34,990 bases of DNA, taken from an uncultured Flavobacteriales bacterium (GTDB lineage Bacteria; Bacteroidota; Bacteroidia; Flavobacteriales_D; Sanyastnellaceae). How positions within the stretch are numbered: the stretch's first letter is position 1; the number at the start of each line of letters is the position of its first letter. Positions 1 through 34,990 of this stretch are shown piece after piece. The stretch covers positions 1 through 34,990 of the forward strand of contig CAJXHE010000012.1 of the NCBI GenBank assembly GCA_913051865.1. Direction: 5' to 3'. The position numbers and the translations under genes were made by a program. The notes beneath the pieces are model-generated. The model made no database searches and had not been told where the DNA came from. It worked only from the letters and a program-made list of their open reading frames with translations.

Positions 1-2
1 CT

Positions 3-1583
3 ATAGGGGAATCGAGAGTACGGATCAAACACTGGCTTACAGTACAAAGTAGAACGGATGATCCAGAAAAGAGTGGTTTGGTGGCGCTGATAGATCAGAC
101 GATACCCATTCAGTATTCTATTCTCAAAAATATGGAATTTGCATGGGATGAAAATGCGAAGGTTCAGCTCGACAGTCTTCAAAATGATTTAGATTATCTC
201 TTTATCGCGTATAACGAGATTATGCGTTTGCTTCCCGATTTTTCTAGCTATGACAATCCAATCGCGATGATGGATGCGGAGTATTATGCTTTAGAGGGGT
301 CCAGTCTTCCTCTTTTTACGCAACGTATACGAGACAGATTGGATAAACTTACCAAATCCCAAAATGCATCTCTTCTCGCATCCACAGGCCGAATGGAGAA
401 ACTTGGAGACGATCTTAATACTTATGCTGGCTCTGTTGCGCTTTTGGTTTTAATCCTGGGAATTATTGTGGGGCTGGCAGTCACACGCTCCATTCTCATA
501 CCAGTTAGGCAGTTAAAACGTGCTGTATTGTATATGGGGCAAGGTAAAGAGCCTGATGGACCTGTTCCCATCACACCCGATGAAATAGGTGACATGGCAG
601 TCGCTGTTAATAGACTTGCCGAAGGTCTCCACAAAACAAGAGTCTTCTCTCAAGAAGTGGGTTCGGGAAATTTTAACGCGCCATACGCGCCATTAAGTGA
701 TGCGGATTCTCTCGGCCATGCACTTCTAAGTATGAGGGACGATTTGGCGACCACCGAAAGAGAACTTGAAATAAAAGTAGAAAACAGAACGGCTGAGATG
801 AGCGAACAGAAACAACGTGCTGAAGATCTTTTAAGCGATTTACAGGATAGTATTAGTTACGCGTTACGGATTCAAACGGCGATTCTTCCTACACAAAAAG
901 AAGTGTCAGAGGTGTTTGATCAGGCTTCTGTGTTTTATCGTCCCCGAGATATCGTAAGTGGAGATTTTTATTTTTTTCACTCGGTGGGCAGAGTGAGACT
1001 TCTGGCAGCAGTTGATTGTACAGGCCATGGGGTTCCTGGAGCATTTATGAGTTTGGTGGGATACAATGCTTTGACGCATGTCACGAAAGTGTTCACGCAG
1101 CCTTGGAAAATTCTTGACAAACTCAATTCTGCAGCTTTGGATGTCCTTCGTTCAGAGTCTTCTCCTACCCATTTGCAGGACGGTATGGATTTGGCTATGA
1201 TTGCTGTCGATATGGAGAAAATGGAGCTTCAATTTGCGGGGGCAAATAATCCACTTTATATCGTACGTGACGGTGAATTACACGAGCTTAAACCTGATAA
1301 ATTTGCGATTGCATCTTTCGAACCAGGGTCGAAAAATTATTCGGAACAAACCTTTGCTTTACAAACGGGCGATACAATTTTTGCTTCAACAGATGGCTTT
1401 GTGGACCAGTTTGGGGGCCCTTCAGGCAAGAAGTTTATGCGCAGAAGGTTTAGAGAACTGATTATTCGGGTTTCTATGCTGCCAATTTCGGAACACAACG
1501 ACGAATTTTCTCGTGTATTCGATGATTGGAAATCGAAAGAAGAACAGGTTGATGATGTTCTTATTGTAAGTATTAGAGTATGA
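3..1583 (+). CDS. HAMP / SpoIIE-type PP2C serine/threonine phosphatase, 5' partial
   Basis: This is the 3' part of a membrane-bound signalling phosphatase. The frame is open to the left edge, so the true start lies outside the window; the TTG at 78 and the GTG at 81 are only internal codons. The visible protein begins with an extracytoplasmic helical sensor segment. One membrane helix follows (about nt 425-495), then a HAMP linker with the typical PDEIGDM stretch, and a coiled coil (about nt 740-850) ending in the SISYALRIQ motif. The C-terminal SpoIIE/PP2C domain carries metal-binding signatures RPRDIVSGDF, DCTGHGVPG and, near the end, ASTDGF. Such proteins dephosphorylate serine or threonine on partner proteins, often anti-anti-sigma factors, in response to a sensed stimulus. 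No partner kinase or STAS protein is in the window. The stop overlaps the ClC start by four bases (ATGA), so the two are probably co-translated. The domain call is firm; the stimulus and target are unknown. Confidence 0.9.
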   Translation: MGESRVRIKHWLTVQSRTDDPEKSGLVALIDQTIPIQYSILKNMEFAWDENAKVQLDSLQNDLDYLFIAYNEIMRLLPDFSSYDNPIAMMDAEYYALEGSSLPLFTQRIRDRLDKLTKSQNASLLASTGRMEKLGDDLNTYAGSVALLVLILGIIVGLAVTRSILIPVRQLKRAVLYMGQGKEPDGPVPITPDEIGDMAVAVNRLAEGLHKTRVFSQEVGSGNFNAPYAPLSDADSLGHALLSMRDDLATTERELEIKVENRTAEMSEQKQRAEDLLSDLQDSISYALRIQTAILPTQKEVSEVFDQASVFYRPRDIVSGDFYFFHSVGRVRLLAAVDCTGHGVPGAFMSLVGYNALTHVTKVFTQPWKILDKLNSAALDVLRSESSPTHLQDGMDLAMIAVDMEKMELQFAGANNPLYIVRDGELHELKPDKFAIASFEPGSKNYSEQTFALQTGDTIFASTDGFVDQFGGPSGKKFMRRRFRELIIRVSMLPISEHNDEFSRVFDDWKSKEEQVDDVLIVSIRV

Positions 1584-3343
1584 TTAACATCCTAAGTTCT
1601 AAGGCTTGGGAATTCCTGAAGTCGGATCGGGCTATATTACTATGGGCAAGTGCAGTGGGCGTTCTTGCGGGGCTCGTGGCTGTCTTGCTTAAGAATGGCG
1701 TGAGTTTCATTAGGTCAGGCATTTTCTCAGCCCAAACCTACTCCGGTTGGTCTCCTCTTTTGGGTTTTGGTCCGATAATAGGGTTGTTGCTGACTGCTTG
1801 GTTTGTGCGTAAAGTTCTTGGAGGTGTTCATCCCGGTGGTGGTATTCCTGCAACCCTGCATGCCCTTTCTACAAGGCGAGGAGCTTTAAAACGGACTTGG
1901 CTTTTTGCACCTGTAGTCACCAGTATTTTGTCTGTGGGGTTTGGAGGTTCTGGTGGCCTTGAGGCACCTGCAGTTCAGGCTGGGGCAACAATTGGTTCCG
2001 AACTTGCTTCACGGACGAAGAAGAACTTCCAACGCCGCAGATTGCTTATCGCATGCGCTGCAACAGCGTCATTGGCAGCCATGTTTAAGGCTCCCGTAGC
2101 TGCGCTTCTATTTGCTGTGGAAGTGATCATGATAGACCTAACTGCTGCGAGTTTGGTTCCCCTCATATTCGCGTCTTTGGCATCACTTCTAACGGCTTAT
2201 TTTCTGATTGAAGGTGAAGATATTTTGGCCGTCACAAAACTATCTCCCTTTGCTATTAACCGTTTGCCATTTTACATTTCTCTCGGCTTGTTTGCAGGCC
2301 TTGGTTCAGTCGTTTTCACGCGCCTTTACCTTTTATCTTCACGGGCAGTTTCACGGTTCAAAACACCCCTCACAAGAATTCTTTGCTCAGGTGTAATTGT
2401 TGGCTGGGCTGTCGCAAGTTTTCCCTCGTTATATGGTGAAGGTTATGAAGTTGTAAATTCACTCTTTATGGGGTATTCTGATGCACTGGCAAACGAACTC
2501 ATACCACAGATCAATGCCCAAGGTCTTACATTGTTAGGCGTTCTATTTATTGCTTGGGCTTTAAAACCTATTCTCACAGGGCTTACAGTTGGTGCTGGTG
2601 GTGTTGCGGGGGTATTTGCGCCTGCTATTTTCGGCGGTGCCCTCCTCGGTTACATTTTTGCTTTGTCTACAAATCTTATTTTTGGACCAGACACGATACC
2701 GATAGGCAATGCTGTTTTGGCAGGGATAGGTGGCATGACAGCTGGGGTACTTCACGCCCCGTTGACAGCCATATTTCTGGCTTCAGAAATCAGTGGCGGG
2801 TATGAACTCTTCGTACCGTTAATGCTCTGTGCAGCTATCAGCTATTTGGTGTCTAAATTTCTAGTCAAAAACAGCATTTACACTCACGAACTGGCTGAAA
2901 GAGGAGAGTTATTGACCCATGATAAAGACCAAAATGTGCTCACGCTTATGACACTCACGGATGAAATCGAGACAGATTTTATCCCTGTCATGCCAGAAAA
3001 CACATTGGGTGTTTTAGTTCGTGTTATAGCAAAAAGCCAACGTAATCTCCATCCTGTAGTGGATAAAAGAGGTATGCTTAAGGGCTTAATTGACCTTCAA
3101 GATATACGTGAAATTATGTTTGACAGAGATCGATATGATTCTGTCACAGTTCTTGACTTAATGGTCGTTCCCGATAAACTGATTGTTCTCGATGACAAAA
3201 TGGATGCTGTGATGTCTAAGTTTGAGAGCAGCGGGGCATGGAATCTTCCGGTTATCGATTCTAAGGGCAAATACATCGGCTTCGTGTCTCGATCAAAACT
3301 ATTTAATGCCTACCGTCGATGGTTAAAGGCCACCAGTGGGTGA
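1580..3343 (+). CDS. ClC-family chloride channel/transporter with C-terminal CBS pair
   Basis: A 587-residue inner-membrane anion transporter. Residues 1-435 form the ClC core. GGGIP at 86-90 stands in for the family GSGIP, so the chloride-coordinating Ser is Gly. GLEAP at 126-130 keeps the gating Glu (E128), GVFAP at 344-348 matches GxFxP, and Y434 matches the central pore Tyr. The position of the internal proton Glu of ClC antiporters appears to be Val (V182, next to E181), as in ClC channels. Residues from about 465 to 585 form two CBS domains that usually bind adenine nucleotides and modulate gating. The ATG overlaps the upstream phosphatase stop (ATGA), and no Shine-Dalgarno sequence is visible. 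It converges on the hydrolase gene with only 14 bases between them. Family identity is certain. Whether it is a channel or an H+/Cl- exchanger is open; it lacks the features I know for fluoride-specific ClC-F proteins. Confidence 0.93.
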   Translation: MINILSSKAWEFLKSDRAILLWASAVGVLAGLVAVLLKNGVSFIRSGIFSAQTYSGWSPLLGFGPIIGLLLTAWFVRKVLGGVHPGGGIPATLHALSTRRGALKRTWLFAPVVTSILSVGFGGSGGLEAPAVQAGATIGSELASRTKKNFQRRRLLIACAATASLAAMFKAPVAALLFAVEVIMIDLTAASLVPLIFASLASLLTAYFLIEGEDILAVTKLSPFAINRLPFYISLGLFAGLGSVVFTRLYLLSSRAVSRFKTPLTRILCSGVIVGWAVASFPSLYGEGYEVVNSLFMGYSDALANELIPQINAQGLTLLGVLFIAWALKPILTGLTVGAGGVAGVFAPAIFGGALLGYIFALSTNLIFGPDTIPIGNAVLAGIGGMTAGVLHAPLTAIFLASEISGGYELFVPLMLCAAISYLVSKFLVKNSIYTHELAERGELLTHDKDQNVLTLMTLTDEIETDFIPVMPENTLGVLVRVIAKSQRNLHPVVDKRGMLKGLIDLQDIREIMFDRDRYDSVTVLDLMVVPDKLIVLDDKMDAVMSKFESSGAWNLPVIDSKGKYIGFVSRSKLFNAYRRWLKATSG

Positions 3344-3357
3344 GTCAAAAAAAATAG

Positions 3358-4137
3358 CTAGCTTAAGAATTCACTTGTGATTTCAAAAAACAATTCAGGC
3401 TCCTGCGCGTGAAGCCAATGTCCAGAATTTTCTAAACTCGCGGTTTCTAGTTGCAGGTATAGGCTTTCGACTTCTGAGATATCTCCTTCGTTTACATATT
3501 CAGATTTCCGACCGTATATAAACAGTGTTGGAAGGGTGTTGATGGTCAGATCTATTTTTTCTGTAATACGGAGAATTGTCTTACTCAGGACATCGACATT
3601 AAACCTCCACGAGAAACCTCCACTTTTTTCGCGTCTTAAACTTTTCATTAAAAATGGGATTAATACACTGTCATTTCCCAGACTTGATTTTAAGTCCAGC
3701 GAAACTTCCTCTCGGGAAGTGGCTTTTTCTGGCGAGGTTTTTTTTAAAGCTTCAAAGATGTGACCGTGATGAGGGAGGTAAGTTCTTGGAGCGATATCTG
3801 CGATGATTAACTTAGTGATCCTTTCAGGATGGTCTTCGGCGAAAGTCATGGCTGTTTTGCCTCCCATACTGTGCCCTATTATTGCCGTCTTTTCAATCTG
3901 ATGTTCATTCAAATATCCAAGTAAATCGTCAGACATCGCTGGATAATTGTGTGTGTCACTTTTGGGGCTTTGGCCGTGATTGCGTGCATCTACGAGGTGA
4001 ACTCTGAAATTTTCTGAATATCGTTTGGCGAGTGTGAGCCAATTGTCCGCACTGCCTAATAACCCATGCAGGATGATAAGGTCTGGAGCGTCGGAGTCTC
4101 CAATAATGCGACGATGTAATGTGACTGGTTTATTCAA
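3358..4137 (-). CDS. Alpha/beta-hydrolase (YbfF/ABHD11-like esterase)
   Basis: A cytoplasmic alpha/beta-fold hydrolase of about 259 residues. Visible motifs are the oxyanion-hole HGLLGS near the N-terminus, the VDARNHGQS loop typical of the YbfF/ABHD11 esterases, the nucleophile elbow GHSMGG, and a C-terminal catalytic His in [10 protein letters not shown]. The substrate is unknown; YbfF-like enzymes act on short acyl esters or acyl-CoA thioesters. Start choice: the first ATG (at 4203) would overlap pdxJ by 74 bases and add 22 residues outside the fold. A TTG at 4137 begins the protein just before the conserved VTLHRR strand and leaves an 8-base overlap with the pdxJ stop, so I prefer it. It sits directly downstream of pdxJ and is probably co-transcribed with it. 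Fold certain, start moderate, function general only. Confidence 0.85.
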
Positions 4138-4879
4138 GGCAGGAGAGATATTTTTCAACGGTATTTGAGAGACCAAAGTAGAGTGCGTCTGAAATGAGTG
4201 CATGCCCTATGCTTACTTCATCTAGAAAGGGAACGTTTTGTGAGAAGTCTCGGAGATTTGACAAATCAAGATCGTGCCCCGCGTTTACGCCCATGCCTAA
4301 TGCGTGCGCCAATGCTGAGGCTCTGGCATATGGAATGGCTGCGTCTGCGCCAATTTGGGGATGTTTAATCGCGAAAGCTTCTGTGTAGAGTTCGATTCTA
4401 TCTGTGCCAGTTAACGCTGCAGCCCTTATTCCTTCATCTGAGGTATCCATGAATAGACTTGTACGAATCCCAGCATTAGAAAATTGAACCAAAACACCAG
4501 TTAAGAACTCAAGATTACTAACGGTATCCCACCCCGCGTTACTTGTTAGTAAATCTGGTGGGTCAGGCACAAGTGTTACTTGCTCCGGTTTTACTTCAAG
4601 AACGAGTGCTATAAAATCTTCAGAGGGATACCCTTCAATATTGAATTCACAATTTACAACGGACCGTAAATCCCTTACATCCTGATAGGTTATATGGCGT
4701 TCATCGGGTCGTGGATGTACAGTTATACCCTCTGCACCGTACGATTGGATCCGTTCAGCAGCAAGCATGACATTTGGGACCGAACCCCCTCTCGCGTTTC
4801 GCAGGGTAGCAATTTTATTTACATTGACACTAAGTCTAGTGTTCAACGTTAAATTTTGTATCTTCGAGGTGTCTGACAT
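4130..4879 (-). CDS. pdxJ: Pyridoxine 5'-phosphate synthase
   Basis: PdxJ condenses 1-deoxyxylulose 5-phosphate with 3-amino-2-oxopropyl phosphate to make pyridoxine 5'-phosphate, the last ring-forming step of DXP-dependent vitamin B6 synthesis, in the cytoplasm. The 249-residue length fits the family (E. coli is about 243). Signatures run in order along the TIM barrel: [17 protein letters not shown] near the N-terminus, [37 protein letters not shown] and SIGHALI. A perfect TAnnTTTG promoter box lies only about 5 bases before the ATG, suggesting a leaderless or almost leaderless transcript. The gene starts 16 bases from the divergent CBS gene, so their control regions overlap. Confidence 0.97.
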
Positions 4880-4883
4880 TTGG

Positions 4884-4910
4884 CAAAATTAACTCATGAG
4901 AGCCCAGCAA
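4884..4910 (-). promoter_or_regulatory. Candidate Bacteroidota-type promoter of pdxJ
   Basis: On the minus strand, TTG (4910-4908) is followed after 16 bases by TAATTTTG (4891-4884), a perfect match to the -7 consensus TAnnTTTG. The spacing is one base below the usual 17-23. The box ends 4 bases before the pdxJ ATG, so transcription would begin at or near the start codon. Chance matches to the box alone are expected roughly once per 4 kb per strand; its placement in a 16-base divergent gap is what favours it. Confidence 0.45.
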
Positions 4911-5543
4911 CTTCTAACTTCGGACCTTCCTCTTTTACTCCCTATTGACACTGTGTCTAGCGCCATACAATTGATGGATGAATATAAGGTTTCTCACCTC
5001 CCGTTGGTCGTTGAGGATATGTTTAAGGGGCTTATTAATGAAGAAGATTTGCTGGAATGTGACAAAGATGCTGTACTCGCAGAAGTGGATACCCACCCCA
5101 TATTTGTGGACCCAAACATTCATATTTATGAAGTTATAGCCCAAATGGCTCAGGCCAAAATTGATGTCCTTCCCGTTGTGATTCAAGGAAAGTATATGGG
5201 TTGTATTGACAGAGGGTCAATCTTGAACTTTTTTGCTCAAGAAGCTGGATGGGCGTTAGAGGGGAGTATTGTCGTTTTGGAAATCCCTGCGGCGAATTAC
5301 AGTTTGTCAAAAATATCTCGTATCGTAGAAGAGAACGGCACCCGGATTACAAGTTTCAATATGAATCATCTCGATTCTGGTGATTTGGTCGTATCCTTGA
5401 AAGTAAATACCACGAACATCGCTACGATTATCGCTTCTTTTGAGAGGTTTGACTTTAAAGTTTTAAATTTCTATAATTCGCCCGAGGTTGAGGATGAAAT
5501 CCGCAACAAGTTTGACGCTTTTATGCGTTATCTCGAGTCTTGA
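4896..5543 (+). CDS. CBS-domain protein with C-terminal ACT-like domain
   Basis: A 215-residue soluble protein. Residues 1-55 and 60-118 form a CBS pair (SHLPLVV and DVLPVVIQG strands, each followed by a G(L/C)I(N/D) turn), the usual adenine-nucleotide sensor module. Residues about 122-195 read as an ACT-like regulatory fold: a VVLEI strand, a helix with ISRIVEENG, and a VVSLKV strand. There is no catalytic domain. It is followed after 14 bases by NAD kinase and starts divergently from pdxJ; I know this CBS/nadK neighbourhood from many Bacteroidota. That suggests, without proving, a regulatory link to NAD(P) or energy status. The ATG is chosen because the first CBS strand begins immediately after it. 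Confidence 0.85.
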   Translation: MRAQQLLTSDLPLLLPIDTVSSAIQLMDEYKVSHLPLVVEDMFKGLINEEDLLECDKDAVLAEVDTHPIFVDPNIHIYEVIAQMAQAKIDVLPVVIQGKYMGCIDRGSILNFFAQEAGWALEGSIVVLEIPAANYSLSKISRIVEENGTRITSFNMNHLDSGDLVVSLKVNTTNIATIIASFERFDFKVLNFYNSPEVEDEIRNKFDAFMRYLES

Positions 5544-5557
5544 TATAATTTTTAATC

Positions 5558-6436
5558 ATGCGAATAGCTCTATTTGGTAAACCCTTCCAACTGAAACACA
5601 ACGATGCTGTAAAGCATCTGGTGGATAGGATTATAGCAATTGATTCAACTGCGCTTTTTTACGGCGAGTTTAGAACTTTTCTCGAGCAGTCTATGTATTT
5701 GCCTGAATCATTGGGAACCTTTTCGGATTCTCATGAATTAAAAGGCTGTGATATCATTTTCTCTGTGGGAGGAGATGGCACCTTTTTGGAGTGTGTTACT
5801 TTGGCTTCGATACTGGGTGTTCCCATCATGGGGATCAATACGGGTACGCTTGGATTTCTGTCTAATGTAGGGACAGACTCAATCGATCAGGCGATGGATT
5901 CTATTGTTAACGGGACAACTTGGATTGACGAGCGTGCGCTTTTTAAAATTGAGGCGGAAGGTATGGATTTTGGGAACTTCCCCTACGCACTCAATGAAGT
6001 TTCGATTCACAAGAATGATACCGCGAGCATGGTCGTTGTGGAGGTCTATAGAAACGAAAAATTAGTGAATACATATTGGGCGGATGGATTACTTGTCTCC
6101 ACGGCTACCGGTTCTACAGCATATAGCCTAAGTGCTGGAGGGCCTATAATATCGCCAAGCTCCGATGTTGCTGTGATTACACCTTTGGCCCCGCATAACC
6201 TTACAAATCGACCCCTTGTCGTTCCTCTTGAAGGCGAAATTACGCTGTCTCCTGATGGAAGAGACGCGAGTTATCTTCTTTCTCTCGATAGCAGATCCTA
6301 TCACATTTCGCCAAAATGTAAAGTGCGAGTCAAGCCCGCGCCATTTAAAGTGAGGTTTGTCAATTTGGAACATCAAAACTTCTTTCACACCCTACGTTCA
6401 AAGATGCATTGGGGAATTGATCCACGTGAGCATTGA
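5558..6436 (+). CDS. nadK: NAD kinase
   Basis: NadK phosphorylates NAD+ on the 2'-hydroxyl of the adenosine ribose, using ATP or polyphosphate, to make NADP+; it is cytoplasmic and usually homotetrameric. The 292-residue protein has the family motifs in order: GGDGTFLE at 71-78, NTGTLGFL at 94-101, the NE pair at 146-147, and the NAD-binding block ADGLLVSTATGSTAYSLS at about 175-192. Length and motif spacing are standard for bacterial NadK. It lies 14 bases after the CBS/ACT-like gene and 45 bases before the PorG-like gene, in the same direction. Confidence 0.97.
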   Translation: MRIALFGKPFQLKHNDAVKHLVDRIIAIDSTALFYGEFRTFLEQSMYLPESLGTFSDSHELKGCDIIFSVGGDGTFLECVTLASILGVPIMGINTGTLGFLSNVGTDSIDQAMDSIVNGTTWIDERALFKIEAEGMDFGNFPYALNEVSIHKNDTASMVVVEVYRNEKLVNTYWADGLLVSTATGSTAYSLSAGGPIISPSSDVAVITPLAPHNLTNRPLVVPLEGEITLSPDGRDASYLLSLDSRSYHISPKCKVRVKPAPFKVRFVNLEHQNFFHTLRSKMHWGIDPREH

Positions 6437-6481
6437 AACAAAGCACAATCTCCACTACTTTCGTGCGTTAGTACACACACT

Positions 6482-7351
6482 ATGACCGCCACTAAACAAC
6501 AACCAACAACGTATCTAAAAATTCTGATGTGCCTATTCATGGCCACATTTGCATTTGATTCGTTTGCCCAAATTTTTCAAGGTGGCTCAAAAGAAATTGG
6601 ATATCAGATAGGTACCACTTATTACTTGGGGGATTTAAATCCGTCGAATCCTTTGGCAGGAAGACATCATGTCGTTCAAGGTGGATACTTTAGGCACAAC
6701 ATTAATTCTAGAATAGGTATTAGGTTACAACTTCTTCAAGGCACGATTGAAGCATGGGATGAGGACAGTAACAATGCTTGGACTCAGAATCGAAATCTGC
6801 ATTTTAGAAATAAACTGGTCGAGTTTTCTGTCTCAGGTGAGATCAATTACATCGATCATGTCATGGGGAATACCGACCACAGATTGACAGGGTACCTCAC
6901 CGCAGGGATCGCATATTTTACGCACGATCCCGAAGCAATGGACAGCTATGGGAATTGGCACCCATTGCAACCTCTCGGCACAGAAGGACAAGGATGGACA
7001 TTCGGGAATGATCCCTATAAACTCAATGGTATTGCGCTTCCATTCGGTATGGGGTTCAAAGTGAATCTGGGGCCGGCAATCGCATTTCAAATGGAGTGGG
7101 GGCTTAGGAAAACGTGGACGGATTATTTAGATGATGTAAGCACGTCGTATGTAAACCCTGTAGAGCTGAGACAAGCCAGAGGTGAACTCGCACTTGAAAT
7201 GGCTGACAGAATTTTAGACCTTCCCGACGAACTTTCTACTTCTCAAGGTCTTCAACGCGGAGATTCAGGGCTTGATGACAAGTATGGTTTTTTCCTTGCA
7301 TCAATTGCTTTCCGAGTGAGTAAAAAGCCGACATCTTGCTGGGAACAATGA
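6482..7351 (+). CDS. PorG-like outer-membrane beta-barrel protein (DUF6089 type)
   Basis: A 289-residue secreted protein. A signal peptide occupies about residues 1-29 (hydrophobic ILMCLFMATFAF, then SFAQ). The mature part begins with EIGYQIGTTYYLGDLNP, the hallmark of the DUF6089/PorG family, and continues with alternating strands and the conserved TWTDYLDDVS block before a short C-terminal strand. In Porphyromonas and Flavobacterium, PorG is an outer-membrane part of the type IX secretion system bound to the PorK/PorN ring; that role here is inferred by family. The stop TGA overlaps the uppS ATG (ATGA, 7348-7351). The position just before uppS and bamA is typical for the phylum and supports a role in outer-membrane assembly. 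Confidence 0.85.
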   Translation: MTATKQQPTTYLKILMCLFMATFAFDSFAQIFQGGSKEIGYQIGTTYYLGDLNPSNPLAGRHHVVQGGYFRHNINSRIGIRLQLLQGTIEAWDEDSNNAWTQNRNLHFRNKLVEFSVSGEINYIDHVMGNTDHRLTGYLTAGIAYFTHDPEAMDSYGNWHPLQPLGTEGQGWTFGNDPYKLNGIALPFGMGFKVNLGPAIAFQMEWGLRKTWTDYLDDVSTSYVNPVELRQARGELALEMADRILDLPDELSTSQGLQRGDSGLDDKYGFFLASIAFRVSKKPTSCWEQ

Positions 7352-8127
7352 GTGATTTCCAAATGACAGAAGCGGAAATGAAAGACCGTCTTGATCTGCT
7401 TCTTTCGACAGGGATAAACCCAAATGAAATGCCTAAGCATATCGCCATTATCATGGATGGGAATGGAAGATGGGCAAAAAACAGGGGTGAAGAAAGAATT
7501 TTTGGACATCTTAATGGTGTAGAATCTGTTCGGGCTGTTGTTGAGGCCGCCTTGCAAACTGGGGTGAGATACTTGACGCTATATGCCTTCAGTACCGAGA
7601 ACTGGAATCGACCTAAGGAAGAGGTCGCTGCACTGATGGATCTTTTGGTGACAACACTTGTGAAGGAAACAGAAGATTTAAAAGGAAAGGGTGTGTGTCT
7701 TAGCACCATAGGAGATATAAAGGCACTTCCAAAAGATTGTCAAGTTCAACTGAAGTCTACATCTGAATTAAATCCGGAGCCTCATCGTTTGGACTTAATT
7801 TTAGCTTTAAACTATAGCTCAAAGTGGGAGCTTATTGAGGCTATAAAAGATATTATTAGGGATGGTGTCAGTGAAGATGATGTGAATCCAGAGATGTTCG
7901 AAAGCTATTTAAAGACAGCTGGCATTCCTGACCCCGAACTTATGATAAGGACCTCAGGAGAACATAGGATAAGTAATTTCATGTTGTGGCAGTTAGCGTA
8001 TACAGAATTCCACTTTACGCCCGTACTTTGGCCTGATTTTCGTCGAGAACATTTTCTCGCAGCTATTTATGATTTTCAAAACCGAGAACGTCGCTTCGGC
8101 GGAGTTCCACAACAGACTGATAAATGA
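7348..8127 (+). CDS. uppS: Undecaprenyl diphosphate synthase (cis-prenyltransferase)
   Basis: UppS adds eight isoprene units in cis to farnesyl diphosphate to form the C55 carrier lipid for peptidoglycan and surface glycans. The protein (259 residues from the chosen start) has the cis-prenyltransferase signatures: IAIIMDGNGRWAK with the catalytic Asp, FSTENWNRP, and near the C-terminus DLMIRTSGE-like PELMIRTSGEHRISNF with the substrate-binding Arg residues, ending in RERRFGG. Start: the ATG at 7348 overlaps the preceding stop as ATGA, whereas the TTG at 7336 would add only four residues and is less likely. The stop overlaps the bamA start by four bases. Confidence 0.97.
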   Translation: MSDFQMTEAEMKDRLDLLLSTGINPNEMPKHIAIIMDGNGRWAKNRGEERIFGHLNGVESVRAVVEAALQTGVRYLTLYAFSTENWNRPKEEVAALMDLLVTTLVKETEDLKGKGVCLSTIGDIKALPKDCQVQLKSTSELNPEPHRLDLILALNYSSKWELIEAIKDIIRDGVSEDDVNPEMFESYLKTAGIPDPELMIRTSGEHRISNFMLWQLAYTEFHFTPVLWPDFRREHFLAAIYDFQNRERRFGGVPQQTDK

Positions 8128-10655
8128 GAGCATTTTTGCTTGCGATAGCCCTTGTGCTACCGTGTTTTCTTTCTTTAGGTCAATCGCATGATCGGAGTGC
8201 TCTCGAAGTGCTAGATTTAAGTATACCACAAGAATATCGCATAGGAGGTATTACTGTTTTAGGAGCAGAATACACAGATGTGCAGGCCATCAAGTTATTT
8301 AGTGCACTTCAAATTGGCGCGTCAATTACAATTCCAGGTGAGATGCTTGGGGACGCGATCAAGAGTCTTTGGAATCAGGATCTTTTTGCAGATATCAGCA
8401 TCGAGGCAGCTGAACTAAGGGACCGTGATGTATATCTGATCATTCGTGTGAAAGAATTGCCTCGCCTTACAAGATACAGCATTGCAGGAGTGAATAGATC
8501 GGAGCAGGAAACGGTTCGAGGGAAGATTGATTTCACCACGGGCCGGATCGTCAATGAAAACGTCCTGGCAGTCGCTACTAAACGTATTAAAGATCATTAT
8601 CGTGACAAGGGCTTTCTAGACATCGATGTGGATATTGTCCAAGAGGTCGATTCGACGTTTTCAAATGGCACGATTGTGAGAGTGAATATAGACAAGGGAA
8701 CAAAAATTAAGGTAGACCAGATTACGCTTAATGGTATTCATGCGTTTGAGACTGACAAAGTCAAACGTAAAATGAAATCCACCAAAGAAAAGAAGTGGTG
8801 GAGATTTTACAAGTCATCTAAATACATCCCGAAGGATTTCGAAACGGATCAACAGGCGATTATTGCCTTGTATAACAATGAGGGCTATAGAAATGCAAGA
8901 ATTACAAACGATTCCATCTATAGAACTGAGGAAGGACTTGTCGCACTGACACTCGATATCGAAGAGGGAAATCAATTCCGTTTTGGAAATATATCTTTTA
9001 CGGGGAACACAAAATATCGATCCACCCAACTCGATTCAATATTAGGGATACGTAAAGGTGATGTTTACTCTCTCTCACACCTTGAGACGCGTGTGTTTAT
9101 GGATCCAAAGGGAATGGATTTGAGTTCTCTTTACCAAGACGATGGTTACCTCACGTTTCGAGCGATGCCTATCGAACAAAGGGTAGAAAATGATACGATC
9201 GATATTGAGGTGCGAATGATGGAGGGTCAGCAATTTCGAATCGGAAAGATTCTTGTAGAAGGAAATACGAAGACAAACGATCATGTTATTTATCGTGAAA
9301 TTCGAACGCGCCCAGGTGATTTATTCAGTCGTACAGATATCATTAGAACACAGCGTGAGCTTTCTCAATTAAACTACTTTAACCCTGAGGCCTTTGGAAT
9401 CAATCCGATTCAACATCCAGAGACTGGAACAGTGGATATCGAATATAAAGTTGAGGAAAAACCATCGGACCAAATAGAGCTGAGTGGAGGCTGGGGCGGG
9501 GGGCGTGTTGTGGGTTCTCTCGGACTGACCTTCACAAATTTCTCATCCAAGAAAATGTTTAAAAGGGATTCGTGGCGTCCCATTCCTACAGGAGATGGTC
9601 AGAGCGTAAGTATACGTGCTCAGTCAAACGGGCTCTATTTTCAGAGTTACAACATGAGCTTTGTTGAGAGTTGGTTAGGGGGTAAAGAACCCACTTCTCT
9701 CAGTGTAGCTCTGTCGAAATCGGTACAATCAAATGGGCAACCCAAACGTATCGATGGTGAAATTAATGAGTTACGTAATTCCCTTGAAATCATCGGGGTC
9801 AAAATCGGATTGGGGAAAAGGTTGAAAAAGCCAGACGACTGGTTCCTATTCCGCTCCTCACTGTCATACCAAAATTTCAACCTCGATAATTTCGGTTCAT
9901 TCTTCAGCTTCTCCAACGGTAGAGCGAACAACCTTGCCGCGAACATTTCTCTAGGACGAAACTCGATAAGCGACCCGATATATCCAACTTGGGGTTCAAA
10001 TGTAGAGGTAAGTGTTACAGCAACGGTTCCATACAGTATGTTTAGACCAGAGGGCTATTATGAAGGCCTTTCTCTTGAAGAACAATATAAGTGGGTGGAG
10101 TACCACAAATGGAAATTCAAAGCAGAATGGTATACGCCATTGTCACGCAGTGGAGGAGAGAATCCAAGAACGCTGGTGCTTAAAGTTGCTGCCGGGGTGG
10201 GGCTCATAGGTCAGTATGACCGAGCTGTCCCCCTCTCTCCATTTGAAAGATTTTACCTTGGGGGTGTCTTTTTAAGTGGATATACACTGGACGGAAGAGA
10301 AATCATCAACTTGCGCGGATACGATGATCTGTCCTTGACATCTCCCAATGCAAACACGGGCGCTCCTGTCGTTGCCAAGTACTCGGCTGAACTTCGCTAT
10401 CCTTTATCCACGAACCCAAGTGCAACGATCTTCACTCTTGCCTTCCTAGAGGGGGGGCAAACTTGGCAGGACGCACGCGCCTTTAATCCTTTTCAGGTCT
10501 ATAGATCTGCTGGCGTTGGACTGAGAATATTCCTGCCAATGTTCGGTCTTTTGGGACTAGACTATGGTTGGAGACTGGACGATGTTGAGGCAGTCCCAAC
10601 GATGTCGAGAGGTCAATTCCACTTTAGTATGGGAATGAATATGGGTGAACTATAA
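8124..10655 (+). CDS. bamA: Outer-membrane assembly factor BamA (Omp85 family)
   Basis: The core insertase of the beta-barrel assembly machine. The 843-residue protein has a signal peptide (1-19, ending SLGQ), an N-terminal periplasmic part with several POTRA repeats (about residues 35-450; recurring I..I.V.GN(T/R)K and turn patterns), and a C-terminal 16-strand Omp85 barrel from about 470. The barrel keeps the Omp85 loop motif LRGY (about nt 10311-10322), which reaches into the barrel lumen. Length is close to usual. The C-terminal strand does not finish with an aromatic residue but with a few extra residues after FHFSMGM. It is translationally coupled to uppS (ATGA) and followed by two Skp-type chaperones, the expected partners for outer-membrane protein delivery. 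Confidence 0.96.
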   Translation: MRAFLLAIALVLPCFLSLGQSHDRSALEVLDLSIPQEYRIGGITVLGAEYTDVQAIKLFSALQIGASITIPGEMLGDAIKSLWNQDLFADISIEAAELRDRDVYLIIRVKELPRLTRYSIAGVNRSEQETVRGKIDFTTGRIVNENVLAVATKRIKDHYRDKGFLDIDVDIVQEVDSTFSNGTIVRVNIDKGTKIKVDQITLNGIHAFETDKVKRKMKSTKEKKWWRFYKSSKYIPKDFETDQQAIIALYNNEGYRNARITNDSIYRTEEGLVALTLDIEEGNQFRFGNISFTGNTKYRSTQLDSILGIRKGDVYSLSHLETRVFMDPKGMDLSSLYQDDGYLTFRAMPIEQRVENDTIDIEVRMMEGQQFRIGKILVEGNTKTNDHVIYREIRTRPGDLFSRTDIIRTQRELSQLNYFNPEAFGINPIQHPETGTVDIEYKVEEKPSDQIELSGGWGGGRVVGSLGLTFTNFSSKKMFKRDSWRPIPTGDGQSVSIRAQSNGLYFQSYNMSFVESWLGGKEPTSLSVALSKSVQSNGQPKRIDGEINELRNSLEIIGVKIGLGKRLKKPDDWFLFRSSLSYQNFNLDNFGSFFSFSNGRANNLAANISLGRNSISDPIYPTWGSNVEVSVTATVPYSMFRPEGYYEGLSLEEQYKWVEYHKWKFKAEWYTPLSRSGGENPRTLVLKVAAGVGLIGQYDRAVPLSPFERFYLGGVFLSGYTLDGREIINLRGYDDLSLTSPNANTGAPVVAKYSAELRYPLSTNPSATIFTLAFLEGGQTWQDARAFNPFQVYRSAGVGLRIFLPMFGLLGLDYGWRLDDVEAVPTMSRGQFHFSMGMNMGEL

Positions 10656-10733
10656 CAATGATTGGCATTAAATTACGTTAACAGTTAAGCAAGCACGCAC
10701 TGCTTTATTAACTTCGCAAAGAATTATTTCAAG

Positions 10734-11438
10734 ATGTCACGACTTTTTTCAACATATAAATTTGCCACAGCATGTTTGGCAATAGCGATTTTGTCCTTTG
10801 CGCCTCAAGCTGCAAATGCGCAAAAATTCGCATATATTGACTCGGACTATGTTCTTCTACACATGCCTGATTACGCGACTGCGCAGCAAGAGCTTAACAC
10901 GTATGCGATTGACTGGCAGGCAGAGATTGAGGCCAAGCTTGAGGCTGCAGATCGTCTAGAAGTCGCTTATCGTGCTGAACGTGTCCTCCTTACTAAGGAA
11001 ATGCGTGTCAAACGAGAACAAGAAATTATTAAAAAACGTGGGGAAGCAAAAGAAATGCAAAAGCAGAAGTTCGGTGTTGAGGGAGAGCTTTTCTTAAAAC
11101 GGCAAGAGCTGATAGAACCGATTCAACTTAGTATTTTTGAATCACTGAAAGATATTGCTGGGGGGTCTGGATACATGGTTGTGTTCGACAAATCAAATCA
11201 GAGCAACATGCTTTACACAAACCCAAAATATGATATCTCAGACCGTCTCATTAAAAAGCTTGGCTTTGTGCCAGGAGAAACAATCGAGGTAGAAAAGGAT
11301 GAAAAAGGTGATGGAGGTGCTGTTGGAAGAGGTCAAGATGCTATTAATAACGCCCGTGAAAGTGCAAAAAATGCTGGTCGTTCAACCATGGACAGAGCAC
11401 GAGGTGGGTCAGGTGGATCAAAAACACCAAAACAATAA
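10734..11438 (+). CDS. Periplasmic OmpH/Skp-family chaperone, long form
   Basis: Skp-type chaperones hold unfolded outer-membrane proteins in the periplasm and pass them to BamA. The 234-residue protein has a signal peptide (about 1-29, ending ANAQ), then KFAYIDSDYVLLHMPDY, the conserved start of the OmpH fold. A long charged coiled coil follows (about 50-125), then the closing strand YMVVFDKSNQ. Unlike its neighbour it has an extra C-terminal tail of about 55 residues that is rich in Gly, Lys, Arg and Asp (about nt 11275-11438) and likely disordered. It lies 78 bases after bamA; that gap shows no clear hairpin and only a one-mismatch TAnnTTTG box (10709-10716). Confidence 0.9.
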   Translation: MSRLFSTYKFATACLAIAILSFAPQAANAQKFAYIDSDYVLLHMPDYATAQQELNTYAIDWQAEIEAKLEAADRLEVAYRAERVLLTKEMRVKREQEIIKKRGEAKEMQKQKFGVEGELFLKRQELIEPIQLSIFESLKDIAGGSGYMVVFDKSNQSNMLYTNPKYDISDRLIKKLGFVPGETIEVEKDEKGDGGAVGRGQDAINNARESAKNAGRSTMDRARGGSGGSKTPKQ

Positions 11439-11464
11439 TCTCTTAAATGCAATCAAATAATTTT

Positions 11465-11959
11465 ATGAAACAATTCTTACTACTTTTCGGCTTAATCGGC
11501 CTAATGTCATTTGGAGCTTTGGCTCAAAAATTTGGTCACATTGACGCACAAAATTTATTACTGAACCTTCCGGAGCGTGCCGCAGCGCAAGCTTCAATTG
11601 AGACTTCAGCAATGGAATTTGAGAAAGAAATGACACGAATGCAGGAAGATCTTCAAACAAAATACGCTGAATATCAGGCAAAAGCTGAGACTTGGCCTGC
11701 AGCGATACGTGAGTCAAAAGAACGTGAGATTCAAAGTTTGGACCAAGGTCTTCAAGAGTTTGGGACTACTGTGCAAGCAGAGCTTTCGGGACTTGAGGAG
11801 TCACTTCTCTCACCAATGATAAGCCGTGTTCGCGATGCAATTGAAGCTGTCGGTTCAGAGCACGGGTTCACTTATATTTTTGACTCGAGCATGGGTGCTA
11901 CCCTTTACAACGGGGGTGAAGATGTTACCGACCTTGTGCGCACCAAGCTCGGAATGTAA
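11465..11959 (+). CDS. Periplasmic OmpH/Skp-family chaperone, short form
   Basis: A second OmpH/Skp protein in tandem with the first. From the chosen ATG it has 164 residues: signal peptide MKQFLLLFGLIGLMSFGALA, then QKFGHIDAQNLLLNLPE, a coiled coil, and FTYIFDSSMG near the C-terminus. An ATG at 11447 is also in frame and would add MQSNNF; I prefer 11465 because it gives a standard signal peptide. The two chaperones share the opening strand and overall plan but differ widely in between, and this one lacks the basic tail. Tandem ompH genes after bamA are common in Bacteroidota and suggest hetero- or alternative trimers. The murI TTG lies six bases after the stop. Confidence 0.9.
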   Translation: MKQFLLLFGLIGLMSFGALAQKFGHIDAQNLLLNLPERAAAQASIETSAMEFEKEMTRMQEDLQTKYAEYQAKAETWPAAIRESKEREIQSLDQGLQEFGTTVQAELSGLEESLLSPMISRVRDAIEAVGSEHGFTYIFDSSMGATLYNGGEDVTDLVRTKLGM

Positions 11960-11965
11960 AACTGC

Positions 11966-12775
11966 TTGAGCAGTTTACGTCCCATAGGTGTATTTGATTC
12001 TGGTATAGGTGGTCTTACCGTTGCCCGTGCAATTCATGACCTTCTTCCAGAGGAGCCTATCCTGTATTTTGGAGATACGGCTCACCTTCCATATGGAGAG
12101 AAATCACCTGAGTTAATACAAAGATATTCAACGAGAATAGCGAGACATTTGGTGAAAAGTGGGTGCAAAGCAATTGTCGTTGCTTGTAACTCCGCTTCAA
12201 GTAACGCGCTCCAGGCAATCATCTCAGAAGTAGGTCCAAAGATTCCAGTCATCGATATGGTGACTCCTGTAGTGAAACACTTAAGTCACAATTGCATCGA
12301 GGCCTGCCAGGTAGGACTCATAGGCACTCGCGCGACAATTGCTTCAGGACTCTACCACCGTTGCTTTAATGATCTAAGTTCCAATGTTGAATTAATCTCT
12401 AAAGCAACCCCCCTCCTTGCTTCAGCGATAGAAGAAGGATTCTTCAACGACAGTATCCCTCAAGCGGTATTGGATGCGTATTTTTCAGATAACACCTTTA
12501 ATAATATCGATTCGATCATACTGGGATGTACCCACTACCCACTCATTAAAAGTGAAGTAAAAAACTTACTTCCTTCGAGAGTCTCAGTCATTGATTCACC
12601 ATCCATTGTGGCTGAAACATTGAAATCCGTATTAACTGAAATAGAAGAAATAGAGCACGTATCAAATCAACTGGAGGGACATCATTTTCAAGTTTCGGAT
12701 CTCACTGAGAACTTCAAGTTTAGTGCCCGTCATTTCTTTGGCGACGACCTTACATTGGAAGAGGTGGTGTTATAA
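11966..12775 (+). CDS. murI: Glutamate racemase
   Basis: MurI interconverts L- and D-glutamate without a cofactor, supplying D-Glu for the peptidoglycan stem peptide. The 269-residue protein has IGVFDSGIGGLTV at the N-terminus and both catalytic cysteines: C74 in VACNSAS and C188 in ILGCTHYPLI. The start must be the TTG at 11966. The next upstream in-frame codon triplets lead directly into a stop, and the conserved IGVFDSG strand begins six residues after the TTG with no other start codon between. It follows the second ompH gene by six bases and its end overlaps the convergent carbonic-anhydrase-like gene by six bases. Confidence 0.96.
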   Translation: MSSLRPIGVFDSGIGGLTVARAIHDLLPEEPILYFGDTAHLPYGEKSPELIQRYSTRIARHLVKSGCKAIVVACNSASSNALQAIISEVGPKIPVIDMVTPVVKHLSHNCIEACQVGLIGTRATIASGLYHRCFNDLSSNVELISKATPLLASAIEEGFFNDSIPQAVLDAYFSDNTFNNIDSIILGCTHYPLIKSEVKNLLPSRVSVIDSPSIVAETLKSVLTEIEEIEHVSNQLEGHHFQVSDLTENFKFSARHFFGDDLTLEEVVL

Positions 12776-13309
12776 AATTTGCTTGCCACCTCTGAACCAT
12801 CCCGCGTATTCGACGTATCGATCTGCAGTAGCACTCAAATGCTCAGCTAGTTCAGATTTCACGGGACCTCTGCGCTTGGCCGGAACTCCTGCAAATAAAG
12901 TGTGTGGTGGAATATCGGTTCCTTCAAGCACCACTGCACCAGCTGCAACAACTGATCCCTCACCTACCACAACATTGTCCATCACAACGGCACTCATCCC
13001 TATAAGTGCACCCTTGCAAACTCTAGCACCATGAACAACGGCGTTGTGACCAATGCTGACTCTATCCTCAAGAACGGTTTGTGATTTGCCATATGTGCCA
13101 TGTATGATTGCGCCATCTTGGATATTTACTCGCGCTCCGACGGTAATGGATGCGACATCTCCTCTTACTACAGCGCCAAACCATACCGTACTTTCGACGC
13201 CAAGTGTCACTTCTCCAACAATCGTGCAGTTAGGCGCAAGCCAAACGGAATCGTCTATTAAAGGTGATTTTCCTCTTGCAGGAAGGATGAGGGGATGTGG
13301 GGTTTTCAT
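12770..13309 (-). CDS. Gamma-carbonic-anhydrase-like hexapeptide-repeat protein (YrdA/PaaY type)
   Basis: A 179-residue left-handed beta-helix protein of the gamma-carbonic anhydrase family, normally a trimer with metal bound between subunits. The hexapeptide repeats cover about residues 18-135. The metal-binding His set is present: H70 in IHGT, H88 and H93 in IGHNAVVHG with the family's five-residue spacing. The supporting VRGD (49-51) and NIQD (62-65) residues are also present, and the closing PPHTLFAGVPAK motif follows. Many YrdA/PaaY-like members have weak or no measured anhydrase activity, so the reaction is not certain. It is the last gene of the minus-strand run, nine bases after yifB. 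Confidence 0.9.
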   Translation of the reverse strand: MKTPHPLILPARGKSPLIDDSVWLAPNCTIVGEVTLGVESTVWFGAVVRGDVASITVGARVNIQDGAIIHGTYGKSQTVLEDRVSIGHNAVVHGARVCKGALIGMSAVVMDNVVVGEGSVVAAGAVVLEGTDIPPHTLFAGVPAKRRGPVKSELAEHLSATADRYVEYAGWFRGGKQIL

Positions 13310-13318
13310 AATGCGAAT

Positions 13319-14860
13319 TTAACGAAGCCAAGTCGGTCTATCGAACAATCTACCCGCTCCGGCCTCTGCGATGTGCTCAATTTCTATCGTGGGACTATTA
13401 TCTACCAATGCTGCGGTAAGCGCAACATTACGGACATGATTTAATCCCCGATACGAAAGCTTGAGGTTAGCTCTGCATGCGTTGAAGAGGTTTGTGGCTT
13501 CGTTTGTCATCTGTGGTCCGTGCTTTATTCGGTCTTTCCCGACATGTTTTCTATCCCATTTACGAACTCTTGCTACTTTGGCGCGGGCAGAAGACCACGT
13601 AATATTCTGATTTGATGTCGCAAATGATGCCGTGAAATCTTCGTTTTCATGGCCAACTTCAATATGAATAGCAATACGATCGGCAATGGGACCGGAAATT
13701 TTCTTCAGATAGCGTTTTACTTCAGCATCTTGACACGCACATGAGTTTTTACGACCCAAACCTCTTCCACATGGGCATGGATTAAGTGCTGCAATAAGTA
13801 AAGCAGAAGCTGGGAGTTCAGTTGTCCCTGAGGCCCTTACCAATGAAATCGTGTGAGATTCTAAAGGGGACCTGCAAGCCTCTAAAGTACCTCTTGCGAA
13901 TTCTGCAAATTCATCCAAAAAGAGTACCCCATTGTGAGCCAAGCTCCAAGATCCTGGGACAATGCCTCGGGATTTCTGAGTGCGCCATGCACCGATAAGT
14001 CCATTTAAGTTTGTTGATGAATGTGGCGATTGCCAGGGTGGTCGGGAACCGTGTGTATTAAATGCTTGCCCAGCAGCAGCATAGATAGCACCACATTCAT
14101 CTATTTGCTCAGGTGATAGGTCCGGGAGCAGTGAGTGAATACACTTTGCAAGTACTGTTTTTCCTGACCCGGGAGGTCCAAGCATGATTAAGTCGTGCGC
14201 ACCAGCTGCGGCTATTGTGGCGCGACGTTTTGCAGTGTGCTCGCCTTTAATGTTTTCAAATGTGATTTTTCTAGATGAATATACTGATTGCGTCACAGCT
14301 GGATTTTTAGGAGATGCACTCATTTTTATTTTAGGCGTATTCGGGGTCGATTTAAAATACGTAATCAGTTCTTGGAGGTGTGAAAATGTGGAATGTGGAT
14401 AGGTTAATTTTTGGTTGTGGGGGAGAGGTGGTGAAATAAGATGAGAGATGTGATGTTCATCGGACAGTTGGGAGGATATGTTGAGGGCGCTTTCGAAGAT
14501 TGTTGTTTGCCAAGGGCGAATAGATCCATCTAATCCCAACTCTCCAGCAGAAGCAAGAAATGAAAGACTTGATTTAGGGATGATCCCCTGAGAAGCTAAT
14601 ATTGCGAGCGTCACAGGCAAATCATATGCTGTTGATGTTCTAGAGACTTCCGCAGGCGCGATGTTGACAGTAATGGCTTTTCCCGGCCAACGCTGTCCAC
14701 ATGACATCAAAGCCGAACGAATTCTAGCTGAGGAAGCCTTGGCTGCTTGCGAACTGAGTCCTGATATGCGAAATAGAATTCCTCTCTCAATTCTCAATTC
14801 TACGCGCACAAAAGAAGGCGAGCCGGGTGAGCCGGCAAAACCAAAAGTAGATACGATCAT
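13319..14860 (-). CDS. YifB/ComM-family Mg-chelatase-like AAA+ ATPase
   Basis: A 513-residue cytoplasmic ATPase. Residues about 20-125 are the N-terminal Lon-protease-like fold (GLSSQAAKASSARIRSA, ITVNIAPAEV, AYDLPVTLAILASQGI). Residues about 200-400 are the AAA+ module with Walker A GPPGSGKT (228-235), Walker B GVLFLDE (311-317) and the NPCPCG cysteine motif. The C-terminal lid ends in LSYRGLNHVRNVALTAA. In ComM, the family member with a known role, it acts as a hexameric helicase aiding branch migration during natural transformation. The copy is divergent: the usual PHH signature before Walker B reads SPHSS, and the segment at 130-195 is poorly conserved. It lies 14 bases downstream of gmhA. 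Confidence 0.9.
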   Translation of the reverse strand: MIVSTFGFAGSPGSPSFVRVELRIERGILFRISGLSSQAAKASSARIRSALMSCGQRWPGKAITVNIAPAEVSRTSTAYDLPVTLAILASQGIIPKSSLSFLASAGELGLDGSIRPWQTTIFESALNISSQLSDEHHISHLISPPLPHNQKLTYPHSTFSHLQELITYFKSTPNTPKIKMSASPKNPAVTQSVYSSRKITFENIKGEHTAKRRATIAAAGAHDLIMLGPPGSGKTVLAKCIHSLLPDLSPEQIDECGAIYAAAGQAFNTHGSRPPWQSPHSSTNLNGLIGAWRTQKSRGIVPGSWSLAHNGVLFLDEFAEFARGTLEACRSPLESHTISLVRASGTTELPASALLIAALNPCPCGRGLGRKNSCACQDAEVKRYLKKISGPIADRIAIHIEVGHENEDFTASFATSNQNITWSSARAKVARVRKWDRKHVGKDRIKHGPQMTNEATNLFNACRANLKLSYRGLNHVRNVALTAALVDNSPTIEIEHIAEAGAGRLFDRPTWLR

Positions 14861-14874
14861 GTCTTTGGGTGTTG

Positions 14875-15450
14875 TTACGCGAGCGACTTCTCTACGGAAT
14901 CAATCATGGCGTGAATACACTTAATGTGCACTTCTTGTATCCGGTCAGAATAGCCATCCCAAGGAATACGTATTTCGTGAGTCGCTAAAGATTCTTCGGC
15001 AAGTTGTCCACCGTCTTTTCCCGTTAGAGCCACAACATTCATGCCTGCAGATTTGGCTGAACGGGCAGCTTCGATAATGTTTGGACTGTTTCCACTCGTC
15101 GTGATGGCCAGCAAAATATCTCCAGGCCGCCCAAGGGCTTCAACAGCTCTCGAAAACACCTTGTCATATCCATAATCATTTGCAACACACGTGATGTGCG
15201 CAGGACTACTTATTGCGATGGCTGCATATGCGGGTCTGTCTTCTCGAAATCTTCCAGAGAGTTCTTCCGCAAAATGCATAGCATCGCTCATAGATCCACC
15301 GTTTCCGCAACAAAGTATTTTTCCGCCTGAGCGTAGACACTCACTGATGCTGTCAGAAGCAGAATCAATGGATGTGATAAATGGATCATCCTCAATCAAA
15401 CTAGAAAGAAGAGATAATGCTTCTCGAAAATGTGTGCGTGCTACTGACAT
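14875..15450 (-). CDS. gmhA: D-sedoheptulose-7-phosphate isomerase (SIS domain)
   Basis: GmhA converts sedoheptulose 7-phosphate to D-glycero-D-manno-heptose 7-phosphate, the first step of ADP-heptose synthesis for lipopolysaccharide core or glycoprotein sugars. From the ATG at 15450 the protein is 191 residues, against about 192 in E. coli. It matches GmhA from the first helix onward: ILCCGNGGSMSDAMHFAEELSGR, ITCVANDYG, TTSGNS, VALTGKDGG and the C-terminal DRIQEVHIKCIHAMID. The frame is open to an earlier ATG at 15510, but those 20 residues have no counterpart in the family. No heptose kinase or epimerase gene is in the window. Confidence 0.93.
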   Translation of the reverse strand: MSVARTHFREALSLLSSLIEDDPFITSIDSASDSISECLRSGGKILCCGNGGSMSDAMHFAEELSGRFREDRPAYAAIAISSPAHITCVANDYGYDKVFSRAVEALGRPGDILLAITTSGNSPNIIEAARSAKSAGMNVVALTGKDGGQLAEESLATHEIRIPWDGYSDRIQEVHIKCIHAMIDSVEKSLA

Positions 15451-15544
15451 AACATCTAAGGTATGGGGTAAAAGGGATACGTTCAACATGTTGCGAAAGT
15501 GCAACAACAAAGACGCATTTTTATTTTGACTTTACGGTCGTGCT

Positions 15545-17497
15545 CTAAAACTTTGCGAGCGCATCGTTAAGGTATTCTAGAAACGCATCGGGATTGGGGT
15601 CATAACCAGCAGAACCGCCTATTTGCGTTCCATTGTGATCTAAGAGAACATAGAATGGTTGTGCATTTCTATCGAATTGAGACGCCTGCAAATAAGACCA
15701 TTTTTTTCCAATCGTTCTAATGTGAAATTCTTTCCCACCGTATTCTTCCAAACTCCATTCTTCTTCTGGGAGCTTTGTTCTGTCGTCAACGTACAAGGAG
15801 ACTAAGATGACGTCTTCATTTAAAATTTTAGAGACTCTTTTGTCAGTCCAAACCTGCTCTTCCATTTTTCTGCAGTTTACACAAGCCCACCCAGTAAAGT
15901 CTAGAAGTAGCGGTTTGTTTTGGGCTATGGCTACTGACATCGCTTCATCATAATCACGATAATGCGCCTCGACATACCCACTGTCATGATCGCCAGAAGA
16001 CCCACCACTACTGCCTCCCGATTCACTGTAAAATAGTGGAGGAGGGAAGCCAGAAATGAGATTTACAGGCGCGCCCCACATTCCTGGAATCAGGTAAATC
16101 CCAAGCGTAAAGAACACCATGCCTGTACCAAATCTAAAGACGCCAATGCGTTCTGTTTTGCTATCGTGAGGGAGCGTAATCCATCCAAAGAGATAGATTG
16201 CTATCACAAGAGAGATCGCAATCCAAATTGCAATAAAGAGTTCTCTTTGGAGTAAACCCAATTGAAGTACGAGATCTGCATTGCTCAAGAATTTAAAGGC
16301 GAATCCGATTTCGAGAAGACCTAAAACAACTTTCACTGTATTAAGCCAACCTCCAGATGAAGGAAGTGAGTTGAGCCATCCTGGGAATGCACTGAACAGC
16401 ATAAACGGAATAGAAAGCGCAATAGAGAAACCCAACATGACCGCAGTGGGAGCAGCGAATGATCCTGTAGCGGCACCCGCCAAAGCCCCTCCAATAAGTG
16501 GACCTGTGCAGGAGAAAGAAACGATTGCCAATGTCGCAGCCATAAAGAAAATCCCAATAATCCCACCCCTGTCGGAAGCTGCATCAGCTTTGTTTGCCCA
16601 GCTTTGGGGCAATTGGATTTCAAAGGCACCCAAAAAACTCATTCCGAAAATCAATAACAGAATGAATAGCCCGACGTTGAAAAAAGGATCTGTAGAGATC
16701 ACATTCATAATATCTACTCCGAATATAGCTGTGAGTGCGAGCCCCAGACCAGTATAGATGAAAATGATAAAGAACCCATACAGCAAGGCGTTCTTTATTC
16801 CTTGCGCTCTGGTCTTACTGGTTTTTGTGAAAAAGCTCACAGTCATGGGTATCATAGGGAATACACACGGCGTAAGTAATGCCGCAAATCCCAACCCAAA
16901 GCCCATGAAGAAAATCCAAATCAATCCGCCTTCATCTTGACTGTCTTCTTCTCCGTGACTGTCTTCTTCTCCGTGACTGTCTTCTTTACAAAGGTGTTTG
17001 GATGGTGGACATAGGTCAGGTTTAGAAACAGCTGGTTTTAATTCTGAAAGCGGGAGTGCATAATAAACATCGGTGGGAGGGAGGCACATGGTGGCGTCAC
17101 AAACCATGTACAAAAGCGATCCTTTTAAGGTATCTGTAGACGCTAAATCAGAAAGGTTGACAAGCGAACTCCAGTAAGCCTCCTCTTTAAAATATTTCAG
17201 ATCCATCATGAAGTTTGGATCGTATGCCATGTAGGGTTCGCACTCTGTAACGCCTTCGATTATTTCGTTCGCTTCGTTATAAAATGCTGTCGCAATAGGT
17301 CCGTCATCACTGTCTAAAAACTGCGAATAGATATGCCAGCAAGGGTCGAGCGAAGCGTTATAAATAACTTCGATTTGGCCTTCTACAGCTGTTTCATAGA
17401 GGCTAATCTCCCAAGAAATCGGGTCCTCGATTTGAGCTGAAATACTCATGTTTGTCATGCAAAAAATTGCAAGTAAAGCTGTATGAATGCGGTTCAT
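15545..17497 (-). CDS. dsbD: DsbD-type thiol:disulfide interchange protein
   Basis: DsbD carries electrons from cytoplasmic thioredoxin across the inner membrane to periplasmic disulfide reductases and cytochrome c maturation. The 650-residue protein has the complete three-part plan. A signal peptide (to about SISAQ, residue 22) leads into a periplasmic DsbD-alpha-like domain with the VCDATMC cysteine pair. A membrane domain of about eight helices has TPCVFPMIP and SFSCTGPLIGG, the redox cysteine pair. The C-terminal thioredoxin domain has active site WACVNC. A low-complexity acidic EDSHGE repeat separates the first two parts (see the repeat entry), and a GGSSGGSSG linker precedes the thioredoxin domain. 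The gaps to its neighbours are 91 and 94 bases, so it may have its own promoter. Confidence 0.95.
   Translation of the reverse strand: MNRIHTALLAIFCMTNMSISAQIEDPISWEISLYETAVEGQIEVIYNASLDPCWHIYSQFLDSDDGPIATAFYNEANEIIEGVTECEPYMAYDPNFMMDLKYFKEEAYWSSLVNLSDLASTDTLKGSLLYMVCDATMCLPPTDVYYALPLSELKPAVSKPDLCPPSKHLCKEDSHGEEDSHGEEDSQDEGGLIWIFFMGFGLGFAALLTPCVFPMIPMTVSFFTKTSKTRAQGIKNALLYGFFIIFIYTGLGLALTAIFGVDIMNVISTDPFFNVGLFILLLIFGMSFLGAFEIQLPQSWANKADAASDRGGIIGIFFMAATLAIVSFSCTGPLIGGALAGAATGSFAAPTAVMLGFSIALSIPFMLFSAFPGWLNSLPSSGGWLNTVKVVLGLLEIGFAFKFLSNADLVLQLGLLQRELFIAIWIAISLVIAIYLFGWITLPHDSKTERIGVFRFGTGMVFFTLGIYLIPGMWGAPVNLISGFPPPLFYSESGGSSGGSSGDHDSGYVEAHYRDYDEAMSVAIAQNKPLLLDFTGWACVNCRKMEEQVWTDKRVSKILNEDVILVSLYVDDRTKLPEEEWSLEEYGGKEFHIRTIGKKWSYLQASQFDRNAQPFYVLLDHNGTQIGGSAGYDPNPDAFLEYLNDALAKF
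16939..16986 (+). repeat. 18-bp in-frame tandem repeat within dsbD
   Basis: Two perfect 18-base units, beginning gactgtcttc, are followed by a 12-base partial third (16939-16956, 16957-16974, 16975-16986). On the coding (minus) strand they encode the repeated acidic/His hexapeptide EDSHGE in the hinge between the periplasmic domain and the membrane domain. Since the unit length is a multiple of three, copy-number change would alter hinge length but keep the frame. Confidence 0.85.
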
Positions 17498-17519
17498 AAT
17501 CTCATTTTTCTTGAGTGAT

Positions 17520-17537
17520 AAAGATAAACGTATCTTT
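17520..17537 (-). promoter_or_regulatory. Perfect 7-bp inverted repeat upstream of dsbD
   Basis: AAAGATA and TATCTTT are separated by four bases, about 23-40 bases before the dsbD start codon in the 91-base gap after tilS. It could be an operator or a 5'-UTR hairpin. On the plus strand it is followed by a short T run, but no plus-strand gene ends there, so a terminator is unlikely. No perfect TAnnTTTG box is present in this gap; the closest is TATCTTTA inside the repeat itself. Confidence 0.3.
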
Positions 17538-17588
17538 TTAATTACGCGCCTCTTTAAGATTTATAGGGATTTCCCAGAAATATTGAAC

Positions 17589-18986
17589 TTACGCTGTAGG
17601 TGTGGCCTCTAAGATAAGTTTTTTTAATCCTTCTGTAAGTTGGACATTTCTTGATATTCTAGATTTGTCGCCAATCTCACTTGATACGAAAACCCACAAT
17701 ATTTGACCGCTTGAATCTGCCAAAACGCGCGCGTTTTTTCTTGAAATATGAGGGATCTTCCATTGCGTCAGGAGGTCACTAAGATTGACAGTTCCAGACA
17801 TGCCACTGGGTTCTAATTTGTCACCCTCTCTCCAAAAGCGCCAAAGAAGTGGGTATTTTAAAGCGTCCAAATCAATCCATAGAATGTTTGGCTGGGGAGG
17901 TGGAACCGAGATGTTGTTATTTATTTCACTCCGCCAACTTAGACTTTCGCAACGTCCCACTTCTGAAGAGATTTCGCATTCAGAATTTACGTCTGAAGTG
18001 GGGTGTTCCAAAGAGATGTTTCGCAACAAGATGAAGTCTCTCTCACGCGTCAGCGCATCAGACTCATAAGTCATCTCGGCGCCTATCGATGCTTGGCCTA
18101 AAGTGTAGGCTTCTTTTCTTGCCCTGTAGGGCCAATGTCTCTCAGCGAGCAATCGGTCGAAAACTTGTTCTCCCCAGGACGAATCCCACAAAGCCTTCAG
18201 GTTAATGCGACAGATTTCTCCATCATATGCATTGTATTCGATGTCTGAAAATCTCACAATATCACGTGTGGCATCACTGATCGAACTTTCTACTGCAATC
18301 GCCTGTGACCTTAATCTATCGGCCCATTCGGCGATGTGAGTGACGGAGCCAGGACGGATGGATTCTAGCAATGGCAATACCTCGTTTCGGATTCGATTTC
18401 TCAAATACTTGGGACTTTGATTTGATTTGTCCTCTCTGAAAGGGACACTATCCAGAGCGACCCACGCCTCAATTTCTTCTTGGCTCCAGCTTAGAAAAGG
18501 TCGAATAACGTTCACGTTTCTGGGTGACATGCCTCCCAAAGAAGAAGGGGAAACACCTCTAAGAAGTTGAATCAGTAGCGTTTCAGTTTGGTCTTTCAAA
18601 TGGTGCGCCACGGCGACACAGGCTGCCCCTCGCGCTATTCTTAATTCCTCAAACCAAGCATATCTTAGACGCCTTGCTGCATCTTGTATTCCATCTCCTT
18701 TCCGAGTCGCCTCCGCTTCAGCGGGCAATTGTTTGATGTGGTACACGACGCCATTTGCGTCACACCAATCCTGAACATTTTTTGCATCTGCCTGACTGTC
18801 CGCGCCTCTCAATTGAAAATTCACGTGTGCAACTTCAAATTTAGCGCCTGCTTTTAAGAGTGCATTGGCGAGGCACATCGAATCCACTCCGCCACTACAT
18901 GCTGCAATAATGAGTTCCCCGTCCACAACCTGGCATTTTGTCAAATCCTTTTCAAATCGGGAAATAAGATGGCGGCGCGTTTTCAT
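17589..18986 (-). CDS. tilS: tRNA(Ile)-lysidine synthetase
   Basis: TilS uses ATP and lysine to modify C34 of the CAU-anticodon isoleucine tRNA to lysidine, switching both charging and codon reading from AUG to AUA; it is essential in most bacteria. The 465-residue protein has the N-type PP-loop SGGVDS at 31-36, the AHHLKDQTET motif, the DKSNQSPKYLRNRIRNEVLP block that recognises tRNA, and a C-terminal TilS_C domain (WRFWREGDKLEPSGMSG). Length is in the family range (E. coli is about 432). The gap of 78 bases to pabB shows a TAACTTTA near-box but nothing convincing, so it may depend on read-through. Confidence 0.96.
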   Translation of the reverse strand: MKTRRHLISRFEKDLTKCQVVDGELIIAACSGGVDSMCLANALLKAGAKFEVAHVNFQLRGADSQADAKNVQDWCDANGVVYHIKQLPAEAEATRKGDGIQDAARRLRYAWFEELRIARGAACVAVAHHLKDQTETLLIQLLRGVSPSSLGGMSPRNVNVIRPFLSWSQEEIEAWVALDSVPFREDKSNQSPKYLRNRIRNEVLPLLESIRPGSVTHIAEWADRLRSQAIAVESSISDATRDIVRFSDIEYNAYDGEICRINLKALWDSSWGEQVFDRLLAERHWPYRARKEAYTLGQASIGAEMTYESDALTRERDFILLRNISLEHPTSDVNSECEISSEVGRCESLSWRSEINNNISVPPPQPNILWIDLDALKYPLLWRFWREGDKLEPSGMSGTVNLSDLLTQWKIPHISRKNARVLADSSGQILWVFVSSEIGDKSRISRNVQLTEGLKKLILEATPTA

Positions 18987-19064
18987 GTGTGGTGTGATGT
19001 GTAAAGTTAAGGTTTACAAGCGTATACTGTGGTTAAATTGATAGAGGAATCCATTTAGAAGGAC

Positions 19065-20306
19065 TCATTTATTGCTTACTGCCTTGACAATCGCGTCAGC
19101 CTTTAGCATGCATTCTTCGTATTCTTCATGCGCGTCGCTAAGTGATGTAATCGCTCCCCCGACATTTGCGACCAGCATCTCTGTCTTTGAATTGTGAAAG
19201 AGTGATCGGATCAGAACATTGAAGTCAAAATCACCCGACGGGGTGATATAGCCTATTGAACCTGAATAGGCGCCTCTGCCTTCTGGCTCTATTCGGTCGA
19301 TATGCTTCATGGCTGATAATTTCGGTGCGCCTGTCATAGATCCCATCGGGAATGTCGCGCGCAAGATGTCAGAAAGCCCTTTGTCTTTTCGGAGTCTGCA
19401 CTCTATGGTAGACACCATTTGGTGTACAGTTTGGAAAGAATGAATGCCACATAGCTCAGTGACTTCTACAGTCGCTTTTTGTGCGACACGGCTAAGGTCG
19501 TTTCGGACGAGGTCGACAATCATGACGTTTTCTGCGCGTTCTTTTTTGCTACTTTGAAGCGCATCGATAAGCGCATCGTCTTCATCAGCCGAACGTCCTC
19601 TTCGAACGGTGCCTTTAATCGGTTGAGACATTAAACGGTCTCCTTCACGTTTTAAAAACCGTTCAGGGCTGCCACTCATAATACGCGCAGACCTGCATTG
19701 TAAGTAACCGCTAAAAGGGGCCTGTGTCAGTTTTTGTAAACGGCAGAAAAGAGGCCAGCTTGCATGAGGAGAAGCTTTTCCTTTGAGAGGCATGCATAGG
19801 TTTAATTCATACACATCTCCGTTTTGGATAAGGTGTTTTACGTCGTCAAATGCCTGTAAGTATTTGCCTTTATCCCAAGACCAAACCATTTCCCCCATCT
19901 CTCCCCAGTCTTTCATCTCTCCCTTTTGATGGATGGCTTGAAGCGCTTCTTGTGCTCTTGGGTCATTGATGTCACCACTTAAAACCTCGACGGAGGCATC
20001 AGAAAACTGAATGACGATTTCCGGTTCCCACCAGGCAAGTACAGGGTGCTCTAAAGCGTCCTTATTTCGAGTCTCTAGGTTTTCTATGTCATTTTTTAAA
20101 TCATACCCAAACCACCCAAATGTCCATGCGCTTCCTTCCTTTGAAAATTTTTCTAAAGCATCGAGGATTCCCGGCTCTGATGTTTTGAAGGTAAGTTCAC
20201 GCTTGACGCCTATACCTAATAAACATGAACGATTTGAGGATTGATCAAAAAGCAGAACAACGTGAGATTCACTTTCACATAGGCTACTTAAATCGGGGAT
20301 GTGCAC
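19065..20306 (-). CDS. pabB: Aminodeoxychorismate synthase component I
   Basis: PabB aminates chorismate to 4-amino-4-deoxychorismate, the precursor of p-aminobenzoate and folate, usually with ammonia delivered by the glutaminase PabA. The 413-residue protein is a complete chorismate-binding domain: PIKGT at 229-233, whose Lys (K231) is the PabB nucleophile and separates it from anthranilate synthase (PIAGT), then IVDLVRNDL, GSMTGAPK, and GAYSGSIGY. The N-terminal lobe is shorter than in E. coli (about 453 residues). No pabA or pabC is nearby. It starts 18 bases after lpd and is probably co-transcribed. Assignment to PabB over TrpE rests on the PIKGT Lys. Confidence 0.92.
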   Translation of the reverse strand: MHIPDLSSLCESESHVVLLFDQSSNRSCLLGIGVKRELTFKTSEPGILDALEKFSKEGSAWTFGWFGYDLKNDIENLETRNKDALEHPVLAWWEPEIVIQFSDASVEVLSGDINDPRAQEALQAIHQKGEMKDWGEMGEMVWSWDKGKYLQAFDDVKHLIQNGDVYELNLCMPLKGKASPHASWPLFCRLQKLTQAPFSGYLQCRSARIMSGSPERFLKREGDRLMSQPIKGTVRRGRSADEDDALIDALQSSKKERAENVMIVDLVRNDLSRVAQKATVEVTELCGIHSFQTVHQMVSTIECRLRKDKGLSDILRATFPMGSMTGAPKLSAMKHIDRIEPEGRGAYSGSIGYITPSGDFDFNVLIRSLFHNSKTEMLVANVGGAITSLSDAHEEYEECMLKADAIVKAVSNK

Positions 20307-20324
20307 GAAGCTGACGTATAGGGA

Positions 20325-21728
20325 TTAAACGTGAAGTGCCCTATCTCCTGTAGCAGCTAGGGCAGCCTCTTTCAGGGCCTCGGTGTAGGTAGGATGGGCA
20401 TGACTCATGCGTGAGATATCTTCAGCGGAAGCTCGAAATTCCATGGCCACGACTGCTTCAGCGATCATATCTGCGGCTCTCGGGCCGATCATGTGAACCC
20501 CTAAGATCTCATCACTCTCGGCGTGTGCAAGGACTTTCACTAAGCCATCTGTATCCATGCTCGCACGCGCTCGGCCACTCGCTTTAAAAGGGAAAGACCC
20601 CACCTTGTAGTCAACCCCCTCCGCTTTCAGTTGCTCTTCAGTACGACCGACTGAGGCTACTTCTGGCCAAGTATATACAACGCCCGGAATGAGATTGTAA
20701 TCAATGTGTGGATGCTCGCCGTTGATTATTTCTGCGACGAAAACACCTTCTTCTTCAGCTTTGTGCGCGAGCATAGCTCCTTTAATGACGTCCCCAATTG
20801 CGAAAATATGAGGTTGCGTGGTTCGGAGTTTTTCGTCGACGGGAATCATGCCACGCTCATCCGTCGTGATCCCAGCAGCTTCGAGGTTGAGCCCATTTGT
20901 AAATGCTGTACGTCCTACACTTACAAGGCAGTATTCAGCTTTGAAAGTCAATTCTTCTCCTTTTTTATTATCGGCCTTAATGGTGACGCTTTTTCCTGCG
21001 GCTTTGACTTCTTTGACACCGGTTTTGAGATGAAATTTGACACCTAATTTTTTCAAAGAACGAAGAAGTTCTTTGCCCATAGTCCGATCCATCGATGCGA
21101 TCAAGGAGTCCATGTATTCGATTACGGTGACTTCCGTTCCTAAGCGTGCATAGACAGATCCTAGCTCGAGACCGATCACACCTCCTCCGATCACCACCAA
21201 AGATTTTGGAAGTTTGGCAAGAGACAGGGCTTCAGTTGACGTGATTATTCGCTTTTTATCAATGTCGATAAATGGAAGTGTACTTGGTTTTGAGCCCGTT
21301 GCAATGATGACATGTTTTGCCGCCAAGTTGTAAGTGTCTGATTTTGAAGGAGTCACTGAAACCGTATGGGCATCTACAAAAGCGCCCATGCCATGATGGA
21401 CATCAATGTTGTTTTTCTTCATGAGAAAATCAATCCCCGCTGTCGTTTGATTGACAACCTCTCCCTTGCGACTGATCATTTGGGGGAAGTCAATTGAAAG
21501 GCTGCCTACCCCAATCCCATGTGCAGAAAACTGCTCCTTCGCTTGGTGATAATGTTCAGAACTGTCGAGCAATGCTTTCGATGGAATACACCCTACATTC
21601 AGGCATGTCCCTCCCAATGTTGCGTATTTCTCTATTAAAGCAGTTCGGTTCCCCAATTGCGCAGATCGGATCGCTGCTACGTAGCCTCCAGGACCACTTC
21701 CAATAACAATGACGTCGTAGGTTTCCAT
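20325..21728 (-). CDS. lpdA: Dihydrolipoyl dehydrogenase (E3)
   Basis: E3 reoxidises the dihydrolipoyl groups of 2-oxoacid dehydrogenase complexes with FAD and NAD+. From METYDVIVIGSGPGG (467 residues) it has an FAD-binding GSGPGG, the redox disulfide GGTCLNVGC, the NAD-binding GGGVIGLELG, a second FAD contact IFAIGDV, and the C-terminal HPTYTEALKEAA His/Glu pair. An in-frame ATG at 21770 would add 14 residues that do not belong to the fold and would run into the divergent transporter gene, so 21728 is chosen. A TAnnTTTG box lies 39 bases upstream. It is probably shared by the 2-oxoglutarate dehydrogenase whose E1 and E2 genes lie about 5 kb away. Confidence 0.96.
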   Translation of the reverse strand: METYDVIVIGSGPGGYVAAIRSAQLGNRTALIEKYATLGGTCLNVGCIPSKALLDSSEHYHQAKEQFSAHGIGVGSLSIDFPQMISRKGEVVNQTTAGIDFLMKKNNIDVHHGMGAFVDAHTVSVTPSKSDTYNLAAKHVIIATGSKPSTLPFIDIDKKRIITSTEALSLAKLPKSLVVIGGGVIGLELGSVYARLGTEVTVIEYMDSLIASMDRTMGKELLRSLKKLGVKFHLKTGVKEVKAAGKSVTIKADNKKGEELTFKAEYCLVSVGRTAFTNGLNLEAAGITTDERGMIPVDEKLRTTQPHIFAIGDVIKGAMLAHKAEEEGVFVAEIINGEHPHIDYNLIPGVVYTWPEVASVGRTEEQLKAEGVDYKVGSFPFKASGRARASMDTDGLVKVLAHAESDEILGVHMIGPRAADMIAEAVVAMEFRASAEDISRMSHAHPTYTEALKEAALAATGDRALHV

Positions 21729-21767
21729 TTCAGATGAGAAATTGATAGAATTATTGCAAATAGATGA

Positions 21768-21775
21768 CAAAGGTA
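21768..21775 (-). promoter_or_regulatory. Candidate -7 promoter box for lpdA
   Basis: Minus-strand TACCTTTG, a perfect TAnnTTTG, ends 39 bases before the lpdA ATG, giving a plausible leader of about 30 bases. No TTG is found 17-23 bases further upstream, so support is partial. Confidence 0.3.
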
Positions 21776-21814
21776 GCCAACTCTGGCTTGCTCTGTTGTT
21801 TCTTTGCGGGCCTT

Positions 21815-24337
21815 ATGTGGTCAAAATTAGCATCATTCATTTTACGGTATCGTTTTCTAGTGCTTGTTGCATTAGGATGTGCTACAGCTTCCATAGGGAC
21901 ATACATTCCTGAACTACGCCTTATCTATTCATTTGAGGGTCTTCTGCCTAAGTCGGATTCCACTTATCTTGATCATCAAAGGTTTCTCAAGCATTTCGGG
22001 GCAGAGGGCAACCTTCTAGTAATCGGGGTTGAAGATTCATCACTTTTTAAGTCAGAAGGACTTCAGAATTGGTTCGAACTCTCAGAAGATATTCGAGATA
22101 TCAGGGTTGATATTGAGGGTGTGCAGACCGTAATTATTGACTCTGTTTTCACGGTATTCAATGCCTTTACGGTTCAAAAGGACACTTCAGATGCGACTTT
22201 AAAGGTTATTCCTTTAACCTCTAATTTAACTCGGGGTGGCCCCTTAATGTCTCAAGACAGTGTAGACATATTTTATGATCAATTGAGAAACTTACCTTTT
22301 TTTGAGGATGTTCTTCATTCTGAAAATACGGGTGCAATTTTAATGATGGTCTTTATAGACCCTTATTTGTTTAATTCTAAAGACAGAGGCACTGTCGTTG
22401 AGGACATCACAAAACTGGTTGACAATTGGCAGATAAAAACGGGTACCAGAACTTACATAAGTGGACTCCCTTTTGTGAGAATCCAAATGACAAACAAAGT
22501 CAAGGGTGAAATAGGTTTGTTAATCGGCGCCGCTCTTTTCGTTACTTTTCTTTTGTTACTTCTGTTTTTTAGGAATTTTGTCACAGCAGTTGTTTGTTTA
22601 AGTGTTGTTGCAATAGGTGTGGTTTGGTCTGTGGGTTCAATCGCGTTTTTCGATTATCCCTTAACACTTTTAATGTCGCTTATTCCTCCTTTGATCATCG
22701 TCATAGGCGTGCCCAACTGTATCTACCTGGTCAATAAATATCACGCTGAATTTAAAAAGCATGGGAACAAAGCCATGGCTCTGCAGCGAATGATTACGAA
22801 AGTCGGGAACGCGACGCTCCTCACGAATATTACAACTGCGTTGGGATTTGCGACATTCATGTTTACCCAAAGTGAGATATTAAAGCATTTCGGTACGATT
22901 GCCGCCTTAAACATATTGGGTGTTTTTGTGATAAGCATTTCTGTGATCCCTACTTTGCTTTCGCTTCTTCCTCCTCCGGCGCCCCGCCAAACCTCTCATC
23001 TTGACCGTAAATGGGTGTATAAAGTGGTTCAGGTATTCATTCATTTCGTCCAAAATAAAAGAAGGACCGTGTACCTCGTGTCGCTTCTGCTATTGGCTTT
23101 TTCTATTGCCGGAATGGTGCAAGTTCATACTACGGGAAACATCGTCGACGACCTTCCTGAAAACGACAGAGTGCTGATTGATCTCGCTTGGCTGGAAGAT
23201 AATTTTAATGGTGTCATGCCTTTTGAAATGCTCATCGATTGCGGTGTGGAAGGCGATGCACTTTCGTTGCGCAACCTAAAAAAGTTAGAGCGTATGCAGC
23301 GATTGCTTGCTGAATACCCTGAATTCAGTAAAAGTATGTCAGCTGTAGATGCGACTAAATTTGCAATGCAAGGGCTGAATAATGGTAAAAAATCTGGGTA
23401 TCGCCTCCCGATTTCTAACAATGAAAAGATGAAACTTCGGTCGTATACACGACGTACCGAAGAAAAAACAAACGGGAGTGGTGATGCGGCGAGTGTGACG
23501 AGAAATTTCTTGGATTCTTCGAAAACGATTACCCGAATATCTGCACAAATTGCAGACATTGGTACCCTTGAAATGGATGAACTAATGACAGATTTGCATC
23601 CAAGAATAGATTCTATTTTTCCACCATCAAAATACACGGTAACGCTGACGGGAACCAGCATCGTTTTCCTTGAAGGAACCCACTATCTCGTGAAAAACCT
23701 CTCGATCAGTATTTCTCTTGCGATTTTGCTAATCGCATTAGTCATGGCGCTCCTGTTTAAATCGGTCAGGATGGTGTTTATCGCACTTATTCCTAATATC
23801 ATGCCGCTCTTATTTACAGCTGGAATTATGGGTTGGACTGGGATTGCAATTAAACCGTCGACCATTCTTGTGTTTTCCATTGCATTTGGAATCTCAATAG
23901 ATGACACAATACACTTTTTGGCCAAATACAGGCAAGAACTCACACGTCTGAATTGGAACATCAAAAGGGCAGTCATCTTAGCTGTGGAAGAAACAGGTGT
24001 GAGTATGATGTACACTTCAGTTGTTCTTTTCAGTGGATTTATGATGTTTACACTATCTGACTTTGATGGAACACGTTCCTTAGGTTTACTTGTAAGCGTC
24101 ACGCTTTTGGTTGCGATGTTTGCCAACCTCCTCCTCCTTCCCTCATTGCTTTTAAGCTTTGAACAATTCGTCACCACGAAAGCTTTTCAAGAGCCTTTGA
24201 TGCATATCATTGATGAAGAGGAAGACATTGAACTTGAGAAATTGAGGATAGACTATGGCATCACCCCAGGGAAAGGAGATGAAAAGCATGAAGAGATTTT
24301 GAAAAGAAGGCCAAAACCTGATAACTTGGAGTCATGA
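21815..24337 (+). CDS. RND/MMPL-family transporter
   Basis: An inner-membrane RND-superfamily protein of 840 residues with two repeats. Each repeat has one helix, a large periplasmic domain and a five-helix block. It starts [13 protein letters not shown], then TM1 and a periplasmic domain ([15 protein letters not shown]...). TM2-6 follow at about nt 22500-22980, then a second TM1 (about 23080), a second periplasmic domain and TM8-12 (about 23690-24160), ending in a charged tail. In the second half, TM10 has [12 protein letters not shown] with an acidic pair typical of proton relay; the matching site in the first half reads [13 protein letters not shown], without it. Members of this MMPL/patched-like group move lipids or hydrophobic compounds, but no substrate can be named. 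The start at 21764 would add 17 residues; 21815 gives the family N-terminus. rmlA follows after 10 bases. Confidence 0.87.
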
Positions 24338-24347
24338 ATCGAAACGC

Positions 24348-25220
24348 ATGAAGGGGATAATTTTAGCAGGAGGGAGTGGGACACGGCTTTGGCCATTGAC
24401 AAAGGCGGTAAGTAAACAACTTATGCCAGTGTTTGACAAACCCATGATCTACTATCCGATATCAACACTGATGCTTGCGGGAATCAGAGAAATACTGATT
24501 ATTACAACCCCGGAAGATTCAGAATCTTTCAAAAGATTATTGGGAGACGGTTCGGCGTTGGGGTGCACTTTTGAGTACGCCATTCAGGAGGTTCCAAACG
24601 GGCTTGCGCAAGCTTTTGTGATCGGGGAAAAATTTATTGGTGAGAGTAGCGTAGCCTTGATTTTAGGAGATAATATTTTTCACGGCAATCATTTTGGCCG
24701 AACGATGCGTGCGAATACGTCCATTGAAGGCGCGCTCATTTATGCCTACTATGTTCGAGACCCAGAGCGATATGGAGTTGTTGATTTTGACGATGAAGGC
24801 AACGCTTTAAGCCTGGAGGAGAAGCCGTCTGAGCCACGCTCAAACTTTGCCATTCCAGGATTGTATTTCTATGACAATAAAGTCATTGATATTGCAAAAA
24901 ACTTAACGCCTAGCAAGCGAGGAGAGTATGAAATAACAGATGTCAATAAGGCGTACCTCAAGTTGGGGGCGCTTAAAGTGAGTAAGCTAGATAGGAGTAT
25001 GGCTTGGCTTGATACAGGGACGCATGAAAGTTTACATGCGGCCTCGCAGTACGTGAAAGTAATCGAACAAAGACAAGGACTCAAGATCGGAAGTATTGAG
25101 GAGGTTGCATGGCGAATGGGGTATGTCACTGATGATGATTTGCGCGCTTTGGCTGAGCCCCTTTGCAAAAGTGGGTATGGAGATTATTTGCTTGCTCAGC
25201 TTGCTAAAAAAGATAGATAA
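24348..25220 (+). CDS. rmlA: Glucose-1-phosphate thymidylyltransferase
   Basis: RmlA joins glucose 1-phosphate and dTTP to give dTDP-glucose, the first step to dTDP-rhamnose and other dTDP-sugars for surface glycans. The 290-residue length is standard. Motifs: [26 protein letters not shown] at the nucleotide site, [20 protein letters not shown] with the metal-binding Asp, [29 protein letters not shown] and [11 protein letters not shown]. The usual partners rmlB, rmlC and rmlD are not adjacent; instead it sits between an RND transporter and a prenyl synthase, with a one-base overlap with the latter. The enzyme call is firm, the pathway product is not. Confidence 0.95.
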
Positions 25221-26173
25221 TGGTCAAATCTGAAGCGTTACATGATTTTTTCAGTACTGGTCTAGAGACGTTTATGTCGGATTATCCGACAGACAATCTT
25301 TACGCCCCCATCCACTACTTATTGAATATTAGTGGAAAAAGAATCAGACCTTTGCTCGCTCTTTCTGTGTGTGAGGCCGAAGGTTCTTCAATTGAGAAAG
25401 CCATGCCTGTGGCTGTGGCTGTTGAATTGTTTCACAATTTCACCCTGATGCATGACGACATTATGGATTGCGCACCCTTGCGACGCGGTCAATCAACGGT
25501 GCATAAAAAATTTGGGGAAAACGCTGCAATTTTAAGTGGTGACGCCATGTTTTCTTTGGCATTCACCTCTCTTGAGAACTCACCTCAAGGTGCTCTCCGA
25601 GAGGTTTTCAAGGTTTTCAATAAAACAGCACGGCAGGTCTGTGAAGGGCAGCAGTTAGATATGGATTTTGAAGAACAGGAAGCGGTGACGATCGATGATT
25701 ACCTCGAGATGATTCGATTGAAAACGTCTGTTCTGTTGGCTGCTGCTTGTGCACTTGGTGCTATTTCTGCGGGTGCGACACCTGAAAGGGTTGAGCTATG
25801 GTACAGATACGGTGAAAAGATGGGCCTTGCATTCCAGATCCAGGACGATATTCTAGATACTTTCGGTAATGCGTTGAAAACGGGTAAGAAAGTAGGGGGT
25901 GACATCGCTGCAGAAAAGAAGACCTTTATTTGGCTTTATACACAGCAAAAAGGCGTCTTGTCTCCTGATTTTCTCTCGCAGCTTCATGGCCAAGAAAAAA
26001 TAGATAAGGTAAGAGAAGCGATGCAGGAAGTAGGGGCAGATGTGGCGGCACAAAAGAAAATGAATGTTTACGCTGAGGAAGCGATATCGGCGTTGTCAGC
26101 GCTGGGCTTGGATCCCGAAAAGCAGATGATGTTCGCGGGCTTAGTAAGTTCCGTGATGAAAAGATCCTCGTGA
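25220..26173 (+). CDS. Trans-polyprenyl diphosphate synthase, probably short-chain (C15/C20)
   Basis: A 317-residue all-helical prenyltransferase that extends allylic diphosphates with isopentenyl diphosphate. Both Asp-rich Mg-binding motifs are present: DDIMD at 79-83 (first) with LRRGQSTVHKKF after it, and DDILD at 209-213 in LAFQIQDDILDTFG (second), plus the GKRIRP entry motif near 39-44. A Phe five residues before the first motif (F74 in NFTLMHDD) suggests a blocked pocket and thus FPP or GGPP rather than long chains; this is inference. It could feed UppS, whose gene is at 7348. Its ATG overlaps the rmlA stop by one base, and its stop overlaps the next gene's GTG by four. Confidence 0.92.
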   Translation: MVKSEALHDFFSTGLETFMSDYPTDNLYAPIHYLLNISGKRIRPLLALSVCEAEGSSIEKAMPVAVAVELFHNFTLMHDDIMDCAPLRRGQSTVHKKFGENAAILSGDAMFSLAFTSLENSPQGALREVFKVFNKTARQVCEGQQLDMDFEEQEAVTIDDYLEMIRLKTSVLLAAACALGAISAGATPERVELWYRYGEKMGLAFQIQDDILDTFGNALKTGKKVGGDIAAEKKTFIWLYTQQKGVLSPDFLSQLHGQEKIDKVREAMQEVGADVAAQKKMNVYAEEAISALSALGLDPEKQMMFAGLVSSVMKRSS

Positions 26174-26535
26174 CTTTCTCAAGTGAGATCAGTCTTCCCG
26201 AGGGAGTTTCCTTGCCTGCAGGCATGTTGTTTGGCGAATTTCAACAAGCTGTCTTTGCACAAATCGTAAAAGACTTTCAACTTGATGAGAAAGAAACACA
26301 AGTGCCTTTTAATGTGTGGATGGAGAATGCAATACGGTCAAATCCAGATCGAGTACACGCCTCTTTTTATCGTCTCGATTTAGGTGAGGAAACGATGAAC
26401 AATGCACTTAAAATAGAGGATTCCTCGATGCGCTCAACATTGCTCGCAGAACAGTCTATTCAACGCGCCGTTTTAAAGGTTTTGACGAGATTTAATTATG
26501 CGTTGAAAAATCGCCTAATAAGTAAAAAAAATTGA
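26170..26535 (+). CDS. Small conserved-looking hypothetical protein
   Basis: A 121-residue protein that I do not recognise. The GTG start overlaps the prenyl synthase stop (GTGA, 26170-26173), which supports real translation. It has no signal peptide or membrane segment and is predicted to be mainly helical. Features include an amphipathic N-terminal half (FGEFQQAVFAQIVKDF), a VPFNVWMENAI stretch, a SFYRLDLGEETM segment and a basic C-terminus with RFNYALKNRL. No catalytic motif is evident. By position it belongs with rmlA and the prenyl synthase, and the following sucA has its own promoter, so this is probably the last gene of that unit. Confidence 0.7.
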   Translation: MTFSSEISLPEGVSLPAGMLFGEFQQAVFAQIVKDFQLDEKETQVPFNVWMENAIRSNPDRVHASFYRLDLGEETMNNALKIEDSSMRSTLLAEQSIQRAVLKVLTRFNYALKNRLISKKN

Positions 26536-26565
26536 CGCTCAATCGATTTATGCTATGTAACTTTG
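26532..26565 (+). promoter_or_regulatory. Strong Bacteroidota-type promoter candidate for sucA
   Basis: TTG at 26532-26534 and a perfect TAnnTTTG box, TAACTTTG, at 26558-26565, with 23 bases between. The box ends 29 bases before the sucA GTG, allowing a leader of about 22 bases. It sits in the only real gap (59 bases) of this plus-strand run, which fits a new transcription unit for sucAB. Confidence 0.6.
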
Positions 26566-26594
26566 CTTCTTGTGTTTGGACTTAATTCGATACC

Positions 26595-29336
26595 GTGGAT
26601 CCTTTATCATTTTTAAATAATATTGAGCCTAAACAATTGGACGTTTTGTACGCTCAATATCTCAACAATCCAGAATCTGTTGACCGTTCTTGGCGGCTCT
26701 TTTTTGCGGGATTCGATTTGGCAAACACTCATTTCGGTGATGAAGCAGCGAATCCCCAAACCATCAAGGAATTTAGTGTTCTCAATCTCATTCATGGATA
26801 TAGAACACGTGGTCACCTTTTTACGTCTACAAATCCAGTGCGAGAGCGCCGCACTTACACGCCGAATCTTGAGCTTTCGCATTACGATCTAGATGCTTCT
26901 GATTTGGAGACTGTCTTTCAGGCCGGGGGAGAAATTGGTTTGGGTTCAGCAAAGCTTAAGGACATTATTGCCCACCTTGAAGAGACCTACTGCCACAGTA
27001 TAAGTATTGAGTATATGTACATTCGCGAGCCCAAGCGAGTGGATTGGATACGCCAGAACATTGAATTGAATAACCGTAAAAAATTCAATAAAAAAGAGCA
27101 GCTTCATATTCTCAAGAAAATTAGTCAAGCGACTTTATTCGAGGAGTTTCTTCAGAAGAAATTTGTGGGCCAAAAACGTTTTTCACTCGAAGGTGGAGAA
27201 TCTCTAATCCCCGCTTTAGACACCCTTATTGAAAAGGGGACGGAACACGGTGTAAAAGAAGTAGTCATAGGGATGGCGCACAGGGGGAGGTTAAGTACCC
27301 TGGCTCATATTTTAGGAAAGCCTTATATGGATCTTTTCAGTGAGTTTCAGGGCAAGGAATACGCTGGAGACGATGGCTTTGAGGGCGATGTGAAGTATCA
27401 TTTGGGACATTCTAGAACTCAGAAAGCGGATACTGGCGCAGACGTTCACATTACACTTGCCCCAAACCCATCTCACCTTGAAGCGGTTGATCCTGTGGTC
27501 TTAGGAATGTCTCGTGCTTTAATTGATGAACTTGGCGGCGACGAAAATGCAGTGCTGCCTATACTTGTCCATGGAGACGCTGCGATTGCGGGTCAGGGTA
27601 TTGTATACGAAGTGGCACAAATGGCGGGCTTGAAGGGATATCGTACTGGAGGCACAGTTCATATCATCGTCAATAATCAAATTGGTTTTACGACAAACTA
27701 TCTTGATGCACGCACCTCGACGTATTGCACTGACGTGGGGAAGGTGACACAGAGTTTGATCTTTCATGTGAATGCAGATGACCCTGAGGCTGTTGTGCAG
27801 GTAATGAACATCGCGCTATCCTATCGCCAAACGTTCCACAGGGATGTTTTCATCGACTTACTTGGATACCGCAAATACGGTCACAACGAAGGTGATGAGC
27901 CTAAGTTTACTCAGCCTAAGCTCTACAAAGCCATCGCATCGCACCCTTCGCCTTACGAGATGTATTTGTCTCACCTCATCTCCATAGGAACCATTACTTC
28001 TGAAGAAGGGACTGCGCTTAAGCAAAGCCAGATGGACCAAATGGAGGAAGGTTTTGCGATTGCGAAAGAGAAGGATACAAATCAAGTGAAGGATTTCCTC
28101 TCTGGTATTTGGGCTGACTATAGACGCGCTACAGCCGAAGACCTCAACACATCTCAAGATACGAGTTGTCCAGAGAAGAAAATCCGCGCATTAGGGAATA
28201 TAATAAGCATGTTGCCTGAGGGTAAAAAGTTTTTCAGGAAAGTAAATAAGCTTCTCAAGGACAGAAAAAAGATGCTCGACGCTGATCGCCTAGATTGGGG
28301 AATGGCTGAATTACTCGCCTATGCATCCCTCTTGGTTGAAGGCTATCCTGTAAGGATTTCAGGTCAGGATGTAGAGCGTGGAACGTTCTCTCACCGTCAC
28401 GCAGTCCTGAAGACTGAGGACACTGAAGAAGAAGTAATATTGCTTAATAATCTTGAGAAAGGTCAAGCACAGTTGTCAATCTACAATTCCTTGCTTTCTG
28501 AATATGCTGTTTCCGGTTTTGATTTCGGATACGCATTTGCGAGACCTAAATGTTTGACAATTTGGGAGGCTCAATTTGGAGATTTTAACAACGGCGCTCA
28601 AATTATTTGGGATCAATTCCTCAGTGCTGCAGAAGATAAATGGAGGACGATGAATGGACTGACAATCCTTCTTCCTCACGGATATGAAGGAATGGGGTCC
28701 GAGCACAGTTCAGGCCGCTTGGAGCGTTTTTTAACGCTTGCTTCGGGGGACAATATCATTGTGACAAACTGCACAACACCCGCTCAGATGTTTCACCTTC
28801 TGAGAAGACAAGTCTTACGACCATTTCGCAAACCTTTGGTTGCATTTACCCCGAAGAAACTGCTTCGCTATCCGAAGGCTGTATCGACCGTTGCGGAACT
28901 CGCAAAAGGTAAGTTTCATGAAATTCTAGACGATCCCCGCATGTTAAAAGGGTCCGATGCAAAAAAGGTTGATACCGTTGTCTTGTGTTCGGGCAAGATC
29001 TATTACGAACTCTTAGAGCGCTTCGAAGAATCTGAGCAGGATAAGAAACGTACGTCTAATATTGCCGTCATTCGGATTGAACAATTGCACCCCTTCCCTC
29101 AGGATGCTTTACACCTTTTACTTAAACGGTATGGCACTCATCCGAAAGTGGTTTGGCTGCAAGAGGAGCCAAGGAATATGGGGGCTTGGCCGTTTATTTC
29201 AATGCACTATCAGGGAGATATTGAAGAGGCCATCGCTAGACCCGCCAGCGGAACGACTGCAGCGGGCTCACAAGTAATATATGCTCGTAAACATCACGTT
29301 ATCATGGATTCTGTGATGAAATACGCCTGTAAATAA
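26595..29336 (+). CDS. sucA: 2-oxoglutarate dehydrogenase E1 component
   Basis: E1 decarboxylates 2-oxoglutarate on thiamine diphosphate and passes the succinyl group to the lipoyl arm of E2 in the TCA cycle. The 913-residue protein is close to the E. coli length (933). It starts with the E2-binding helix pattern FLNNIEPKQLDVLYAQYLNNP and SWRLFFAGF. It then shows HGYRTRGHL, VVIGMAHRGRLSTLAHILGKP, HLGHSR, the ThDP/Mg site GDAAIAGQGIVYE...NNQIGFTT (about nt 27570-27690), and the C-terminal QLHPFPQDAL and WLQEEPRNMGAW blocks. The start must be GTG at 26595 because an in-frame stop (26583-26585) lies just upstream and no other start codon intervenes. sucB begins nine bases after its stop. Confidence 0.97.
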   Translation: MDPLSFLNNIEPKQLDVLYAQYLNNPESVDRSWRLFFAGFDLANTHFGDEAANPQTIKEFSVLNLIHGYRTRGHLFTSTNPVRERRTYTPNLELSHYDLDASDLETVFQAGGEIGLGSAKLKDIIAHLEETYCHSISIEYMYIREPKRVDWIRQNIELNNRKKFNKKEQLHILKKISQATLFEEFLQKKFVGQKRFSLEGGESLIPALDTLIEKGTEHGVKEVVIGMAHRGRLSTLAHILGKPYMDLFSEFQGKEYAGDDGFEGDVKYHLGHSRTQKADTGADVHITLAPNPSHLEAVDPVVLGMSRALIDELGGDENAVLPILVHGDAAIAGQGIVYEVAQMAGLKGYRTGGTVHIIVNNQIGFTTNYLDARTSTYCTDVGKVTQSLIFHVNADDPEAVVQVMNIALSYRQTFHRDVFIDLLGYRKYGHNEGDEPKFTQPKLYKAIASHPSPYEMYLSHLISIGTITSEEGTALKQSQMDQMEEGFAIAKEKDTNQVKDFLSGIWADYRRATAEDLNTSQDTSCPEKKIRALGNIISMLPEGKKFFRKVNKLLKDRKKMLDADRLDWGMAELLAYASLLVEGYPVRISGQDVERGTFSHRHAVLKTEDTEEEVILLNNLEKGQAQLSIYNSLLSEYAVSGFDFGYAFARPKCLTIWEAQFGDFNNGAQIIWDQFLSAAEDKWRTMNGLTILLPHGYEGMGSEHSSGRLERFLTLASGDNIIVTNCTTPAQMFHLLRRQVLRPFRKPLVAFTPKKLLRYPKAVSTVAELAKGKFHEILDDPRMLKGSDAKKVDTVVLCSGKIYYELLERFEESEQDKKRTSNIAVIRIEQLHPFPQDALHLLLKRYGTHPKVVWLQEEPRNMGAWPFISMHYQGDIEEAIARPASGTTAAGSQVIYARKHHVIMDSVMKYACK

Positions 29337-29345
29337 TTAAGAATC

Positions 29346-30638
29346 ATGCCCATACTTGAAATGAAAGTACCCAGTCCGGGTGAGAGTATATCAGAAGTGG
29401 AAATTGCTGCTTGGCTCGTAAACGATGGTGACTATGTTGAGAAGGATCAGCCCATTGCTGAAGTCGATTCAGACAAAGCAACGCTTGAGCTTCCAGCTGA
29501 AATGGCTGGGGTGATTACATTAAAAGTTGAAGAAGGAGATGTTGTCCCCGTAGGAGATGTGTGTTGTCTCATTGACACTGATGCAAAGCGTCCAGCCGGA
29601 ATGGAAAAACCTGCAGAGGCACCCGTACCTTCGACACCTGTAGAGGTACCTGTACAGGTGACACCAACAGTCATCCCTTCTGCTAAATCTCCAGATCAGC
29701 CTGCTGTTGCTTCAGTTTCTCAAAAAAGCCATGCAGAGGGCATTCCATCTCCCGCAGCTAAAAAGATGATGGCTGACAAAGGAATCTCTTCAGGTTCAAT
29801 AACAGGATCCGGTAGAGATGGAAGGGTCCTTAAACAAGATGTTATTTCAGCTCTTGCAGCAGGATTTGATCCTTCATCTGCCTCTGCTCAAGGTGGATGG
29901 ACAGGGTCTCGGGATGTCCGAACTGAACGCATGTCAATGTTGAGACGGAAGGTGGCTGAACGACTCGTTGGTGTGAAAAATGAGACTGCCATGCTGACCA
30001 CTTTTAATGAAGTGGACATGAAGCCCATTATGGACCTTAGGGCCAAATACAAGATTAAGTTTAAAGAAGAGAAAGGCGTGGGTCTGGGTTTTATGGGGTT
30101 TTTCACAAAAGCTGTGACAACCGCTCTAGCGGCCTATCCAGGCGTCAATGCGATGATAGATGGAAAGGAAGTGCAATACCATGACTATGTTGATGTGTGT
30201 ATTGCGGTAAGCTCTCCCAAAGGGTTAATGGTTCCTGTTGTAAGGAATGCTGAAGCCATGTCTATTGCAGAAATTGAGGGAGAAATTAAGCGCCTTGCTA
30301 TTAGAGCGAGAGATGGTGTACTTACCGTAGACGAAATGCAAGGAGGGACGTTTACCATCACCAACGGCGGTGTCTTTGGCTCAATGTTGTCGACACCCAT
30401 TATCAACCCGCCACAAAGTGCGATCTTGGGAATGCACAATATTGTTGAGCGTCCAGTGGCCATCAATGGGCAAGTTGTGGTGCGACCGATCATGTACGTA
30501 GCGCTCAGTTATGACCACCGTATTGTAGATGGGAAAGAGAGCGTCAGCTTTTTATATCTGGTGAAAGAACTCCTTGAAAATCCAGAGAGAATGTTATTTG
30601 GCGGAAAACAGCCAGAGGAAGTACTTCTGGGACTGTAA
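29346..30638 (+). CDS. sucB: 2-oxoglutarate dehydrogenase E2 (dihydrolipoyl succinyltransferase)
   Basis: E2 forms the core of the 2-oxoglutarate dehydrogenase complex and transfers succinyl from its lipoyl arm to CoA. The 430-residue protein has a lipoyl domain (1-77) with K44 in [12 protein letters not shown], a Pro/Ala/Val-rich linker (about 85-125), and a peripheral subunit-binding domain (about 133-168, [10 protein letters not shown]...[13 protein letters not shown]). The catalytic domain (from about 195) has [24 protein letters not shown] and the active-site SYDHRIVDG with catalytic His and Asp. The order sucA-sucB is standard, and E3 is encoded at 20325-21728 on the other strand. It converges on the rhodanese gene with four bases between stops. 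Confidence 0.97.
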
Positions 30639-30642
30639 GTTT

Positions 30643-31140
30643 TTAGTATCTAGGTAACTCAGGCTGGATAGCTTCTTGCCAACCAAGGATGCCACCAGTC
30701 AAGTTGATGAGATTGGTATATCCATGGACGTCTTCAAGTTCTCGAATGGCAGTGGCACTTCTAACCCCTGAACGACATTGTACAACTACGGGGATGTCTT
30801 TCGGAATTCTATTCGTACTCTCTAATACCGTTCCAAGCGGAATCAGCTCTCCACCAATCTCGACAATTCCATATTCATAAGGTTCTCTGACATCAATGAG
30901 AAGATGTTTTACGCCCTCTTTACGCCATTGATCTAATTTCTGAACATTCATCTCAGCAACCTCTCTTTGTTTCTCGGATGTTGGGACTATTCCACAAAAC
31001 TGTTCATAGTTGATGAGTTCAGTTTGAGTGGGATGTTCTCCGTTAAGTGGATTGTTTTTGTTTTTTTTGACTTTCAGAATGCGGGTGGAAAACACAGTGG
31101 CATCAAACAAAAACAAACGTCCACTTAGCGTATCACCCAC
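30643..31140 (-). CDS. Rhodanese-domain protein with a MoeB/MoeZ-type C-terminal tail (truncated MoeZ-like)
   Basis: A 165-residue protein. Residues about 63-165 are a rhodanese domain: LLIDVREPYEY, IPLG, the active-site loop QCRSGVRSA with catalytic C122, and the ending GGILGWQEAIQPELPRY. Residues 1-52 are not typical of stand-alone rhodaneses. GDTLSGRLFLFDA and TELINYEQFCGIV match the segment that joins the ThiF/MoeB adenylating domain to the rhodanese in MoeZ/MOCS3-type proteins, which load sulfur onto ubiquitin-like sulfur carriers. The ATP-binding adenylating domain itself (about 240 residues) is absent. The CxxC zinc pair expected in many homologues reads NPLN. The GTG at 31140 is the only start: an in-frame stop lies 11 codons upstream, inside rodA. 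It follows rodA by five bases. It may be a functional sulfurtransferase or a remnant. Confidence 0.8.
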   Translation of the reverse strand: MGDTLSGRLFLFDATVFSTRILKVKKNKNNPLNGEHPTQTELINYEQFCGIVPTSEKQREVAEMNVQKLDQWRKEGVKHLLIDVREPYEYGIVEIGGELIPLGTVLESTNRIPKDIPVVVQCRSGVRSATAIRELEDVHGYTNLINLTGGILGWQEAIQPELPRY

Positions 31141-31145
31141 TAAAT

Positions 31146-32471
31146 TTATCTCAGTATTCGGAATCGCTCTCCGTCAAGCCTGATAAGGACACCAATTAAG
31201 AACGTGAATCCAATTAACGACGAGCCGCCGTAACTGAAAAAAGGCAATGGAATTCCAATCACGGGTGCAAGCCCTAATACCATTCCAACATTAACGAATA
31301 AGTGCATGAAGAAAATACTGGCGACACCATAAGCGTATATCCGCGTGAAATTTGATCTTTGCCGTTCTGCTATAACGATTACTCTTAATATTAAGAGTGT
31401 GAATAGCATTATGACAAAGACGCTGCCCGCAAACCCCCACTCTTCTCCCACAGTACAAAATATAAAGTCAGTTTCTTGTTCAGGAACGAAGCTGTAAGCA
31501 GTCATGGGTCCATGCATCCATCCCTTGCCCGAAAAACCACCGCTTCCTATTGCTGCTTTTGCATGACGGATGTTATAATCGGCATCTGGATTATTTACAT
31601 CTATCCCAAACAGGACATGGATTCTATCTCTTTGGTGTGATTTAAGGACGGTCTCCATGCCGAGATGAAGCCCGATTGAAACCATCAGACCAGCAACAAT
31701 ACTTACAATGCCCCACCTGGTTGTCATTTTTCGTTTTCTTGGAACGGTCAAATATTTTGTGAGAACAACAACGCCAATTCCAATTGCAATCCATGCAATC
31801 CAAAACACACCTATCCCTGATTCTATTCCGAAGAAAGGATAGTGTACGGTTGTCGCACCTATTAGAATCGTAGCGATGGCAATGAGCAAGGCGCCAAATC
31901 CAATAATAAGAACGTTGCCACTTAACCCCTCTCTGTAAAGGACAAATACAAATCCCGCAAAGACGAGAACGGTTCCCGCATCGGGTTGGAGCAGAATTAG
32001 TCCTGCTGGGATCGCCACAATTAGAGATGACAGAAAGCGAACTTTAAGACTTCGCCACTTGGTCGCATCACGAGACAGATACCAAGCCAGAAGAAGTGCG
32101 GTTGTGGGTTTGGCAAATTCGCTGGGTTGTAAACTCATTCCACCAAACCCAAACCAGGATCGAGCGCCTCCGATCTTTTTACCCACAATCAAGACAGCCA
32201 CAAGTAGCACGAGCGTTAAGATGTATTGCAGAACAGATGTTCTGATGAAAAACTCACTTTCAATATTGAGAATTAAAAACCCTAGAAACGAACAGATCAA
32301 AATCCACATCAGTTGCTTGCCTCCTTTTCCACCCCAATCAAACCATTCTGAGATTTCGAGATTTGAGGTTGCACTCACAACGTTTAGTAATCCGAAAAAC
32401 ATCAGAACCCCCACGAGAATTACCAGGGACCAATCGATGTTTTTATATATGGAGGATTCTCTAAGTGTCAT
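31146..32471 (-). CDS. rodA: Rod-shape-determining peptidoglycan glycosyltransferase RodA (SEDS family)
   Basis: RodA polymerises lipid II into glycan strands during side-wall growth, working with PBP2 and the Mre proteins. The 441-residue protein has about ten membrane helices and the SEDS signatures: FGFGGMSLQPSEFAKP after the fourth helix, LQPDAGTVLVF, the large extracytoplasmic loop with IRHAKAAIGSGGFSGKGW and FVPEQETDFIFCTVGEEWGF (including the catalytic-type Asp), and the final PVIGIPLPFFSYGGSSL. Its ATG overlaps the PBP2 stop by four bases (ATGA, 32468-32471), in keeping with a tightly coupled pair. It is RodA rather than FtsW by its position in the mre/mrd operon. Confidence 0.96.
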   Translation of the reverse strand: MTLRESSIYKNIDWSLVILVGVLMFFGLLNVVSATSNLEISEWFDWGGKGGKQLMWILICSFLGFLILNIESEFFIRTSVLQYILTLVLLVAVLIVGKKIGGARSWFGFGGMSLQPSEFAKPTTALLLAWYLSRDATKWRSLKVRFLSSLIVAIPAGLILLQPDAGTVLVFAGFVFVLYREGLSGNVLIIGFGALLIAIATILIGATTVHYPFFGIESGIGVFWIAWIAIGIGVVVLTKYLTVPRKRKMTTRWGIVSIVAGLMVSIGLHLGMETVLKSHQRDRIHVLFGIDVNNPDADYNIRHAKAAIGSGGFSGKGWMHGPMTAYSFVPEQETDFIFCTVGEEWGFAGSVFVIMLFTLLILRVIVIAERQRSNFTRIYAYGVASIFFMHLFVNVGMVLGLAPVIGIPLPFFSYGGSSLIGFTFLIGVLIRLDGERFRILR

Positions 32472-34267
32472 GGCTGAAACGTTAAGATTCTTTCCTCCCG
32501 AAGGGTGTTTGAAACAGTATCTGTAAGATATTTTTCGACAAGCAAACTTGCAATTGGGGCAGCCCAGTCGCCCCCAGCACCTGCATATTCCACATAAACA
32601 CTTAATGCAATTTTCGGATTGTCCTTCGGCGCGAAAGCGATAAACACACTGTGGTCTTCCTTGCCTTTGTTCTGAACAGTGCCTGTTTTTCCACAGATTT
32701 TAATTCCGTCAATCTGAGCCAAATTGCCAGTTCCCTTGGGGTCCTCGATAACTTTTTGCATTGCATTTACCACAGTTTCGAAATACTTAGGCAGGATATC
32801 AAGTTTGTGAATAGAGTCAATTCCGGCTGGTTTCCCCAGGCCACCGATGTCCCGAACCGGATGTGGTTCTCTAAAGTAGCCCCTGTTTCCTATTATAGCT
32901 GCCAGATTTGCCATTTGTAGTGGGGTTGTAAGCAATTCTCCTTCTCCGATTGAAATCGAGTAAATGGTCTTATATCCCCAGTGATTTTTCCCGTAGATAT
33001 TGTCATAGACTTGTGCATCTGGAATGTTTCCAGGCCTCACCCATGGGATATGTCCTCCGAGGTTTGTGCCAAACCCAAATTCTTTTACTTTTTCATTCCA
33101 GTTTTTCAGGCCTAGGGAAGCGTCTTTTAGTGGATTCGGGTCACGTCCTCTCAGAACCACTCTCCGCATCACTTCGTAGAAATATGGATTACAAGAGTGC
33201 GTTATTGCATCTGTGAGATTGTCGGCGGTGTGGGGTCCATGGCATCCGATGATTGATCTGTTGCATGCTATTGTCGTATTTGATGAGATCACTCCCTCGT
33301 CCAAAGCAATAATTCCCTGCACCATTTTAAAGATGGATCCAGGTCTATAAGTCCCTCTTAAAGCTCGGTTATATAGTGGTTTCCATGGATGGGTATTTAG
33401 GCTGTCATAGACACTGCCTCTTCTGGTTCCAGTCAAACTATTTGCATCGTAAAATGGTGATGATACAATCGCCAAAATCTCACCAGTCTCGGGTTCAATT
33501 GCAACGACACTGCCTCTTTTTCCACGCAGTAATTTTTCTGCATATGTCTGTAGCTCGACATCAATCGTCAGCGTGACATCCTTGCCTGGAATGGGCATTG
33601 TGTCTAGTTCAAGCAGGGTTTTCTGTACGTTATTTCTAACGTCGACAATGTGATATCGCGCGCCAGGAATACCTCTTAACGAGTGTTCATAGGACGATTC
33701 AAGTCCAGACTTGCCTTTATAATCTCCCAGCTGATAAAACACATCTCCACGTATATCGTCTCTGTCAACTTCTCTATATTCCCCTAGAATATGACCTGCA
33801 ACCCCAGCTACGTTAGACCTTACGGATCGCGTCTTTGATTTTATTCCGGGGAAGTCCATCAGCTGTTTAGAAATCATTGCAAATTCTTGCGGATTCAATT
33901 GCTTCACTATAATAGAAGGTACATATCTGGAATATGCCGCTGCTTTGTCAAGGCGTTTTTTCAGTGTTTCAAATGTCAGTCCCAGAACATCTGCGAGTGC
34001 GGTCGTATCTAAATTATTTGCCTTTCGAGGCGTAATCAGAAGATCGTAACTCGCGATGTTTGACACAATCAACGCACCATTCCTGTCGAGAAAATTTCCT
34101 CTCATGGGCTCAAGAGCTTCCCGTTCTTCGGTAAGTCGTCCCGCATAATTTGACCAATCTGAACTTATGAGTTGAATGTGTCCCAATCTTGCGATAAAAA
34201 CAAGCGCAATGATGACAACAATCCCTCCGAAAACAAGACTTCGATTTTTCAGTCCAGTATTATTCAT
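32468..34267 (-). CDS. mrdA: Penicillin-binding protein 2 (peptidoglycan transpeptidase)
   Basis: PBP2 cross-links new peptidoglycan for lateral wall growth and activates RodA. From ATG 34267 the protein has 599 residues: a short cytoplasmic tail, one membrane anchor (LVFGGIVVIIALVFIARL), the pedestal domain with LEPMRGNFLDRNG and KGKSGLESSYE, and the transpeptidase domain. The active-site SxxK is SIFK (S311-K314), the second motif is SCN in THSCNPYF, and the third is KTGT near the C-terminus. A TTG at 34273 would add two residues; the ATG at 34267 overlaps the mreD stop as ATGA and is preferred. All three catalytic motifs are intact. Confidence 0.96.
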   Translation of the reverse strand: MNNTGLKNRSLVFGGIVVIIALVFIARLGHIQLISSDWSNYAGRLTEEREALEPMRGNFLDRNGALIVSNIASYDLLITPRKANNLDTTALADVLGLTFETLKKRLDKAAAYSRYVPSIIVKQLNPQEFAMISKQLMDFPGIKSKTRSVRSNVAGVAGHILGEYREVDRDDIRGDVFYQLGDYKGKSGLESSYEHSLRGIPGARYHIVDVRNNVQKTLLELDTMPIPGKDVTLTIDVELQTYAEKLLRGKRGSVVAIEPETGEILAIVSSPFYDANSLTGTRRGSVYDSLNTHPWKPLYNRALRGTYRPGSIFKMVQGIIALDEGVISSNTTIACNRSIIGCHGPHTADNLTDAITHSCNPYFYEVMRRVVLRGRDPNPLKDASLGLKNWNEKVKEFGFGTNLGGHIPWVRPGNIPDAQVYDNIYGKNHWGYKTIYSISIGEGELLTTPLQMANLAAIIGNRGYFREPHPVRDIGGLGKPAGIDSIHKLDILPKYFETVVNAMQKVIEDPKGTGNLAQIDGIKICGKTGTVQNKGKEDHSVFIAFAPKDNPKIALSVYVEYAGAGGDWAAPIASLLVEKYLTDTVSNTLREERILTFQP

Positions 34268-34812
34268 GACCAAGGATATGCACTGACTTTAGGACCCTTG
34301 GTTTTTGGTTTTTCTCCAAACAATCCTTGAGCGATAGAAAACAGAATAACATTGAGAGCACTTGAACACAAAGCTTTTGCAAACGCGCTCGGAATCAAAC
34401 TCCATTTAAATCCTTCTACGGCAAACAGCACGAACATGTACGAAAAGGTAATCAATGTGCTTAGCGCGATGAAACGGCCCCAACCATCGTGGTTTACACT
34501 GATAGAGTGTCCCTTTATAAAGCCGTCACGTGGGGTAATTAATTCATTCCATTTCGGGATCATCAAACCCACGAATGCCCCAGCAGCCATATGTAGCCCC
34601 CCTGTCAGAATCACAACATCTAAAAATGCACCTGTCAAAGCCCCTATGATTAAGTAACTTGCTTTGGGCAAATCCAAAGGCAATAGAATCAGTCCGTAGA
34701 TATGAAAACATATTACAAGCCAACCATTTGAAAATACACCAAACCGAAAGACCACCACTTGTAACAGCCAAGTGAGTGCAAGTATACCTATTGCTCGAAT
34801 AATAGCGTTCAT
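34264..34812 (-). CDS. mreD: Rod shape-determining protein MreD
   Basis: MreD is an integral inner-membrane component of the elongasome that links MreC with PBP2 and RodA. The 182-residue protein has about five hydrophobic helices and little else conserved, as is normal for this family. Identification leans on size, topology, the LLPLDLPKASYLIIGALTGAFLDV segment and the position between mreC and mrdA. It is coupled by ATGA overlaps on both sides (34809-34812 with mreC, 34264-34267 with mrdA). Confidence 0.9.
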   Translation of the reverse strand: MNAIIRAIGILALTWLLQVVVFRFGVFSNGWLVICFHIYGLILLPLDLPKASYLIIGALTGAFLDVVILTGGLHMAAGAFVGLMIPKWNELITPRDGFIKGHSISVNHDGWGRFIALSTLITFSYMFVLFAVEGFKWSLIPSAFAKALCSSALNVILFSIAQGLFGEKPKTKGPKVSAYPWS

Positions 34813-34990
34813 TCTGGGGCGAGGGTTATCAGTGAGTCGACAATGTCTGAATTGGCGTTCGTTAGGAATTCTACGTAGTGTATGTGTTTGTAATCGGCAC
34901 CGAGTTTAACCGTGACAGATTGAAATTTATCGGCCTGGGTGACAAGGACTTCTTCCACTTTGCCTACCTCCAGGCCAGAAGGGAATGTGC
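34809..34990 (-). CDS. mreC: MreC, C-terminal fragment (runs off the right edge)
   Basis: The minus-strand frame ending in TGA at 34809 encodes about 60 residues: TFPSGLEVGKVEEV, then a strand ending SVTVKLGADYKHIHYVEFL, then a short tail to LAPE. FPxGLxVGxV followed by a beta strand and a Y.(Y/H)VE(F/V)L segment is the usual end of MreC, the bitopic periplasmic scaffold of the elongasome. The 5' part lies beyond the window. The stop overlaps the mreD ATG by four bases. Confidence 0.88.
   Translation of the reverse strand, partial: TFPSGLEVGKVEEVLVTQADKFQSVTVKLGADYKHIHYVEFLTNANSDIVDSLITLAPE

Follow-up and report, generated by a model that had tools for sequence, protein, structure and literature searches.

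In the cysteine route of mycobacteria that depends on CysO, as given in the account of PMC3227635, MoeZR sulfurates CysO, CysM adds O-phosphoserine and Mec+ frees cysteine. The same account describes two peculiarities of MoeZ in the region of the zinc pairs: the second CxxC is missing and the first is replaced by NYRD. The window analysed here, a stretch of 34,990 nucleotides, is contig C12 of a draft genome of 1.97 Mb (119 contigs, 82% complete), and carries behind rodA a short open reading frame that resembles one end of MoeZ. The window genome is labelled G000, the other members of its genus G001 to G013, and L100 denotes the locus of G013.

The frame lies on the minus strand (31140..30643), opens with GTG at 31140, closes with a TAA stop at 30645-30643 and encodes 165 residues. 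The NCBIfam MoeZ model NF005902 aligns with residues 1-165, from model position 231 to 392 of 392 (E 9.8e-32), with a score of 110 bits that is far under the 647-bit full-length cut-off of the model. Pfam gave Rhodanese (PF00581) as the sole match, at residues 68-157, and no ThiF at E values up to 1. The frame shares 95% identity with the tail of the full-length MoeZ of G007 and 92% with that of G013, and thus is not a chance reading. On these alignments it is the C-terminal 165 residues of MoeZ, comprising the end of the ThiF domain, the linker and the rhodanese. The N-terminal ThiF/MoeB ATP-binding domain, where the GxGGLG motif and the adenylation site reside, is absent, codons 225-389 alone remaining; the C-terminal rhodanese with its catalytic Cys is present. 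The initial annotation had described the frame as a MoeZ/MOCS3-type tail deprived of its ATP-binding domain, with MoeZ sequence at the N-terminus and an intact rhodanese Cys, and all three points are borne out, the model match starting at residue 1. The features of the locus are as follows.

31146..32471, minus strand: rodA, with its stop codon at 31148-31146, 5 nt upstream of the remnant GTG.
31133..31140, minus strand: deletion junction, a single copy of the 8-bp direct repeat GTGGGTGA, placed by comparison with G013.
30643..31140, minus strand: what remains of moeZ, namely codons 225-389 and the stop of an ancestral gene of 389 codons.
31054..31140, minus strand: leftover of the ThiF (adenylylating) domain, 29 residues equal to MoeZ 225-253 (Pfam ThiF spans 16-253 in G013), below ThiF detection in the fragment.
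30949..30951, minus strand: internal ATG (Met64) just N-terminal of the rhodanese domain and preceded by AGAGAGG, as read from the sequence.
30670..30939, minus strand: rhodanese domain, residues 68-157 (PF00581, E 4.5e-10).
30775..30777, minus strand: rhodanese active-site Cys122 in the loop CRSGVR, Cys in 37/37 aligned tails.
29346..30638, plus strand: presumably sucB (2-oxo acid dehydrogenase E2), a name given on the basis of its sequence; the convergent neighbour on the far side, and a neighbour in relatives too.

The GTG at 31140 is the first possible start of the remnant; read against the relatives, this apparent start is the native Val225 codon, within the repeat. The ATG at Met64, with AGAGAGG before it, could provide an alternative translation start. 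RNA folding at the junction gave nothing (z -0.22).

The origin of the frame becomes apparent from relatives in which the locus is intact. The gene order there is rodA, a CysM-like synthase, a JAMM peptidase (Mec+-like), a ThiS-fold carrier, MoeZ and sucB. The full order, with the four homologues of the CysO set together, was found on single contigs in G013, G004 and G005 within the genus and in G015 and G022 from other genera; in G022 moeZ and sucB lie about 3.8 kb apart. The contigs of G007, G003 and G010 break inside the locus, and their pieces agree with this order. In G013 the CysM-like protein is a PLP-dependent synthase of 313 aa, and the peptidase (JAMM/Prok-JAB, 142 aa) has an HxH...S..D motif, which we take to be that of JAMM enzymes. 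The carrier is a ThiS-fold protein of 92 aa with the C-terminus IAGGSK, and MoeZ has 389 aa with ThiF at 16-253 and rhodanese at 291-381, sucB following on the opposite strand. The NCBIfam scores of the intact-locus proteins are mostly under the curated cut-offs and the protein names therefore rest on domains and gene order. In a PF02597 search the six MoeZ-bearing genomes of the genus each had one carrier and the remaining eight of the 14 had none; MoeZ thus has no other visible carrier partner here. The carriers of the six genus members (L100 6060-6338; counterparts in L101, L102, L105, L108 and L109) end in GGSK, two residues beyond the GG. In the carriers of two outgroup genomes (L116, L117) the reading extends past the GG, the position of the stop lying outside this reading. 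The carrier would need trimming by a peptidase, perhaps the adjacent JAMM protein, before adenylation. From families and gene order, the intact set probably operates as the CysO cysteine route does in mycobacteria: MoeZ would adenylate the C-terminal Gly of the carrier, its rhodanese would pass on sulfur to give a thiocarboxylate, CysM would build cysteine on the carrier thiocarboxylate and the JAMM peptidase would release it.

Comparison with G013 locates the change. The window is 90% identical to G013 from its right end to 31133 and 89% identical over 29004-31141, and the alignment jumps from L100 4443 to 7019. G013 has two copies of GTGGGTGA, one (L100 4436) lying 5 nt past the stop codon of rodA and the other (L100 7020) at codon 225 of MoeZ. 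The window has one copy, at the same spacing of 5 nt from the rodA stop. The stretch missing between the copies, as measured in G013, is 2,584 bp. Judged against the relatives, one deletion between the 8-bp direct repeats almost certainly made the junction of rodA with the MoeZ tail. Slippage or short-homology recombination between the GTGGGTGA copies would account for the event, which took out cysM, the JAMM peptidase gene, the carrier gene and MoeZ codons 1-224. A literature search on short-homology deletions found nothing relevant.

Searches of the window genome, an 82%-complete draft in which gene absences are not certain, found no full MoeZ or other MoeZ-type ThiF elsewhere, no JAMM peptidase, no carrier (PF02597 search included) and no CysM orthologue, the nearest protein being a 37%-identical PLP enzyme. 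As regards the CysO pathway, the window genome thus has a truncated MoeZ, with carrier, JAMM and CysM not found in the 82%-complete draft. A PLP enzyme on its contig C8 belongs to the cysteine synthase/cystathionine synthase/cysteate synthase superfamily, with the listed NCBIfam matches all under the curated cut-off. Contig C64 (L001 863-1966) encodes a 367-aa protein with a strong ThiF-family match that covers Pfam positions 3-139 only; similar partial ThiF matches over the cut-off were found in G001, G004, G005, G009, G010, G011 and G013. This protein was rejected as MoeZ because the ThiF match is partial and has counterparts in relatives that also have MoeZ. A second ThiF match, on contig C45, was rejected because it is below the family cut-off. 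The serine acetyltransferase model TIGR01172 gave matches in 14/14 genus genomes, 0/14 of them over the cut-off. Contig C10 of the window genome (L143 1341-1658) encodes a further rhodanese, a single-domain protein of 105 aa. In NCBIfam it is matched best by the rhodanese end of MoeZ (E 1.4e-15), and the end of its frame overlaps the next frame by 4 nt.

Two readings would make the junction something other than a deletion. The draft could falsely join rodA to the MoeZ tail, the real genome having an intact set; the source is indeed fragmented (119 contigs, 82% complete), and an artefact has to be considered. However, the junction shares 8 bp only, and a shared sequence of this length is too short to mislead an assembler. 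The rest of the assembly did not yield the missing genes, and a comparable deletion occupies this place in G001 and G011, making a false join highly improbable. The initial annotation had offered a partial duplication, half of a split gene or a MoeZ tail inserted directly behind rodA, the one point for these being the look of the fragment itself. We regard this group of explanations, a foreign origin of the tail included, as barely conceivable. No full-length second copy and no missing half turned up in the assembly (82% complete), nor did the carrier and the JAMM peptidase. The relatives have three genes between rodA and moeZ, so that it was the deletion of 2.6 kb, not an insertion, which brought the two together. 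The fragment is the inherited tail in its ancestral position by sucB, about as similar to the relatives as its neighbours are.

The distribution of the locus fits into a wider pattern of loss. Within the genus (n = 14, window genome included) a full 389-residue MoeZ was found in six genomes (G003, G004, G005, G007, G010 and G013); the two outgroup genomes whose context was read (G015 and G022) also have the full-length protein. The window genome is the one among the 14 with a 165-residue MoeZ tail. G001 (L103 4672-4743) and G011 (L104 4409-4480) have 24-codon MoeZ scraps right behind rodA, the junction consisting of rodA, a few bases and then MoeZ from about codon 365. The two agree in spacing and are similar in sequence, which suggests a single deletion common to both, larger than that of the window. 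G002, G006, G008 and G009 show nothing recognisable between rodA and sucB. In G012 a divergent CysM-like gene (L113 4316-5221, 52-53% identical) sits alone between rodA and sucB; peptidase, carrier and MoeZ were not found in this genome, which may represent a different partial loss, or a replacement. A search for MoeZ remnants in the five stretches of G002, G006, G008, G009 and G012 gave none above chance (lowest E 0.049, with a CysM query). JAMM was found in 5/14 genus genomes; the contigs of G010 break between CysM and the carrier, and its lack of JAMM is probably an assembly gap. Since the set of CysM, JAMM, carrier and MoeZ has gone differently in the window genome, in G001/G011, in G002/G006/G008/G009 and in G012, it has been lost repeatedly here.

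Across the family, 46 of 114 genomes have a MoeZ match at E 1e-25 or better, a threshold that short scraps like the ones in G001 and G011 do not reach. At this threshold a match that begins at the end of ThiF and extends to the C-terminus (222-389) is confined, among the 114, to the window genome; G104 has a match at the rhodanese end only (287-384, 51% identity). Relatives of the tail were also collected from 39 loci on named contigs, labelled mostly Bacteroidetes, Flavobacteriales or Saprospiraceae. At least 194 in-frame residues lie upstream of the matched tail in 37 of the 39, the two exceptions being L017, at a contig end, and L039, a single-domain rhodanese of Sphingobacterium.

At the position of the second zinc pair the remnant itself reads NPLN. 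Among eight longer MoeZ proteins checked, none has CxxC, seven have NPLN and NYRD is present in every one; the latter site (residue 180) falls in the deleted part, and the remnant shows the NPLN of the second site. The idea that the CxxC loss marks degeneration was therefore rejected, the trait being one described for MoeZ in the account of PMC3227635. By this comparison the missing zinc CxxC is a trait of the MoeZ subfamily, not decay; the initial annotation had read NPLN correctly, but the CxxC loss as a special feature is not borne out. Tails were aligned from 32 of the 39 loci together with G000, G007, G013, G015 and G022 (n = 37), leaving out L003 (= G007:C75), L004 (= G013:C191) and the distant or partial L036-L039 and L041. 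Six residues of the remnant are unique relative to G007 and G013, and five of these occur in other MoeZ tails. Asn65 is the sole residue unseen elsewhere, its place being taken by Ser or Thr in the 36 other tails.

The remnant has no stops and no frameshifts. Its dN/dS over the tail is 0.056 between G000 and G007 and 0.099 between G000 and G013, with 0.086 between G007 and G013, both of which have full-length MoeZ. Relative to G007 and G013, 28 substitutions are unique to G000 (21 synonymous and 7 nonsynonymous by site), where the neutral expectation is 7.9 synonymous, 19.1 nonsynonymous and 1.0 stop. None of 2000 neutral simulations, run under a simple model with a transition weight set by us, had so few nonsynonymous changes. 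The remnant shows no sign of relaxed constraint, and the data do not show decay. We note that the G000 branch includes time before the deletion, and a recent deletion therefore fits as well as continued use; part or most of the branch may predate the event.

The trees bear on this age. The protein tree of RodA, PBP2 and SucB groups G000 with G001/G011 (67%), a grouping compatible with a deletion that is older and shared and with a remnant kept for a long time; the nucleotide tree places G000 with G013/G007 (63%). Counts of two-against-three sites over 22,119 shared columns (a window-anchored alignment from window position 9301 on, the moeZ remnant being left out of counts and trees) gave 328 for G001+G011, 214 for G000+G013, 156 for G007+G013 and 39-92 for the seven other pairs. 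The whole-stretch tree has G000+G013 at 65%, and its seven sub-blocks disagree. Such conflicting blocks, observed over the approximately 22 kb of columns that window 9301-34990 shares with G001, G007, G011 and G013, suggest recombination or short internal branches among the five closest genomes. With the trees in conflict, the G000 deletion may be separate from that of G001/G011 or may have been enlarged there; the different junctions make two events the simpler reading.

We consider the remnant to be the residue of a complete moeZ after one repeat-mediated deletion, and probably a relic early in decay. The comparison with relatives shows the deletion itself; the loss of function we infer. With what was found in the window genome (no ATP-binding domain, carrier or peptidase detected), the carrier chemistry would be unable to run, and the remnant, if translated, would be a rhodanese that lacks its normal acceptor and bears an N-terminal stub of no use. 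That the frame is open and unrelaxed means either that the deletion is recent or that the rhodanese is still used, the former being likelier. In the latter case the deletion would have made a stand-alone rhodanese, still expressed by translational coupling to rodA through the GTG 5 nt after its stop, or from Met64, and acting as a thiosulfate or persulfide sulfurtransferase on other acceptors. The open frame and intact active-site loop are consistent with this, as are the low nonsynonymous rate over the branch and the residues, most of which fall within what other MoeZ tails show. According to the account in PMC3227635, the full-length MoeZR of mycobacteria acts in vitro as a thiosulfate sulfurtransferase, and we infer that the rhodanese part may keep such activity without ThiF. 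However, the same substitution counts are accounted for by purifying selection that acted before the deletion, the genome already has the other stand-alone rhodanese of contig C10 (105 aa), the MoeZ rhodanese has gone in G001/G011, and at E 1e-25 no other of the 114 family genomes has a match from the end of ThiF to the C-terminus. Continued use is, on balance, rather unlikely, and the evolved stand-alone sulfurtransferase that the initial annotation had entertained is the less likely reading. It is likewise unlikely that we see, soon after the event, a rhodanese freed from a two-domain E1-like enzyme and under purifying selection behind rodA after loss of the carrier pathway; if the remnant were expressed, it would offer a clear example of deletion setting a domain free.

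The early relic that we favour explains an odd-looking frame as a deletion scar and cautions against labelling it MoeZ or a novel family of sulfurtransferases. A further point is the CysO-type set that members of this Bacteroidota family have behind rodA and that a single genus has lost by more than one route; the 165-codon and 24-codon remnants would be intermediates of such loss. Among known systems the remnant is closest to MoeZ/MoeZR (NF005902, NF005646; the mycobacterial CysO-activating enzyme), sharing the C-terminal 165 residues, the rhodanese Cys and a tail without CxxC, with NYRD in the longer protein of relatives. It differs in lacking codons 1-224, the ATP-binding part of ThiF, and in the absence of a detected carrier in the assembly. 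A literature search on MOCS3-RLD found no papers. With single-domain rhodaneses of the GlpE/PspE type it shares a catalytic rhodanese domain and the CRSGxR loop, but it has about 60 extra N-terminal residues that are MoeZ sequence, its nearest relatives are MoeZ tails and its origin is truncation, which sets it outside that class. The intact relatives encode one homologue each of the Mycobacterium tuberculosis CysO, Mec+, CysM and MoeZ proteins, namely a ThiS-fold carrier with GG near its end, a JAMM peptidase, a PLP synthase and MoeZ. Unlike the M. tuberculosis route, in these Bacteroidota the four genes sit together behind rodA and, in six genus members, two residues follow the carrier GG; the substrate of the CysM-like enzyme is predicted only, and the window genome has lost the set except for the MoeZ tail. 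The case is one of ordinary gene loss seen at an early stage, in which a deletion has scarred a known gene belonging to a gene set of a known kind.
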